Shown here in pieces: positions 1 through 64,000 of a stretch of 64,000 nt of DNA. Both the position numbers and the translations under genes were made by a program. The DNA is from Bradyrhizobium genosp. L (GTDB lineage Bacteria; Pseudomonadota; Alphaproteobacteria; Rhizobiales; Xanthobacteraceae). The notes under the pieces were generated by a model that was not told where the DNA came from, did no database searches, and saw only the letters and a list, made by a program, of their open reading frames with translations. The number at the start of each line of letters is the position of its first letter. Within the stretch, counting starts at the first letter, position 1. The stretch is from the NCBI RefSeq assembly GCF_015624485.1, contig NZ_CP061378.1, forward strand, positions 6,076,001-6,140,000. The letters run 5' to 3'.

Positions 1-1375
1 CGCCCGACACGGCGGCGATCACCTGCTCGAGCGCGACCGCCTGGCTATCGGCATCATGGTCGCTGGCAAGTCTTGCGTCGGTCGGGATCAGATAGTTGAT
101 GCCGCCGATCTCCATGCCGTGGCCGGCATAATAGATCACCGCCCAATCCGACTTCTCAGCCTCGGCGCCGAACGCGCGCAGCGCGGCGAAGAACCTGTCG
201 CGGCCGAGATCCGCCTCCAGCGTCACCACGGCAAAGCCGAGGCTGCGAAAGGTCGACGCAACCAGCCTGGCGTCGCGCGGCGGGTTGTCGAGCGCGGGGA
301 CGTTCTTGTAGGCGCCGTTGCCGACGATCAGCGCGACCTTGCGCGGCTCGGACGACGGCGCCGGCGCGGGCGACGTCCCCTTGGCGGATTTGGGCGGCAC
401 AGGCGGTAGATTGGCGACGGACGGCGCCAGCGCCGCCAGTCGCTCCCTGGCGAATTTGCGCGCCACTCCGGTCTCGGTGTCGTCGACCAGCGTCAGCGCA
501 ACGCTGGCCGAGCGATAGTCGGCACGGGCGGCATTGATATCGCCGCGCTTCTCGAACAATAGGCCGCGGCCGGCATGGCCGCGGATGTTGTTCGGCGCGG
601 CCTTCAGCACCTCGTTGTATTCGGTGAGCGCGGCGGCGAGATCGCCCTTGCCGAAACGCGCATTGGCGCGGCTCACCAGCACGAAGACGTCCTTTGGCGC
701 GGTCGCGAGTGCTGTGTTGCAATCCGCCAGCGCCTCGTCGAATTTCTTCATCTCGGTGTAGGTGATGCAGCGGAGCGAGAACACCCTTGGTCCGTCGGGC
801 TTGAGCGTCAGGGCATCGCCGAAATCGACCAGCGCCGCGTCGTACTGCTTGAGCTGGGTCTCGACCCGGGCCCGGTTGTAGAGATGGATGTACTTCGCTT
901 CGGCGAAGGAGGCGGTGTATCTGACCGCGAGATTGAAATCGGCGAGCGCACGCTGGAGCTCGCCGGTGCGCATGTAGATCAGGCCGCGGTTGTTGTAGGG
1001 ATTGGAATAGCGCGGGTTCAGCTCGATACAGCGCCCGAAATCGGCCATCGCATGCTGGTCGTCGCCCTTGTTGGAATAGGCGACGCCGCGCGAGTTGAGG
1101 TAGGAGACGTTGTCGGGGTCGGCGGATAGCGCGCCGCTGAAGGCTGCGATCGCGCCGTCATAGTCGCGCTTTTTGGCCAGCGTGTCGCCGCGATACCCGA
1201 AGGCTGCGGCCCGCGACTTGCCTGTGATCCTGTCGTCGGCGATGACGGTCTCGCAGGCCGCAAGCCGTGCGGTGGCCTCGGCCTCGCCGTTGCGGCAGGT
1301 GTCGATGTCGCCGGCCGCATGGGCGGCTCCGGCGAGCATGAGAACGGCAATCAACGAGAGCAGCAGACGTAGCAT
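1..1375 (-). CDS. TPR-repeat protein with C-terminal caspase-like (peptidase C14) domain, partial
   Basis: The reading frame is open to the window edge, so only the N-terminal 458 residues are visible. It starts with a signal peptide (MLRLLLSLIAVLMLAGAAHA) and is followed by several TPR-like repeats, for example NPYNNRGLIYMRTGELQRAL. A proline-rich linker then leads to a caspase-like p20 fold: VALIVGNGAYKNVPALDNP near residue 345, and YYAGHGMEIGG, which holds the catalytic His. The catalytic Cys would lie beyond position 1. The signal peptide suggests an exported metacaspase-type protein. TPRs usually mediate protein contacts. Its substrate is unknown. Confidence 0.85.
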   Translation of the reverse strand, partial: MLRLLLSLIAVLMLAGAAHAAGDIDTCRNGEAEATARLAACETVIADDRITGKSRAAAFGYRGDTLAKKRDYDGAIAAFSGALSADPDNVSYLNSRGVAYSNKGDDQHAMADFGRCIELNPRYSNPYNNRGLIYMRTGELQRALADFNLAVRYTASFAEAKYIHLYNRARVETQLKQYDAALVDFGDALTLKPDGPRVFSLRCITYTEMKKFDEALADCNTALATAPKDVFVLVSRANARFGKGDLAAALTEYNEVLKAAPNNIRGHAGRGLLFEKRGDINAARADYRSASVALTLVDDTETGVARKFARERLAALAPSVANLPPVPPKSAKGTSPAPAPSSEPRKVALIVGNGAYKNVPALDNPPRDARLVASTFRSLGFAVVTLEADLGRDRFFAALRAFGAEAEKSDWAVIYYAGHGMEIGGINYLIPTDARLASDHDADSQAVALEQVIAAVSG

Positions 1376-1656
1376 CCGAGCGAGGCCCCCAAGCTGATAA
1401 GTCGCGCCCTCCCGGTCGCGGTTCACAGATGCAAGGACGGGTCGATTCCGGTCAAGTGCGGCCCGAACGGCGCCATGGATGTCTGCCTAAGCCATTGCAG
1501 ACCCGTCGAAATCCTTCACGAAACCGTGTGGGCTTAGGCGTAACAAAACACCCCCTCGCTCGTATCTTGGGGCATCGGAGCAGCTCGGCGCGATTTGCGA
1601 ATGCCGGCTCCCGCTCTAGACTGGCCCCCAAACAGCGTTTCCCACGAGGACCTCCA

Positions 1657-2373
1657 ATGCCCCGCAGCTTCATCAGCCGCCTCACGCTTGGCGCCGCCGC
1701 GATCGGCGCGCTGGCCGTTGCCGCCTTTGCCGTCGCGCCCTCGCTTGCCGCCGAGGACGCCGTGATCATCCCGCCGCCCGCCTCCGATGCGCAGGAGAGC
1801 GGCCTGAAGACCGTCGTCGTCGCCGGCGGCTGCTTCTGGGGCGTGCAGGGCGTGTTCCAGCACACCGCCGGCGTCGCCAGCGCGGTGTCCGGCTATTCCG
1901 GCGGCAGCAAGGCGAATGCCGACTACGAGAAGGTGTCGACTGGAACCACCGGCCACGCGGAATCGGTCGAGATCAAATACGACCCGCAGAAGATCTCCTA
2001 CGGCAAGATCCTGCAGATCTTCTTCTCGGTCGTGCACGATCCGACCCAGCTCAACCGCCAGGGCCCCGATAGCGGCACGCAGTATCGCTCGGCGATCTTC
2101 ACGACCAGCGACGAGCAGAAGAAGGTGACCGACGCCTATATCGCCCAGCTCAACGCCGCAAAGGTCTACGGCAAGCCGATCGTCACCAAGGTCGGCGCGC
2201 TGCAGGCGTTCTATCCGGCGGAGGGCTATCACCAGGACTACCTGACGCTGCACCCGAACCAGCCCTATATTGCCTATAACGACATCCCGAAGGTCGAGAA
2301 CCTGAAGAAGATCTTTGCGGAGAACTACGTCGAGAAGCCGACGCTGGTGAGCAGCACGAAGGCCACCAACTGA
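1657..2373 (+). CDS. msrA: Peptide-methionine (S)-S-oxide reductase, exported form
   Basis: This 238-aa MsrA reduces the S epimer of methionine sulfoxide in proteins. The GGCFWG motif carries the catalytic Cys, and the [18 protein letters not shown] and EGYHQDYL motifs of the family are present. The start at 1657 is preceded by a purine-rich CGAGGA. The first 30 or so residues form a hydrophobic signal or anchor (ITRL-type basic start, [15 protein letters not shown] core, cleavage near SLAAED). This suggests action in the periplasm. msrB follows after 13 bases, so the two are probably cotranscribed. Confidence 0.95.
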
Positions 2374-2386
2374 CGGAGGAGTTTCC

Positions 2387-2800
2387 ATGTCCGACACCAA
2401 AACCGACGGCAAGGTCACGAAGAGCGAGGCCGAGTGGCGCAAGGAATTGACGCCGATGCAGTATGCCGTGCTGCGTGAGAAGGCGACCGAGCGTCCGTTC
2501 ACCGGCGAATACGAGCATGATCCCCGCAAGGGCACCTATGTCTGCGCCGGCTGCGGGCAGACGCTGTTCGAGTCCGACCAGAAGTTCGATTCCGGCTGCG
2601 GCTGGCCGAGCTTCTCCAAGCCCGCGGCCGAGAGCCATGTCGACGAGGAGCGCGATGCCAGCCACGGCATGATCCGCACCGAGGTGCTGTGCTCGAAATG
2701 CGACGGCCATCTCGGCCACGTCTTCAACGACGGCCCCGGCCCGACCGGCCTGCGCTATTGCATCAACTCGGCGGCGCTGAAGCTGAACGAGGAGAAGTGA
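2387..2800 (+). CDS. msrB: Peptide-methionine (R)-S-oxide reductase
   Basis: This 137-aa SelR/MsrB protein reduces methionine-R-sulfoxide. It shows the two zinc-binding Cys pairs (CAGCG and [10 protein letters not shown]), the SGCGWPSF motif, and the catalytic Cys in RYCINS near the C terminus. A GGAGG-type site (GACGGAGGAG) lies upstream of the ATG. Unlike the MsrA encoded just before it, no signal peptide is visible, so it is predicted to be cytoplasmic. The two genes together cover both sulfoxide epimers. Confidence 0.95.
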
Positions 2801-2810
2801 CGGCGGACAC

Positions 2811-2893
2811 GCGTCATGCGCGGGCTTGACCCGCGCATCCATTGAAAAGAGTCATTCGTTGCGATGGATTGCCGGGTCAAGCCCGGCAATGAC
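2811..2893. repeat. Intergenic palindromic repeat, GCTTGACCCG/CGGGTCAAGC type
   Basis: Two hairpin-forming arms (about 2817-2840 and 2864-2893) carry GGCTTGACC and GGGTCAAGCC cores. A related pair lies at 32020-32124. The position directly after msrB suggests that it may also act in 3'-end formation. Confidence 0.7.
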
Positions 2894-3154
2894 GGTGGGC
2901 GATGGCAGCACCTGCCGAATAATCTCCCCTCACGTCGAACGTCTCACCCGCCCCGCGCGACCAAGAACCGGTCGCGCGGGGTTTTGCTTTGACGGCCACC
3001 GTTCTTGCCCGCACGGAAACGAGGGAAGTTCTAGTGACCGCCCCGGAATGACGACGTAGACATCGCCCGGCCGCCCAAAGTGTGCTTCACTCACCTTTAG
3101 CGGGGCCGTCGGCGTCTCGCCGGGCGGCCGCCGCCTCCTCACGAGGAGGGCACC

Positions 3155-3319
3155 ATGTCGCTCGGACTGATCCTCATCATTCTCCTGCTGATTATCCTCG
3201 CGGGCGGCTATAGCGGCCGGGTCGGCGGCTATGGCTATGGCCTCGGCCACTCCGGAATGGGCCTTTTCGGGGTGATTTTGATCGTGGTCCTGATCCTGGC
3301 CTGGCTCGGCAAGGTATAA
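3155..3319 (+). CDS. Small DUF3309-type membrane protein
   Basis: This 54-aa protein begins MSLGLILIILLLIILAGG. It has a Gly/Tyr-rich middle (VGGYGYGLG) and a second hydrophobic stretch ending AWLGKV. That layout of two short hydrophobic segments around a glycine-rich turn is typical of the DUF3309 family, whose function is unknown. A strong ACGAGGAGGG ribosome-binding site sits just upstream of the ATG, which supports translation. It has no close operon partner. Confidence 0.75.
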   Translation: MSLGLILIILLLIILAGGYSGRVGGYGYGLGHSGMGLFGVILIVVLILAWLGKV

Positions 3320-3540
3320 ATACTGTAAGTCTTTGAAATAAAACGACTTATAAGAATTGTTGCGGTGCCATGCGTGGATTCATCATGTGCCCTGCCGGGC
3401 CGCTTCCGGGGTCGCATTTCTGTCAAATAGGCCTATATTAGGGGACGAAATGAGTGTACGGCGCGCCGGCCGATCGCAGGGCGCCGTCCCCAAAAATCCC
3501 AATCGCCGCGCCAGCGCTAAAAACAAAGAGGTCGTCGACC

Positions 3541-3831
3541 ATGCGTCCCCTGCGTCCGTTCAACTACAACACATCCGCCGAGCTGTTTCCTGCCGCGATC
3601 CGCAAGAAGAAGCGGGCCGGCTTCGCCTATCGCCGTTTCGGCACCGCCGCCGAAGCCGTGCAGTTCGCAATGGAGCAGTTGCCGGCAGATTCGCTGAACG
3701 GCGCCTATTTGCAGGTCGAGGAAGCCCGGTTCGACCAGAACGGCATCCGCTCGCTCTATGAGAGCGAAGCCTTCCCGCTGCCGCGCCATCCGCGCCCGGC
3801 CGCGAGCCAGACCGACGCCGACGCCGCGTAA
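3541..3831 (+). CDS. Conserved hypothetical 96-aa protein
   Basis: The protein starts [17 protein letters not shown]. It continues with a basic stretch ([13 protein letters not shown]) and an amphipathic region ([16 protein letters not shown]). I recognise this pattern as a small soluble family common in Bradyrhizobium, with no assigned function. An AAAGAGG site lies 11 bases before the chosen ATG. An upstream in-frame start at 3454 would add a low-complexity extension that I regard as untranslated. A terminator follows at 3857. Confidence 0.65.
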
Positions 3832-3856
3832 CGCTTCTCCGCTACGCTGCCTGACG

Positions 3857-3886
3857 AAAAGCCCTCGGACGTGTCCGGGGGCTTTT
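3857..3886. terminator. Bidirectional Rho-independent terminator
   Basis: A 14-bp stem (AAAAGCCC...GGGCTTTT, one T/G mismatch) with a two-base loop ends in a T-rich tract on both strands. It separates the converging 96-aa gene and the DUF4112 gene. Confidence 0.85.
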
Positions 3887-3898
3887 GTTTTGGGCAAA

Positions 3899-4474
3899 TT
3901 ACAATCGTGGCTGCTTGTCGAGCCAACGTCGCAGCAGGCGGACGTTGCGCATGTTGGCGCGGAACATGACGTCGAAGGCGTCGCCGGCCACCGGCACCAT
4001 GCCGACCACGCCGTCGAGCGCGACATTGCCGAGCATCCGCGCGGTGATGTGCCAGGGCGCGCCGAGCAGGCGGGCCTCGCGCACCAGCCACAGCGAGATC
4101 GCGGTCGTGATGAGGTCGCCGATCACGGGGATCAGGCCGATGATCCCGTCGATGCCGTAGCGCACATTGGTGCCGGGCACGATGAAGGCGACGTCGAGCA
4201 GCTTTGCGATCGTCTCCAGCCGCACCAGCCGCTGCTCGCGCGTCAGGTTGCCGAACGGGTTGGCGGCCGATGTGCGGAAGTCGAACTGCAGCCGCTCGAA
4301 CGCCGGATGCGACGCCGCGTCCGGAATCTCGCGGCCATCCTGATCGATGACCTTGCCGCGCGCCTGAGCCCTGCCGAACGGCGGCCGCGATCGCGCAGCA
4401 TGGGGTGTGAAGATATCGTCCTCGGGCATGTCGATCACATGGGGTACGCCAACAGGCGGTGCAAGTTGCGGCAC
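3899..4474 (-). CDS. DUF4112 family membrane protein
   Basis: This 191-aa protein has a soluble N terminus of about 85 residues. A DUF4112 domain follows, with the typical RLETIAKLLDVAFIVPGT and GIDGIIGLIPVIGDLITTA stretches and a second GMVPVAGDAFDVMFRAN repeat. The two GxIPVxGD-like loops are the family hallmark. The biochemical role is unknown. It is transcribed towards the terminator at 3857-3886. Confidence 0.85.
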   Translation of the reverse strand: MPQLAPPVGVPHVIDMPEDDIFTPHAARSRPPFGRAQARGKVIDQDGREIPDAASHPAFERLQFDFRTSAANPFGNLTREQRLVRLETIAKLLDVAFIVPGTNVRYGIDGIIGLIPVIGDLITTAISLWLVREARLLGAPWHITARMLGNVALDGVVGMVPVAGDAFDVMFRANMRNVRLLRRWLDKQPRL

Positions 4475-4493
4475 ATTACCGCTGTGTCATCTG

Positions 4494-4583
4494 CGTAGGG
4501 TGGGCAAAGGCGCGGCACGCGCCGTGCCCACCATTCTCGGCGTGCTCACGATGGTGGGCACGCTGCGCTTTGCCCACCCTACG
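4494..4583. repeat. Long inverted repeat, GTAGGGTGGGCAAAG family
   Basis: The outer arms are GTAGGGTGGGCAAAG and its complement CTTTGCCCACCCTAC. The inner arms also pair (GTGCCCACC/GGTGGGCAC). Related copies lie at 24914-25004 and 37385-37468. It lies in the gap upstream of the DUF4112 gene. Confidence 0.85.
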
Positions 4584-4630
4584 TTTATTGGCTTTCGCCA
4601 GGACGACACCGGGATTGATGTCGCCACCGC

Positions 4631-5065
4631 TCAATGCTGCGCCGACGTCGCCGCCGGCTGATACAGCTCCTCGGCATATTTGTGCGCGAGCCACGACGTG
4701 AGCACGGCCGGGATGAAGCCGACCAGCCCGTAGAGGATGAACTGCACCGGACCGCTCTCGGAGCCGTGCGAGGCATACAGCAGCGCCGCCCCGATGAAGC
4801 CCGCCGCGCCCACGATCAACGTCCGCAGCGCCGGCGCGATGCGCCGGACATGCATCAGGATGTCGTCGACCGCCGCCAGCATCAGCGACGGCACGATGCC
4901 GAACAGGTAGTTGTATTGCAGCGACTTGCCGAACACGACGAACAGCTTCACCACCTCGCCGCCATTGGTCTCGGTCCAGTAGCCGGACTGATAGGTGGTC
5001 GCGAGCAGCATCAGGAAGCCGCCGATGAACGGCCCGATCGCAGCAAAGATGAGATAGCGTTTCAT
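4631..5065 (-). CDS. Four-span inner-membrane protein of unknown function
   Basis: This 144-aa protein (start MKRYLIFAAIGPFIGGF) has about four hydrophobic segments. These are the N-terminal helix, YNYLFGIVPSLMLAAVDDIL, LIVGAAGFIGAALLYA and FILYGLVGFIPAVLTSWLA. It ends in a short hydrophilic tail. A GTG at 5095 would add ten residues, but the ATG at 5065 begins the hydrophobic region directly and is preferred. I cannot name a family with certainty. Confidence 0.7.
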   Translation of the reverse strand: MKRYLIFAAIGPFIGGFLMLLATTYQSGYWTETNGGEVVKLFVVFGKSLQYNYLFGIVPSLMLAAVDDILMHVRRIAPALRTLIVGAAGFIGAALLYASHGSESGPVQFILYGLVGFIPAVLTSWLAHKYAEELYQPAATSAQH

Positions 5066-5163
5066 GGTGAATGCCTTGCCAACCGATCCCACCACACGAG
5101 ACTGTCAATTCTAGGATTATCGGCACTCAAGGCCGTGTCAACGGCTAGGGCTTGAGATTGCAA

Positions 5164-5877
5164 CTAAAGACCTGAAAACCAAATGCAGTTCCCGAGCGCA
5201 CCGTCGAAATCAAAAGTGAGCTTTGTAAGCGCCGCGGGCCGTCGCGGAGCGCCGTCAATTGCTATCGTCTGATTGGCCGCGACCCCCTTATTTAGTATCT
5301 CTTCGTAGTAGCAACGCTGCACTTGCGGCCTACTTGTGTCACTTAGCTCAAAGCTCCAGCCGGTCACAACAACACCTGCCCCAAAAGGCGCGGACTTGAA
5401 CACCGTGTACCGCGTGAAAGGCAATTCCTTGCTATTTGCCGTTGCATCAAGTTGGAGCTGCCGCTTTGAAGGCTGCGGAACATCTGTCCTAAAATCACCT
5501 GTCACGCGAATAGATGATGCTGGATCCAATTTAACGGTACTACCTTCGGCCAACTTCACCGTTTGGTTTTTCGCAAGATTTACCTCGGTGTTGGCAAGAA
5601 CCATTGTGCCGCTAACTGACGTTTTGATCTGGGCTCGCTGGAATGCTTCATTCAATGCTCTTGCTACAATCTCGGCGGACGGGTTCACGGAAATCGTGTA
5701 ACTATACCCCCAAAGAGCCACCGCACATCCGGCGGATATTAAACAAGCCGCAATTGCGCAGCCGCCACAGAGCCAGCCAAATGCAACAGCCCGCTTGATG
5801 CGGGCGTCCGCTTCGATGCGAGAATTCAGGTTCGCCGCAAAGGCCGCCAAGTTTTCGTTGCCATCTTTAAACTTCAT
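5164..5877 (-). CDS. Single-span membrane protein, paralog B of a low-GC three-gene operon
   Basis: This 237-aa protein has a charged N-terminal helix of about 38 residues and one transmembrane segment (CAIAACLISAGCAVALWGYS). The rest is an extracytoplasmic domain. It carries a FecR-like strand pattern (LAEGSTVKLDPASSIRV) and the signature TVFKSAPF, TGWSF, RCYYEE and CIWF. The start overlaps the stop of the upstream paralog as ATGA. The equal length and shared motifs show a tandem duplication. Function is unknown. The two shared Cys sites could form a disulfide (inference). Confidence 0.8.
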   Translation of the reverse strand: MKFKDGNENLAAFAANLNSRIEADARIKRAVAFGWLCGGCAIAACLISAGCAVALWGYSYTISVNPSAEIVARALNEAFQRAQIKTSVSGTMVLANTEVNLAKNQTVKLAEGSTVKLDPASSIRVTGDFRTDVPQPSKRQLQLDATANSKELPFTRYTVFKSAPFGAGVVVTGWSFELSDTSRPQVQRCYYEEILNKGVAANQTIAIDGAPRRPAALTKLTFDFDGALGNCIWFSGL

Positions 5878-6587
5878 TGGCCTTCCTTCCGGAACCAAAC
5901 ACATCTGGCCGTGGCAGCAGTCACGTCGAAGGCCTTCGGGACAACCTTGATTGCATCGGGAACGCCGTCAGTCGCAAGATCAATCCGGATTGCAAGGTCC
6001 GAATTTTCCGCCCTTTCATTGTAGTAGCAATACTGCGTCGTCGGCCGTTCTTGGGCGCTTGTAAGAAACTCCCAGCCTGTCAGCACACTTCCTTGCTCAA
6101 ACGGCACGGACTTGAATACCGTGAAATTAGCAATCGTCTTCGCCTGCAATGCATTCTTAGGAGTCGGTGAACGCGGCGCAGAGATTGATGGAAGCTGGAC
6201 GCGAATTTCCCCATCTGCCGCGACCTTTGCGCCAGGATCGAGGAGGAGACGTGAATCGTTATCCAAGACAACCGTCGCATCCTTCGCCAGCCTTAGTTCC
6301 GGAGATACAATTTCAACTCGGCCATCAGCACTTCCGTGAAGATCAACGGCCGACAGCGCTTTCTGAAATGTCGACGAGAGCAATTCCAACTGGGATGATG
6401 TTCTCGTAACAAACGAATACCCATACAATCCAACTCCCGTTGCGACGCCGAAGCCGAAGCCGAGAACACCAACTCCCACCACTCTCCAAAAGCCCACACG
6501 ACCAGACACAGCGGACATCTCCGCTGAAATTCGGTTGGAAATGGCTTCCGTGAGGTTTTGATTTAGCGGGGTTGGAATCTGCTCCAC
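5874..6587 (-). CDS. Single-span membrane protein, paralog A of a low-GC three-gene operon
   Basis: With a GTG start at 6587 this protein is 237 aa, exactly the length of its downstream paralog. An AGGGG site lies 8 bases upstream. It has the same plan: a soluble N terminus, one transmembrane segment (GVLGFGFGVATGVGLYGYSF), a strand-rich domain (DATVVLDNDSRLLLDPG), and the FTVFKSVPF, TGWEF, QYCYY and CVWF motifs. Longer in-frame starts (to 6671) would overlap the upstream gene heavily. It ends in an ATGA overlap, so coupled translation with paralog B is likely. Confidence 0.78.
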   Translation of the reverse strand: MEQIPTPLNQNLTEAISNRISAEMSAVSGRVGFWRVVGVGVLGFGFGVATGVGLYGYSFVTRTSSQLELLSSTFQKALSAVDLHGSADGRVEIVSPELRLAKDATVVLDNDSRLLLDPGAKVAADGEIRVQLPSISAPRSPTPKNALQAKTIANFTVFKSVPFEQGSVLTGWEFLTSAQERPTTQYCYYNERAENSDLAIRIDLATDGVPDAIKVVPKAFDVTAATARCVWFRKEGQ

Positions 6588-6588
6588 A

Positions 6589-7740
6589 CTAAGCACCCCT
6601 GTTAGCTCTGTCAGCGGCCGCTGCAACTGCATCCGCGGCCTCCTTGCGGATCGCGGCGACGAGTGGCCCAAATAGATAGGCAGCAGCCTCGTCCGGAATA
6701 GTGACAGCAGCTAAGTCCTTTGGCTTCTTGATTCTGCGGACAGCCGTCATCGCGATTAACGTTGAAGAGCAAGCCGCAGCGATTGACGAAACTACTATGA
6801 GAAAGAACTCAAGAGTCTTGAGCTGTTCTGGCGTAACCTTGTCAGGGTCGACCCGGAATAGCATTGCAGCAAGTGAATGAAGCTGCGACTGAAATACCGA
6901 CTCTCTATTCTCCGCCTCCGCCTTGCTCATCGCTTCCGAGATCGGCCGCAACTCGTCACGCTTCGCCCGTAACCCAGCATCCGCCTGCACAAGCGCCGCC
7001 TGTGCTTGATCAATTTTTGCCTTCGTTGACGCGATTTCGCTATTGAGCGTCTTCAGGGCTGGATTCTGTGAGCATTTTTGGGTGACCGTCGGAGCACCAC
7101 CCGGCAGTGGATTTGGTATGGAGAGGGCCGAGCAGTTCTGCATAGGCTGCTTCGTGAGTTGCTCATTCAGCGACTGGAGTGCCTGCGTCAGGGCATCACG
7201 ATCTCCCCGCTTTTGAGAGACGGTTTCTGTGGCTGCTTCGATCTCGGCCTGCTTTCTGGAGAGATTGTCCTGAAGGCTCTTCACCACATCATCTTTCCGA
7301 TGCGTGTCTTCTAGGCGCGGCGTAAAGGAAGCTGCCCCGATCGCGTAAAGCGAATTTGATGTCACGGCGACCGCGCACAACACACCAACCAACGCCGCGA
7401 GTTTGACTATCCAAGAGTTTTGAGTTCGCACGGCTATCGCGAGTGGCACGCGAGCCAGCTCAACCATCGCCATTGCGACCGGGAAGAGCATGGCTTGCAC
7501 TGTCTTGAAGGGTGACGGGTCCGGCAATTGAGCGACTGTGACGTAAATGTTCGTCAGAATGAGGCCGATGATCGTGAATTCGACCACGAAGGCGAGAACG
7601 ATCTGCTTCACGTTAATCGAGTAACCGCGTTCTCGGTCACGCAGCAGTCGAGCCAGCTGACGCTTAGGAAGCTTTTCGTCGACCAAGAGTTCAGCTTGAT
7701 GCAGGGGCTCAACCGTCCCCGCAGGCCCGGAATAGTTCAT
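6589..7740 (-). CDS. Polytopic membrane protein with coiled coil, first gene of the low-GC operon
   Basis: This 383-aa protein has three N-terminal transmembrane segments (around residues 43-65, 80-102 and 108-130). A long Gln/Lys/Glu-rich coiled-coil region spans about 140-285. A fourth segment (FFLIVVSSIAAACSSTLIAM) and a cytoplasmic tail ending NRGA follow. This resembles the general plan of DUF4407-like proteins, but I cannot assign it. Its stop lies one base before the GTG of the next gene. Base composition is clearly lower than in the flanks (25 of 60 G+C at 6781-6840). Confidence 0.8.
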   Translation of the reverse strand: MNYSGPAGTVEPLHQAELLVDEKLPKRQLARLLRDRERGYSINVKQIVLAFVVEFTIIGLILTNIYVTVAQLPDPSPFKTVQAMLFPVAMAMVELARVPLAIAVRTQNSWIVKLAALVGVLCAVAVTSNSLYAIGAASFTPRLEDTHRKDDVVKSLQDNLSRKQAEIEAATETVSQKRGDRDALTQALQSLNEQLTKQPMQNCSALSIPNPLPGGAPTVTQKCSQNPALKTLNSEIASTKAKIDQAQAALVQADAGLRAKRDELRPISEAMSKAEAENRESVFQSQLHSLAAMLFRVDPDKVTPEQLKTLEFFLIVVSSIAAACSSTLIAMTAVRRIKKPKDLAAVTIPDEAAAYLFGPLVAAIRKEAADAVAAAADRANRGA

Positions 7741-7856
7741 AGACGGCCCCCACCAACGGTTGTGGGGTTACGCTAACTCAACAGTTGGCACCATGCCAAG
7801 ACAGCAGAACAACGGGTCTAGGCGCACCCCCGGGAAATTACGGCCTTGCGAAGGAC

Positions 7857-9455
7857 CTACTCCCCCCACGCCGCGAACGCGTCGTTGAACGCGCGCTCGC
7901 CCGGGGCGCCCTTTTCGATCGCGATGATGGCGCGGCGCTGGTTGGTGTAGACCAGTGGCACGTCGAACCAGGAGCGCTCCTTGAGGAGCTGCATGTTGCG
8001 CGAGCGGTCCTGGTCGACGTTGGAGAGGCCGACCAGGAAGAAGCCGTCGGTGACCTTGACGGCGAGGCCGGCAAGCGGCGTGCCGCGGGCCTGCTCGTTG
8101 GACTTCATCAAGATGCCGGGCACGTTGCCGACGCCGCCATTGGCGAAATCCTGCGGCAGGATGAAGGTCAATTCCGCGGTGTGGCTCGCCGGCAGCGACG
8201 AATCGGTGTTGCGGCGGAACGACATCGTCATCTTGAACTTGCGCTCGGGGATGTCGATGTCGGCGCGCACGGCGATGTCGGGCTTCGCGTTGCCGCTTCC
8301 CTTGATCTGCTCGGTGCGCCAGACCACCGAACCGACATACTGCTTGCCCTTCGGATCCGACGGATCTTCGTCATAGAGCACGACTTTCTGCGCGACCGGC
8401 GCGACCGGCTCGCCCGACGACGAGGGCTGGCCGACGCGGTCGGTGATCTTCTTGCTCGCGGGCGTCGAGGTATCCTTCGGCGCCTCGGTGGCCGTGGTCG
8501 GCGATTTGTTGAACAGGCTTGAGACGAAGGCCGTGGCCTGCTGGCGCAACAGAATGCCGGTGCCGACCAGGATCAGCAGGATGCCGATCACGATGGCGCT
8601 CTTGAACGGGAACATCGAGCCGACGCGCGGCGGCCGCTTCGGCTCGCGCTCGGCGCTGCCGATCCGCGAACGCTGCGGCGCTTGCGGCGGCTGCGGCGCG
8701 TAGCGCTCGGCCTCCTCGATCGCCTCGTCGTAGGAATAGGGCTGCGCGTCGGGATCGGCGCCGCGGCTCTCGAGATTGGGCTCGAGCCGGTCGAACTCCG
8801 GCGAGGGCGACGGCACGTTGGCGTAGGTCTTGCGCGCGTTGCGGCTGGCCTGCGCCGCGGCGCGGCCGAGATCGTCGGCGTCGGCGGTGATGTCGCGGAA
8901 GCCACGGACGCCGGGGGCGGCCGGAGGCACCGGCGGCGGCGCGCCTTCGCCGCCGCGGCGCGGGATCGGCGGACGCTCGCGGGTCGGCGGCAATTGGGCG
9001 TCGGCAGCAGGCGCCTGCGGAGCTTGCGGCCGCGACGGCAGTGGTGGCGGCGGCGCGGATGGCGGCGCATCGGCGCGCAGATTACGCGGCGGGCGGGGTT
9101 CGCTGGCGGGACGCGGGCGCGGCGGCGCGGGATCGGCCGAACTGCCCTCGAGCGGGCGGGCGGCGCTGGCGCGGCGGAAGCTGTCGCCACCGCGGGCGGC
9201 AGCGGCGGCGCCGCCGCCGGAACGGGTGGCCTCGCGGGCGCGCTGGGCGGCTTCCGACTCGACCTTGCGGACGGCCTCTTCCAGCGACAGCCGTTCGCGG
9301 GTGATCTCGGATTCGGAGAGCGGCGGCTGCACGCTGCGGAGCTGCTGGATCAACGCCGTCCGCGCCCGCGCGTACAGCGCGCGGCGGGCTTCGCCGGGGG
9401 CGGTCGGGTCCAATCCGGCAATGGCGCGGGCGATCAGCGGGTAGTAGTCAGCCAT
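7857..9455 (-). CDS. Proline/arginine-rich one-span protein downstream of purA
   Basis: This 532-aa protein starts MADYYPLIARAIAGL. Residues 1-80 look helical (RRALYARARTALIQQLRSV). Residues 80-270 are low-complexity, rich in Pro, Arg and Ala. One transmembrane helix follows (SAIVIGILLILVGTGILL). The C-terminal region of about 190 residues appears folded (VLYDEDPSDPKGKQYVGSV, MTMSFRRNTDSSLPASHTAE). The gene starts 35 bases after the purA stop on the same strand, so cotranscription is likely. I do not recognise a function. The layout suggests a cytoplasmic N terminus and a periplasmic C-terminal domain. Confidence 0.75.
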   Translation of the reverse strand: MADYYPLIARAIAGLDPTAPGEARRALYARARTALIQQLRSVQPPLSESEITRERLSLEEAVRKVESEAAQRAREATRSGGGAAAAARGGDSFRRASAARPLEGSSADPAPPRPRPASEPRPPRNLRADAPPSAPPPPLPSRPQAPQAPAADAQLPPTRERPPIPRRGGEGAPPPVPPAAPGVRGFRDITADADDLGRAAAQASRNARKTYANVPSPSPEFDRLEPNLESRGADPDAQPYSYDEAIEEAERYAPQPPQAPQRSRIGSAEREPKRPPRVGSMFPFKSAIVIGILLILVGTGILLRQQATAFVSSLFNKSPTTATEAPKDTSTPASKKITDRVGQPSSSGEPVAPVAQKVVLYDEDPSDPKGKQYVGSVVWRTEQIKGSGNAKPDIAVRADIDIPERKFKMTMSFRRNTDSSLPASHTAELTFILPQDFANGGVGNVPGILMKSNEQARGTPLAGLAVKVTDGFFLVGLSNVDQDRSRNMQLLKERSWFDVPLVYTNQRRAIIAIEKGAPGERAFNDAFAAWGE

Positions 9456-9490
9456 TTCCACACAATTGGTGGGATATAGGTAATATCCCG

Positions 9491-10783
<1,293 letters not shown>

Positions 10784-11129
10784 TTCGAAGATGTTCCCTT
10801 TAGGTGTTTTCAGCCCATGATCGCGGCGAAAACGCGTCCGCCCACAACGATCATGCTCGGTGTGCCCAGCCTCAATCACGGCCCGAGGCCGTTCGCACGC
10901 AAGGCGCCTATCGGATAAAGGAAGCGGGTCGGCTGCGCAAGCAAGAAGGGCGCGTTTTAAGCCTTTTGGATAGGCTTCAACTCCTTGAATCCCCTGAAAA
11001 TTCCGTAACACGCGAGCCGGCGCGCGGCTGGCGGGAATTTAATGTTGGGGCGGCGTGCGGCACGCCGCGCCGACGATTGATCGCGGCCTGCATTGCGGCG
11101 ATCATCGGCTTTCACCAACCGGCGCGATC
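10784..11129. other. Divergent intergenic region between purA and the deacylase gene
   Basis: These 346 bases hold both promoters for the divergent genes. I find no convincing gene, terminator or known riboswitch in it. Confidence 0.5.
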
Positions 11130-11612
11130 ATGCCCAATTCGACACCAGCCACCATGGCGCTCAGGAAGTTCGGCCTCGCCTTCAGGCTCCACACCTATGT
11201 CTATGATTCGAGCGCCGAGAGCATCGGGCTGCAGGCCGCAGAGGCGCTCGGCGTCGAGCCGAACCGGATGCTGAAGACGCTGATGGCGGAGGTCGACGGC
11301 AGAGCCGTATGCGCCGTGGTGCCGTCGGACTGCGAGCTCAGCATGAAGAAGCTCGCCGCCGCGATGGACGGCAAATCGGCCAAGATGATGAAGCCGGCCG
11401 ACGCCGAGCGGCTGACCGGCTACCATGTCGGCGGCATCTCGCCGTTCGGACAGAAGAAGCGGGTGCCGACCGCGATCGACGCCTCCGCCCTCACCCACAT
11501 CACGATCTTCGTCAATGGCGGGCAGCGCGGCCTGCAGATCGAGATCGATCCGAACGATGCGGCACTGGCCGCAGGCGCGACGATGAAGGCGCTGACCGCA
11601 ACGCGCGACTAG
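11130..11612 (+). CDS. ybaK: YbaK/EbsC-type aminoacyl-tRNA deacylase
   Basis: This 160-aa protein of the YbaK/ProX family hydrolyses mischarged tRNA, typically Cys-tRNA(Pro). The family features visible are FRLHTYVYD at the N terminus, PNRMLKTLMAEVDG with the conserved Lys, ELSMKKLAAAMDGKSAKM, and GGISPFGQKKRVPTAID. The ATG at 11130 gives the usual family length. Upstream in-frame codons are discarded. It is divergent from purA, with no other translation gene nearby. Confidence 0.9.
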   Translation: MPNSTPATMALRKFGLAFRLHTYVYDSSAESIGLQAAEALGVEPNRMLKTLMAEVDGRAVCAVVPSDCELSMKKLAAAMDGKSAKMMKPADAERLTGYHVGGISPFGQKKRVPTAIDASALTHITIFVNGGQRGLQIEIDPNDAALAAGATMKALTATRD

Positions 11613-11647
11613 ATTACGGCCCAGGCCTTCACGTCACGGCTTGCACG

Positions 11648-11899
11648 TCACGGCTGTTCGCGCGCCCACAACATCGCCTCGACGATCGCCTCGCGGAGCT
11701 TCGGCCGCACCTCGTCGGAGCATTCGATCAGGGCCATGATCGCATTGGCGCGGGCGGCAAAGCGGTCGCGGCGCTCGTCGTCGTCGGGCGCCGGTCTTTT
11801 CAGGACGTCCATCAGCATGTCACTCTTGGCAAGGTCCGCGACCAGCGGGAATGCTTCGATACAGGTCGAGGTCACATATCCGGGCTGAACTCGTCTCAC
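11648..11899 (-). CDS. Hypothetical 83-aa protein
   Basis: This small frame starts at GTG 11899 after an in-frame stop and a G-rich GGGGGTGAG sequence. The product is mostly helical and charged (DDDERRDRFAARANAIMALI, REAIVEAMLWAREQP), without membrane segments. It is divergent from the LuxR gene and could share its control region. I do not recognise the family, and the call rests on length and amino-acid make-up only. Confidence 0.4.
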   Translation of the reverse strand: MRRVQPGYVTSTCIEAFPLVADLAKSDMLMDVLKRPAPDDDERRDRFAARANAIMALIECSDEVRPKLREAIVEAMLWAREQP

Positions 11900-11994
11900 G
11901 CCTCACCCCCAATACCCCGCAGCAATGGCTGCCGATCGACCTGCGATTGCCGCTGGACGTCGCAGCATCTGGGACAGGAGGCGCCAATTATGAT

Positions 11995-12013
11995 ACCCCC
12001 GAAATCGGGGGGT
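11995..12013. promoter_or_regulatory. G/C dyad overlapping the LuxR ribosome-binding site
   Basis: The dyad CCCCCGA-AA-TCGGGGG lies 9-25 bases before the LuxR start. Its right arm supplies the G-run that would serve as ribosome-binding site. It could be a lux-box-like operator for self-regulation or an RNA hairpin that masks translation. Both readings are inference. Confidence 0.5.
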
Positions 12014-12020
12014 TTGGTCA

Positions 12021-12794
12021 ATGGGCCTGGAACAAGCGATCTCGATCATCGAGACCTCGGCCACGATGGACGAGCTTCGCACCTCGCTGCACCGGATCAT
12101 CCAGGACTACGGCTTTTCCGGCTTCGGCTTCGTCGATGCGGGCCGGCCGGAGCTCGATCTGCCCTACTACACCGGTACCTTTCCGCGGGCGTGGGAGCGC
12201 ACCTACATCCAGAACGATTTCGTCCACAGCGATCCGGCACTGGCCCGGTCGCGCCGGACCAACACACCGTTCACCTGGAGCGAGCTGAAGCTGCCCGCGC
12301 GCAACGGCCGCAAGCGGCCGCCTGAGGTCAGGACCATGGATGCCGCGCGGGAATTCGGCTTCAAGGACGGCCTGGTGGTGCCGTTCCATTATCGCGACCG
12401 GTTCGGCGCCGTTCACTCCAGCTCGACGGTGTTCTTCTGGGAAGACCAGGAGCAAAGCTTCGACAGACTGCTCGCCGGCCACCGCCACGAGCTGCATCTG
12501 TTGATGATCTACTGGGTGCAGCGGGCGATGGACATCGTCAACCGCGACCAGCGCAACGCGCCGACCATCCTGAAGCCCGCCGACAGCGCCGAGGCGATCA
12601 AGCTGACCGGCCGCGAGAAGGAGGTGATGGCCTGGGCGGCGCGCGGCAAGACGGTCGCCGACACCGCGGAGATCCTCCACCTCTCGCCGGAGACGGTGGA
12701 GGGCTTCATCAAGCAGGCACTGCGCAAGCTCGATGCCTCCAACAAGACCCATGGCGTGGCGAAGAGCATCGCGCTCGGGATCATCGACCTGTGA
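12021..12794 (+). CDS. LuxR-type regulator with intact autoinducer-binding pocket (LuxR solo)
   Basis: This 257-aa protein has an N-terminal autoinducer-binding domain (about 20-165) and a C-terminal GerE/LuxR helix-turn-helix (about 194-250, LTGREKEVMAWAARGKT, HLSPETVEGFIKQAL). Five pocket residues conserved in TraR are present: W58, Y62, D71, P72 and W86. G117 matches the sixth. No LuxI-type gene is recognised in the window, so it is a solo. A dyad lies just upstream. It converges on the MFS gene of the neighbouring cluster. Confidence 0.92.
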   Translation: MGLEQAISIIETSATMDELRTSLHRIIQDYGFSGFGFVDAGRPELDLPYYTGTFPRAWERTYIQNDFVHSDPALARSRRTNTPFTWSELKLPARNGRKRPPEVRTMDAAREFGFKDGLVVPFHYRDRFGAVHSSSTVFFWEDQEQSFDRLLAGHRHELHLLMIYWVQRAMDIVNRDQRNAPTILKPADSAEAIKLTGREKEVMAWAARGKTVADTAEILHLSPETVEGFIKQALRKLDASNKTHGVAKSIALGIIDL

Positions 12795-12814
12795 GATGCT
12801 GACGGCGAGTGCGC

Positions 12815-14020
12815 TCAGGATGCGGTGCTGAGCTCCGGCCCAACCTTGCGCGCCCAGGCCTCGCGCCGGCGCAACAGCAACACGAACAGCGCGACCAGCG
12901 GCACCATCGCGGCCAGCAGCGCGCTGCCGGCAAACAGCGCGGCCGCCGGCGTGTGCCAGGCATCCTGCAGCCGACCCGCAGCGGGAGGACCGGCCGCCAT
13001 CAGGAGATAGAAGCAGGTGTAGAAGATGCCAAAGCCGAGCGAGCGTTCGCGCGGCTGCAACAGGCGCGCCGGCAGCGACAGGATCGCGCCCGACAGCGGA
13101 CCGACCGCGACGCCGAAGACCAGGCCTGTGATCGCCGGATGGATGCCGGCGGCGAACAGAGCGAGCGCGACGGCCGCGATCAGCCCGCAGCCGATGATGG
13201 CCGCAACCGGCCTGCCAGCACGATGCACGAGGTAGCCGCCGAGGGGGATCGCGACGATCGTGAACCAGATCGCAAGGCTGACCAGCGAGGCGGCCGTGGT
13301 CGGCGTCACGCCCTGCCCCTGCAACAGCAGCGGCGCGTAGCTGAAGAACAGGATGCAGGCGAGGTTCATCACGCCCCAGATCGTGCCCGCGACGAGCACC
13401 GGCAGCAGCACCGCCGGCGGCAGCCGCGCGGTGACATCGGAGGCCGCCTGCGCGTTCGCCTGCGGCGCAAGGCGCGGCAGCAGCGCAAACGCGATCAGCG
13501 CGGCGCAGGCCGCGGCCGCGCCCGACAGCATCACCGCCGGCCAGCCCGAGGCATGCAGCAGCCAGGCCTGCACCGGCAAGGCCACCATCGCGCCGAACGG
13601 CCAGCTCATCTGCAACAGCGACATCGCCAGCACGATCTCGCGGCCGTCGAACCAATCCGTGATCATCTTGGTGGCGACCAGGATGATGATGGTGGCGCCG
13701 ACGCCGCCGGCGAGGCGCGCCAGCAGGGCGGCGGCGAGACCGCCGGAAGCGGCGAGCGCGACGCCGGATGCGATCATCAGCGCGAGGCCGAGCGCGCCGA
13801 GCCTTTTCTCGTCGACGCGCTGCCCCAGCAGTCCGGCCGGGAAAGCGACGATCACGCCGGGCAGGAGATAGGCGCCGATCAGCAGGCCGATCGCGGCATA
13901 GTCGAGCGACAGATCATGCATCAGCGCGGACGTCGACGAGCCGATCGACTGGAATTGAAACCCGGTGGCGGCACGCGCGGCGAACAGGACGGCAAGGATG
14001 ATCCATCTGAGCCGAACCAT
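12815..14020 (-). CDS. MFS transporter, CynX/NimT-like
   Basis: This 401-aa carrier has about 12 hydrophobic segments. It begins VRLRWIILAVLFAARAATGF and has the cytoplasmic GLLGQRVDEKRLGALG loop between helices 2 and 3. The overall form fits a small-molecule exporter or importer of the cyanate/nitroimidazole-type MFS group, but the substrate is not predictable. The ATG lies 12 bases after the stop of the 71-aa gene, which puts it last in the four-gene operon 16048-12815. Confidence 0.85.
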   Translation of the reverse strand: MVRLRWIILAVLFAARAATGFQFQSIGSSTSALMHDLSLDYAAIGLLIGAYLLPGVIVAFPAGLLGQRVDEKRLGALGLALMIASGVALAASGGLAAALLARLAGGVGATIIILVATKMITDWFDGREIVLAMSLLQMSWPFGAMVALPVQAWLLHASGWPAVMLSGAAAACAALIAFALLPRLAPQANAQAASDVTARLPPAVLLPVLVAGTIWGVMNLACILFFSYAPLLLQGQGVTPTTAASLVSLAIWFTIVAIPLGGYLVHRAGRPVAAIIGCGLIAAVALALFAAGIHPAITGLVFGVAVGPLSGAILSLPARLLQPRERSLGFGIFYTCFYLLMAAGPPAAGRLQDAWHTPAAALFAGSALLAAMVPLVALFVLLLRRREAWARKVGPELSTAS

Positions 14021-14032
14021 CGCCGCTCCCGC

Positions 14033-14248
14033 TCAATCCCGGTCGCCGGCCACCAGGCTCACGCTGACGGCGTCGGACAACTCGCACAATTCGTGTTCTG
14101 AAATCTCGTTGGACGACAACCGCACCTGCATGATGGCCAAGTCGACCAGATGCGAGGCAAACGTCAGGCCGCCAGCCTGCAGAACGTTGCGCTGCTCCGT
14201 CAGCACCACAATCACGTTGCGCAACCGGCGGCTACTCAACTCATCCAT
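14033..14248 (-). CDS. Hypothetical 71-aa protein in the GNAT operon
   Basis: The ATG at 14248 (MDELSSRRLRNVIVVL) overlaps the end of the hydrolase gene by 8 bases, which indicates coupled translation. The product is predicted helical and acidic, with a Leu/Val-rich face (QRNVLQAGGLTFASHLVDLA) and no membrane segment. No family is recognised. The tight packing suggests that it works with the hydrolase or the GNAT protein. Confidence 0.65.
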   Translation of the reverse strand: MDELSSRRLRNVIVVLTEQRNVLQAGGLTFASHLVDLAIMQVRLSSNEISEHELCELSDAVSVSLVAGDRD

Positions 14249-14834
14249 ATCGATGCCCCTTGAGTGGCCGTTGCGCGGTCGCGAGCAGCCACTGGCGGGT
14301 GGCGCTCGCGTCGGCGAACAATTCGATGGCGCGCGCCGCCACCGCGTGAACCGCGGCGGCGTCGACGCCGTAGCGCGGACGGCTGATCGAGGCGTCGTCG
14401 AGGAAGGTGACCTGCTTGCCGCGATGAAAGGCATCGATCGCGGTGGCGAGGCAGCCGTCCTCGGCGCAAAAACCGGCAATCGCGAAGCCGTCGATCCGCG
14501 ACACCACGTCCTCGAACAGCGGGTTGCCGTAGCAGGACGGCTGCTCGCGCTCGAACACCATGTCGGCCCGCTTCGGCTCGAAGCCCGCGATCCAGGGCGA
14601 CGGCGGCGCCCGCTCGCCCGGCGCCGCGGCGTCGCAGCGCCGCGTAAAGGCGATCGGCAGGCCGATCGCGCGGGCGTGCCGGATCGCGACACGGCAATTG
14701 TCCAGCACGCGCGCCACAAGTTGCGGATTGTCCCGCGCCAGATCCTCGCAGCTGCGCGTCTGCAAATCGACCATCACCAGCAGGCCGGTGGACGACGCCC
14801 CGACATAGCTGCGCAGATTGATCACCGAGCTCAT
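14241..14834 (-). CDS. Isochorismatase-fold cysteine hydrolase
   Basis: This 197-aa protein has the isochorismatase/nicotinamidase fold: LLVMVDLQTR with Asp23, and AIAGFCAEDGCLATAIDAF with the nucleophile Cys128. The third member of the usual Asp-Lys-Cys triad is not obvious. The aligned stretch reads FEREQPSCYGN, with Arg or Glu in place of Lys. The start overlaps the stop of the GNAT gene as ATGA. The true substrate is unknown. Amide or C-N hydrolysis in a small-molecule pathway is likely from the family. Confidence 0.88.
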   Translation of the reverse strand: MSSVINLRSYVGASSTGLLVMVDLQTRSCEDLARDNPQLVARVLDNCRVAIRHARAIGLPIAFTRRCDAAAPGERAPPSPWIAGFEPKRADMVFEREQPSCYGNPLFEDVVSRIDGFAIAGFCAEDGCLATAIDAFHRGKQVTFLDDASISRPRYGVDAAAVHAVAARAIELFADASATRQWLLATAQRPLKGHRYG

Positions 14835-16048
14835 TGGTGGGCCGCCTCGCACAGGCCGCGGCTCGCCGAGCGCTCGAGGATACCGGGGCGGTCCCACTGC
14901 CCTTCGGGACGGATGATCCGATAGGGATCGTCCTGCAGCGTGATGCTCTGCGGATGCTTCTCGGTCTCGAGCTTGACCTCGACATAGTCGAAGTCGGAGA
15001 ACACCAGCTCGCGCCCGTCCATCAGGCGGAAGCCGCGCGATTCCCAGACCTTCAGGAAGCGCTTCTGCGAATGCGCATAGAGCGTGCGGTAGCCCTTCTT
15101 GCGGCAGAGATCGATCGCGGCGTCGAGGATCTTGCCGGCAAGCCCGCCGCCGCGGCCCTCGTGGCGGACCGCAAGCCGCTCGAGCTTGGCGAACTCGGCG
15201 AAATAGCGGATCCGCATGCAGCCGACCGGCTCGCCGTTCTTGTGGCAGATCAGGTGCGTCGCGGAGAAATCGTTGCCGTCGAATTCCTCCTCGAACGGGC
15301 AGCGCTGCTCGCCCATGTAGATCGCGCCGCGGATCGCGATGACGCGCGTCATTTCATCCATCGAGCGCACCACCTCGACTGTGACCCGATCGCGCGGCGC
15401 GGGCTCGACCTGCGGAAGGTCGCCGGAGCGGTCGAACATCTGCAGCTTCGAGGTGAACAGGCCGTCATACTGCGCGCCCGGCGTGAAGCCGAGCGGCTCC
15501 AGCACGCGCAGGCCGCCCTTGGTGACCGGACGCGAGTAGATGTTGACGCCGCGATAGAGCGGCGCGGAGAACTTCTCCAGCACCAGCGGAATGCCGGCGG
15601 CGAGCACGCCCTTGGCGTGGATGCCCCAGACATAGATCCCGGCCGGGCGCTCCGACTGCCGCGCGATGTAGCACAGCTCCGGGTTCTTGGTGTCGAGCCG
15701 GCCGTCGATCAGCCGCCTTGTCCCCTCATGGGTCAGCGGCAGCACCGCCAGGAAGCCTTCGCCCCTGGGGGCGTTGATGTCGTAACGGTGGCGCCGCGCG
15801 ATCGCCCAGAACGTATCGGGATTATGGTTAGCGACCGTCTGGAACAGCCGGTTCGCGGTCAGCCCCGGAATGTCGACGCGGGCGGCGTCGATCAATTCGG
15901 CGATGCTTTCGGCGTCAACATTGAAGATGACCGCGCGTCTGGCCATTTGCAGCGCGGTCATCCGATCGAGCGAATGTGCGGCAGATCGCCCCTGCGAGGT
16001 CGTTCCACCGGCGGTTTTACGTAGGAGATCGAGGTCGAGCGCAGTCAT
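14831..16048 (-). CDS. Two-domain GNAT-type N-acetyltransferase
   Basis: This 405-aa protein has a C-terminal GNAT domain (about 222-345). It shows EEFDGNDFSATHLI, VGCMRIRYF, KLERLAVRHEGRGGGLAGKI (the acetyl-CoA loop RGGGLA) and KVWESRGFRLMDG. The N-terminal half (about 40-195) looks like a degenerate second GNAT unit (CYIARQSERPAGIYVWG, KGGLRVLEPLGF). It is the first gene of an operon whose downstream genes overlap, and it lies 73 bases from the divergent LysR gene. The acyl acceptor is unknown. LuxI synthases share this fold, but this is not a typical LuxI. Confidence 0.85.
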   Translation of the reverse strand: MTALDLDLLRKTAGGTTSQGRSAAHSLDRMTALQMARRAVIFNVDAESIAELIDAARVDIPGLTANRLFQTVANHNPDTFWAIARRHRYDINAPRGEGFLAVLPLTHEGTRRLIDGRLDTKNPELCYIARQSERPAGIYVWGIHAKGVLAAGIPLVLEKFSAPLYRGVNIYSRPVTKGGLRVLEPLGFTPGAQYDGLFTSKLQMFDRSGDLPQVEPAPRDRVTVEVVRSMDEMTRVIAIRGAIYMGEQRCPFEEEFDGNDFSATHLICHKNGEPVGCMRIRYFAEFAKLERLAVRHEGRGGGLAGKILDAAIDLCRKKGYRTLYAHSQKRFLKVWESRGFRLMDGRELVFSDFDYVEVKLETEKHPQSITLQDDPYRIIRPEGQWDRPGILERSASRGLCEAAHQ

Positions 16049-16121
16049 TCCATTCGTCTCTTGGTTGTGGAAAGCCCGTAGTTCTGCAATGAATAATGAA
16101 AGGAGAATGGAGGCATTTTGT

Positions 16122-17210
16122 ATGCACTCAGGTGAGCGCAGGGGTGCGCACGGTGGTGCGCACATCCCGGGCCGGATGGCCAATTGGGATCTGATCCGGA
16201 TCTTCCTCGAGGTGGCCCGGATCGGCAGCTTTCGTGCGGCGGCAGAGCAGCTGAACATGTCGGCCAACTTCCTGAGCAAGCGCATCGCGCTGCTGGAGCG
16301 GGCCTACAACACCACGCTGCTGACGCGGCATGTCGACGGCATCCGCCTGACGCGGGAAGGCCAGCAGATCCTGGAAGCCGCCAAGCGGATGGAGGAGGCC
16401 TCGTTCGGGCTCGAGCGCGCGCTCAACCAGGCGACGCCGGCGCTCAGCGGCGAGGTGCGCCTGGCGGTGACCGAGGGGCTCGGCACGTTCTGGCTGGCGC
16501 CGCGGCTGGTCGAGTTCCAGCGGGTCTATCCGGGCCTGCTGGTCGATCTCAACTGCGAGATGCGCTCGGCCGACCTGCTCCGGCTCGAGGCCGACGCGGC
16601 GGTGCAGCTCGAGATGCCGGAGCAGCCCGACCTCAAGCGGCTGAAGCTCGGCCGGCTGCACATCATGCCGTTCGTCAGCCCGTCCTATGTCGAGATCTAC
16701 GGCATGCCGAAGGGGCCCGACGACATCAGGCAGAACCACCGCATCGTGATCCAGGACGCCGAGCAGACCAAGGGCAAGGAATGGTTCGACCTGCATGCGG
16801 GACGCGAGCAGGTCGGCTTCGTCGCGATGCGCAACAACGTCTCGACCGCGCATCTGTGGTCGATCGCGAAAGGCGCCGGCATCGGCTGGCTGCCGACCTA
16901 CGTGCCCGCGCTCGGCGATCCGCTGATCCCGCTCGACATCGGCTACAAGTTCGAGCTCGACATCTGGCTCGCCTATCATCCCGACGCCAAGAAGATTCCG
17001 CGCGTGCGCCAGCTGATCGACTGGATCGTGCAGTCGTTCGACGGACGGAAATATCCCTGGTTCAGCGACGAGTTCGTGCATCCGAAGGATCTTCAGCGCG
17101 CCTACAAGGATGCCGAGCCGCTGGTGAATCTGTTCGCCGGCTTCAAGAAGGTGTCGCGTCCGAAGGTCGTCCCGCTGCTCGCGAAACGCTCATCGGGGGG
17201 CGAGCGATGA
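16122..17210 (+). CDS. LysR-family transcriptional regulator
   Basis: The ATG at 16122 has an ideal GGAGG site 8 bases upstream and gives 362 aa. A shorter start at 16176 (MANWDLIRIFLEVARIGSF) would begin right at the helix-turn-helix. The DNA-binding region reads SFRAAAEQLNMSANFLSKRI. The substrate-binding domain follows from about residue 110. It is divergent from the GNAT operon, so it probably controls it. The stop overlaps the next gene as ATGA. Confidence 0.9.
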   Translation: MHSGERRGAHGGAHIPGRMANWDLIRIFLEVARIGSFRAAAEQLNMSANFLSKRIALLERAYNTTLLTRHVDGIRLTREGQQILEAAKRMEEASFGLERALNQATPALSGEVRLAVTEGLGTFWLAPRLVEFQRVYPGLLVDLNCEMRSADLLRLEADAAVQLEMPEQPDLKRLKLGRLHIMPFVSPSYVEIYGMPKGPDDIRQNHRIVIQDAEQTKGKEWFDLHAGREQVGFVAMRNNVSTAHLWSIAKGAGIGWLPTYVPALGDPLIPLDIGYKFELDIWLAYHPDAKKIPRVRQLIDWIVQSFDGRKYPWFSDEFVHPKDLQRAYKDAEPLVNLFAGFKKVSRPKVVPLLAKRSSGGER

Positions 17211-17575
17211 CCGGACGGTCCCACGAAATCGATCAATTCGTGAAGGCGCGCTGGCGCGCGATCGGCCTGTCGCCGGACGATCTCGCCGAGGTGCTCGGCG
17301 CCGGCGCGGAGCAGCCCGCGAAAGCCGGCAACGGCGAGATCGCCGTCGGGCGGCTGGTGCAGCTCGCAACCGCCTTGGGCGTCGGCAACGGCCGCGGCGG
17401 TGTCGAGGCGCGCCGATCAGGCGCGAACGAGGCGATCACGGCCGAAGCGCTGCTGGAATTGCGGCTGCTGCGGCTGTTCCGTGACCTGAAGGAGCCCGGC
17501 ACGCAGCGCATATTGGTCCAACTGGTCGAACAGATCGTCAAGCGCCAGGCCGCCGCTCCGCCCGAGGCCGGCTGA
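17207..17575 (+). CDS. 122-aa protein coupled to the LysR regulator
   Basis: The start ATG overlaps the LysR stop (ATGA), so the two are translationally coupled. The N terminus (FVKARWRAIGLSPDDLAEVL, with LVQLATALGV further on) is weakly similar to XRE-type helix-turn-helix proteins but lacks a clear recognition helix. The C terminus (LLELRLLRLFRDLKEP, RILVQLVEQIVKRQ) is a strong amphipathic helix. No family is assigned. It may modulate the LysR protein (inference). Confidence 0.7.
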   Translation: MTGRSHEIDQFVKARWRAIGLSPDDLAEVLGAGAEQPAKAGNGEIAVGRLVQLATALGVGNGRGGVEARRSGANEAITAEALLELRLLRLFRDLKEPGTQRILVQLVEQIVKRQAAAPPEAG

Positions 17576-17729
17576 CCGCGATCCCTCGCGGCCCGCGCAT
17601 GGTCGCGATGCATCCGCCGCCATTGATGGAATGGCCAAATCCGTGTCTGTGGCTGAGGCCGGGAGATACCGGCCCGGCGGCGATCCGCGGGGCGCGGGCC
17701 GCGGCGTCATCGAGGCCGGGCCCCATTGA

Positions 17730-18659
17730 ATGTCTGCTTCCGAATCCACTTCGACGCCCGCGTCCGGCGGCTGGATCGCCAACCAGCCCTATCTCCTGCT
17801 GTGCATCACCGCGACGTGCTGGGCCGGCAACGCCATCGTCGGCCGGCTTGCCGCCGGCCACATTCCGCCGGTGACGCTGTCGTTCCTGCGCTGGTCGGCG
17901 GCATTCCTGATCGTGCTGCCGTTCGCCTGGAAGCACCTGGCGCGCGACTGGGCCGCGATCCGCAAGAATCTCGGCATCATGGTGCTGCTGTCGATATCAG
18001 GCATCTCGGCCTTCAACACGCTGCAATACTGGGCGCTCGAGCACACCATGGCGCTGAACACGATGCTGCTGCAATCGGCAGCGCCGCTGGTGGTCGCGCT
18101 GTGGTCGCTGGTCCTGCTCGGCGCCCGGCTGACGGTGGCACAATTGTGTGGCGTGCTGCTCTCGCTGTGCGGCGTGCTGGTGATCCTGCTGCATGGCGAT
18201 CTCACCTCGCTGTCGAAGATCGACTTCAATAAGGGCGACCTGATCTTCATCGTCGCGCTGGTGATCTTCGCGCTGTATTCGGTGCTGACGCTAAAGCGGC
18301 CCGCGATCCACGGCCTCTCGGTCGCGGCCTTCACCTTCGGCTGCGGCGCGCTGTTCCTGATCCCGTTCTTCGTCTGGGAGCTCTCCGCGCGGCCGGTGAT
18401 GCAGCTCACCACCAATAATCTGCTGTCGCTGTTCTATGTCGCGGTGTTCCCCTCGACGCTGGCCTATCTCTGCTTCAACCGCGGCGTGCAGCTGATCGGC
18501 GCCAACCGCGCCGCGCCGTTCTTTCACATGGTTCCGGTGTTCGGCACCGTGATGTCGATCGTGTTCATCGGCGAGCATCCGCAGGCGTTCCACTTCATCG
18601 GCTTTGCGCTGGTGCTGGCCGGCGTGTTCGCGGCGTCGCGGAAGCAGTCGGCGGCGTGA
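17730..18659 (+). CDS. EamA/DMT-family transporter
   Basis: This 309-aa protein has ten predicted membrane segments in two EamA repeats. The conserved openings are ANQPYLLLCITATCWAGNA and GHIPPVTLSFLRW. The second repeat ends ALVLAGVFAASRK. It belongs to the drug/metabolite transporter superfamily and could export amino acids or metabolites. A close paralog lies at 23951-24895. The 154 bases before it hold no gene. Confidence 0.92.
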   Translation: MSASESTSTPASGGWIANQPYLLLCITATCWAGNAIVGRLAAGHIPPVTLSFLRWSAAFLIVLPFAWKHLARDWAAIRKNLGIMVLLSISGISAFNTLQYWALEHTMALNTMLLQSAAPLVVALWSLVLLGARLTVAQLCGVLLSLCGVLVILLHGDLTSLSKIDFNKGDLIFIVALVIFALYSVLTLKRPAIHGLSVAAFTFGCGALFLIPFFVWELSARPVMQLTTNNLLSLFYVAVFPSTLAYLCFNRGVQLIGANRAAPFFHMVPVFGTVMSIVFIGEHPQAFHFIGFALVLAGVFAASRKQSAA

Positions 18660-18780
18660 TCGATCCTCCCCTCTCCGGGCGGGCGAGGCGAAGGGGACAC
18701 GGTGACTATTTCGGGCAAATCCGCTATTTTCCCGAGACTGCTTCTTTCCCAGGACTGCTTCGCGGACTGATCCGGACAAC

Positions 18781-19590
18781 ATGGCGCGCGCCAGCAATGT
18801 GATGATCGGCACCCTGACGCTGGCCCTGATTGCCGGCTCGCTCGGCGGCTGGCTGGGCTATCAGCGCTATGCCGGCATCAAGCGGCTGGTGCCGTTCCGC
18901 GTGATCTTCGAGGGCACGGCGTCCGGGCTGCGCCGCGGCGGCAGCGTGAATTTTGCCGGCGTGCGCATCGGCGAGGTGGTGTCGATCAGGCTCGACCGCC
19001 ACCGCGTGGTGGCGATGACCCGGATCGAGGGCAATGCACCGATCCGCAAGGACACCCAGGTCGGCCTCGAATTCCAGGGCCTGACCGGGATCGCGGCGAT
19101 CTCCTTCACCGGCGGTACCGACGATGCACCGGAGCCGCCGCTCGGCGCCGACGGCATTCCGGAGCTGACCGCCGACCCCGAAGGCACCATGGGCGTGCAG
19201 GAGAAGCTGCGCGTCGCGCTGCGCAATGTCGACCGCATCATCGTCGAGAACGAGGCCGACGTGAAGGACACGCTGCGCGGCTTCGAGACCTTCACCGATT
19301 CGCTGTCCGGCAACGGCGAAATGGTCGCCGCCTTCGTCGATGCCGCCGCGGACGGCGTCGACGCGGCCGACGCCAAGATCACCTCGGCCGACAGATACCT
19401 CAAGACGCTGGGCAGCGACAAATATGGCGGCGAGCTGCTGCCGACCGTGATCTCGTTGCGCGAACTGGTGCAGAGCTTCGACAAGAAGTCCGGCGCCTTC
19501 ATCGCCGACACCCGCAAGACGCTCAACGACGTCAGCCAGTCCGTCAACGCGTTCAACGCGAAAATTGCCGGGCCGGCCCGCAGGCGCTAA
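18781..19590 (+). CDS. MCE/MlaD-domain protein, orphan
   Basis: This 269-aa protein has an N-terminal membrane anchor (VMIGTLTLALIAGSLGGWLG) and one MCE/MlaD domain (VIFEGTASGLRRGGSVNFAG, VRIGEVVSIRLD). A helical C-terminal region follows (TLNDVSQSVNAFNAK). MlaD proteins bind lipids in the periplasm for transport between membranes. The usual MlaE permease and MlaF ATPase genes are absent here, so it must use partners encoded elsewhere. The hydroxy-acid oxidase gene follows 41 bases later. Confidence 0.88.
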   Translation: MARASNVMIGTLTLALIAGSLGGWLGYQRYAGIKRLVPFRVIFEGTASGLRRGGSVNFAGVRIGEVVSIRLDRHRVVAMTRIEGNAPIRKDTQVGLEFQGLTGIAAISFTGGTDDAPEPPLGADGIPELTADPEGTMGVQEKLRVALRNVDRIIVENEADVKDTLRGFETFTDSLSGNGEMVAAFVDAAADGVDAADAKITSADRYLKTLGSDKYGGELLPTVISLRELVQSFDKKSGAFIADTRKTLNDVSQSVNAFNAKIAGPARRR

Positions 19591-19631
19591 CGTGCGCCCT
19601 TGAACCAAGAACAACAACGGAAACGCTGACC

Positions 19632-20846
19632 GTGCACGATCGAACCGCGCCCTCCCCGCCTCCCGCAACCGTCACCCGTGCCACGAGCGCCGTACCGCGC
19701 CGCTTGCAGCGCTATCTCACGCTCGACGATTTCGAGCCGCAGGCGCGGCGGATCCTGCCCAAATTCCTCTATGGCTACATCTCCGGCGGCGCCGAGACCG
19801 ATGCGGCGCGCGCCGACAATCGCAAGGCGTTCGAGGAATACGGCTTCGTGCCGCGCGTCCTGCAGGACGTCTCCGGCCGCGACCAGACCACGACGCTGTT
19901 CGGCAAGAGCTATGCCTCGCCGTTCGGCATTCCGCCGATGGGCTCGTCGGCGCTGTGCGCCTATCGCGGCGACATCGTGCTGACGCGCGCGGCCGCCGCG
20001 GCCAACATCCCGATGATCCTGTCGGCCTCCTCGCTGATCACGCTGGAAGACGTCCGCGCCAACAATCCGGACGCCTGGTACCAGGCCTATCTGGCCGGCG
20101 TCGACGAGCGCATCGAACCGCTGGTCGACCGCGTCGCGGCCGCCGGTTACGACACCTTCGTCGTCACCGCCGACGTGCCGGTGCCGCCGAACCGCGAGAA
20201 CAACATCCGCAACGGCTTTCAGGTGCCGTTGTCGATCACGCCGCGGGTGTTCTGGGACACCATCAGCCATCCCGACTGGCTGCTCAACACCTGGGCCCGC
20301 ACCGTGTTCAACCACGGCATGCCGCATTTCGAGAACATGGATGCCAAGCAGGGCCCGCCGGTGCTGTCGAAGAACCTGATGCGCAACATCGGCAACCGCG
20401 ACCAGCTCGCCTGGAAGCATGTCGCGCTGATCCGCAAGCGCTGGCCCGGCAAGCTCGTGGTCAAGGGCCTGATCTCGCCGGAAGACGCGCGGCTCGCCCG
20501 CGAGCATGGCTGCGACGGCGTGCTGGTCTCCAACCATGGCGGCCGCCAGCTCGATTACACCTTCTCCGGCCTGCGCACGCTGCCGGAGATCGCGGCGCAA
20601 AAGGGCAACATGACCGTGATGGTGGACGGCGGCATCCGCCGCGGCACCGACGTGATCAAGGCGCTGGCGCTCGGCGCCGACTTCGTCTGGGTCGGCCGCC
20701 CGTTCCTCTATGCCGCGGTTGCCGCGGGCGAGGCCGGCGTAACGCGTGCGATCTCGCTGCTGCAGGCCGAGATCGACCGCGACCTCGCGCTATCAGGCAT
20801 CCGCAGCCTGAAGGAGATCACGCCGGAGCTGGTGCGGAAGTTTTGA
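19632..20846 (+). CDS. FMN-dependent alpha-hydroxy-acid oxidase/dehydrogenase
   Basis: This 404-aa protein of the LldD/glycolate-oxidase family starts at GTG 19632 and oxidises 2-hydroxy acids to 2-keto acids. Visible motifs are LPKFLYGYISGGAETD, the FMN-binding PMGSSAL, the active-site SNHGGRQLDYT with the catalytic His, and DGGIRRGTDVIKALALGA. The N-terminal 25 residues are proline-rich and probably flexible. A second family member lies at 47653-48789. The substrate (lactate, mandelate or glycolate) cannot be fixed from sequence. Confidence 0.9.
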   Translation: MHDRTAPSPPPATVTRATSAVPRRLQRYLTLDDFEPQARRILPKFLYGYISGGAETDAARADNRKAFEEYGFVPRVLQDVSGRDQTTTLFGKSYASPFGIPPMGSSALCAYRGDIVLTRAAAAANIPMILSASSLITLEDVRANNPDAWYQAYLAGVDERIEPLVDRVAAAGYDTFVVTADVPVPPNRENNIRNGFQVPLSITPRVFWDTISHPDWLLNTWARTVFNHGMPHFENMDAKQGPPVLSKNLMRNIGNRDQLAWKHVALIRKRWPGKLVVKGLISPEDARLAREHGCDGVLVSNHGGRQLDYTFSGLRTLPEIAAQKGNMTVMVDGGIRRGTDVIKALALGADFVWVGRPFLYAAVAAGEAGVTRAISLLQAEIDRDLALSGIRSLKEITPELVRKF

Positions 20847-20992
20847 GCGAGTAGCGTCCGCGGCCCTGCGAGCACGAGGGCGCACTGCCAAATATCGAAA
20901 ACAACCCCATGCAAAGGAGCCGGCGGCTGCCGGCGTTCGACGGCAACTTGACACGTCGGGCAAATCAGCGGTACTCTTCCAATATTCCGAAA

Positions 20993-21397
20993 TCACGCAT
21001 AGCGCGCCGCGCCCATGCAGAGCGCGGTGATCGCGAGCAGCCCGGCCGCGATGCGTTGGGCGACCGCGAGCCGCGAACGGGCGCGTGATCCATCATCCGC
21101 ATTGGTGCGCAGCTGCCTGACCGCGCTGCCGCCGACGACGATCTGCACCGCGACCGCAGCCAGCGCCGAAATCGCGCCCAGCGCCAAAATCTGCTCCGAC
21201 CGCGCGAACGAGCCCTCGTGAACAAGATGCCAGAGCGTGGCGCCGGTGACGATCGCGACCGTCGCGGCGCCGAGCTGCGGGCCCAGCAGCCGCTCGCCGC
21301 CGAGACCGCCGGTGCGCGCCAAAGTGAAGCTCGAGCCAGCCCAAAACACCGATGACAGGACGTGCAAGGACAGGGCTATGATGAGGGCGGTCTGCAT
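20993..21397 (-). CDS. Four-span membrane protein paired with TetR
   Basis: This 134-aa protein has four hydrophobic segments and histidines in the first and second (LSLHVLSSVFWAG and ATLWHLVH). That pattern is reminiscent of small heme- or copper-related membrane proteins such as the CopD/DUF2269 group, but I cannot assign it. It is divergent from the TetR gene across a 76-base gap with a perfect 15-base palindrome. It is probably repressed by that regulator. Confidence 0.75.
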   Translation of the reverse strand: MQTALIIALSLHVLSSVFWAGSSFTLARTGGLGGERLLGPQLGAATVAIVTGATLWHLVHEGSFARSEQILALGAISALAAVAVQIVVGGSAVRQLRTNADDGSRARSRLAVAQRIAAGLLAITALCMGAARYA

Positions 21398-21430
21398 GGT
21401 CTCGCTCCAGAACGGTCTTTGGAAATTAGA

Positions 21431-21445
21431 TATACATAATGTATA
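21431..21445. promoter_or_regulatory. Perfect palindrome, likely TetR operator
   Basis: TATACAT-A-ATGTATA is a perfect inverted repeat in the short gap between the membrane-protein gene and tetR. It also contains -10-like TATA sequences in both directions. A TetR dimer bound here would block both promoters. Confidence 0.7.
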
Positions 21446-21473
21446 ATCAATTCGACGAAAGCAAGGCAGACGG

Positions 21474-22139
21474 ATGCCGCCGCGCAGCTATGTGAGCCCG
21501 GCGCGCAGCGCGGCCGCGGCCGAGACCCGCGAGCGCGTGCTCGAGGCAGCCTCGCGCACGCTGCGCGAAGGCGAGAGCATTGCGCGCTTTTCGCTGGACA
21601 CGGTGGCGAAAGCGGCCGGCGTGACCCGGCTCACCGTCTACAACCAGTTCGGCTCGCGGCGCGGGCTGCTGGAGGCGGTGTTCGACGGCATCGCCCGGCA
21701 GGGCGGGCTGCATCAGCTCGCCGAGGCCTGGACCACGCCCGATCCCCAGGCCGCGCTGGATCGGGTGATCGAGATCTTTTGCGGCTTCTGGAGCCGCGAT
21801 CCGGCGATCGGCCGGCTGCACGACGCGATGGCCACCGATCCGGAGTTCGCCGAAGCCATCCGCGAGCGCAACGACCGCCGCCGCCGCGGTTTTACCGCCA
21901 TGGTCGACCGGATCGCGGGCGACGCGGCGTCGCCGCAGGCCCGCAAGGACGCTGTCGACCTGCTGTTCATGCTGACGAGCTATCCGACCTTCGCCTCGCT
22001 GCGCCCGGGGCGGACGCGGGAGGAGGTCTGCCGGCTGCTGCAAGCCGCCTGCCGCGGCGTGATTGCGCCGCTATCATCCTATAACTCACGGGCGGCACCA
22101 AACACTCAGCGTCGTCCCGGCGAAGGCCGGGACCCATGA
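21474..22139 (+). CDS. TetR/AcrR-family regulator
   Basis: This 221-aa protein has the TetR helix-turn-helix at about residues 20-65 (TRERVLEAASRTLREG, FSLDTVAKAAGVTRLTVYNQF) and a ligand domain behind it. It is divergent from the four-span membrane protein and probably autoregulates through the palindrome at 21431. The last ten or so residues (QRRPGEGRDP) are read from the arm of a dispersed palindromic repeat. The original C terminus has thus been replaced or extended by repeat DNA. Confidence 0.9.
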   Translation: MPPRSYVSPARSAAAAETRERVLEAASRTLREGESIARFSLDTVAKAAGVTRLTVYNQFGSRRGLLEAVFDGIARQGGLHQLAEAWTTPDPQAALDRVIEIFCGFWSRDPAIGRLHDAMATDPEFAEAIRERNDRRRRGFTAMVDRIAGDAASPQARKDAVDLLFMLTSYPTFASLRPGRTREEVCRLLQAACRGVIAPLSSYNSRAAPNTQRRPGEGRDP

Positions 22140-22233
22140 CCACCGATAGTCATTGTTGCGCGTTGGCGGAACGACGAGATCGCCCCCTAACATCCGCCGC
22201 GGAGTATGGGTCCCGGCCTTCGCCGGGACGACG
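22111..22233. repeat. MITE-like composite inverted repeat, core type A
   Basis: The left arm (22111-22137, GTCCCGGCGAAGGCCGGGAC) and right arm (22205-22233, its inverse) are each hairpins and are inverted copies of each other. The core between them matches, in inverse orientation, the core of the element at 31461-31584 (the CTCCGCGGCGGATGTT segment is shared). Confidence 0.85.
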
Positions 22234-22270
22234 ACGCATATGGCACCGTTCACGTTTCAGGGTGACGGCA

Positions 22271-22678
22271 TCAGAGCTGCGTCGCCTTGAACTTGCTGTA
22301 GGCCTCGCGTGTCGCGATAATCACGTGCGCCTCGCAGCCGTTGTTGCGGTGCGGGTCGCAGCGCGTCTCGTAGTCGGCCGAGGTCATCATGTCGATGAAA
22401 TCAGCCACGCTCGGATAGTAGACCAGCGCGATGTAATCCCATTGCTGGCCGGCCGGCTCGCCCAGCGCGACCGCCTCGGCATTGCCGGTCCACAGCAGCG
22501 TGCCGCCGCGCGCCTTGATCATCGGCACGGTGAGCGCGCTGTAGCGCAGATAGGCGTCCCGGCCCGAGCCGTCGCCATCGAGCGAGCGTGGGCGAAACCG
22601 CATCAGATTGACCATCACCACCGGTGCCGCGCGGTCGAGCTCGCCCAGGCCTTTGATGTTCAGGAGATCGACACCCAT
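22271..22678 (-). CDS. DUF1330-type protein
   Basis: This 135-aa protein has the dimeric alpha-beta barrel pattern of the DUF1330/EthD-like group: VVMVNLMRFRP, RDAYLRYSALTVPMIKARGG, WDYIALVYYPSVADFIDMM. Its function is unknown, though such folds bind small hydrophobic ligands. The start at 22678 has a GGAG site 8 bases upstream. Longer in-frame starts run into the divergent HD gene and are rejected. Confidence 0.82.
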   Translation of the reverse strand: MGVDLLNIKGLGELDRAAPVVMVNLMRFRPRSLDGDGSGRDAYLRYSALTVPMIKARGGTLLWTGNAEAVALGEPAGQQWDYIALVYYPSVADFIDMMTSADYETRCDPHRNNGCEAHVIIATREAYSKFKATQL

Positions 22679-22835
22679 TCTTTCTGCTCCATCCAGGCAT
22701 ATATTTCCGAGCGCTGGCCGCGGTCCGGCCGCAAAGATTATGTCACATCGCAAGGCTACGCTGAAACGCGCCCGGGCTCGAGGCTTGCACCTCCAGGCTT
22801 GCAAGCGGCCCCTGCGCCTCCCGGAGGTCAAGGCC

Positions 22836-23681
22836 GTGATGACCCTTCCCGAACTTGCGGCCGACGCGCTCGGCAAGTTCCTCGGTGAATACATGCAGCG
22901 CCGGTTCGGCAGCTCGCAGACCGAGCTGGTCGAGATGGTGCCCTCGATCGCGCGGATCGCGATCGAATGCATCGGCAACAGCGACGCGCTCTACCACAAT
23001 GTCGAGCACACCATGCTGGTGACGCTGGCCGGCCACGACATCCTGCGCGGCCGCGCGCTGCATTCGCACATGACCGCGGAGGATTATGCGCATGTCATCA
23101 TCGCCTGCCTCACCCACGATATCGGCTATGTGCGCGGGCTGTTCGAGGCGGACGGCGAGAACGGCTATCTAGTCGATCCCGACGGCCGCAAGGTGACGCT
23201 GACGCGCGGCGCGTCCGACGCAGGCCTGCTGCCCTACCATGTCGACCGCTCCAAGATGTTCGTGATGGAGCGGATCAAGGGCATCCCCCAGCTCGACAAG
23301 GGCCGCATCGCGCGCGCCATCGAGGGCACGCGCTTCCCGTTGAACGTGCCCGGCGAGACCGAGGAATTCGGCGAGGAGGCCGCGCTGCTGCGCGCCGCCG
23401 ACCTGATCGGGCAGCTCGGCGATCCCCACTACATCCGCAAGGCCAACGCGCTGTATCTCGAATTCGAGGAGGCCGGGGTGAACCGCCAGCTCGGCTACGA
23501 CTCGGCCGCCGACCTCGTCGACCGCTACCCGCAATTCTATTGGGACAGCGTCGCCCCGCAGGTGCAGCGCGCGATCCGCCACCTCAACGTCACCTCCAGC
23601 GGCCGGCAATGGATCGCCAATCTCTACAGCAACGTGTTTCGCGCCGAGCGCGACATCTCGCTGTCCGGGCCGCAGCCGTAG
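22836..23681 (+). CDS. HD-domain metal-dependent phosphohydrolase
   Basis: This protein of about 281 aa has the HD-fold motifs ALYHNVEHTMLV, IIACLTHDIGYVRG (the paired His-Asp) and AALLRAADLIGQLGD (the distal Asp). HD proteins hydrolyse phosphoesters such as nucleotides, often with metals. A GGAGG lies 8 bases before GTG 22836 and 11 before ATG 22839, and either may be used. Its position next to DUF1330 gives no clear pathway. Confidence 0.85.
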   Translation: MMTLPELAADALGKFLGEYMQRRFGSSQTELVEMVPSIARIAIECIGNSDALYHNVEHTMLVTLAGHDILRGRALHSHMTAEDYAHVIIACLTHDIGYVRGLFEADGENGYLVDPDGRKVTLTRGASDAGLLPYHVDRSKMFVMERIKGIPQLDKGRIARAIEGTRFPLNVPGETEEFGEEAALLRAADLIGQLGDPHYIRKANALYLEFEEAGVNRQLGYDSAADLVDRYPQFYWDSVAPQVQRAIRHLNVTSSGRQWIANLYSNVFRAERDISLSGPQP

Positions 23682-23745
23682 ACGCGCGTCAAACTATCCT
23701 GCGGGAATGTGAGTGTATGACGCGCGACGTCGCAACAATTTCGAT

Positions 23746-23870
23746 GTCGTCCCGGCGAAAGCCGGGACCCATAACCACGGAAGGGCATGGTTGCGCAACG
23801 CTGGGGCCGCACCTTTTTTCCAACAACCCAATCCTGTGGTAATGGGTCCCGGCTTTCGCCGGGACGACAG
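23746..23870. repeat. MITE-like composite inverted repeat, core type B
   Basis: The arms at 23746-23772 and 23843-23869 are inverse copies with GTCCCGGC hairpins. The core shares GGGGCCGC- and TTCCAACAA-like segments with the element at 61914-62036, which defines a second core type. Confidence 0.85.
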
Positions 23871-23950
23871 CGGTGGTGGTAGCCGCGCATGGCTCCAATC
23901 CGCTCTTTCGCCTTGTCGCGACGCCGGTTCGGGCACAACATCGGCGGATA

Positions 23951-24895
23951 ATGACCGCCTTGCCGTCCGCACCCGCCGTCCCGACCAGACGCTCGCCGCT
24001 CAACTGGCTCAACAATCAACCCTATTTGCTGCTCAGCCTGACCTCGCTGTTCTGGGCCGCCAACATCGTGCTGGCGCGGCATGTCGGCAGCCATGTGCCG
24101 CCGATCACGCTGACCACGATCCGCTGGTTCGGCGTGTTCCTGATCCTGCTGCCGTTCGCGTGGCCGCATCTGAGAGCGGACTGGCCCAAGCTGCGCAGCG
24201 CGCTGCCGCTGATGCTGTTGCTGTCCGCGGTCGGCTTCGCGTTCAACAACGCGATCTCCTACTGGGCCATGCAATATACCGAGGCGCTGAATGCGCTCTT
24301 GATCCAGTCGGCCGGCCCGCTGTTCGTGGCGCTGTGGTCGCTGGTGCTGTTCGGCGTGCGGCTGACGCCGGCGCAGCTCGCCGGGATCGCGATCTCGCTC
24401 GCCGGCGTGCTCATCATCATCCTGCGCGGCGATGTCGCGGCGCTCGCCTCGATCAGCTTCAACCGCGGCGACATCATGTTCGGCGCTTCACTGGTGTCGT
24501 TCGGGCTGTATTCGGCGCTGATCCCGCGGCGGCCGAAAATCCACCAACTCTCGCTGATCTCCTTCACCACCTGCTGCGGCGCGTTGATGCTGCTGCCGGC
24601 GGCAATCTGGGAGTTCTCCTCCGGCGCGACCTTGCAGTTCGACCCGCTGACGCTGGCGACGCTGGCCTATGTGCTGATCTTCCCGTCGACGCTGGCCTAT
24701 CTGTTCTTCAACCGCGGCGTCGCGCTGATCGGCCCGAACCGCGCCGCGCCGTTCTTCCATCTGGTGCCGGTGTTCGGCTCGGCGATGGCGATCCTGCTGC
24801 TCGGCGAGACGCTGGCGCCGTATCACCTGATCGGCTACGCGCTGGTGCTCGCCGGCGTCATCATCGCTTCGCGCCAGGGATCGGCGAAAAGGTAG
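23951..24895 (+). CDS. EamA/DMT-family transporter, paralog
   Basis: This 314-aa ten-span transporter is clearly paralogous to that at 17730-18659. It shares the NNQPYLLLSLTSLFWAANI opening, GSHVPPITLTTIRW, and the loop FPSTLAYLFFNRGVALIG. The ATG at 23951 follows a repeat element, so 26 further in-frame codons upstream are discarded. The substrate is unknown. A second inverted repeat follows directly downstream and could end transcription. Confidence 0.92.
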   Translation: MTALPSAPAVPTRRSPLNWLNNQPYLLLSLTSLFWAANIVLARHVGSHVPPITLTTIRWFGVFLILLPFAWPHLRADWPKLRSALPLMLLLSAVGFAFNNAISYWAMQYTEALNALLIQSAGPLFVALWSLVLFGVRLTPAQLAGIAISLAGVLIIILRGDVAALASISFNRGDIMFGASLVSFGLYSALIPRRPKIHQLSLISFTTCCGALMLLPAAIWEFSSGATLQFDPLTLATLAYVLIFPSTLAYLFFNRGVALIGPNRAAPFFHLVPVFGSAMAILLLGETLAPYHLIGYALVLAGVIIASRQGSAKR

Positions 24896-24913
24896 TGCGG
24901 CGAACGCCGGAAT

Positions 24914-25004
24914 CGTAGGGTGGGCAAAGGCGCACTTGCGCCGTGCCCTCCATCAAGTGTCGTGCGCGTGAAGGTGGGCACGCTTGCGCTTTGCCCACCC
25001 TACG
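24914..25004. repeat. Long inverted repeat, GTAGGGTGGGCAAAG family
   Basis: This is the second copy of the element at 4494-4583. It has CGTAGGGTGGGCAAAGGCGC arms and a shorter, diverged centre. It separates converging genes (EamA and the chemoreceptor). Confidence 0.85.
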
Positions 25005-25020
25005 CACTACGGATCCGACC

Positions 25021-26706
25021 TTACGCCGCCCGCACCTTCTGCAGGAACTCGTCGACCGCATTGCGCAGCGCGCCGGACTGGGTGTCGAGCTGGCGGGCGT
25101 TCGAGAGCACGTCGCCTGCCGCGGTGCCGGTGGCGGCGGCCGCCGAGGTGACGCCGCCGATATGGGCCGAGATCTCGCTCGAACCGGCCGCGACCTGCTG
25201 GATGTTGCGCGCGATCTCGCGCGTCGCATCGCCCTGCTGGTCGATCGCGGTCGAGATCGAGGCGGTGATCTCGCTCATCTGCGCGATCGTCGCGGTGATG
25301 CCGCCGATCGAGGTCACCGCCTCGCCGGTGGAGGACTGCATCGCGGCGACCTGCGCCGAGATCTCCTCGGTCGCCTTCGCGGTCTGGTTGGCCAGCGCCT
25401 TCACTTCGGAGGCGACCACCGCGAAGCCGCGGCCGGATTCGCCGGCGCGCGCCGCCTCGATGGTGGCGTTGAGCGCCAGCAGATTGGTCTGGGCGGCGAT
25501 CGAGTGGATCAGCTTGACCACCTCGCCGATCTTCTCGGCGCCGGTGGAGAGCGCCTGCACGGTGGCATTGGTGCGCTCGGCATCGGCCACCGCCTGGCTT
25601 GCGACCTCGCTGGAGCGCGCCACCTGGCGGGCGATCTCGGCGACCGACGAGGAAAGCTCCTCGGCGGCGGCGGCCACGGTGCCGACATTGTTGGAGGCAG
25701 AGTCGGAAGCCGCACCGACGGTCGCCGCCCGCGCGCTGGCGTCGCTTGCGGTCGCGGTCATCGATTGCGCGGTGGTCTGCATGCCGGCGGCGGCCGAGGC
25801 CACCGAACGGACGATGCCGTTCACGCTACGCTCGAAATCGCTGGCGATGTTCTCCATCGCGGAGCGGCGTTCGCCGGCGGCACGGGCCTGGGTCTCGGCC
25901 TCGGCCTTTTCGAGATCGCGGATCCGGATCGCGTTGTCCTTGAACACTTGCACGGTAGCGGCCATCGCGCCGACCTCGTCGCCGCGGCCGACACCGGGAA
26001 TCTCGCCGTCGAGCTTGCCGTCGGCGATCTCGCGCATGCGGGTGCCGAGCAGATTGAGCGGCCGGGAAATGCTGCGGCCGATCAGCCAGGCGACCGAACC
26101 GGAGATGATGCCGATGCCGAGGATGGCCAGCCCGAGCAGCCAGGCGATCGGCCGCATCTTGGCGTCGATGTCGTCGAGATAGGCGCCGGTGCCGAGATAC
26201 ATGTCGAAGCCAGGCACGGCGACCGCGTAGCCGAGCTTGCGGATCGGGGTCTCCTGGCCGGGCTTCACATATTCATAAAACAGCAGGATCGAGCCGTTGG
26301 CCTTGACGCCGTTCATCAACTCCCAGGACAGCTTGCGGCCGTTGGTCACGACCTCCATCCGGTTGGTGCCGACCTGTTTCGGATCGGGCGCCAGCACGGT
26401 GATGCCGTCATAGCCGGTGCCGAACAGGTAGCCGGAGCCGTTGTCATAGGTCATGGCGTTGGCGCGCTTGCCGAGCTCCGCCATCGCCGCTTCCTTGGTC
26501 AGCTTGCCGGCGTCGACGTCCTTCTTGAGGCTTTCCGCGTAGTTCTTCGCCATTTCGACCATGGCCTTGGCCTGGTCGATGCGCGCATTGGTCATCTCGC
26601 GCTGGATCAGATTGATCGCGAGAACGCCGGCCGTGCAGAGGCCGACCAGGGTCACCCCGACCAAAATGCCGAGCTTGGGGGTGATCTTCAAATTTGACAG
26701 CTTCAC
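25021..26706 (-). CDS. Methyl-accepting chemotaxis protein with single Cache sensor
   Basis: This 561-aa chemoreceptor starts at a GTG after GGAG. Order: membrane helix 1 (about 11-31), a periplasmic single-Cache domain (about 35-185, [24 protein letters not shown]), helix 2 (about 188-208), HAMP, and the signalling hairpin. The conserved tip reads [20 protein letters not shown]. It senses small ligands and controls CheA. No che genes are nearby, so it joins a chemotaxis system elsewhere. Confidence 0.95.
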
Positions 26707-26970
26707 GGGGGTCTCCAGGAGCGATGGGGAACGCGACGCGATTGGCGGATTTGATGAGGTTGAAAGTATTGATGCCCCTCACGGTAACGTGAGACATTTA
26801 CCCGTTGGTTACGGTGGCTCCCCGTAGAAGCCCGGAGGATCGGGCCGCCAGCCGGCCGGCAAGTGTGGAGCGCGCCGCCGGGGTCGCGTAGAAGCATCCG
26901 AGGCGACGGGTCCGCCCGTGGCCGAGAGAGCAAGAAGCAAGAACAGAAGACTTCAAATCGGGAGCAGACG

Positions 26971-28014
26971 ATGTCGAAATTCAGGGTGGTGACGCCGAAG
27001 GGCGCGAGCTTCACGGTCGCCGGCGGCGGTTATGACTATGAGCGGGAGGCGCTCGACCCGATCGGTGCCGAGATCATCGAGGCGCCGGCCAACGAAGCCG
27101 AATTCATCGCCGCCGCGAGAACCGCGGATGCGATCTACGCCAAGGGCATGCCGATCACCAAGGCGGTGATCGACGCGCTGGAAACCTGCAAGGTGATCAC
27201 GCTCGGCAGCGTCGGCGTCGACTCGGTCGACGTCAAGGCCGCGACCGCCCGCGGCATCCCCGTCACCAACATCCCCGACACCTTCATCGAGGAGGTCGCC
27301 GACCACGCCATGATGCTGCTGCTGTCAGGCTTCCGCCGCCTGGTCGAGCAGGACAAGATGGTGCGCAGCGGCCGCTGGGCCGAAGGCCGGCCGGCGCTCT
27401 TGAAGATTCCGCGCCTGATGGGCCAGACGCTCGGCTTCGTCTCGTTCGGCCGCGTCGCCCGTGCGGTGGCCAAACGCGCCGCGCCGTTCGGGTTGCGGAT
27501 GATGGCCTACGATCCCTTCATCCAGGAAACGCTGATGTACGACCACGGCGTGATCCCCGCGACATTGTCGGAGGTGCTCACGCAGTCGGATTTCGTCTCG
27601 ATGCACGCGCCGGCGCGGCCCGAGGTGCATCACATGCTGACCGAGAAGCATTTCCGCCAGATGAAAAAATCCGCCGTCTTCATCAACACCGGTCGCGGCG
27701 CCACGGTCGACGAGGAGTCGCTGATCAAGGCCCTGCAGGAGGGCTGGATCGCGCATGCCGCGCTCGACGTGCTGGAGAAGGAACCGCCGTCGCACAACAA
27801 TCCGATGCTCGGAATGGACAATGTTACCTTGACCGCCCATGTCGCCTCGGCCTCGGCACGTTTCGACGAAGCGCGCAAGCGTCGCGTGGGCTACGAATTG
27901 TCACTAGTGCTGCAAGGCATGTGGCCGGTAAGCTGCGTCAACCCGTCGGTGCTGCAGAACACCGCGCTGCGCCGCTGGCAGCCCGTCAGCATGGATCGCG
28001 GTCCGAACAGCTAA
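26971..28014 (+). CDS. D-isomer-specific 2-hydroxyacid dehydrogenase
   Basis: This 347-aa NAD-dependent enzyme resembles phosphoglycerate and hydroxypyruvate dehydrogenases. Catalytic residues are visible in NTGRGATVDEESLI (Arg), LDVLEKEPP (Glu) and LTAHVASAS (His). The nucleotide loop is unusual: LGFVSFGRVARAVA, where the usual GxGxxG has lost its second Gly. The start has GGGAG upstream. It precedes a sugar-type ABC importer by about 100 bases, so it may act on an imported compound. Confidence 0.88.
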   Translation: MSKFRVVTPKGASFTVAGGGYDYEREALDPIGAEIIEAPANEAEFIAAARTADAIYAKGMPITKAVIDALETCKVITLGSVGVDSVDVKAATARGIPVTNIPDTFIEEVADHAMMLLLSGFRRLVEQDKMVRSGRWAEGRPALLKIPRLMGQTLGFVSFGRVARAVAKRAAPFGLRMMAYDPFIQETLMYDHGVIPATLSEVLTQSDFVSMHAPARPEVHHMLTEKHFRQMKKSAVFINTGRGATVDEESLIKALQEGWIAHAALDVLEKEPPSHNNPMLGMDNVTLTAHVASASARFDEARKRRVGYELSLVLQGMWPVSCVNPSVLQNTALRRWQPVSMDRGPNS

Positions 28015-28121
28015 GGCGGGAAATGCGTGCTCGCGCGAGGTTCGCGCGAGCATGCGCAGCAAGGCCGAAGAGCCCTCACCGGCGATCAACGCCGGGAGGG
28101 TCACAAAGCAGGGAGGAATGC

Positions 28122-29468
28122 ATGAGGAACGACCTCACCCGTCGTGACGCGCTGGCGCTGGGGCTATCGGCGGCAGCACTGGCCGCAACCGGCGCATCCG
28201 CGCAGGAGGCATCGAAGATCAAGGCGGCCGACGCGGCGGCGCCGTCGCTGCCGATCGAGAAAGGCGCGTCCTTGCGCATGCTGCGCCCGGTGCGCTTCGT
28301 GCAGGCCGACGAGGACGTGTTCCGCGCCAACGCCAAGAAGTTCACCGACAAGACCGGCGTCGAGGTCAAGGTCGATTTCGTCGGCTGGGAAGACATCAAC
28401 CAGCAGACCGCGGTGACCTCGAACTCCGGCGCCGGCCCCGACATCATCATCGGCTTCGGCGACGCACCGCATATCTATATCGACAAGCTGATCGAACTGA
28501 CCGACGTCGCCGACTATCTCGGCAAGCGCTATGGCGGCTGGCTCGCGCTGGCGCAGACCTACGGCAAGCGCGCCAAGTCCAACAACTGGATCGGCCTGCC
28601 GTTCGGTGCCTCGGGCGGTCCGCTGGTCTACCGCAAGTCGCTGATCAATGCAGCCGGCTATGACAAGGTGCCGGAAGACCATGCCGGCATCCTCGCGCTC
28701 TGCAAGAAACTGAAGGCCGCCGGCAAGCCCGCGGGCTTCGCGCTCGGCAACGCCGTCGGCGACGGCAACGGCTTTGCGAATTGGCTGTTGTGGTCGCACA
28801 ACGCCGCGCTGCTCGATGCGGAAGGCAACATCATCGTCAACAGCAAGGAGACGATATCAGCGCTGAAATACCTGAAGGAGCTGTATCCGACCTTCATCGC
28901 CGGCACGCCGTCCTGGAACGACGTCTCCAACAACCGCGCCTACTCGTCGCAGGAGATCGGCCTCACCGCCAATGGCGTCTCGCTGTATTTCTCGCTGAAG
29001 AATGATCCCGCGACCAAGCCGGTCGCCGACGACACCGAGCATCAGTTCCTGCCCAAGGGACTGGCGCCGACCTCGCCGATGTCGGGCCTGACGTTGAACG
29101 CGATGGTGTTTAAGCACTCGCCCTACCCCAATGCGGCGAAGGCGTTCCTGCAATTCATGCTGGAGCATGACCAGTACGAGCCGTGGCTCAACGCCAATTC
29201 CGGCTATTGGGCGCAGCCGCTGGCGGCCTACGCCGATGCGGCGGTGTGGTCGGGCGATCCCAAGGTCGCGATCTTCAAGGACACGATGAAGAGCCCTTAT
29301 TACAACGGCTACAAGGGACCGATCTCGACCGCCACCGGCGCCGTCAACGCCGATTACGTGCTGGTGCAGATGTGCGCCTCGGTCGCAACCGATGCCGCGA
29401 CGCCGGAGGCGGCGGCCGCGGAGGCCGAGCAGCGGGCCAAGCGGTATTTCCGGCGGCAGGGGCGGTAG
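28122..29468 (+). CDS. ABC importer extracellular solute-binding protein (family 1)
   Basis: This 448-aa protein has a twin-arginine-type signal (LTRRDALALGLSAAALAATG) cut near ASAQEA. The mature part has the family-1 carbohydrate-binding fold (VDFVGWEDINQQ, GPDIIIGFGDAPHI, IGLPFGASGGPLVYRKS). A GGAGG lies 5 bases before the ATG. Two permease genes follow, so it delivers substrate to that importer. Likely substrates are sugars or polyols. This is a family-level inference. Confidence 0.92.
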   Translation: MRNDLTRRDALALGLSAAALAATGASAQEASKIKAADAAAPSLPIEKGASLRMLRPVRFVQADEDVFRANAKKFTDKTGVEVKVDFVGWEDINQQTAVTSNSGAGPDIIIGFGDAPHIYIDKLIELTDVADYLGKRYGGWLALAQTYGKRAKSNNWIGLPFGASGGPLVYRKSLINAAGYDKVPEDHAGILALCKKLKAAGKPAGFALGNAVGDGNGFANWLLWSHNAALLDAEGNIIVNSKETISALKYLKELYPTFIAGTPSWNDVSNNRAYSSQEIGLTANGVSLYFSLKNDPATKPVADDTEHQFLPKGLAPTSPMSGLTLNAMVFKHSPYPNAAKAFLQFMLEHDQYEPWLNANSGYWAQPLAAYADAAVWSGDPKVAIFKDTMKSPYYNGYKGPISTATGAVNADYVLVQMCASVATDAATPEAAAAEAEQRAKRYFRRQGR

Positions 29469-29488
29469 CCGGATTTCGACGTTTACGC

Positions 29489-29573
29489 CGTCATTCCGGG
29501 GCGCGAAGCGAACCCGGAATCTCGAGGTTCCGGGTTCGATGCTGCGCATCGCCCCGGAACGACAACTCAAGCC
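29489..29573. repeat. Intergenic palindrome, CGTCATTCCGGG type
   Basis: Inverted arms (CATTCCGGGGCG/CGCCCCGGAACG and CCCGGAATCTCGAGGTTCCGGG) sit between the binding-protein and permease genes. They could reduce expression of the permeases relative to the binding protein. A related copy is at 53095-53138. Confidence 0.8.
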
Positions 29574-29587
29574 AGGACAACCGTCTG

Positions 29588-30544
29588 ATGTCCGTAACGA
29601 CTCTTCCAGCCCGCACCTACGCGCTGCACCAGCCGAACTGGATCGTGCGCCTGTTCGACTACAAGCCGTTCCTGATCGTGATGTGCCTGGCGCCCGCGAT
29701 CGGCCTGTTGCTGGTGTTCCTGACCTATCCGCTCGGCCTCGGCATCTGGCTCGCCTTCACCGACACCACGATCGGCCAGCGCGGCATCTTCATCGGCCTG
29801 GAGAACTTTCAGTATCTGCTCAAGGATCCGCTGTGGTGGAACGCGGTGTTCTACTCGATCTTCTACACGGCGGTGGCCACGGTCGGAAAATTCGCGCTCG
29901 GCTTCTGGCTGGCGCTGCTGCTCAACAATCATTTCCCGTTCAAGAGCCTGATCCGCGCCATCGTGCTGCTGCCGTGGATCGTGCCGACGGTGCTCTCCGC
30001 GCTGGCATTCTGGTGGATCTACGATCCGCAGTTCTCGATCATCTCCTATCTCCTGGTCGACGTGCTGCATCTGCGCACCAGCTATGTCGACTTCCTCGGC
30101 TCGCCCTGGCCGGCGCGGTTCTCGCTGATCGTGGCCAACATCTGGCGCGGCATCCCGTTCGTCGCGATCTCGCTGTTGGCGGGATTGCAGACCATCTCGC
30201 CCTCGCTCTATGAAGCCGCGATGCTCGACGGCGCCAGCGCCTGGCAGCGCTTCCGCTACATCACCTTCCCGATGATGATGCCGATCCTGGCGATCGTGAT
30301 GACGTTCTCGATCATCTTCACCTTTACCGACTTCCAGCTCGTCTATGCCATCACCCGCGGCGGCCCGGTCAACTCGACGCATCTGCTGGCGACCCTGGCG
30401 TTCCAGCGCGGCATCGCCGGCGGCGAGCTCGGCGAAGGCGCGGCAATCGCGGTGTCGATGATCCCGTTCCTGATCTTCGCGACGTTGTTTTCCTACTTCG
30501 GCCTCGCGCGCCGCAAATGGCAGCAGGGAGAAGCCAATGACTGA
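29588..30544 (+). CDS. ABC sugar-type permease (MalF-like)
   Basis: This 318-aa membrane protein has six main spans. The permease loop EAAMLDGASAWQRFRYITFP matches the EAA motif that contacts the ATPase. The N terminus is cytoplasmic (YALHQPNWIVRLFDYKPF). Its last 8 bases overlap the next permease start, so the two are coupled. It pairs with the binding protein at 28122. Confidence 0.94.
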   Translation: MSVTTLPARTYALHQPNWIVRLFDYKPFLIVMCLAPAIGLLLVFLTYPLGLGIWLAFTDTTIGQRGIFIGLENFQYLLKDPLWWNAVFYSIFYTAVATVGKFALGFWLALLLNNHFPFKSLIRAIVLLPWIVPTVLSALAFWWIYDPQFSIISYLLVDVLHLRTSYVDFLGSPWPARFSLIVANIWRGIPFVAISLLAGLQTISPSLYEAAMLDGASAWQRFRYITFPMMMPILAIVMTFSIIFTFTDFQLVYAITRGGPVNSTHLLATLAFQRGIAGGELGEGAAIAVSMIPFLIFATLFSYFGLARRKWQQGEAND

Positions 30545-31439
30545 CGTCACCGCCTCGCCGGGCAACAGCAACGTCGCCAGCGCCACGCCGGACACCATGG
30601 CGTGGGAATCCCGCAGCCGGCGGATGGTGATGATCTATCTGCCGCTGGCCTGCTTCGTCGTGATCCTGCTGTTCCCGTTCTACTGGATGGCGATCACCTC
30701 GTTCAAACCGAACGCGGAGCTCCTGAACTACAAGGAGCACAACCCGTTCTGGATCACCTCGCCGACGCTGATTCACATCAAGCATCTGCTGTTCGAAACC
30801 GACTATCCGCGCTGGCTGAAGACGACGATGCTGGTCGCGGTCGGATCGACCTTCCTGTCGCTGTTCGCCTCGACCCTGGCGGCCTACGCGATCGAGCGGC
30901 TGCGCTTCCGCGGCAGTCCTTACGTCGGCCTCGGCATCTATCTCGCCTATCTGGTGCCGCCGTCGATCCTGTTCATTCCGCTCGCCACCGTGATCGTGCA
31001 GTTCGGCCTGTTCGATTCGCCGCTGGCGCTGATCCTGGTCTATCCGACCTTCCTGGTGCCGTTCTGCACCTGGCTCCTGATCGGCTATTTCAAGTCGATC
31101 CCCTACGAGCTCGAGGAATGCGCGCTGGTCGACGGCGCGACCCGGCTGCAGATCCTGCGCCGGATCACGCTGCCGCTCGCGGTGCCCGGGCTGATCTCGG
31201 CCGGCATCTTCTCCTTCACGCTGTCCTGGAACGAGTTCATCTACGCGCTCGCCTTCATCCAGAGCGGCGCCAACAAGACGGTGCCGGTCGCGATCGTGAC
31301 CGAGCTGATCACCGGCGACGTCTACCAATGGGGCGCGCTGATGGCCGGCTCGCTGCTCGGCTCGCTGCCGGTGGCGTTGTTCTATTCGCTGTTCGTCGAC
31401 TACTACGTCTCGTCGCTGACCGGCGCGGTGAAGGAGTAG
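30537..31439 (+). CDS. ABC sugar-type permease (MalG-like)
   Basis: This 300-aa permease has six spans and the EAA-type loop ELEECALVDGATRLQILRRI. Tyr/Trp-rich ends and WNEFIYALAF are typical of MalG-type proteins. It is the last gene of the importer cluster. No ATP-binding protein gene follows. A repeat element lies directly downstream. A shared UgpC/MsmK-type ATPase encoded elsewhere is the simplest explanation. Confidence 0.94.
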   Translation: MTDVTASPGNSNVASATPDTMAWESRSRRMVMIYLPLACFVVILLFPFYWMAITSFKPNAELLNYKEHNPFWITSPTLIHIKHLLFETDYPRWLKTTMLVAVGSTFLSLFASTLAAYAIERLRFRGSPYVGLGIYLAYLVPPSILFIPLATVIVQFGLFDSPLALILVYPTFLVPFCTWLLIGYFKSIPYELEECALVDGATRLQILRRITLPLAVPGLISAGIFSFTLSWNEFIYALAFIQSGANKTVPVAIVTELITGDVYQWGALMAGSLLGSLPVALFYSLFVDYYVSSLTGAVKE

Positions 31440-31460
31440 CGGGACGCGATCCCTCCCCAA

Positions 31461-31584
31461 CGTCGTCCCGGCGAAGGCCGGGACCCATACTCCGCGGCGG
31501 ATGTTGTGGACAGGACTCGTCGTTCCACGGGCACGTAATAGCGAGCATCGGTGGTTATCGGTCCCGGCCGTCGCCGGGACGACG
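31461..31584. repeat. MITE-like composite inverted repeat, core type A
   Basis: Arms at 31461-31489 and 31558-31584 flank a core that matches the 22111-22233 element in inverse orientation. It lies just after the second permease gene. Confidence 0.85.
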
Positions 31585-31619
31585 CTGATGTTGGTTTCCA
31601 TGGCACAAAGGGGTTGCCT

Positions 31620-31955
31620 TCATCCCGCGCTGTGCTTCGCCCGCTCGGTGATCAGCACCTCGAAACCTTCGAACTTGGGATGGCCGAGATAGAGGCTGCC
31701 ACCGGTGTCGTTGCCGGCGCGGGAATGGGCGCGGCGGAACGCGTCCGACCTGGTCCAGGCTTCGAATGCGGCCTTGTCGGCCCACACCGTATGCGTGGCA
31801 TAGAGCGTGTGGTCCTCGGCCTCGGGCCCCTTCACCAAATGAAACTCGATGAAGCCCGGGGTGTCGCCGAGATAGGATTCCCGGCTCTTCCAGACGGTCT
31901 CGAACGCCTGCTCCGAGCCCGTCTTCACCTGGAACCGGTTCATCGCGATGAACAT
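31620..31955 (-). CDS. Antibiotic biosynthesis monooxygenase (ABM) domain protein
   Basis: This 111-aa protein (MFIAMNRFQVKTGSEQAFE) has the dimeric alpha-beta barrel of ABM/heme-degrading monooxygenase-like proteins, with TPGFIEFHLVKGPEAEDHT and WADKAAFEAWTRSD. Some members act on heme or quinones, but the residues for heme degradation are not clearly present. The start at 31955 has GGAG 9 bases upstream. It is isolated between repeats. Confidence 0.8.
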   Translation of the reverse strand: MFIAMNRFQVKTGSEQAFETVWKSRESYLGDTPGFIEFHLVKGPEAEDHTLYATHTVWADKAAFEAWTRSDAFRRAHSRAGNDTGGSLYLGHPKFEGFEVLITERAKHSAG

Positions 31956-32019
31956 GAAAGCAGTCTCCTGTCTGCGGCGGATACGCCGTATCTCGCTGGT
32001 CGATCTCGTTGATAGCACA

Positions 32020-32124
32020 ATGTCATCGCCCGGGCTTGACCGGGCGATCCAGTATTCCAGCGGCGTTCCTTTTCAGACGAAAGGCTGCGGCGTACTGGAT
32101 GCCCGCTCAAGGCGGGGCATGACA
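32020..32124. repeat. Intergenic palindromic repeat, GGGCTTGACC type
   Basis: Paired hairpin arms (CGCCCGGGCTTGACCGGGCG and GCCCGCTCAAGGCGGGGC) bracket inverted CCAGTA/TACTGG segments. It resembles the element after msrB (2811-2893). Confidence 0.7.
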
Positions 32125-32148
32125 GCGAGTTTGTGGATCGGCCCGCCC

Positions 32149-33813
32149 TCACCCCGCCGGAACCATCACGACGCCCTTGTCCTTGGGCCAGCGCACCCGC
32201 CAGGCGAAGTTGATGTCTTTGACATCGCCGGGCCTGGCCTCGAACGCCCATTCCAGCACGCCGCGCCTGTCGCGGATGTTGGTGGTGGTCGCCGGCGTCG
32301 AGGCGGGCAGCATCTCGACCACGATGTCCTCGTTCTCACTGACCGGCAGCTGGTCCTGGATCGCGACCTTGATCGGGAAGTCGTGGCCGTTGCGCACCGT
32401 GGTCTTGAAGGCGCGCTCGTCGGTCTTCGATGTGGTCACGATCAGGCCGGCGGAGCCCTCGTTGCGCTTCACCACCGTGCGCTCGATCTTGACCTTGTCG
32501 TCGGCACCGAAGCCGAGCCGCACGGTCTCGTCCTTGGCGGTCGCCGCCATCCGGCCGCGGCCGACGAAGATGCCGTCGCGATAGATCGAGACCCGCCCCG
32601 GCAGCAGCGGCGCATCGTCGGCCTGCACGAAGCTCGCCTCGAGGAACGCGGTCGGGTCGATCACCGGCACCGCGCGGATCGCGAGGTCGGGCGTGATCTT
32701 CGTGGTCGAGATGCGCAGGCTCTTTGCGCCTTCATTGGCTGCGACGCTGACGCGGCCGGGGATCTTGAAACTGGCCTGGAAGGCGCTGGTCTCTGCGACA
32801 GCCTCGCGTTCCTCTGCGGGTCTGACGGCCATGTCGGCCATCGCCGCCGAAGACACCGGAGCCGGCATGGCGCGCTGCTGTAAACCGTCGACCGCCTTGC
32901 CCGCCGCCATCGGCAGCAGCGGCTTCGGGTATTGCACGAGCAGCGGGTTGAGGTCGGGCGCATTGCCGCCGCGCGCGACGTGCACGGTGGAAACGACCAG
33001 CGCGACGTTCGACCAATCCTCCCCGGTCGACTGCGTGATCTCGGCGCGCCGCACCAGCTCGAGCGCAGGCTTGCGGTCCCTGGCGCCGGCGTCGAGACGG
33101 GCGTCATAAACCGGCATCCAGCGGGCGTTACGCACCGCGTAGGTCACGCGCAACGTCGCCTTCGTCGCGGCGGCCGAAGCGACCTCGATCCTGACCTCGA
33201 GCTTGCTAGGCGGCTTGGTGGCGCGATCGGCCTCGAGACGCGCCAGCTCGCGATCGATGTCGCGCTGCTTGCGCGTGGCATCGCGGATGGCGTTGTCGGC
33301 GGTCGCCACCTCATCGGCGACGGCGGAGAACGCCGTGCGCCACTCGCTCACCGGACGCGCTTCGCCCTTTTCGCCGATACCGACCGGCGACGCCTCGGCA
33401 AAATGTTCGGCAAACTTCCTGCGCGCCTCGGCCGACGCGATGAGGCCTTGCAGATCCTCGCGCTGGTCCTTCAGCGCCTCGATGCGCTTGTCGATCTCCG
33501 GAAGGTTGGCCGGCGGAGCGAGATGCGGCGGCCGTGCGTCGATCGCGCCGATCGTCAGCGCTGAACCGGCCTCGCCCTCGACCCGCAGCGAAGACGGATC
33601 GAGCCCCAACGGGAAATCCTTCGCGACGAGCGTGTTGTCGCCGGCCGGCAGATCCAGCGTCATGACGCGGGAGACGCTCGCGCCGTCGGGATAGACGGTG
33701 ACGGCATCGACATTGGAGGCCGCATCGAGATCGGCCGCCTGCAGTGGGCCGGCAACCAGGGTGCTCACCAGCACGAGGCTGGTGGTGACGAGACAATTGG
33801 CAATCAATCGCAT
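32149..33813 (-). CDS. MuiA-like protein (DUF4140 + DUF4139)
   Basis: This 554-aa protein has a signal peptide (MRLIANCLVTTSLVLVSTLV, cut near LQAAD). An N-terminal DUF4140 region follows (VDAVTVYPDGASVSRVMTL), then a coiled coil (about 95-200) and a C-terminal DUF4139 beta region (ARWMPVYDARLD, STGEDWSNVALVVST, VEWRV-type ending). The family is called mucoidy inhibitor A, but the mechanism is unknown. GGAGG sits 6 bases before the ATG. An extension to 35091 would run through the neighbouring MFS gene and is rejected. Confidence 0.9.
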   Translation of the reverse strand: MRLIANCLVTTSLVLVSTLVAGPLQAADLDAASNVDAVTVYPDGASVSRVMTLDLPAGDNTLVAKDFPLGLDPSSLRVEGEAGSALTIGAIDARPPHLAPPANLPEIDKRIEALKDQREDLQGLIASAEARRKFAEHFAEASPVGIGEKGEARPVSEWRTAFSAVADEVATADNAIRDATRKQRDIDRELARLEADRATKPPSKLEVRIEVASAAATKATLRVTYAVRNARWMPVYDARLDAGARDRKPALELVRRAEITQSTGEDWSNVALVVSTVHVARGGNAPDLNPLLVQYPKPLLPMAAGKAVDGLQQRAMPAPVSSAAMADMAVRPAEEREAVAETSAFQASFKIPGRVSVAANEGAKSLRISTTKITPDLAIRAVPVIDPTAFLEASFVQADDAPLLPGRVSIYRDGIFVGRGRMAATAKDETVRLGFGADDKVKIERTVVKRNEGSAGLIVTTSKTDERAFKTTVRNGHDFPIKVAIQDQLPVSENEDIVVEMLPASTPATTTNIRDRRGVLEWAFEARPGDVKDINFAWRVRWPKDKGVVMVPAG

Positions 33814-33992
33814 GGTATCCCTCCGGAAGCGCCGCATCGCGCACGAGATGTCGAGGGTGCGCCCGGTCGACCGGCGCACCGCTCCTCGTGCTGAGACGCG
33901 GCGAGGAAGGAACTGGTTCGATTGAGGTGTCGGTGCGGCGCGACGGTGGCGCCGCCACGGCCGGCAGGTGGCGCGGCGATGTCTCTCGAACC

Positions 33993-35426
33993 TCAGCGCG
34001 CGGTTCTGCGCCGGATCAGGAGAAAGTTCGGCACGAGACCGACCAGCGTCAACGCGGCCATGATCCACCAGCCGCGCTGGAAGGCTGCGATTCTGTCGGC
34101 CATCGAGACTGGCGTCGCAACGATCGCGACAAAGATCGCAACGCCGATTGCCAGCGCGGACTGCCGGATCATGTTGATCACGCCGGAGCCGGTCGCAAAC
34201 GAGGACGGCGGCAGGGAACCGGCGCCGACGCCCATCAGGGTCGGAAAGGTCAACCCGACACCGACGCCGGTGAACATCATGCCGATGATGAAGGCCGGCA
34301 GGTTGACCTCCGCGCCGAGGAAGGTGGCCCAGATGCCCAGCGCGGCTGCAAAGCTCAGGATGCCGGCGGCGATGACCGGCGCCGCGCCAAACCGCGCGAT
34401 CAAGCGGCCGGCGAACAGCAGCGAGGTGAACGGCACGAGCAGCGGACCCGGCGCGATCGCAAGACCGGTCTTCAGCGCCGACCAGCCCCACACGGTTTGA
34501 TCCCACAGGGCGACGGAGAGCAGCATGGCGCCGAACGCCGCCGTGTAAGGCGCGATCACCAACGAGGCGCCGGTGAACGGCCGCACCGAGAACAGCGCGG
34601 GATCGACGAACGGATTCTGCGATCTGAGGCAATGCCAGGCGAACGCCGCAAGGCTGCTCACGGCTATGGCGAAGCCGATCACGATGCCGAGCGAGTTCCA
34701 TCCCCAATCGTTCGCCTTCACGATCGCAAACGTCAGCGCGCCGATGCCGCAGGTCACGAGCAGGGCCGCCCAGAAGCTCGGGCGCGGCGCGTCGTGGCCT
34801 GGCACCTCGGGCAGGCGCAACCAGCCGACCACGATCGCGACCAGGCCGATCGGCACGTTGACGATGAAGATCCAGCGCCAGTCGAACGTCACCAGCACTC
34901 CGCCGACCAACGGTCCCAGCGCTGCCGCAAGGCCGCCGACCGCCGTCCAGGTACGCACCGCGCCGGCCCGCTGCTCCGCCGGAAAGGACGCCAGCAGCAG
35001 GCCGATCGACGTCGGCGTCATCAGCGCGGCACCTGCGGCCTGCGCGATCCGGGCAATGACCAGGAATTCGACGTTGCGCGCCAGCGCGCACGCCGCCGAA
35101 GCGGCGGTGAACAGCGCGACGCCGAGCAGGAAGCTCAGATTGCGGCTATGCCGTTCGGCGAGCCGCCCGAAGAAGACCAGCAGCGCGGCATAGGCGATCG
35201 CATAGCCGTTCAGGATCCAGGAGAGATCCTCTAGCGAGGCGTCGTGGTACTCCCGTGCGATGTTCGGCAGCCCGACATTGACGATGAAGAGGTCGAGATT
35301 GGCGAGGCAGATGCCGACCGAGACGATCGCGAGGACCATTCGCGGGGATGCCGTTGCCGCACGGCGCCGCGGCCGCTCGGCAGGGGCCACCGGCAGATCG
35401 ATCGTCTCCGCATCCACTTCCGACAT
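33993..35426 (-). CDS. MFS multidrug efflux transporter, DHA2 family
   Basis: This 477-aa carrier has 14 predicted spans. The DHA2 signs are LDLFIVNVGLPNIAREYH in helix 1, RIAQAAGAALMTPTSIGLLL, and GPLVGGVLVTFDWRWIFIVN. Such pumps export drugs by proton antiport. The start at 35426 has GGAGAG upstream. It is divergent from a marR gene, with two operator copies between them, so it is very likely repressed by that regulator. Confidence 0.92.
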   Translation of the reverse strand: MSEVDAETIDLPVAPAERPRRRAATASPRMVLAIVSVGICLANLDLFIVNVGLPNIAREYHDASLEDLSWILNGYAIAYAALLVFFGRLAERHSRNLSFLLGVALFTAASAACALARNVEFLVIARIAQAAGAALMTPTSIGLLLASFPAEQRAGAVRTWTAVGGLAAALGPLVGGVLVTFDWRWIFIVNVPIGLVAIVVGWLRLPEVPGHDAPRPSFWAALLVTCGIGALTFAIVKANDWGWNSLGIVIGFAIAVSSLAAFAWHCLRSQNPFVDPALFSVRPFTGASLVIAPYTAAFGAMLLSVALWDQTVWGWSALKTGLAIAPGPLLVPFTSLLFAGRLIARFGAAPVIAAGILSFAAALGIWATFLGAEVNLPAFIIGMMFTGVGVGLTFPTLMGVGAGSLPPSSFATGSGVINMIRQSALAIGVAIFVAIVATPVSMADRIAAFQRGWWIMAALTLVGLVPNFLLIRRRTAR

Positions 35427-35442
35427 CACGCTCTCCGGATTA

Positions 35443-35481
35443 TGTGCATATGCATCTATTGCAAGTAGGTGCATATGCATG
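35443..35481. promoter_or_regulatory. Twin GTGCATATGCAT operator sites for MarR
   Basis: Two copies of the 10-base palindrome TGCATATGCA lie at 35445-35454 and 35470-35479, 25 bases apart centre to centre. They sit between the divergent efflux and marR genes. The spacing would put two dimers on nearly the same face of the helix. Confidence 0.75.
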
Positions 35482-35514
35482 TAATTGTCAAGCCTGCTTT
35501 GGAGGCAACAAGCG

Positions 35515-35964
35515 ATGGCGGGGACCGAAACGACCAGGTGCAATCTCACGGCGTTCCGCAAGGCGACGCGGCGCGTGTCGCAGCTCTACGACGCGATTCT
35601 CGCGCCGTCGGGACTACGTGGCACGCAACGCGCAATTCTTGTCCGCATCGCCAGATCGGAATCGTTGGCGATGGGCGAGCTTGCCGCGGCAATGGTGCTC
35701 GACCGCACCGCCCTCACCCACAACCTCAAGCCGCTGCAGCGCGATGGCCTGGTCAGCGTCGTCACCGACAAGGACGACCGCCGCTCCCGCCGGGTGCGAT
35801 TGACCAAACGCGGCGAGGCCGCGCTTGCGGAATCGCATGACGCCTGGCGACGGGCGCAGCAGCAGTTCGAGACCGCCTTTGGCGCGAAACAGGCGGCCGA
35901 TCTGCGGCAAACGCTGGAGATGATCGCGGCACTCGACTTCGGCGAAGTGTCGCCGGCCGCGTAA
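35515..35964 (+). CDS. MarR-family regulator
   Basis: This 149-aa protein has a winged helix-turn-helix. ESLAMGELAAAMVLDRTALT is the recognition region, and DKDDRRSRRVRLTKRGEAA is the wing with the MarR signature. The ATG at 35515 has GGAGG 9 bases upstream. It is divergent from the DHA2 pump and probably controls both through the operators at 35443-35481. It ends at a strong terminator. Confidence 0.94.
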   Translation: MAGTETTRCNLTAFRKATRRVSQLYDAILAPSGLRGTQRAILVRIARSESLAMGELAAAMVLDRTALTHNLKPLQRDGLVSVVTDKDDRRSRRVRLTKRGEAALAESHDAWRRAQQQFETAFGAKQAADLRQTLEMIAALDFGEVSPAA

Positions 35965-35981
35965 CGCACGTGCAAATGAAA

Positions 35982-36007
35982 GCGGCCCGGCGTTGTCGCC
36001 GGGCCGC
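35982..36007. terminator. Bidirectional terminator between marR and thiolase
   Basis: An 11-bp perfect stem (GCGGCCCGGCG/CGCCGGGCCGC) with loop TTGT lies between the converging marR and thiolase genes. The flanking A/T tracts are short. Confidence 0.8.
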
Positions 36008-36039
36008 TTAATGTCAGGCCATCGAGCTCGGTCGAGACC

Positions 36040-37212
36040 TCAGCTATAGATCTCGAACAGGCCGGCGCCGCCCTGGCCGCCGCCGATGCACATGGTCACG
36101 ACGCCCCACTTGGCCTTGCGGCGGCGACCTTCCTGCAGCAGGTGGCCGGTGAGCCGGGCGCCGGTCATGCCGAAGGGATGGCCGATCGCGATCGAGCCGC
36201 CATTGACGTTGTACTTCTCGGGATCGATGCCGAGCTGGTCGCGCGAATACAGGCACTGGCTGGCGAAGGCTTCGTTGAGCTCCCAGAGATCGATGTCTTC
36301 GATCTTCAGGCCGTGACGCTTCAGCAGCTTCGGCACGGCGAACACCGGTCCGATGCCCATCTCGTCGGGCTCGCAGCCGGCCGAGGCCCAGGCCACGAAA
36401 CGGCCCATCGGGTTGAGGCCGCGCTTCTCGGCATCCTTGGCTTCCATCAGCACCACGGCGGCGGCGCCGTCGGAGAGCTGGCTGGCATTGCCGGCGGTAA
36501 CGTACTTGCCCGGGCCCTTGACCGGCTCGAGCTTGGCGAGACCTTCCAGCGTGGTTTCGGGACGGTTGCACTCGTCGCGATCAACGACGTAGTCGACGAT
36601 CGACTCAGCCTTGGTCGCCTTGTCGACCACCTTCATCTGGGTCTTCATCGGGACGATTTCGTCCTTGAACTTGTTGGCCTGCTGGGCGGCGGCCATGCGG
36701 CGCTGCGACTCCAGCGAATACTCGTCCTGGTATTCGCGGCTGAGCTTGTAGCGCTCGGCGACGATGTCGGCGGTGTCGATCATCGCCATGAAGATGTCGG
36801 GCGCGGTCTTCAGCAGGTCGGGATCGATCGATTCCTTCGGCGTGCCGCCGCCGGGAATCGAGATGCTCTCGACGCCGCCGGCGACGATGCAATCGGAACC
36901 GTCGGAACGAATGCTGTTGGCGGCCATCGCGATGGTCTGCAGTCCCGACGAGCAGAAACGGTTCACCGAGACGCCGGCGGTCGACTTCGGCAGGCCGGCG
37001 AGCAGCGCCGCCTGGCGGCCGATGTTCGGCGCGCCGTGCGCGCAATTGCCGAGGTAACAATCCTCGACATACTCCTTGTCGACGCCGGCGCGTTCGACCG
37101 CGTGCTTGACGGCGTGCGCAGCCAGCGACATCGGCGCGGTGATGTTGAATCCGCCACGGCCGGACTTCGCCAGGCCAGTGCGCGCATAGGAAACGATTAC
37201 GGCTTCACGCAT
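36040..37212 (-). CDS. Acetyl-CoA C-acyltransferase (thiolase)
   Basis: This 390-aa thiolase cleaves 3-ketoacyl-CoA or joins acetyl-CoA units. The nucleophile is Cys87 in VNRFCSSGLQ. The catalytic His lies in GGSIAIGHPFGMTGAR and the second Cys in VVTMCIGGGQGGAGLFE. This set of features is typical of degradative FadA/PhaA-type thiolases. The specific acyl length is not predictable. No fad operon partners are adjacent. Confidence 0.94.
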   Translation of the reverse strand: MREAVIVSYARTGLAKSGRGGFNITAPMSLAAHAVKHAVERAGVDKEYVEDCYLGNCAHGAPNIGRQAALLAGLPKSTAGVSVNRFCSSGLQTIAMAANSIRSDGSDCIVAGGVESISIPGGGTPKESIDPDLLKTAPDIFMAMIDTADIVAERYKLSREYQDEYSLESQRRMAAAQQANKFKDEIVPMKTQMKVVDKATKAESIVDYVVDRDECNRPETTLEGLAKLEPVKGPGKYVTAGNASQLSDGAAAVVLMEAKDAEKRGLNPMGRFVAWASAGCEPDEMGIGPVFAVPKLLKRHGLKIEDIDLWELNEAFASQCLYSRDQLGIDPEKYNVNGGSIAIGHPFGMTGARLTGHLLQEGRRRKAKWGVVTMCIGGGQGGAGLFEIYS

Positions 37213-37314
37213 TGTTTTCTCCCTCTGAGATCGCCGGATAGTGGCGCGTCTTGACGCCTTCGTACACCTAATTTCGACCGGTACAATAGCAATACCGGTG
37301 GCCGCCCAAGCACA

Positions 37315-37344
37315 AACGCCGCCTCCGGGACCGGAGACGGCGTT
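37315..37344. terminator. Hairpin downstream of serA
   Basis: The stem AACGCCGCCTCCGG/CCGGAGACGGCGTT (one mismatch) is followed by TTTG on the minus strand. It lies beyond the repeat that follows serA. Confidence 0.55.
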
Positions 37345-37384
37345 CTGTTCCGCAGATCGGAATATCTCGGCTTTCGATCAAATT

Positions 37385-37468
37385 CGTAGGGTGGGTTAGC
37401 CGAAGGCGTAACCCACCATTGCAGCGGCGAGAGACGTGGTGGGTTACGCTGCGCTAACCCACCCTACG
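37385..37468. repeat. Long inverted repeat, GTAGGGTGGGTTAGC family
   Basis: The outer arms CGTAGGGTGGGTTAGC and GCTAACCCACCCTACG, with inner GTAACCCACC/GGTGGGTTAC, form a long hairpin just after serA. It is a variant of the repeats at 4494 and 24914. Confidence 0.85.
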
Positions 37469-37483
37469 ACCTACGGCCTTGGT

Positions 37484-39073
37484 CTAGAACGTCAGCGCCT
37501 TGGCCTGCTTGACCTGCGGCAAGGCCTGCACCTTGGTGAGCAGATCCGCCGGCACCGTGCCGTCGACCTCGACCAGCGCGATCGCATCGCCGCCTTGCTT
37601 GACGCGGCCGAGATGGAAGGTCGCGATGTTGATCTTGGCATCGCCGAGCAGGCTCGCGAACGCGCCGATGAAGCCGGGCTTGTCCTCGTTGGTGACGTAG
37701 ATCATCGACTTGCCGAACTCGGCGTCGACGCGGATGCCCTTGATGTCGACCAGCCGCGGCTTGCCGTCGGCATAGACGGTACCGGACACCGAACGCTGCT
37801 GCCGCTCGGTGGTGACGGTGACCGTGATCAGGCTCTCATAGTCGCTTTGGGCGGCGCGGACGATCTCGTCCACCACCATGCCGCGCTCTTTTGCCACCAC
37901 GGGCGCCGAGACCACGTTGACCTCGCCCAGCATCGGACGCAGCAGGCCGGACAATACTGCCGAGGTGATCGCCTTGATCTTCATCTCGGCGACGTGGCCT
38001 TCATAGGTGATCTCGGTCTTGACGATGCCGCTCTCGGTGAGCTGGCCGGCGAACGAGCCGAGCTTTTCGGCGAGCTCGATGAACGGCTTCAGCTTCGGTG
38101 CCTCTTCGGCCGTGATCGAGGGGAAGTTGACCGCATTCGAGATCGCGCCCGAGAGCAAATAGTCCGACATCTGCTCGGCGACCTGCAGCGCGACGTTCTC
38201 CTGCGCCTCCGTGGTGGAGGCGCCGAGATGCGGGGTGCAGATCACGTTGGGATGGCCGAACAGCACGTTCGAGGTCGCCGGCTCCTCGACGAACACATCG
38301 AAGGCGGCGCCCGCGACGTGCTTGGAGTTCAGGGCATCGACCAGCGCCTGCTCGTCGACCAGGCCGCCGCGGGCGCAATTGATGATGCGCACGCCCTGCT
38401 TCATCTTGGCGATCGCCGCCGCGTCGATCAGGTTCTTGGTCTTCTCGGTCAGCGGGGTGTGCAGCGTGATGAAATCGGCGCGCTTGAACAGATCGTCGAG
38501 CTCGACCTTCTCGACGCCGATGTCCTTGGCACGCTCCGGCGACAGGAACGGATCGAACGCGATCACCTTCATGCGCAGGCCGAGCGCGCGGTCGGCGACG
38601 ATCGAGCCGATATTGCCGCAGCCGACGACGCCGAGCGTCTTGGCGGTGATCTCGACGCCCATGAAGCGGTTCTTCTCCCACTTGCCGGCCTGGGTCGAGG
38701 CGTCGGCCTGCGGGATCTCGCGCGCCAGCGCCAGCATCAGGGTGATGGCGTGCTCGGCGGTCGTGATCGAATTGCCGAACGGCGTATTCATCACGATGAT
38801 GCCCTTGGCGGTCGCGGCCGGGATCTCGACATTGTCGACGCCGATACCGGCGCGGCCGATCACCTTCAACCGGTTGGCCTTCTCGAGCAGCTTTGCGGTC
38901 GCCTTGGTCGCGGAGCGGATCGCAAGCCCGTCATAATTGCCGATGATCTCGGCGAGCTTTTCCTTGTCCTTGCCGAGATTGGGCTGGAAGTCGACCTCGA
39001 CGCCGCGGTCTTTGAAGATCTGCACGGCGGCGGGAGACAGCGCGTCGGAAATGAGAACCTTGGGTTTTGACAT
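37484..39073 (-). CDS. serA: D-3-phosphoglycerate dehydrogenase
   Basis: This 529-aa long-type enzyme starts serine synthesis by oxidising 3-phosphoglycerate. The NAD loop is VVGCGNIGSIVADRA. Catalytic residues lie in NCARGGLVDEQAL (Arg), VFVEEPA (Glu) and TPHLGAST (His). An ASB-like intervening domain and a C-terminal ACT domain (MIYVTNEDKPGFIGAFASLL) suggest feedback control by serine. It lies downstream of serC, and the 235-base gap is filled by repeats. Confidence 0.97.
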   Translation of the reverse strand: MSKPKVLISDALSPAAVQIFKDRGVEVDFQPNLGKDKEKLAEIIGNYDGLAIRSATKATAKLLEKANRLKVIGRAGIGVDNVEIPAATAKGIIVMNTPFGNSITTAEHAITLMLALAREIPQADASTQAGKWEKNRFMGVEITAKTLGVVGCGNIGSIVADRALGLRMKVIAFDPFLSPERAKDIGVEKVELDDLFKRADFITLHTPLTEKTKNLIDAAAIAKMKQGVRIINCARGGLVDEQALVDALNSKHVAGAAFDVFVEEPATSNVLFGHPNVICTPHLGASTTEAQENVALQVAEQMSDYLLSGAISNAVNFPSITAEEAPKLKPFIELAEKLGSFAGQLTESGIVKTEITYEGHVAEMKIKAITSAVLSGLLRPMLGEVNVVSAPVVAKERGMVVDEIVRAAQSDYESLITVTVTTERQQRSVSGTVYADGKPRLVDIKGIRVDAEFGKSMIYVTNEDKPGFIGAFASLLGDAKINIATFHLGRVKQGGDAIALVEVDGTVPADLLTKVQALPQVKQAKALTF

Positions 39074-39154
39074 GGGAACTGTTCCTGGGCCTTCCTCGAA
39101 GGAAGGATCGGCCATCAAGGACCGGAATGGGTGAAGTCTCGGAACGATCTCTTT

Positions 39155-39305
39155 CCCTCTCCCCGTTCTTACGGGGAGAGGGTTAGGGTGAGGGGCATGT
39201 ATCCCCAGACATGGTGAGAGTTGAACTCGCGGTGAGTCCCCCTCACCCAGATCGCATCTCACGATGCGATCTGACCTCTCCCCGCACGCGGGGCGAGGTG
39301 AAGGA
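39155..39305. repeat. CTCTCCCCG-type palindromic repeats between serC and serA
   Basis: Two hairpins lie at 39155-39197 (CTCTCCCCG..CGGGGAGAG) and 39238-39305 (AGATCGCATC..GATGCGATCT and CTCTCCCCGC..GCGGGGCGAG). They could attenuate read-through into serA. Confidence 0.75.
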
Positions 39306-39308
39306 GAG

Positions 39309-40481
39309 CTACGCGGCCTTCGGCAGCGCGGCCTTGGTCTCGGCGAAGGCCCAGTCGATCCACTGCGTCAGCAGTTCGACGTCCTTGGCTTCAACAGTGG
39401 CACCGCACCAGATCCGCAAGCCGGCCGGCGCATCGCGGTAATAGGCGAAGTCGAAGCCGGCGTTCTCCTTCTCGACCAGCGCGACCAGCTTCTTGCAGAA
39501 GTCGGCCTGGACGTCAGCGGGAAGCGAGGTGATCGCGGGATCGGTGAACTTCAGGCACACCGAGGTGTTGGAACGGATCGACGCGTCCTTGGCCAGGAAA
39601 TCGATCCACGGCGTCTTCGCCTTCCAGTCGGCGATCGCCCTGGTGTTGGCATCGGCACGCGCGATCAAGGCCTTCAGGCCGCCGATCGACTTCGCCCAAT
39701 GCAGCGCGTCGAGATAATCCTCGACGCAGAGCATCGACGGCGTGTTGATGGTCTCGCCCTCGAAGATGCCCTGGTTGAGCTTGCCGCCCTTGGTCAGGCG
39801 GAAAATCTTCGGCAGCGGCCAGGCCGGCTTGTAGCTCTCGAGCCGTTCCACCGCGCGCGGGCTGAGGATCAGCATGCCGTGCGCCGCCTCGCCGCCGAGC
39901 GCCTTCTGCCAGGAGAAGGTGACGACATCGAGCTTGGCGAAGTCGAGCGGTTGCGCGAAGGCGGCCGAGGTGGCGTCGCAGATCGTCAGGCCTTCGCGGT
40001 CCGCGCGGATCCAGTCCGCGTTCGGCACGCGCACGCCCGAGGTGGTGCCGTTCCAGGTGAACACGACGTCGGAGTTCTGATCGACCTTGGAAAGATCGGG
40101 GATGTCACCGTAGGCCGCGTTGAGCTTGGTGACGTCCTTCAGCTTCAATTCCTTGACGATGTCGCTGACCCAGCCCTCGCCGAAGGATTCCCAGGCGAGC
40201 GTGGTAACGGGCCGGGCACCGAGCAGCGACCACAGCGCCATCTCGACCGCGCCGGTATCCGACGCCGGCACGATGCCGATCTTGTAATCGGCGGGCACCT
40301 CGAGCACTTCGCGCGTCAGTTCGATCGCGAGCTTGAGCTTGGCCTTGCCGACCTTCGCGCGATGCGAGCGGCCGAGGGCTGCGTCCTTGAGATTGTCGGG
40401 GTTCCAGCCGGGGCGCTTGGCACAGGGGCCGGAGGAAAAATGCGGCACGTGAGGCCGCGAAGCGGGCTTCGCTGCAGTCAT
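39309..40481 (-). CDS. serC: Phosphoserine aminotransferase
   Basis: This 390-aa PLP enzyme converts 3-phosphohydroxypyruvate to phosphoserine with glutamate. The N terminus [14 protein letters not shown] and the PLP lysine in [11 protein letters not shown] are characteristic of the alphaproteobacterial form. [19 protein letters not shown] is also family-typical. It is followed by serA. Its translation start is preceded by a structured leader that pairs with the ribosome-binding site. Confidence 0.96.
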
Positions 40482-40550
40482 AATCTACCCTTCCAGATAG
40501 CTGCCTCTCGGTGGGGAGAGGTTTCCCGCCGCCGGAGATAGTGGAAGGGC
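40482..40550 (-). promoter_or_regulatory. serC-leader-like RNA structure
   Basis: On the minus strand, CCCTTCC (40549-40543) pairs perfectly with the Shine-Dalgarno GGAAGGG (40494-40488), 6 bases before the serC ATG. An inner hairpin CCTCTC/GAGAGG spans 40521-40504. The serC RNA motif is described upstream of serC in alphaproteobacteria. This leader fits in place and form. Confidence 0.75.
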
Positions 40551-40559
40551 ACCCAAACG

Positions 40560-40772
40560 TCAAGGAAGTTCGGACGTGTCGGGACGCTCGCCCGGATCAC
40601 AGCCGATTGATGCGGCCTCCTCGATCGGCTGCATCGCCCCCTGATCGAGCAGATCGGCTGCCAGCGTTACCAGCTTAACCGCCTTGCGCCGGCTCGATAT
40701 CTTCAAAATGCTCTTCTCGCCGGCCTGCACGATGTATTCGTTGCCGACCCGCACGATCGAATAGTCCGACAT
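40560..40772 (-). CDS. Hypothetical 70-aa protein upstream of serC
   Basis: The protein MSDYSIVRVGNEYIVQAGEK continues with ILKISSRRKAVKLVTLAADL and an acidic C terminus. The pattern is a small beta-hairpin plus helix, with no membrane part. I do not recognise a family. It ends ten bases before the serC leader structure, so the two could share a transcript. The ATG at 40772 fits best. The upstream frame looks non-coding. Confidence 0.6.
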   Translation of the reverse strand: MSDYSIVRVGNEYIVQAGEKSILKISSRRKAVKLVTLAADLLDQGAMQPIEEAASIGCDPGERPDTSELP

Positions 40773-40942
40773 CTGAAATCCCCAAGCTGCCGCCGCGCCC
40801 CGTGGGAGACGCTGACATAGCCCAGTCGTTCCTCCCCGTAAAATCACGGAGATCGGCTTAGTTTATTGGTCCTTAACCCGATAGCGGAGCGAGAACCACC
40901 GCAGGCACGCAAGAGCTGAGCGTGCAACTCGATGCGCACATC

Positions 40943-41413
40943 TCAGAACCGAATCACCATGCCGAGATGACTGCGCGAAAATCCGAGCCGTTCATAGAAG
41001 CGCTGCGCATCGACGCGCGTGTGATGCGTCAGCAGCTCGACCAGCATGCAGCCTTTCGCGCGCGCTTCCGCCACCGCCCACTGCACCAGCTGCTCGCCGA
41101 TGCCGCGGCCGCGACAATGGCTTGCGACGCGAACGTCCTCGAGCAATCCGCGCGAACTGCCCTGCGAGCTCAAGCCCGGCAGCACGGCGAGCTGCAGGCA
41201 CCCGACGACGGTGCCGTCGCCGTCGACGGCGACGACGAGCTGCAGATTGGGATCGCGATCGACCCGCTCGAACGCCTGGTAGTAGCTTTGCGGCAGCGGA
41301 TCCTCGATCCGCTCGCGCGGCCCGCCGAGCGGATCGTCCGCCAGCATGCCGATGATGACGGCAACATCGTCGCGGCGGGCGCGGCGAATGGTGACGGGTG
41401 AAGTCGTGGTCAT
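40943..41413 (-). CDS. GNAT-family acetyltransferase
   Basis: This 156-aa protein has the GNAT domain over its full length. LEDVRVASHCRGRGIGEQLV holds the acetyl-CoA loop RGRGIG, and DAQRFYERLGFSRSHLGM is the C-terminal motif. The substrate is unknown. It starts 15 bases after the stop of the GST gene, on the same strand, so the two probably form an operon. Confidence 0.9.
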   Translation of the reverse strand: MTTTSPVTIRRARRDDVAVIIGMLADDPLGGPRERIEDPLPQSYYQAFERVDRDPNLQLVVAVDGDGTVVGCLQLAVLPGLSSQGSSRGLLEDVRVASHCRGRGIGEQLVQWAVAEARAKGCMLVELLTHHTRVDAQRFYERLGFSRSHLGMVIRF

Positions 41414-41428
41414 CCGTTCGACCCGATG

Positions 41429-42019
41429 TCAGCGCGCCGGCGACAGGCCGAGCTCGCGCTCGACATCGGCGATCCAGCGGCAAATCGCGCCATAGCGCTC
41501 GAGCGCGAGGCCGCCTTCATGCGCGAGGCGCGTATAGGCGACGAGCGAGACGTCGGCGAGCGAGAACGCCTCGCCCACCAGGAAGCGCGCATCGGCAAGG
41601 CGCCGCTCCAGCTGATCGAGCGCGCCATGGCCGCGCTTCAACAGGTTCGGATCGATGTCCGAGACGGCCTTGCCGAGATACACGGTGTGAAAGCGGCAGA
41701 CCGCCACATAGGGCTCGTGGCCGTTCTGCTCCCAGAACATCCAGGCATCCATCTGGGCCGCGCGATAGGGATCGGCCGGAATGAGCTCGCTGCCGCGCGC
41801 GAGGTAGCGGATGATGGCGTTGGATTGCGCCAGCGTCCTGCCGTCGTCGAGCTGCACGGTCGGCACCTGGCCCCAATCGTTCATCGCGAGGAATTCTGCG
41901 GTCCGGCTGCCGCCCTTCATGATGTCGATCTCGACCCATGTGTAGGGCAGCGACAGCCTGTCGCATACCCATTTCACCTTCAGGCAATTGCCCGAATTGG
42001 TGTCGCCGTAGATTTTCAT
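41429..42019 (-). CDS. Glutathione S-transferase
   Basis: This 196-aa GST has the N-terminal thioredoxin fold (MKIYGDTNSGNCLKVKW, with QVPTVQLDDGRTLAQSNAII carrying the cis-Pro and the Ser that binds glutathione). A helical C-terminal domain follows (FSLADVSLVAYTRLAHEGGL). GGAG lies 9 bases upstream of ATG 42019. It is similar in form to the GST at 58691. Its electrophilic substrate is unknown. Confidence 0.92.
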   Translation of the reverse strand: MKIYGDTNSGNCLKVKWVCDRLSLPYTWVEIDIMKGGSRTAEFLAMNDWGQVPTVQLDDGRTLAQSNAIIRYLARGSELIPADPYRAAQMDAWMFWEQNGHEPYVAVCRFHTVYLGKAVSDIDPNLLKRGHGALDQLERRLADARFLVGEAFSLADVSLVAYTRLAHEGGLALERYGAICRWIADVERELGLSPAR

Positions 42020-42117
42020 CCGATCGCGCTCCCCGGCACGATGAAGGTTCATCGCGCTCGTGCGAGCGATATCGGATCAGCCGCGACTTGCGGAGTCAAG
42101 CCGAAGCGAAGGCAGGG

Positions 42118-42942
42118 CTAGAACTTGTAGCCGAGACCGACGCGCACCGTGTTGACGCTGGTGTCGACCACGGTGGTGTAGCGGGCGTATTCCCACTCGG
42201 CACGCATGAACAGCCCGGCCATCAGAGCGACATCGATGCCGAGGCCGCCGCTGTAACCGACCACCAGGTTGTTATGCCGGACGTCGGTCGCGCCGTTGAC
42301 GAACGGCTGCGACCACGGGCCCAGCGCAGAGGTGGCGATGGAATCGTAGATGGTGACGGTGCGCGAGATGTTGGCATTACCGAACCCGACGCCGCCGAAG
42401 ATGTAAGGCAGGAAGCAGCCGTAAGCATAGGCGGCGCGGCCGCGGAACGTGGCCATGTCGGTGATCTGGATCGACGCGGACGAATCGACGCGCACGTCGT
42501 GGAAGAAGCTGTCGGTCAGCGCCGCGCCGCTGATCAATTCCTTGCTCGCGGTCGAGGTGCCGCCATACGCGCCGTGCAAGTAGCTCACTTCGGCACCAAC
42601 CACGACGTCGTCGAACTGCCAGTTGTAGCCGGCAAAGCCGCCGAACCCGGTCCCGTGTTGCGAGACCTTGCCGAGCCCGAGATTCCAATTCTGGACATCC
42701 ATCTGCTGGATCACGTTGTGATCGAGCAGCGGCGTAAGCAGGTTGGTGTTGGAGCCACCGAAGTTCTCGGTCGACGTTCCGTAGCCGGCCTGGCCGCCGA
42801 CATAGAAGCCGGCCCAGTTGGTGCTCGACCGCGTCAGCCCGTCGGTGAGACCGCCGCGCAGAACGGGAAGATCGGGAAGATCGGCGGCGTGCGCAGCCGT
42901 CACCGCCCCGAACATCATCGCCGCCAGCCACAACCTACGCAT
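42118..42942 (-). CDS. Outer-membrane beta-barrel protein
   Basis: This 274-aa protein has a signal peptide (MRRLWLAAMMFGAVTAAHAA). The mature barrel has alternating hydrophobic strands (WAGFYVGGQAGYG, VVVGAEVSYLHG, LFMRAEWEYARY) and the terminal Phe of a BamA-recognised barrel (VGLGYKF). It belongs to the Omp25/Omp31-like porin-fold group. Function is probably structural. Confidence 0.88.
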   Translation of the reverse strand: MRRLWLAAMMFGAVTAAHAADLPDLPVLRGGLTDGLTRSSTNWAGFYVGGQAGYGTSTENFGGSNTNLLTPLLDHNVIQQMDVQNWNLGLGKVSQHGTGFGGFAGYNWQFDDVVVGAEVSYLHGAYGGTSTASKELISGAALTDSFFHDVRVDSSASIQITDMATFRGRAAYAYGCFLPYIFGGVGFGNANISRTVTIYDSIATSALGPWSQPFVNGATDVRHNNLVVGYSGGLGIDVALMAGLFMRAEWEYARYTTVVDTSVNTVRVGLGYKF

Positions 42943-43057
42943 CGCAACGCTCCATCCACCACCGGACTACATGCTGATCATCGCCTGTTAACCTTAACCA
43001 ATCGTTGTCGCGGGCCGCATTTCACACGCTGACGTCGTGAGCGCGCGACAAAGCAAA

Positions 43058-43082
43058 ACGGCGCGGGATGATCCCGCGCCGT
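43058..43082 (-). terminator. Rho-independent terminator after the second barrel gene
   Basis: A perfect 11-bp stem ACGGCGCGGGA/TCCCGCGCCGT with a three-base loop is followed on the minus strand by TTTTGCTTT. It ends the gene at 43124. Confidence 0.9.
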
Positions 43083-43123
43083 CTGCAATCGTTAACCGAT
43101 GAAGGCTCTCGTTAACTCTTGGA

Positions 43124-43978
43124 TCAACCCTTGCGGATCAGCGGCATTGCCGGCGGCGGGGGCGGCACGTCGCAGCAAGGCAGGTTGAAGCGGACGCCGA
43201 GCTTCACGTCCTGCGAGGTGATGTCGCGGAACTGGAAGGTCGAGACGCCTGTCGGGGTGCCGTCGAAGAAGTGGCCCTGGCCCTGACCGGCGGTGCCCAT
43301 GTCGAGATAGCGATACGCCAGTTCGACCGTGAAGTTCTGGTTCACCCGGTAGGCGACACCGGCGTGCACGGCCCAGGCGAGGTTGGTCTTGGTCGCACCG
43401 TCGGCGATGTAGGAGCTGGAACCGACGCCGCCCGGGAAGGTGGCGTTGTCGGAGAAAGCCGACGTATGGATGCTCGCGGCACCGACACCGGCACCGATGA
43501 ACGGGGTCAGGCACCACCAGGTTCCGAGATCGGCGTAGACGTTGACGAGGCCGACCCAGCTCGAATAGCCGCCGTGATAGGTGTCGCCGAGCGACGACGG
43601 CGGCGTTCCGGGGAAGGTGAAGAAGTCGGTGCCGTTGAAGCTGACCTTGGAGCGATACTCACCGGTGATGTCAGCACGGAACCAGCTGTTGAACTGGTAG
43701 CCGACGCCGACGCCGTAGATCATGCCGCCGTCGAAGCCGGTGCCATACTGATTGAAGGCGGTGCCTGCCGGCAGCGTGTCATAGAGATTGGTGTGCAGCT
43801 TGCCGGTGCTGTTGGCCATGCCGACGTCGCCGCGCAGATACCAGCCGCCGAAGTCCTGGACCGGCGGAGGGGCATACGCCATCGGAGGCGGCGCCGCGAT
43901 GGGCATGTCGGCGGCAAACGCCACCGTGGACAACAGGGATGCCGCGCCCGCGGCAATCAGAGACTTAACGCTACGCAT
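43124..43978 (-). CDS. Outer-membrane beta-barrel protein (Omp31/RopB-like)
   Basis: This 284-aa protein has a signal peptide (SLIAAGAASLLSTVAFAA). A Pro-rich linker (PIAAPPPMAYAPPP) leads to a barrel (WYLRGDVGMANS, FNSWFRADITGEYRSKVSF, DVKLGVRFNL). A Pro-rich tail CCDVPPPPPAMPLIRKG follows the barrel, which is common in this group. AAGGAC lies upstream of ATG 43978. It is abundant in related bacteria. Function is structural or porin-like. Confidence 0.9.
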   Translation of the reverse strand: MRSVKSLIAAGAASLLSTVAFAADMPIAAPPPMAYAPPPVQDFGGWYLRGDVGMANSTGKLHTNLYDTLPAGTAFNQYGTGFDGGMIYGVGVGYQFNSWFRADITGEYRSKVSFNGTDFFTFPGTPPSSLGDTYHGGYSSWVGLVNVYADLGTWWCLTPFIGAGVGAASIHTSAFSDNATFPGGVGSSSYIADGATKTNLAWAVHAGVAYRVNQNFTVELAYRYLDMGTAGQGQGHFFDGTPTGVSTFQFRDITSQDVKLGVRFNLPCCDVPPPPPAMPLIRKG

Positions 43979-44282
43979 TGGCTTCGTCCTTTTGCCAAGT
44001 GAGGCGTCAAGAAAAGCCCCACGTCTGAAACTCACGTGCTGGACGATGGCAGCAAATACTTAAGCGGCACTTAACCCTAATTTTTAAGGTTGATTTTTTC
44101 TCACTGATTTTCGTGGCTGTTGCTTATGGGTTGATAAAAAGCGTGCGCGTGCGCCGCAAAACATGGCGAACGCGCCACAAGTGCTAACGATGTCTTGATG
44201 TGCAGGCGCCGTTCGCCGCGCACGCGCCGCTCGTGTTAGCGAATGCTTAATGCAACCGCCCCGCCCTCGCCGCGACAGAGGC
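43979..44282. other. AT-rich upstream region of the outer-membrane protein gene
   Basis: These 304 bases carry the promoter and leader of the barrel gene and the 3' side of fsr. The segment at 44080-44130 is clearly AT-rich. I see no gene or clear terminator. Confidence 0.5.
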
Positions 44283-45539
44283 TCAGCGAACGGCCTTCGG
44301 CATCTTGGGCAGGAACACCGCAAGCAGCCCGATCGCCGGCAGGAAGGCGCAGAGCTGGTAGACGAAGGCGATCGAGGTGTGGTCGGCAAGCTTGCCGAGC
44401 ACGGCGGCGCCGAGGCCCCCGATGCCGAAGGCGACGCCGAAGAACACGCCGGAGATCATGCCGAAGCGATGCGGCATCAGCTCCTGCGCGAACACGATGA
44501 TCGCCGATGTCGCCGACGAGATGATCAGGCCGATCACCACCGTCAGCACGGCGCTCGCGAACAGGCCGGCATAGGGCAGCGCCAGCGTGAACGGCAGCGC
44601 GCCGAGGATCGAGAACCAGATCACGTATTTGCGGCCGAAGCGATCGCCGAGCGGACCGCCGATGAACGCGCCGGCGGCGTTGGCGGCGAGGAAGATGAAG
44701 AGATAGAACTGCGCGCCCTGCGTCGACACGCCGAACCGGTCGATCAGATAGAAGATGTAGTAGCTCGACAGGCTCGAGACGTAGAGCTGCTTGGAGAACA
44801 TCAGCGCGACGAGCACGACGAGCGCGATCATCACCCGCCGCTGGTCGGGATGATCGGGATGCCGCTCGATCACGGCAGCCTTCTTCGCCGCGACCTGCGG
44901 CTTGTACCAGACGCCGATGCGCCACAGGATCACGATGGCGAGGAACGCGATCGAGGAGAACCACGCGATCGAAGGCTGGCCGAACGGCACCACGATCAAG
45001 GCCGCGAGCACCGGCCCCATCGAAGTGCCGAAGCTGCCGCCGAGCTGGAACACCGATTGCGCGAAGCCGTAGCGTCCGCCCGAGGCCAGCCGCGCGATGC
45101 GCGACGATTCCGGGTGGAACACTGCGGAGCCGAGGCCGATCAGCGCGGCCGCGACGAGGATCATGCCGTAGCTGTGCGCCACGCTGAGCAGCAGCAGGCC
45201 GACGAAGGTCGAGCCCATGCCGATCGAGAGCGAGAACGGCTGCGCCTTCTTGTCGGTGAAATGCCCGACCAGCGGCTGCAGCAGCGATGCGGTGAACTGG
45301 AATGCCAGCGTGATCATGCCGATCTGCGCGAAGTCGAGCGCGTAGTTCTCCTTCAGGATCGGATAGACCGAGGCGATCAGCGACTGCATCGTGTCGTTGA
45401 GGAAGTGCGAGAAGCTGATGCCGGCGAGCACGACATAGGCCGGCCCGGCGGCGGCCGCCTTCGCGGCCAGCGCAGGCGTCAGCTCAGGCACCAGCACCGG
45501 CTCGCCCAGTGCCTCTTCGCTCACGACAGGCTTGTTCAA
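44283..45539 (-). CDS. fsr: Fosmidomycin-resistance-type MFS transporter
   Basis: This 418-aa carrier resembles Fsr of E. coli. The opening SFSHFLNDTMQSLIASVYPI, FAQIGMITLAFQFTASLLQP and GSAVFHPESSRIARLASGGR are hallmarks of that family. It has 12 spans with a long cytoplasmic loop (residues 215-245, AAVIERHPDHPDQRR). The natural substrate may not be the drug. It stands alone between the barrel gene and glmM. Confidence 0.9.
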   Translation of the reverse strand: MNKPVVSEEALGEPVLVPELTPALAAKAAAAGPAYVVLAGISFSHFLNDTMQSLIASVYPILKENYALDFAQIGMITLAFQFTASLLQPLVGHFTDKKAQPFSLSIGMGSTFVGLLLLSVAHSYGMILVAAALIGLGSAVFHPESSRIARLASGGRYGFAQSVFQLGGSFGTSMGPVLAALIVVPFGQPSIAWFSSIAFLAIVILWRIGVWYKPQVAAKKAAVIERHPDHPDQRRVMIALVVLVALMFSKQLYVSSLSSYYIFYLIDRFGVSTQGAQFYLFIFLAANAAGAFIGGPLGDRFGRKYVIWFSILGALPFTLALPYAGLFASAVLTVVIGLIISSATSAIIVFAQELMPHRFGMISGVFFGVAFGIGGLGAAVLGKLADHTSIAFVYQLCAFLPAIGLLAVFLPKMPKAVR

Positions 45540-45670
45540 TGCAGCATTCCCGGCAGCGGATTCGCAAAAATACCTCCGTGTCGTACGACGCGGAGGTGGT
45601 TGCGACCAGTTGCGTTAGCCGATGGCTGCGATGCGCGTGTTGGCCAGCGATGCTGAGACAGGTCTATCAC

Positions 45671-45779
45671 CGTCATCCTGAGGTGGCCGCTTCTTCAGCG
45701 GCCCTGAAGGATGCGCGGCCACCAGCCAGGCCGATTCATCCTTCGAGGCTCGCGAAGTGCTCGCACCTCAGGATGACGG
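45671..45779. repeat. CATCCTGAGGTGG-type intergenic palindrome
   Basis: The outer arms CGTCATCCTGAGGTG and CACCTCAGGATGACG bracket two smaller hairpins (GGCCGCTTCTTCAGCGGCC and CTTCGAGGCTCGCGAAG). It lies between the start of fsr and the end of glmM. Confidence 0.8.
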
Positions 45780-45812
45780 GATTGGCGCACAAGCTTTGGG
45801 AATCAACGCCCC

Positions 45813-47156
45813 TTACGCCGCCGCTTGCCCCAGTGCATGGACGATGGTGTCGACGACGTCCTCGACCAGGATGCGGTCGTCGCCCTCGCCCATGACGCGG
45901 ATCACCGGCTCGGTGCCGGAGGGACGGATCAGCAAGCGGCCATGGCCGTTGAGGCGCTTCTCGCCGTCGGTGATCGCCGACTTCACCTCGGCATCGTCGA
46001 GCGGCTTGCCGCTGCGATAGCGGACATTCTTGAGGATCTGCGGCAGCGGTTCAAAGCGCCGGCAGACCTCCGAGACCGGGCGACGCAACTTCTGCACCAC
46101 CGCCAGCACCTGCAGCGCGGCGACGAAACCGTCGCCGGTGGTGGCATAGTCGGACAGGATGATGTGGCCGGACTGCTCGCCGCCGAGATTGTAGCCGCCG
46201 CTCAGCATCTGCTCGAGCACGTAGCGGTCGCCGACCGGGGTGCGGATCAGCTGCACGCCATGGCCCTGCAGGAAGCGCTCCAGCCCGAGATTGGACATCA
46301 CGGTGGCGACGATGCCGGGCTTCGAAAGCCGGCCGTCTTCCTTCCAGCTCTGCGCGATCACCGCGAGCAGCTGGTCGCCGTCGACGATGTGGCCGCGCTC
46401 GTCGACCAGGATGACGCGATCGGCGTCGCCATCGAGCGCGATGCCGATGTCGGCGCGCATCTCGCGCACCTTCTTCGACAGCGCCTCCGGCGAGGTCGAG
46501 CCGCATTCCTTGTTGATGTTGAAGCCGTCGGGTTCGACGCCCATCGCCACCACGTCGGCGCCGAGCTCCCAGAGCGCTTCCGGCACCACCTTGTAGGCGG
46601 CGCCGTTGGCGCAATCGATCACGACGCGCAGGCCGTCGAGCGAGAGCTCGCGCGGCAGCGTGCGCTTGGCGAATTCGATGTAGCGGTCGTGGACGCCGTC
46701 GATGCGGCGGGCGCGGCCGAGGCTCGCGCTCTGCGCCAGGCGGCGGTCGAGCGATTCGTCGAGCAGCTGCTCGATCTGCTTCTCGACGTCGTCGGACAGC
46801 TTGAAGCCCTGCGGGCCGAACAGCTTGATGCCGTTGTCCTCGAACAGATTGTGCGAGGCCGAGATCATGACGCCGAGATCGGCGCGCATCGACTTGGTCA
46901 GCATCGCGACCGCCGGCGTCGGCATCGGGCCGAGCAGCAGCACGTCCATGCCAACGGAGGTGAAGCCCGCGACCATGGCGTATTCGATCATGTAGCCGGA
47001 GAGCCGCGTGTCCTTGCCGATCACGACGCGATGGCGATGGTCGCCGCGCTGAAACACCAGGCCGGCAGCCTGACCCACCTTGAGCGCGAGCTCCGGCGTG
47101 ATCAGCCCGTTGGCGCGGCCCCGAATCCCGTCGGTCCCGAAATATTTGCGGCTCAT
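45813..47156 (-). CDS. glmM: Phosphoglucosamine mutase
   Basis: This 447-aa enzyme converts glucosamine-6-P to glucosamine-1-P for cell-wall synthesis. The phosphorylated Ser101 lies in [15 protein letters not shown]. The metal loop is [12 protein letters not shown], the sugar-binding motif is GGEQSGHII, and the phosphate-binding tail is [15 protein letters not shown]. The start [17 protein letters not shown] is standard, and a longer frame to 47225 is rejected. It is not linked to folP or ftsH here. Confidence 0.97.
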
Positions 47157-47321
47157 GTCACCCCCACACGGACCTCTCGACCACCCGACGAGAGAGTCCC
47201 GAACGCCCACCAGTCTAGCGTGCATCGGCCTTATAGACTGTCAGGCGCTAAAAGGACTTCAAAAAATATGATGAATCATTACCGCCATCGAACCCTTGGG
47301 TTCGAGCTTAAGGCACTGAAA

Positions 47322-47348
47322 AGTATATAATTATTGTCTCAAGCGCAA
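47322..47348 (-). promoter_or_regulatory. Possible sigma-70-type promoter upstream of glmM
   Basis: On the minus strand, TTGCGC (47348-47343) and TATACT (47327-47322) are 15 bases apart in a very AT-rich stretch. A dyad TCGAACCC-TT-GGGTTCGA lies 16 bases further down. The short spacer makes the call weak. Confidence 0.3.
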
Positions 47349-47370
47349 GCCGGACGAGGCCCGATGCCAG

Positions 47371-47580
<210 letters not shown>

Positions 47581-47652
47581 CTAACCATGCTAGATGACGG
47601 CAAGATCGAACTCCTACAAGGCTTGCGACAACAAGAAGGGCCGGGAACCTCC

Positions 47653-48789
47653 ATGAAGCACATTACCTGCATCGAAGATTTGCGCCAGCTGCACAAGCGC
47701 CGCGTGCCCCGGGCGTTTTTCGATTATGCGGATCGCGGCTCCTATACCGAGGACACGCTGCGCGCCAATTCCGCGGACCTGCAGCAGATCAAGTTCCGCC
47801 AGCGCATCCTGGTCGACGTTTCCAAGCGCAGCCTGGCGACCACGATCCTCGGCGAGCCGGCGGCGATGCCGCTGATTCTGGCGCCGGTCGGCCTGCTCGG
47901 CATGCAGCATGGCGACGGCGAGATCTACGCCTGCCGGGCGGCACAGGCGGCCGGCATCCCGTTCACCCAGAGCACGATGTCGATCTGCTCGATCGAGGAC
48001 ATTGCGGCATCGGTCGACAAGCCGTTCTGGTTCCAGCTCTACGTCATGAGGGATCGCGGCTTCATCAAGGCGCTGATCGAGCGCGCGATCGCGGCGAAGT
48101 GCTCGGCGCTGGTGCTGACCGTCGACCTCCAGGTGATCGGCCAGCGCCATCAGGACATCAAGAACGGCATGACGGTGCCGCCGGAATGGTCGCTGTCGAA
48201 GCTGATCGACTTCGCCACCAAGCCGGCCTGGGTCTCCGGCGTGCTGCAAGGCAAGCGCCGCACCTTCGGCAACATCGCTGGCCACGTGAAGGGCACCGAG
48301 GACCTGACCAAGCTGTCGGAATGGACGGCGTCGCAGTTCGACACCTCGCTGAACTGGAAGGACATCGACTGGATCCGCTCGATCTGGCCGGGCAAGCTGA
48401 TCCTCAAGGGCATCCTCGACGTCGAGGACGCCGAGCTCGCCGCCAAGACCGGCGCGCAGGCGATCGTGGTCTCCAACCATGGCGGCCGGCAACTCGACGG
48501 CGCGCCGTCGTCGATCGAGGTGCTGCCGGAGATCGTCGACGAGGTCGGCGACAAGCTCGAGGTCATGTTCGACGGCGGCATCCGCACCGGCATGGACATC
48601 ATGCGCGCGCTGGCGCTGGGCGCCAAGTCCTGCATGATCGGCCGCGCCTATGCCTACGGGCTGGGGGCGGGCGGTCAGGAGGGAGTCGCGAAAGCGCTCG
48701 ATATTCTGGCGAAGGAGCTCACCACCACGATGGGCCTGTGCGGCGTCAACACGATCGCCGAGATCGACGACAAGGTGCTGGCCGTCTAG
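47653..48789 (+). CDS. FMN-dependent alpha-hydroxy-acid oxidase/dehydrogenase, second copy
   Basis: This 378-aa member of the LldD family has the usual motifs: RRVPRAFFDYADRGSYTEDT, LAPVGLLGMQHGDGE, SNHGGRQLDGAPSS (catalytic His) and DGGIRTGMDIMRALALGA. It is clearly paralogous to, but not very close to, the protein at 19632. The ATG at 47653 gives the family start, and an upstream extension to 47536 is rejected. Its substrate is likely L-lactate or a related 2-hydroxy acid (family-level inference). Confidence 0.9.
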   Translation: MKHITCIEDLRQLHKRRVPRAFFDYADRGSYTEDTLRANSADLQQIKFRQRILVDVSKRSLATTILGEPAAMPLILAPVGLLGMQHGDGEIYACRAAQAAGIPFTQSTMSICSIEDIAASVDKPFWFQLYVMRDRGFIKALIERAIAAKCSALVLTVDLQVIGQRHQDIKNGMTVPPEWSLSKLIDFATKPAWVSGVLQGKRRTFGNIAGHVKGTEDLTKLSEWTASQFDTSLNWKDIDWIRSIWPGKLILKGILDVEDAELAAKTGAQAIVVSNHGGRQLDGAPSSIEVLPEIVDEVGDKLEVMFDGGIRTGMDIMRALALGAKSCMIGRAYAYGLGAGGQEGVAKALDILAKELTTTMGLCGVNTIAEIDDKVLAV

Positions 48790-48810
48790 CTCTCCGCCGC
48801 TCGTTAAGCC

Positions 48811-48836
48811 GTCGTCCCGGCCTTCGCCGGGACGAC
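48811..48836. repeat. Single arm of the GTCCCGGC repeat acting as hairpin
   Basis: GTCGTCCCGGC-CTTC-GCCGGGACGAC is a perfect hairpin between the converging oxidase and secreted-protein genes. It may act as a bidirectional terminator. Confidence 0.75.
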
Positions 48837-48860
48837 GTGTTGAGAGAGTTTTGCTTCGCC

Positions 48861-49469
48861 TCACATCGGCGGCGTGATCCCGTCGCGGCCGACATTGACG
48901 CGGTTGGCTTCGAGCGTGCCGTCGTCCTTCTTCACCGCGCCGAAGATGATGATCTTGGCGCCCGCCTTCAGCTCGGACTTGTCGCCGGTGACGAAGGTGA
49001 CGACCGGAGTGCCCGGCGGCACCACGACCTTCTTCTCGCCGTCCTTGTACTTCACCAGAATGTTCTGGCCGTCGGTGCCCTTCACCGTCTCGGCGACGGT
49101 GGCGTTGGTCATGGTCGAGTTGGCGCGCAGGTCCCAGGGACGAAAACCTTCGGCGGCGCCGCGCTGGTTCTCCGGGAAGATGTGAACCGCGATCGCCTTC
49201 TGCGTGCCGTCGGGTTCCGGCATCGCGGTGACGCCGATATAGGAGCCGGGCTTGATCTCCGCGAGATCGGTCTTGGCGACGCCGAACACCGCGACATTGT
49301 CCGTCGTGCGCACCTTCATGTCGGTGCCGTCGCGCGATTTGATCGACAGCATCGCTCCGTCGACCGCCTCGATGGTGCCGCGGATCCGCGTCATCGGCGG
49401 CTGCTGCGCGGAGGCGATCGAGGTCAAGGCAACGGCGAATAGCGCCGCGAACAGCAGTGATTTCGGCAT
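48861..49469 (-). CDS. Secreted protein of unknown function, paralog 1
   Basis: This 202-aa protein has a signal peptide (SLLFAALFAVALTSIASAQQ). The mature part is beta-rich (TRIRGTIEAVDGAMLSIKSR, DLAEIKPGSYIGVTAMPEPD, NILVKYKDGEKKVVVPPGTP) and resembles OB-like, DUF5666-type domains. A close paralog lies directly upstream (49740-50366). Both end GITPPM. Probable role: periplasmic binding or scaffold. The 270-base gap between the two holds a repeat. Confidence 0.8.
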   Translation of the reverse strand: MPKSLLFAALFAVALTSIASAQQPPMTRIRGTIEAVDGAMLSIKSRDGTDMKVRTTDNVAVFGVAKTDLAEIKPGSYIGVTAMPEPDGTQKAIAVHIFPENQRGAAEGFRPWDLRANSTMTNATVAETVKGTDGQNILVKYKDGEKKVVVPPGTPVVTFVTGDKSELKAGAKIIIFGAVKKDDGTLEANRVNVGRDGITPPM

Positions 49470-49580
49470 GGAATGTCCCTCTCGGAGGTGTTGGCTGGCG
49501 GAGTCAGGAACACCGAAACGTCGAGGGTATTCCGTGCCTCTCGTCGGGAGATACGCGTTGGACGCGGCGTTTGTTACTCT

Positions 49581-49713
49581 TCGTCGTCCCGGGCAAGCGA
49601 AGCGCGGCCCGGGACGCATAACTACAGGGTCGCGTTGTTGATGCAGGCTGTGGCCTCAGCGAGTTCGATCACGCAAAGCGCTCGCTATGGGTCTCGGCCT
49701 TGGTCGGGACGAC
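49581..49713. repeat. Degenerate composite inverted repeat
   Basis: The arms CGTCCCGGGCAAGCGAAG...CCCGGGACG (49584-49614) and GGTCTCGGCCTTGGTCGGGAC (49690-49711) are diverged versions of the GTCCCGGC element. Confidence 0.65.
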
Positions 49714-49739
49714 GTGTTGGGTGAGTTTCGCGGCAGCCG

Positions 49740-50366
49740 TCACATCGGCGGCGTGATGCCGTCGTGGCCGACGCTGACGCGGTTGGTCTCGAGCGAGCCG
49801 TCCGGCAGCTTCTTCATGAAGGCGATGATCTTGGCGCCGGCCTTGAGATCCGACTTGTCGCCGGGGACATAGGTCACGACAGGCGTGTCCGACGGCACCT
49901 CGACCTTCTTCTCGCCGTCCTTGTATTTGACCAGCAACGTATGGCCGTCATTGCCGACGACCGACTCCGCGACCGTCGCATTGGTCATGCTGCTGTTCGG
50001 CTTGAGATCGTAGGGCCGCGAGCCTTCGCCGGTGCCGCGCATGTTTTCCGGGAAGACATGCACCTCGACCGCCTTCGGCACGCCGTCGGAACCGGGCACG
50101 GTGGTGGTGCCGATGAAGGAACCGACCTTGATCTCCGACAACCCGATCTTGGTGAGGCCGAGCACGACCATGTTGCCGGCCATGTGCAGCTTGACCTCCT
50201 CGCCGCTGCGCGACTTCACCGCGAGCGTCTCGCCGTCGACGCCCTCGACGGTTCCGCGCACCCGCGTCGGTGTCGGCGGCTGCTGCGCCAGCGCGGCGAG
50301 CGTGGATGCCGTCACCATTGCGACGGCGATGAACGGACGGATGACGGCGGAACGGCGGGACGGCAT
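49740..50366 (-). CDS. Secreted protein of unknown function, paralog 2
   Basis: This 208-aa protein is a tandem paralog of the one at 48861. It shares RGTVEGVDGETLAVKSRSGE, LSEIKVGSFIGTTTVPGSDG, VHVFPENMRGTGEGSRPYDL and HDGITPPM. The signal peptide is PFIAVAMVTASTLAALAQ. GGAG lies 8 bases before ATG 50366. The unit probably arose by duplication, and its function is unassigned. Both have the reading order signal, beta domain, then a charged C terminus. Confidence 0.8.
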   Translation of the reverse strand: MPSRRSAVIRPFIAVAMVTASTLAALAQQPPTPTRVRGTVEGVDGETLAVKSRSGEEVKLHMAGNMVVLGLTKIGLSEIKVGSFIGTTTVPGSDGVPKAVEVHVFPENMRGTGEGSRPYDLKPNSSMTNATVAESVVGNDGHTLLVKYKDGEKKVEVPSDTPVVTYVPGDKSDLKAGAKIIAFMKKLPDGSLETNRVSVGHDGITPPM

Positions 50367-50437
50367 GGCGGGAACTCCAGGCGAGGACAGAGGCTGACCT
50401 AGCACTGGACACCCGCGCTGTGATGCTATTCCGCGCC

Positions 50438-51280
50438 TCAAGTCTTTGTGAGATCGGCCTCGACCAGCGCGCGCAACTCCGCCGTCACCTGCGGGCGCTG
50501 CCCAAACCACAATTCGAAGCCGCGCACCGCCTGGTGCAGCAGCATGCCGAGCCCATCGGCGGTCTTCAGGGAGCGCGCCTCGGCCGCCGCGAGCAGCGGC
50601 GTCAATAGCGGCACATAGACAAGATCGGAAACGACTGCGTGCTGCGGCAGCAGCCCGACATCGACCGCGAGCGCCGGCTGGCCGTGCATGCCGAGCGACG
50701 TCGTGTTCACCAGCAGCCCCGCGCGCGGCAACAAATCATCGACCGCATTCCATGTCGCCGGCTGCACCTGGGAGCCGAACCGATCGGCGAGCGCGCGGGC
50801 GCGATCGATCGTGCGGTTGACCAGATGCACCCGCGCTATGCCGCGCTCGATCAGCCCGAACACGACCGCGCGCGCCGCGCCGCCGGCGCCGAGCACCAGC
50901 GCGTCCGTCGTCTTGTCCCAGCCCGGCGCGCAGGCATCGAGATTGTTGATGAAGCCCTCGACATCGGTGTTGGTCGAGCGCAATTCCCCGTCGGCAAACC
51001 ACAGCGTGTTGGCGGCGCCGACGGTGCGGGCGCGCTCATCCGGCGTCGACAACGCCAGCGCCTGCTCCTTGTGCGGAATGGTGACATTGGCGCCGACGAA
51101 GCCGCGCAACGACAGGCGGAAGATGAAGTCCTTGAACTCGCCGGGCGGCACCGCCTCGATCACATAGCCGCCCTCGATGCCGAGCGTGCGCAGCCAGTAA
51201 TGATGGATCAGCGGCGAGCGCGAATGCGCTGCCGGCCATCCGATCAGGCACGCGGCGCGGGTTTTGGTCGTCGATGTCAT
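50438..51280 (-). CDS. aroE: Shikimate dehydrogenase
   Basis: This 280-aa NADPH enzyme reduces 3-dehydroshikimate in aromatic amino-acid synthesis. The substrate-binding CLIGWPAAHSRSPLIHHYWL, catalytic Lys in NVTIPHKEQ, catalytic Asp in STNTDVEGF and nucleotide loop LVLGAGGAARAVVFGL are present. The start MTSTTKTRAAC at 51280 has AGGA upstream. The length matches the family. No aro neighbours are seen. Confidence 0.95.
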   Translation of the reverse strand: MTSTTKTRAACLIGWPAAHSRSPLIHHYWLRTLGIEGGYVIEAVPPGEFKDFIFRLSLRGFVGANVTIPHKEQALALSTPDERARTVGAANTLWFADGELRSTNTDVEGFINNLDACAPGWDKTTDALVLGAGGAARAVVFGLIERGIARVHLVNRTIDRARALADRFGSQVQPATWNAVDDLLPRAGLLVNTTSLGMHGQPALAVDVGLLPQHAVVSDLVYVPLLTPLLAAAEARSLKTADGLGMLLHQAVRGFELWFGQRPQVTAELRALVEADLTKT

Positions 51281-51457
51281 GCGCGGATCCTGCTTCGTCC
51301 CCCCCTGAAATCGAGCAAGCCGCGTCAAGTGTCAATGCATGGTCATCACGACGACATGATCACGATTAAATCTAGGATTGTGCGCTTGAAACAGGACCCC
51401 TCTTGGTAGATGATGCGGTCTTTCCAGCGCGTCCATTTTCAAACAGGAGTTTCCACG

Positions 51458-52270
51458 ATGCCCAAAGAGTTCGGCCAAGGCATTTTCAGCGCATATCGGC
51501 AAGACGGCGTCCTGCATGTGGTCGCGACCGGCCAGAAGCCGACCCTGCAGACCAAGGTCACGATCGACCAATTGCCGTTCATGATCTTCCCGCCCGAATT
51601 CGCGCTCAACTTCGAAACCGACGGCATCACCAGCCCGATCGTCGTTCCCTTCGACATCGATCAGGCCATTCCGAGCTACCCGAAGACTGTCAAGTTCGTG
51701 ATCATCGTCGACAAGAACGGAACCCACAAAATCGACATCGTTGACAAGCCGGACAGCGTCGGCAACGCGACGACAGATCCGACCGCGGCGAATTTCGTCG
51801 TGTATCAGCAGATCGGCACCGATCGCTACATGATCGCCAAGTCCGACGCGATCGTTCCGGCCATCTACTTCAAGGTGTTCGGCCCGGACACCTATGCCAA
51901 GTGCCAAGCCTATGTCGCCGCGCACACGAAACCGGTCGTTCCTGAGCTGGACATCGTTCCGGGATCGCTCGATGCATGGATCGATCGTATGCCCGGACCG
52001 GGGCCCGGCCCCAAGCTGATCGTGACGGTCGATGCGGTCGTCGAGGTCGATTGGACCGTCACCCTGGTGTCGGCCGTTCCGCAAGGCATCAATCCGCTCG
52101 ACAAGCTGCTGAGGTTCGACATCGTGCTCCCCACCGGCCCCGTGCACAGCAATGCGATGATGAAGAAGTCATTCCGTTACGAGGAAACGCCGGCGCAGCA
52201 GAACTACACCGACGTGACGATCGAGAACGGCGGCAGTGGCGCGTCGACGAAGGTCAAGACCGTCAATTAG
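51458..52270 (+). CDS. Hypothetical 270-aa protein
   Basis: This protein (MPKEFGQGIFSAYRQDGVLH) has no signal peptide. It appears to have a beta-rich N-terminal domain, and a second region after the linker RMPGPGPGPKLIV. The C terminus (SFRYEETPAQQNYTDVTIEN) is polar. AGGAG lies 9 bases before the ATG. It stands alone, divergent from aroE. I do not recognise a family. Confidence 0.7.
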   Translation: MPKEFGQGIFSAYRQDGVLHVVATGQKPTLQTKVTIDQLPFMIFPPEFALNFETDGITSPIVVPFDIDQAIPSYPKTVKFVIIVDKNGTHKIDIVDKPDSVGNATTDPTAANFVVYQQIGTDRYMIAKSDAIVPAIYFKVFGPDTYAKCQAYVAAHTKPVVPELDIVPGSLDAWIDRMPGPGPGPKLIVTVDAVVEVDWTVTLVSAVPQGINPLDKLLRFDIVLPTGPVHSNAMMKKSFRYEETPAQQNYTDVTIENGGSGASTKVKTVN

Positions 52271-52356
52271 ATTTCGACCGGTCGCAACGACCGCAGAGAT
52301 CAACGTCAGCAATATTATGCAGGCTGGCTCCTTTGTGGAGTCAGCTTGTGCTGGAT

Positions 52357-53040
52357 TCAGTCGATTTGTCTGGCCGTTGCGACGACGAGCAGACTGAGCG
52401 CGAATGCGATGGCCGCTGCGAACCAGATCGCAGCCAGGTTGATCCAGCGATAGGCGAGCGCCCCGAGCAGCGCACCGATCACCAGCGCCGCCCATAGCGA
52501 CAGATTTGGCAGCCAGGCCCAGCGTGCGCCGCCGGTCAGTGCGGCCGCGGCGAACTGACCGACCTTGACCAGCGCCCCGGTCATATAGGTGAGGCCGAGG
52601 CCGGCGCCGCCATCGATCTGGAACACGGCATTCTCCAGACCCATCGCCAGCACGATCGCGGCAACCGCGAGGTTCGGCAGGCCGAATGCGTAGGCCAGCG
52701 CAGCTCCAGCGAGCAGCAACGCTTCGGCCAGCAGGATCAGCGGCTGGCGATGCGGGAGCCGGCTGAGCACGATCAGGCTGCCGGCCGCGGCGCCCCCGAC
52801 AAACAGGACGATCAGCCCCAGCGCCTCCAGCGCATGCTCCCAATGCCCCTCGGCCAGGGTCACGCCAAGCCGCGTCGAGTTGCCGCTCATGAAGGAGACG
52901 AACAGGCCGCCGAGATGCAGATAGCCGATGCCGTCGACATAACCGGCCAACGCGCTCAGCGAGCAGGCCAGCGCCAGGTTACGGCGGGATTGAAGCATGA
53001 TGTTCGAGAACCACTGCGCATCGAAAGCCGCAGTGTTCAT
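52357..53040 (-). CDS. DUF1275/YoaK-family membrane protein
   Basis: This 227-aa protein has about six spans. The signature SALAGYVDGIGYLHLGGLF, VSFMSGNSTRLGVTLAEG and GLGLTYMTGALVKVG identifies DUF1275. The function is unknown. A second start at MLQSRRNLALACSL (52998) would begin just before the first span and may be the real one. A repeat separates it from the EF-G-like gene. Confidence 0.9.
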   Translation of the reverse strand: MNTAAFDAQWFSNIMLQSRRNLALACSLSALAGYVDGIGYLHLGGLFVSFMSGNSTRLGVTLAEGHWEHALEALGLIVLFVGGAAAGSLIVLSRLPHRQPLILLAEALLLAGAALAYAFGLPNLAVAAIVLAMGLENAVFQIDGGAGLGLTYMTGALVKVGQFAAAALTGGARWAWLPNLSLWAALVIGALLGALAYRWINLAAIWFAAAIAFALSLLVVATARQID

Positions 53041-53094
53041 GAAAGCGGTCGACTTGGAAAGGGATTGAAAGCGTAAAGCGTGATGGCAACCATC

Positions 53095-53138
53095 CCGTCA
53101 TTCCGGGACGATGCCAAGCATCGAACCCGGAATGACGG
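53095..53138. repeat. Intergenic palindrome, CGTCATTCCGGG type
   Basis: CCGTCATTCCGGG...CCCGGAATGACGG forms a long stem with an inner GATGC/GCATC. It is related to 29489-29573 and lies just downstream of the EF-G-like gene (minus strand). Confidence 0.8.
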
Positions 53139-53146
53139 TCGCATCA

Positions 53147-55195
53147 TCACGCCGCGTCGCGGTGCGCGGCGATGATCTGGTCGGCGGCGCGGCCGGTCAC
53201 TTCGGCCATGCGGTCGAACTGGCGGGTGAAGGTGCCGGCGCCGGCGGTGGCCGAGCGCAGCTCCACGATCAGGTCGCCGATCTCGGCTTCCGGCATCGTG
53301 GCGCGGACGCAGTCCCAGCCGCTCCAGCCGTCGCGGGTATCGAAGCCGAGGATCTGGCCGCGACGCGCCGACAGGATCGCGTTGATCTTGGCGGTGGCCT
53401 CCGTCGGACAGACGATCTCGACCAGGTGGATCGGCTCCAGCAGCACCGGCTGGCACTGCGGCAGCGCCTCGTTGATTCCCATCCTTGCGGCGGTGCGGAA
53501 CGCGAGGTCGGAGGAATCGACGCTGTGATAGGAGCCGTCGGTCAGTGTGACGTCGACGTCGATGACCGGGAAGCCGAGCGGCCCACGTGCCAGCGCGTCG
53601 ACGACGCCCTCCTCGACCGCGCCGATATAGTTGCGCGGCACCGCGCCGCCGACCACCTTCTCGTGGAATTCGAAGCCGGTCCCGCGCGGCTTCGGCTTGA
53701 CGTCGAGCACGACGTCGCCGAACTGGCCGTGGCCGCCGGACTGCTTCTTGTGCCGGCCGCGCTGGGTGACGGCCTTGCGGATGGTCTCCTGGTAGCCGAT
53801 CGCCGGCGGGTGCGATTTGACGCTGACGCCGTAGCGGTCCTTGAGCCGCTCCTGCGCGACGCGCAGATGCATCTCGCCCTGTCCCCACAGCACGGTGTCG
53901 TGGGTGCGCGGGTTCTGGATCATGGTCAGCGACGGATCCTCCTCGTTCAGCCGCAGCAGCGCCTGGCCGAGCTTGACGTCGTCCTTGCGGTCGGTCGCCG
54001 CTATCGAGATCGACAGTACCGGCGCCGCCGCATCGACCTTCGCCAGCGAAGCTGGCGCGGTCTTGCCGCTCGAGACGGTGTCGCCGGTCTTGATCGCATC
54101 GAGCTTGCCGAGCGCGACGCTGTCGCCGGCCTCCGCCGACGGACGCTTGCTGTCATGCGCGCCCGAGACCGCCAGGATGCCGGAGACGCGCCCGCTCTCG
54201 CCGGACGACGATTGCAGCGTCGCGCCGTCGTCGAGCTTGCCGGCGAGCAGGCGCGCGAACGACAGCTTGCCGCCGTGCTGCAGATGCACGGTCTTGAACA
54301 CGTAAGCCAGCGCGTCCTTCGCCTGCTTCACGCCGAGCCGCTTCGCGGTCTCGGCGACGCCGGGCGCCTCATGGCGCAGCGCCTTCATCAGGCGCAGCAC
54401 GCCGTGCTCGCGCCCGGCCGAGCCGAGCAGCACCGGACAGATCAGGCCGTCGCGCAATTCGCGCGCGAGATCGTCGAACACGGCATCGCGCGGCGGCTGG
54501 ATGTCCTCCAGCAGCTGCTCCATCAGCGCGTCGTCATGGTCGGCGAGCTTCTCCAGCATCGAGAAGCGGGCTTCCTTCTCGCGATCGAGATTGCCGCCGG
54601 CGAGCTCGACCACCTCCGACGGCTTGTGCTCGCGATAGACGAAGGCGCGCTCCAGCGCGAGATCGACGAAACCTTCGATCAGATCGCCGTTCCAGATCGG
54701 GATCTGGCGCAGCACCAGCGGCACGCGCGAGGCCGGCTGCAAGGTGGCGAGCGTCTCGCGGATGCGCTTGTTGGCGCGATCGATCTTGTTCAGGAACAGG
54801 AAACGGGGAATGCCGAGCTCCTCGAGCTCGCGCAGGATGATCTGCAACTGCGGCAGCTTCTTCTCGTCCGCCTCGCAGACCACGACCGCGGCATCGACCG
54901 CCGGCAACGCGGCACGCATGTCGTGCGCGAACTCGACCGAGCCGGGACAATCGATGAAGGTGTAGCTGTCCCCCATGAAGCTGGTGCTGGCTGCGGTGAG
55001 GCCGACGCCCATCTTGTGCTGGCGTGCCTCGGGGCTGGCATCGCCGACGCAGGTTCCGGCATCGACGCTGCCGGCTGACTTGATGGCGCCCGTGCGCGCC
55101 AGGATCGCTTCCAGAAGTGTGGTTTTACCGCTTTGGAAAGGGCCCACCAGCGCGATGCACCGTGGACCTCGGGGACTTCTGACGTCTTGTCCCAT
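53147..55195 (-). CDS. EF-G-like translational GTPase paralog
   Basis: This 682-aa protein has all EF-G domains in order: the G domain with GPFQSGKTT (P-loop, K24), NKID (136-139), domain II, then domains III-V (GMHLRVAQERL-like, GGAVPRNYIGAVEEG, CVRATMPEAEIG). The G3 motif reads DCPGS (82-86) instead of DTPGH. The catalytic His of EF-G is therefore a Ser. Such EF-G-like proteins occur beside normal FusA, so it is not the main EF-G. It may have a recycling or stress role (inference). Confidence 0.88.
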   Translation of the reverse strand: MGQDVRSPRGPRCIALVGPFQSGKTTLLEAILARTGAIKSAGSVDAGTCVGDASPEARQHKMGVGLTAASTSFMGDSYTFIDCPGSVEFAHDMRAALPAVDAAVVVCEADEKKLPQLQIILRELEELGIPRFLFLNKIDRANKRIRETLATLQPASRVPLVLRQIPIWNGDLIEGFVDLALERAFVYREHKPSEVVELAGGNLDREKEARFSMLEKLADHDDALMEQLLEDIQPPRDAVFDDLARELRDGLICPVLLGSAGREHGVLRLMKALRHEAPGVAETAKRLGVKQAKDALAYVFKTVHLQHGGKLSFARLLAGKLDDGATLQSSSGESGRVSGILAVSGAHDSKRPSAEAGDSVALGKLDAIKTGDTVSSGKTAPASLAKVDAAAPVLSISIAATDRKDDVKLGQALLRLNEEDPSLTMIQNPRTHDTVLWGQGEMHLRVAQERLKDRYGVSVKSHPPAIGYQETIRKAVTQRGRHKKQSGGHGQFGDVVLDVKPKPRGTGFEFHEKVVGGAVPRNYIGAVEEGVVDALARGPLGFPVIDVDVTLTDGSYHSVDSSDLAFRTAARMGINEALPQCQPVLLEPIHLVEIVCPTEATAKINAILSARRGQILGFDTRDGWSGWDCVRATMPEAEIGDLIVELRSATAGAGTFTRQFDRMAEVTGRAADQIIAAHRDAA

Positions 55196-55382
55196 TGCCG
55201 CCTCCTCGCTTTGGAGCTCGGCCCATGATTGGGTCGGCGACCTCGAATGCTCCGCCCGTCCGCAAGTTTTGGCAAGCGGGAAAAATCGCTGCGGTGCGGT
55301 GTCGCGGGGTGCGCGCTTATTCCTCTCCCCGTGCTTTGCGGAGAGATTCAAACTTGCGCAGGAGCGGCAGTCGATCGGGAAG

Positions 55383-55880
55383 TTAACGTCCCGGACGCAG
55401 CTCCAGGCTCTCGAGCCCCGCGGCGACATTGACGCCGACCTGGCCCTGCACGCTCAGTGGTTGCAGGGCGATGGTGTTGTCGGAACCGCCGATCAGCACA
55501 TTGCCGCCGACGCCGACGCCGAGCGTCGCGCTGCCCTGCGCGCCGGCATAGTTGCCGGACAGCGCGCCTGGTCCGAGCTGCGCCACCGGGGCGTAGACGC
55601 CCCAGGCCAGCGCCGATTCCTGGGTGATGCCGAGATCGATGCCGACCTTGCGGATGGTCGCGATATAGCGGTCCTCAGGCAGGCCTTCGGCGCGCAGCAC
55701 GCAGCCGAGATTGGTCACGGATCCGACGATGAAGCCGATGCTGGCGCCGCCGCGGCACTCCAAGACACCGACCTGGACGCGCTGCATCGGCTGCTGCGCA
55801 TTGGCGCCGGACATCGAAGTCACGAGCGAGACCGAAAGCGAGACCATGGCGGCAGCGGCGAGGAGGATGAAGCGACGCAT
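55383..55880 (-). CDS. DUF992 secreted protein, paralog 1
   Basis: This 165-aa protein has a signal peptide (FILLAAAAMVSLSVSLVTSM). The DUF992 domain reads QVGVLECRGGASIGFIVGSV, TNLGCVLRAEG, then GIDLGITQESALAWGVYAP and SVQGQVGVNVAAGLESLEL. Two Cys residues at fixed places may form a disulfide. The function is unknown. A paralog lies at 56123. The start at 55880 has GGAG upstream. Confidence 0.88.
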   Translation of the reverse strand: MRRFILLAAAAMVSLSVSLVTSMSGANAQQPMQRVQVGVLECRGGASIGFIVGSVTNLGCVLRAEGLPEDRYIATIRKVGIDLGITQESALAWGVYAPVAQLGPGALSGNYAGAQGSATLGVGVGGNVLIGGSDNTIALQPLSVQGQVGVNVAAGLESLELRPGR

Positions 55881-56077
55881 GTTGGGAAATCTCCGGCTGA
55901 AAAGCGTGATGCGGGCAGAGAACGGGCCGCGCCCCACGGGGCCCGCGCCTGCTATGCCACAACATCGAACTTTCAGCCAGAATTTGACGGGTTCGACCTC
56001 CGATTGTTGCCGGATGTGGCGGCGTTGCTATACACGCTGCCGTCGCGCAGAGGCGGTCGAGCAATCAACGACAAAAA

Positions 56078-56101
56078 AGAGGCCCGCTTTCGCAGGCCTC
56101 T
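56078..56101 (-). terminator. Rho-independent terminator after the DUF992 paralog 2
   Basis: A stem (AGAGGCC/GGCCTCT) with loop CGCTTTCGCA is followed on the minus strand by a run of six T residues. It ends the gene at 56123. Confidence 0.88.
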
Positions 56102-56122
56102 CCGATCAGCATCCTGATCCGC

Positions 56123-56641
56123 TTAGTGGTGGTGGTGATGACGGCGGTGATAGTGCCGGCGCGGACCGCCGTAGCGGACCGGCTCGAGGTCGATGCCGGC
56201 GATGCCGGCCGCGACGTTGAGGCCGGTCTGGCCCTGCACGCTGATCGGCTGCAGCGCGTAGGCGTTGTTCGGGCCGCCGAACAGGAAGTTGCCGCCGGCA
56301 CCGAGGCCGACCGATGCGTTGACGCCGACGCCGCCGTAGCTGCCGGCGAGCGCGCCGCGCGGAAGCGTCGTGGTCGGCGCGGTCACGGCCCAGGCGAGCT
56401 GCGACTGCGCGGTGAAGCCGAGGTCGACGCCGATCCGCTTCACGGTCGCGACATAGGGCTCGGGCCGGCGGCCGCCGCTCTGGAACACGCATTCAAGCTG
56501 GGTGACGGAGCCGACGACGAAGCCGACATTCTGTCCGCCCTGGCATTGCAGGACGCCAGCCTGAACCTGCGGCGTCGCGTTGGCGGTGGCGATCGGCGCC
56601 AGCAGCGCGAGCGTGGCGAGGGTGAGGGTCGAAAGTCGCAT
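56123..56641 (-). CDS. DUF992 secreted protein with histidine-rich tail, paralog 2
   Basis: This 172-aa protein has a signal peptide (STLTLATLALLAPIATANAT). The DUF992 domain is QAGVLQCQGGQNVGFVVGSV ... GVDLGFTAQSQLAWAV ... VQGQTGLNVAAGIAGIDLEP. The C-terminal RRHYHRRHHHHH is absent from paralog 1 and is a plausible metal-binding tail. It has its own terminator, so it is a separate transcript. Confidence 0.88.
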   Translation of the reverse strand: MRLSTLTLATLALLAPIATANATPQVQAGVLQCQGGQNVGFVVGSVTQLECVFQSGGRRPEPYVATVKRIGVDLGFTAQSQLAWAVTAPTTTLPRGALAGSYGGVGVNASVGLGAGGNFLFGGPNNAYALQPISVQGQTGLNVAAGIAGIDLEPVRYGGPRRHYHRRHHHHH

Positions 56642-56841
56642 TTGGGTCTGTCTCCGCAGGTGAACTGAAATTGCGCGGCGGACACAAGTGAAGCGTCGTG
56701 TCCAAAACAAGGCAGCGCGCAAAGACGCCCTAAAAACTTCCCGCGTGTGGCATCGATGCCCACGCGCATCGTGAACGAGATGAGAAGGATGTGATTTGAC
56801 TTGCCGATTTTACCGGCGCGCACGATCTCAAACACAAACAG

Positions 56842-56872
56842 AAACGTTCCCGCACAGAGTGCGGGAACGTTT
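56842..56872. terminator. Rho-independent terminator after aspC
   Basis: A 14-bp perfect stem (AAACGTTCCCGCAC/GTGCGGGAACGTTT) with loop AGA lies 31 bases after the aminotransferase stop. It can work in both directions. Confidence 0.9.
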
Positions 56873-56902
56873 TCTTCGAGCGAAACCGATGAGCGCAGAT
56901 CG

Positions 56903-58690
<1,788 letters not shown>

Positions 58691-59344
58691 ATGTACAAGC
58701 TCTATTCGATGCAGCGCTCCGGCAACAGCTACAAGGTCCGGCTCGCGCTCGCGCTCCTGAACACGCCGTACCAGGCGATCGAGATCGACATCCTGCGCGG
58801 CGAGAGCCGCACCCCGGACTTCCTGGCCAAGAACCCGAGCGGCCAGGTGCCGCTGCTCGAGGTCGCCGACGGCCGCTATCTCGCCGAGTCCAACGCCATC
58901 CTCTGGTACGTCGCGATCGGTACGCCGCTAGCGCCGGAGTCGCGGATCGAGCGCGCCGAGGCGTTGCAGTGGATGTTCTTCGAGCAGCACGCGCTGGAGC
59001 CGAACATCGGCGCCGCCTATTTCTGGTTGTCGCTGGTTCGAGGCGGCCGCGATCTGCAGACGCACGCGCTGGAGGATTGGATGGAGCGCGGCTATGCCGC
59101 GCTGCAGGTGATGGAGAATCACCTCAAAGACCATGCCTACTTCGCCGCCGAGCAGTTCACGGTCGCCGACATCGCGCTCTACGGCTACACCCACGTCGCC
59201 GACCGCTGCGACTTCGACCTCGCGACCTTCCCGTCGGTCCGCGCCTGGCTGAAACGGGTCGAGCAGACCCCCGGCTTCGTCGCCATGGATTGGCAGCCGG
59301 CTCCCGAGATCGGGCCTGAGCCGCGCCTCGCGGCCGGGGTCTGA
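58691..59344 (+). CDS. Glutathione S-transferase, second copy
   Basis: This 217-aa GST has MYKLYSMQRSGNSYKVRLAL and SGQVPLLEVADGRYLAESNA in the thioredoxin domain. The C-terminal domain has FTVADIALYGYTHVADRCDF. The ATG at 58691 lies next to a tandem repeat and lacks a clear ribosome-binding site. A GTG at 58676 would be in frame (adds NPDA). The substrate is unknown. It is related to the GST at 41429. Confidence 0.9.
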   Translation: MYKLYSMQRSGNSYKVRLALALLNTPYQAIEIDILRGESRTPDFLAKNPSGQVPLLEVADGRYLAESNAILWYVAIGTPLAPESRIERAEALQWMFFEQHALEPNIGAAYFWLSLVRGGRDLQTHALEDWMERGYAALQVMENHLKDHAYFAAEQFTVADIALYGYTHVADRCDFDLATFPSVRAWLKRVEQTPGFVAMDWQPAPEIGPEPRLAAGV

Positions 59345-59511
59345 ACAGCGGGGATAGCGGGAAAACTGCTTAAATAGCGGGCAAAACCCTGACCGGCGTC
59401 ATGTTTCTGCCGTTTTCTGGGGACCCAGCCGCCGCAATCTTGCCTGCGACGATCAGCAGATTCGTGCGGATGTCGCGAGTGATTCGCTCGCGGCCCGAGG
59501 GATTTAGACCC

Positions 59512-59688
59512 ATGACGCGGTTGCCCGGCACGACCGGCTTCCAGGGCCGCCCTGCCCCAGTGGCATCGTCGCGGCTGACGAACGCGATCGCCGCATCGCT
59601 CGCGATCGGCGCGCTGGCACTCTGCCTCGTCGTCATGCTCACGCTGCTGTCGAGCGGCATCACGATGGCAACGCCGATACCGACATGA
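59512..59688 (+). CDS. Small one-span membrane protein (58 aa)
   Basis: The product MTRLPGTTGFQGRPAPVASS has one hydrophobic segment (AIAASLAIGALALCLVVMLT). It is probably a membrane peptide. A longer in-frame start at 59401 would add 37 residues. No family is recognised. It sits just before another small membrane peptide. Confidence 0.45.
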   Translation: MTRLPGTTGFQGRPAPVASSRLTNAIAASLAIGALALCLVVMLTLLSSGITMATPIPT

Positions 59689-59750
59689 TCCGCCACTTCC
59701 TGACAGCACATTGACGCGCGAAAGGCGCGGTAAGAGACGGCGCGACCCCC

Positions 59751-59891
59751 ATGTTGAAGACACCAGTCGGACTAGTGACGATGACCTTGACGGTCGCGAT
59801 CCTGCTCGCGGCATCGCTCCTGATCGTGACCGGCACGCAGGGCGAAGACCGCGCCAATCCGATGCGCGTGATGACGCCCATCGGGAGATAG
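59751..59891 (+). CDS. Small one-span membrane peptide (46 aa)
   Basis: The product MLKTPVGLVTMTLTVAILLA continues ASLLIVTGTQGEDRANPM and ends IGR. This is one hydrophobic helix with a short polar tail. The reading frame is closed on both sides. The ribosome-binding site is weak. It could be a small membrane protein. Homologs in related genomes would be decisive. Confidence 0.45.
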   Translation: MLKTPVGLVTMTLTVAILLAASLLIVTGTQGEDRANPMRVMTPIGR

Positions 59892-59905
59892 GATAGCCCG
59901 CGCTA

Positions 59906-60256
59906 TCACCATTTGTGGAAGATGAAGAACGCGCCGGCGGCGATGAAGGCAAAGCCCAGTGCGTGATTCCAGCCGAGCGGCTCTTTCAGATACAACACCG
60001 AGAAGCCGGCGAACACGACCAGCGTGATCACCTCCTGCATGGTCTTGAGCTGGGCTGCCGAATACACCGCGCTGCCCCAGCGATTGGCCGGCACTGCCAG
60101 CCAGTATTCGAAGAAGGCGATTCCCCAGCTCACCATGATCACGATGGGCAGCGGATGATCCTTGAACTTGAGATGACCGTACCAGGCGAAGGTCATGAAG
60201 ACGTTGGAGCCAAGCAGCATCAGGATCGGCAGCAGTGACGGCGAAATGGCGGGCAT
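59906..60256 (-). CDS. DUF486/DMT-like membrane protein
   Basis: This 116-aa protein has four hydrophobic segments (ILMLLGSNVFMTFAWYGHL, IVIMVSWGIAFFEYWLAVP, VITLVVFAGFSVLYLKEPLG, FIAAGAFFIFHKW). This is the DUF486 pattern. AGAGGAC lies before ATG 60256. The family belongs to the small drug/metabolite transporter group. The function is not known. Confidence 0.9.
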   Translation of the reverse strand: MPAISPSLLPILMLLGSNVFMTFAWYGHLKFKDHPLPIVIMVSWGIAFFEYWLAVPANRWGSAVYSAAQLKTMQEVITLVVFAGFSVLYLKEPLGWNHALGFAFIAAGAFFIFHKW

Positions 60257-60453
60257 CGATGTCCTCTTGAATTGCGGCACGCGGTAACCCGCTTGCCCGG
60301 AACCGGGTTCCCTGCCCGTCTCATATCATTTGATTTGAAGGCGATGAAAGTCTGTTCGGCCCAGGCAAGTGCCGCTTAACGGTCGGGACGGAAATGCCGG
60401 TCCTGTTGCAGCCCTGTCGTCAACCTGCGGCCCTATTGTTCGTTGGACAGACA

Positions 60454-61056
60454 ATGAGAACGAACATGCGGTTCGACTGGCGCGCAATTTTCGGTCCGGC
60501 CCTGGCGGCGCTCGCAGCCGCCGGAAGCGGCATGATCAGGTGGATGTCGCAACAGAAATCGCGCGACGCCTGCGCCGCCGAACAGCAGCATCACGCGACC
60601 GCAGCGCGGCTTGCCGCCGCGCTCGACCAGGTCGATATCGGCATCGTGCTGCTCGACACGGATACCCGCGCCGAATTCATCAACCGCGCCTTCCGCGATT
60701 ATTTCGCGCTCTCCGACGCGCAAGCCGCGAGCAAACCGCCCTTCATTGCGCTGATGTATCATGGCCGCGACACCGGCGCCTACGAGCTGCCGGAAGACGA
60801 GCTCGCCGCCTTCATCGCCAATCGCATGGCGATGGTGCGCGCCGGCGATGCCACGCCGATCAACATCAACCTTGCCGACGGCCAGGTGCTGCGCTTCGCC
60901 TGCACGGCGCTGCCCGACGGCGGCCGCATGCTGAGCTACACGCCGGTGACCGATCTGGTGCGGCACGGCGATGATCCGGCCAAGGCCGACTTCTATCGCG
61001 CGCAGCGCGCCGGCCGCGAGCGCCACCTGGCGCGGCTGATGCGCGCCGCCGAGTGA
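60454..61056 (+). CDS. PAS-domain protein
   Basis: This protein of about 200 aa has a short hydrophobic N terminus (IFGPALAALAAAGSGMI) and a PAS fold (LDQVDIGIVLLDTDTRAEFI, NRAFRDYFAL, NLADGQVLRFACTALPDGGR). There is no kinase or cyclase domain, so it is a stand-alone sensor or adaptor. A start at 60466 is also possible. The gene is divergent from DUF486 and 86 bases before a GNAT gene. Confidence 0.8.
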   Translation: MRTNMRFDWRAIFGPALAALAAAGSGMIRWMSQQKSRDACAAEQQHHATAARLAAALDQVDIGIVLLDTDTRAEFINRAFRDYFALSDAQAASKPPFIALMYHGRDTGAYELPEDELAAFIANRMAMVRAGDATPININLADGQVLRFACTALPDGGRMLSYTPVTDLVRHGDDPAKADFYRAQRAGRERHLARLMRAAE

Positions 61057-61142
61057 GGCGCAGCATTGCTTCGCACGATTGATCCTGCGTGACGGCGACG
61101 ATAGAACGTTGCCGAGCGTTCGCCCACAACGCAGGATTGATC

Positions 61143-61604
61143 ATGTCCGACGACGTCACCATCCGCTTCGTCACAAGGCAGGACTACGCGCAGTGGCTTC
61201 CGCTGTGGGACGGCTACAACGCGTTCTACGGACGTTCGGGACCGACGGCGCTCGCGCCCGAGATCACCGCGATGACGTGGGCGCGCTTCTTCGATGCGTA
61301 TGAGCCGGTGCACGCGCTGGTCGCCGACGCCGGCGGCACGCTGCTCGGGCTGACGCACTATCTGTTGCATCGCTCGACCACCGCGATCGAGCCGACCTGC
61401 TATCTGCAAGACCTCTTCACCAGCGCAGCCGCGCGTGGCAAGGGCGTCGGCCGCGCGTTGATCAACGGCGTCTACGCCCAGGCGAAGCTCGCCGGCTCGC
61501 CGCGGGTCTACTGGCAGACCCACGAGACCAATCACACCGCGATGCAGCTTTATGACAAGGTCGCGGAGAAGCCGGGCTTCGTGATCTATCGCAAGATCTT
61601 CTGA
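61143..61604 (+). CDS. GNAT-family acetyltransferase
   Basis: This 153-aa protein has the GNAT layout (IRFVTRQDYAQWLPLWDGYN, LQDLFTSAAARGKGVGRALI, HETNHTAMQLYDKVAEKPGF). RGKGVG is the acetyl-CoA loop. An N-terminal LPLWDGYNAFYG is typical of a known subgroup of GNATs. The acceptor is unknown. A strong terminator follows 120 bases downstream. Confidence 0.9.
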   Translation: MSDDVTIRFVTRQDYAQWLPLWDGYNAFYGRSGPTALAPEITAMTWARFFDAYEPVHALVADAGGTLLGLTHYLLHRSTTAIEPTCYLQDLFTSAAARGKGVGRALINGVYAQAKLAGSPRVYWQTHETNHTAMQLYDKVAEKPGFVIYRKIF

Positions 61605-61726
61605 GCACACCGCAGAACCGCTGGCCTCCCTGTGGATTGCATCCAGGTGTCACCGGCGCGTTACAAAGCCCGGCTAGGCTTTTGCTTGCGTAAGATCAGG
61701 CCCCCCGTCTCGGATCTCGCGCCACG
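61605..61726. other. Region between GNAT and a strong terminator, possible small RNA
   Basis: These 122 bases carry no coding frame of note. They may be the 3' UTR of the GNAT gene or a small RNA ended by the hairpin at 61727. Weak -35/-10-like sequences are present (TTGCAT, TAAGAT). Confidence 0.3.
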
Positions 61727-61770
61727 AGCGGTCCCCGTCAGTCGCCGCGTCTGACCGGGACCGCTTTTTT
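61727..61770 (+). terminator. Strong Rho-independent terminator
   Basis: A stem AGCGGTCCC-C-GTCAG / CTGAC-C-GGGACCGCT (14 pairs with one C/C mismatch) with a 9-base loop is followed by six T residues. Confidence 0.92.
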
Positions 61771-61913
61771 CTTGCACGCTTTTTTGCAGCATCGCCATGC
61801 GCCTGTCCCGGCGGAGCGGAACCCTGTCCGCCCCGGCACGCGCGTCACAATGAGGAGATGGCGGTGATCGACCGGAACACGAGAGGATAGTTATCGCGCG
61901 GCCTAACCACGGA

Positions 61914-62036
61914 CGTCGTCCCGGCGAAGGCCGGGACCCATAACCACAAATGTATGTTGTTATGCCGTGCTGCGGCCCCGGCGTCTTCCAACAATCAAGA
62001 ACGGTGGCTATGGGTCCCGGCCTTCGCCGGGACGAC
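61914..62036. repeat. MITE-like composite inverted repeat, core type B
   Basis: Arms at 61914-61941 and 62010-62036 flank a core related to the element at 23746-23870. It lies at the 3' end of the DUF1501 gene. Confidence 0.85.
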
Positions 62037-62056
62037 ACTGTGGGTGTGGCCCGCGC

Positions 62057-63280
62057 TTACACCACCAGCCCCTTGATCGGTTTCACCGGCGCGCTGTCGG
62101 GGAACACCGCATCCGCCAGCGCGCGCTCGCCGATGCCGAACTGGTCGTGCAGCACGCCCTTGATCACGGCGCGCAGATCCGTCGTCGGGGCGAGATCGCG
62201 GGCCTGGTAGAGATTGGCTACCTTCAGGCCCGGCCAATCGGTGATCATGCGGCCGCCGCTCACCGCGCCGCCGGCGAGCAGTGCGATGGTGCCGGTGCCG
62301 TGGTCGGTGCCTTCGGTGCCGTTGATGCGCGCGGTGCGGCCGAACTCGGTGGCGACCACGATCACGGTGTCTCGCCAGCGTGGCCCAAGGCCGCTTTCGA
62401 ACTCGGCGAGCGCGCCGTCGAGCCCGCCGAGCAACTGCGCGAGGCGCCCGACCGGGCCGCCCTCATTGGCGTGAGTGTCCCAGCCGTCGAAGGCGAGCGC
62501 GCCGATCCGCGGGCCGTCATCGGCCGCCATCAGTTTCGCAGCGCCTCGCGCCACGAGCCGCATCGCGGCCGCAGCGCCGCCGCCCGGCTTCGGCCGCATC
62601 GCTTCGCCCTGCGCCTGCTTCTCGAGCTGCAGGCCCTGCGTCAACGCGCCGGCCAATGCGGGATCGCGGTGCTGGTAGAGATCGAGCAGCCGCGTCCCGG
62701 TGTCGTCGGCGGCCTGCGGCAGCGTCACCGGCGCCCAGCCGACGGTCGGCGCTGTGCCGCGCAGCACCAGCGGCGTGGTCGGGCCGACCGCGAGCGCGCT
62801 CATCACCCGCTCGCCCCTGGGCAACGCCTCCAGCGCCCGGTTGAGCCAGCCCGACTGCACGCGGCCCGGGCCGGGAAAGCCGCTCTCCAGCACGTCCTGC
62901 CCGTCGAAATGCGAACGGTCGCGATAGGCGGTTGCGACGGCATGCACCACCGCGGCCTGCTTGGCGCGATACATCCGCGCAAATTCCGGCATCGCCGGAT
63001 GCAGACCGAAGAAGGAATCGAGCATCACCGCAGCGTTCGGCCCATCGGACCGCAGCGCGATCGCGCCATGGAGTGCGGCATAGTCGGGATCGCCAATCGG
63101 CGCGACGGTGGCGAGGCCATCGAGCGCGCCGCGCAGGATGATGACAACGAAGCGCGGATCGCGGCCGTCCGCCGCGCGAGCCAATCTCGGCAAATACGCC
63201 CACGCCGCAAACGACGCGCCGCCGAGCAGCAGCGCGCGCCGCGACGTCGCCTGCATCACCAAGCCCTCAGAGCATGCCAT
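62057..63280 (-). CDS. DUF1501 protein with twin-arginine signal
   Basis: This 407-aa protein starts best at ATG 63280, which is 6 bases from AGGAG. It has a Tat-type signal (TSRRALLLGGASFAAWA). The DUF1501 domain (FVVIILRGALDGLATVAPIG, LHPAMPEFARMYRAKQAAVV, FDGWDTHANEGGPVGRLAQL, VIVVATEFGRTARINGTEGT) belongs to the alkaline-phosphatase/sulfatase-like group. The enzyme activity is unknown. It follows the DUF1800 gene with overlap or a very short gap. Confidence 0.92.
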   Translation of the reverse strand: MACSEGLVMQATSRRALLLGGASFAAWAYLPRLARAADGRDPRFVVIILRGALDGLATVAPIGDPDYAALHGAIALRSDGPNAAVMLDSFFGLHPAMPEFARMYRAKQAAVVHAVATAYRDRSHFDGQDVLESGFPGPGRVQSGWLNRALEALPRGERVMSALAVGPTTPLVLRGTAPTVGWAPVTLPQAADDTGTRLLDLYQHRDPALAGALTQGLQLEKQAQGEAMRPKPGGGAAAAMRLVARGAAKLMAADDGPRIGALAFDGWDTHANEGGPVGRLAQLLGGLDGALAEFESGLGPRWRDTVIVVATEFGRTARINGTEGTDHGTGTIALLAGGAVSGGRMITDWPGLKVANLYQARDLAPTTDLRAVIKGVLHDQFGIGERALADAVFPDSAPVKPIKGLVV

Positions 63281-63282
63281 CG

Positions 63283-64000
63283 TCATCTCCTCTGGAATTC
63301 CGGCGACATCAGCAGCAGCGCCAGCGCCTGCTGGCGCGATTCCGCGCGCTCGATGGTGCGCCGCGTCTCGGGCGAGGCCGCATCGGCCGCGACGAGCTCC
63401 AGCAGGTCGCGCGGATCGAACCGGTCGGCGAGCTGGGAGGCGACCTGCGCCGAGATATCGAGCCTGAGCTTCATGCCCTCGGGCGCGGCCCACGCCGCAT
63501 TGGTATCGGGAAAGCCGTTCGGCCCGGCCGGCGTCCAGAGCGGCTGGCCGAGCACATTGAGGCCGCCGAGATAGCGGCCCGGATCCTCCGGGTTGCGCGC
63601 CAGCAGGCGACCGGATGCGATCAGGAATTCGTAGGGCGAGCGCATCTTGGTCAGCGGCGCCTGCCAGGCCTCGTTGGATCCGACCAGCGCTGTGGCCAGC
63701 GCTTTCAGATCGCCATCGGTCCCGGTGAAGACATCCTGCAGCTTCGCCGCCACGGCCGGCGGCGGATCATCCGCAACGAAGTGGCGGGCGAATTTTGTAG
63801 CGATGAATTTGGCGGTCGACGGATGCCGCGCAATGTCAGCGAGCACCGCCTCGCCCTGCGCGATGCCGCCGGGCTGATAGGTCTTGCCCAGCACCTGCTG
63901 CGGCCCCGGCTGATGCGCATTGGCATTGAACACAAAGCTGCCGGGCGCGCCGAGCTGGCCCTGGCGGCCGGCAAAGGTCCAGCCCGTGATGACGCGCGCG
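63283..64000 (-). CDS. DUF1800 protein, partial
   Basis: The frame is open at the window end, so only the C-terminal 239 residues or so are visible. The visible part has RVITGWTFAGR, FNANAHQPGPQQVLGKTYQP, STAKFIATKFARHFVADDPP, MRSPYEFLIASGRLLAR and a tail LALLLMSPEFQRR. This is DUF1800, which almost always precedes DUF1501 in operons. The two probably act together on the outside of the cell. The N terminus lies beyond 64000. Confidence 0.92.
   Translation of the reverse strand, partial: ARVITGWTFAGRQGQLGAPGSFVFNANAHQPGPQQVLGKTYQPGGIAQGEAVLADIARHPSTAKFIATKFARHFVADDPPPAVAAKLQDVFTGTDGDLKALATALVGSNEAWQAPLTKMRSPYEFLIASGRLLARNPEDPGRYLGGLNVLGQPLWTPAGPNGFPDTNAAWAAPEGMKLRLDISAQVASQLADRFDPRDLLELVAADAASPETRRTIERAESRQQALALLLMSPEFQRR

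Follow-up and report, generated by a model that had tools for sequence, protein, structure and literature searches.

At positions 5164-7740 of the window, by which we mean the whole 64-kb stretch of DNA that was analysed, the open reading frame (ORF) list places three tightly packed genes on the minus strand, the operon gA-gB-gC (Table 1). An earlier note on this DNA had described them as coupled, and both junctions bear this out: a single base separates gA from gB, and the gC start and the gB stop overlap within an ATGA. The likeliest start of gB is the GTG at 6587, one base past the gA stop codon; an alternative ATG at 6632 is possible and would overlap gA. The topology of the three products was taken from a simple hydropathy scan and from charges. 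gA has hydrophobic spans at residues 47-65, 86-104, 109-127 and 312-330. The span count, together with positive charges that precede span 1 and follow span 4, predicts a periplasmic location for its loop 128-311. This loop includes a coiled coil (140-283) with Cys203 and Cys223. Both gB and gC have one span followed by a long C-terminal part that contains two cysteines and is predicted to be periplasmic, and a single comparison identifies them as paralogues (31% identity, E 4e-32). The plan proposed earlier, a four-span coiled-coil protein with two paralogous one-span proteins, is therefore the one recovered here.

Table 1 Features of the operon and its insertion site (feature, position in the window, strand, description)
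gA	6589..7740	-	383-aa inner-membrane protein (ORF list, hydropathy and charges)
gB	5874..6587	-	237-aa one-span protein; periplasmic domain, predicted; two conserved cysteines
gC	5164..5877	-	237-aa gB paralogue; cysteines 189 and 231
DUF5413 gene (flank, outside the cassette)	4634..5068	-	PF17434, 222.9 bits
hyp534 (flank, outside the cassette)	7857..9461	-	conserved chromosomal gene, 534 aa
Variable stretch from the DUF5413 gene to hyp534, contains the cassette insertion	5069..7856		locus comparison

The operon stands out in base composition, with 54.2% G+C over 5164-7740 against 65.1% for the whole window. Equally low G+C is found in four of 1229 same-size stretches taken in 50-base steps, and all four overlap the operon. 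GC3 is 0.54 for gC, 0.56 for gB and 0.61 for gA, whereas 52 ORFs picked mechanically (150 aa or longer, probably with some non-genes among them) have a median of 0.86. gC and gB have the two lowest values among these ORFs and gA the fifth; two ORFs that rank below gA look like non-genes. The atypical composition reported earlier was thus confirmed, and the accompanying G+C counts (25/60 at 6781-6840, 31/60 at 5401-5460 and 47/60 at 8821-8880) are exact.

Insertion site and distribution

The window copy lies between genes that look like housekeeping genes. The flanking hyp534 is present in 60/60 genus genomes searched and has no Pfam match; on its side follow a gene that we take from its sequence to be purA-like and, further out, what are presumably msrA and msrB, also named from recall of their sequences. 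Within hyp534, at 8501-9500 of the window, the G+C content climbs to 73-81% and the product is rich in Ala, Pro and Arg. As the earlier note had stated for this setting, the window has no tRNA, and Pfam, NCBIfam, PHROGs and PADLOC identify none of the three genes as an integrase. Convincing target duplication is absent, with just a 7-bp direct and a 9-bp inverted match between the ends of 5069..7856, and no defence gene was recognised beside the window copy. A hairpin just upstream of the window gA was dropped, given that by eye it has no counterpart upstream of gA in loci L002, L039 and L060.

To compare the site, 30 hyp534 loci with 1.5-kb flanks were used, one of which is the window's own. 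None of the 29 other genus loci has a match to gA, gB or gC at this site, so that the synteny comparison proposed earlier does reveal an empty site. The gap between the DUF5413 gene and hyp534 is approximately 2.8 kb in the window compared with approximately 48-203 bp in 7/29 loci; it is approximately 0.97-1.3 kb in another nine, and in the remaining 13 the DUF5413 gene lies outside the 1.5-kb flank. This spread of arrangements indicates that the site is variable in general. In five close loci the window flanks align up to both genes and the cassette is absent. Given the empty site in relatives and the foreign composition, the cassette is horizontally acquired. Presence at the same locus in all strains with host-like codon use had been named as evidence that would count against the earlier reading; the cassette is absent at 29/29 loci and its GC3 is low.

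Within the window's genus, 3/265 genomes carry the cassette (the window's own, G000; G415; and a divergent copy in G355), and a relic is found in G329. Absence at all 29 loci, presence in so few genomes and the relic together point to gain and loss like that of accessory genes. Family-level searches gave matches in 2/198 and 4/258 genomes, one or two of them weak in each, and the order-level search in 13/397 (G000, G415, eight genomes of one genus and three weak matches). At class level 2/385 genomes match, and at phylum level, searched with the gB/gC profile, 6/329. The weak matches in G162, G112 and G1573 (family) and in G484, G525 and G665 (order) were not counted as members, and their short loci contain no gB-type ORF.

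Relatives found in database searches number 271 for gA, of which 120 were listed, 60 for gB, all of them listed, and 370 for the gB/gC profile, again with 120 listed. Among listed gA contigs no shorter than 3 kb, counting the window's own genome, 29/77 match a listed gB contig exactly in size, compared with 0-2 for seven shifted sizes used as a control, and gA and gB have consecutive locus tags in Bradyrhizobium sp. USDA 4354.

Moving copies and their surroundings

The G355 copy (loci L092, L039 and L093) is a divergent gA-gB pair that scores 94.1 bits for gA with profile A1 and 106.5 bits for gB with profile A2, both built without the G355 sequences. It sits between BrxL and a WYL regulator inside a BREX island and is encoded on the strand opposite BREX. 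On one side the island carries an integrase-like gene, BrxC, PglX in two ORFs, a GmrSD_N protein, PglZ and BrxL; on the other, the WYL regulator, an SNase-like gene, DUF2130, a DrmD/BrxH-like helicase and a TmtA-like protein. The integrase-like gene, at the left of the island on contig C6, matches DUF6538 with 66.5 bits and PF00589 with 22.4 bits, below the cut-off of 27.1. The third gene of this cassette, where the window has gC, encodes a small ClpP-like protein that is probably secreted (L039:7869-8327; PF00574, 20.4 bits against a cut-off of 20.2). The stretch separating gA from the divergently oriented WYL regulator gene contains a palindrome, GTAACTAG-N-TAGTTAC (L039:10254-10275), which could be an operator common to both genes; it occurred in 0 of 200 shuffles, which is not a fair test for a sequence noticed before it was searched.

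The G415 copy (locus L002) comprises all three genes of the operon. A gene close to it matches type IV restriction models (E 7.7e-30), and ATPase, histidine-kinase-like and regulator/kinase-like genes are also found nearby, the last two named partly on sub-threshold matches (HNH, HATPase_c and Response_reg are all below their curated cut-offs at this locus). GC3 is 0.52-0.63 across the operon and this set of neighbours, and 0.90 in the next gene, which is glycosyltransferase-like. Upstream of the operon, L002:26-2035 encodes a protein of many near-identical repeats of approximately 45 residues. The record (JAUEPE010000026.1) is titled 'Frankia sp. RB7' yet is placed in the window's genus, and the name looks wrong.

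The relic in G329 (L040:4700-4790) is a decayed gA C-terminus with 28 residues identical to protein P0116, and nothing else of the operon is recognisable in the 15 kb around it. It is a sign of recent loss. The cassette is mobile in the window's genus. Defence genes surround two of the three readable moving loci (L002 and L039), the window copy being the third, and one of the three (L039) is inside a BREX locus; no BREX genes occur in the stretches read around the window and L002 copies.

A fixed two-gene version and the nearest known families

A different arrangement is found in genus g128, which is probably Methylobacterium. Here gA was detected in 89/89 genomes, using a profile that includes four g128 members, and in all eight loci read it is followed by a single gB-type gene. 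A Kef-type antiporter gene is divergent from gA at a distance of 0.26-0.44 kb in six of the eight loci; it lies approximately 6 kb from gA in the seventh, and none was found within the stretch examined in the eighth. A MoxR-type ATPase is located downstream in 7/8 loci, up to approximately 3 kb away. Both neighbours were named by Pfam on a single locus, L057. The g128 gA has a host-like GC3 of 0.83-0.97, and the g128 loci read are not situated among known defence genes. Presence of the two-gene version in every genome together with host-like GC3 suggests that the original role concerned the envelope or ions. In an unrooted tree of 17 sequences, a branch with support 1.0 separates all gB sequences from the single subunits of g128, G355 and an Acetobacteraceae protein, which are on the same side as gC. 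This suggests that gB is an additional copy that arose by duplication.

None of the curated libraries searched has a model for the gA or the gB/gC family, which agrees with the earlier statement that no named system has this plan. Pfam, NCBIfam, PHROGs and PADLOC give weak matches, for gA nearly all of them in the coil, and sequence searches of the PDB are unconvincing (best E 0.0088 with the gB/gC profile over 45 positions and 0.065 for gA). Literature searches brought up no paper on this operon, a weak negative given that the family has no name to search for. Several candidates were rejected. DUF6799 scores 15 bits on gC and 17.7 on the L039 gB and does not reach its cut-off of 26.8 bits; RrnaAD, which matches 6/32 members at E up to 1 (best E 9.4e-6, in one member), has no explanation and was taken as chance; and the PADLOC SMC-like ATPases JetC and LmuB match gA, a 383-aa membrane protein, in the coil only, with at best 23.5 bits.

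DUF4407 (PF14362) comprises bacterial membrane proteins with several spans, a coiled coil and a further span, and is the nearest family by profile, matching 4/32 gA-family members at E up to 1. However, the best match (25.6 bits, P0106) does not reach the 31.3-bit cut-off and falls largely within the coil (P0106 residues 148-275); the window gA has no match at E up to 1, and none was found in the window's genome. The nearest systems in plan are Zorya and Kiwa. Zorya ZorA/ZorB is a membrane defence motor, in which a multi-span subunit with a long coiled coil is combined with a one-span subunit with a periplasmic domain, but the ZorA tail is cytoplasmic whereas the gA coil is predicted to be periplasmic, and among the PADLOC matches there is a single one to ZorA (11.8 bits, on gB) and none to ZorB. 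Kiwa KwaA/KwaB is a membrane sensor of phage infection that uses a four-span membrane protein as its sensor. gA also has four spans but in addition a long coil and two one-span partners, and no Kiwa model is among the PADLOC matches at E up to 1. The operon is a member of neither DUF4407, Zorya nor Kiwa. The G355 cassette lies inside the BREX island next to the WYL regulator; by sequence it is not a BREX component.

Conservation and possible function

Among 20 aligned gA proteins, conservation is highest in the spans (0.71-0.82) and is 0.47 in the coil. Invariant positions are E54 (span 1), E94 and R97 (span 2), T127 and S130, where span 3 ends, and S285 and H288, ahead of span 4. The coil cysteines are found in at least 90% of the aligned sequences and are missing in the G355 copy. 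In 13 gB/gC proteins most invariant residues lie in the C-terminal part with both cysteines. The conserved spans and invariant residues suggest that the membrane core does something itself, perhaps ion movement or signal relay, and that the periplasmic parts may be sensors.

Our leading reading, held tentatively and at somewhat less than an even chance, is that the operon encodes an envelope sensor/effector complex that has spread as protective, probably anti-phage, cargo. In this model, in which we infer complex formation, sensing, the ion effect and protection, gA would be the membrane core, with three spans, a periplasmic helical hairpin and a fourth span, and with its cysteine pair placed between the two hairpin helices. 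Docked on this hairpin would be gB and gC, as periplasmic subunits that are anchored in the membrane and probably contain disulphides. Envelope disturbance, for example phage entry, would be detected by the periplasmic parts, and the signal would move the spans bearing E54, E94 and R97; this would alter ion or proton flow, or an inner-membrane partner, and infection would stop. The Methylobacterium-like genus would use the two-gene version for envelope or ion homeostasis, and in the window's genus the cassette would travel as protective cargo.

The protective reading is favoured by the defence genes around both other readable moving copies, the accessory-like gain and loss, the linkage of gA to gB and the conserved charged spans. 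The number of defence-linked loci is only two, however, and islands carry cargo of many kinds; several of the neighbour matches in G415 are sub-threshold, and the G355 copy lacks the cysteine pair. The window copy itself sits between housekeeping-like genes, and no PADLOC, Pfam, NCBIfam or PHROGs model fits. Core presence in all genomes of another genus is also unusual for phage defence. The earlier suggestion of a defence or stress membrane system gains support from the surroundings of two other copies and not from those of the window copy or of the version fixed in g128. We consider it unlikely that gA and gB/gC form an undescribed membrane immune complex in the fuller sense, that is, a cysteine-locked periplasmic sensor on an ion-conducting four-span core, which in one genus would serve homeostasis next to a Kef antiporter and in another would act as a mobile anti-phage system (also in BREX islands).

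A close competitor, only slightly less probable than the leading reading, is an envelope or ion-homeostasis module without an anti-phage role, which would partner the Kef-type K+/H+ antiporter and elsewhere ride in islands as occasional stress cargo. The fixed, host-like gA of g128 and the divergent Kef-type gene beside it argue for this module, as does kefB (META1_2712) of M. extorquens AM1, which is reported to be a repeated target of laboratory evolution under methanol and butanol stress (PMC5023240, PMC12797532 and PMC4827201). The AM1 kefB may not be the gA neighbour, however, and the window, L002 and L039 copies, two of which sit with defence genes, have no recognised Kef-type gene beside them. 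An improbable alternative is that the proteins belong to an envelope apparatus for assembly, adhesion or secretion in which the gA hairpin is a periplasmic scaffold. The periplasmic coiled coil, the anchored periplasmic domains and the conserved gene order would suit such a role, but it is the spans rather than the coil that are most conserved, and an outer-membrane or exported partner never recurs beside the copies read. The surface complex entertained in the earlier note likewise gains nothing, since no sign of an exported surface structure was found. Small membrane proteins, foreign composition and a bare insertion could also describe a superinfection-exclusion set of a prophage or plasmid, which we regard as very improbable: there is no match in the plasmid collection with three queries, in the phage collection with the gB query or in IMG/VR with three profiles, and the PHROGs matches are weak and mostly to the coil. 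Chance open frames in a low-G+C stretch have a negligible probability. Only the missing family name speaks for them, given that low G+C makes stops likelier rather than rarer, and they are refuted by hundreds of full-length relatives with conserved residues and linked order.

The families thus lack a curated model yet have hundreds of relatives, with one version fixed in a genus that is probably Methylobacterium and moving versions among defence genes. If the protective reading is true, a housekeeping membrane complex would have been turned into an immune one. If the homeostasis module alone is true, a partner would have been found for an antiporter family that laboratory evolution is reported to hit repeatedly. 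Genus g128, if it is Methylobacterium, offers tractable laboratory strains; one of its genomes has a small contig with matches to 21 plasmid records, of which 20 are Methylobacterium or Methylorubrum, with just 3% of the query covered in the 10 matches listed.
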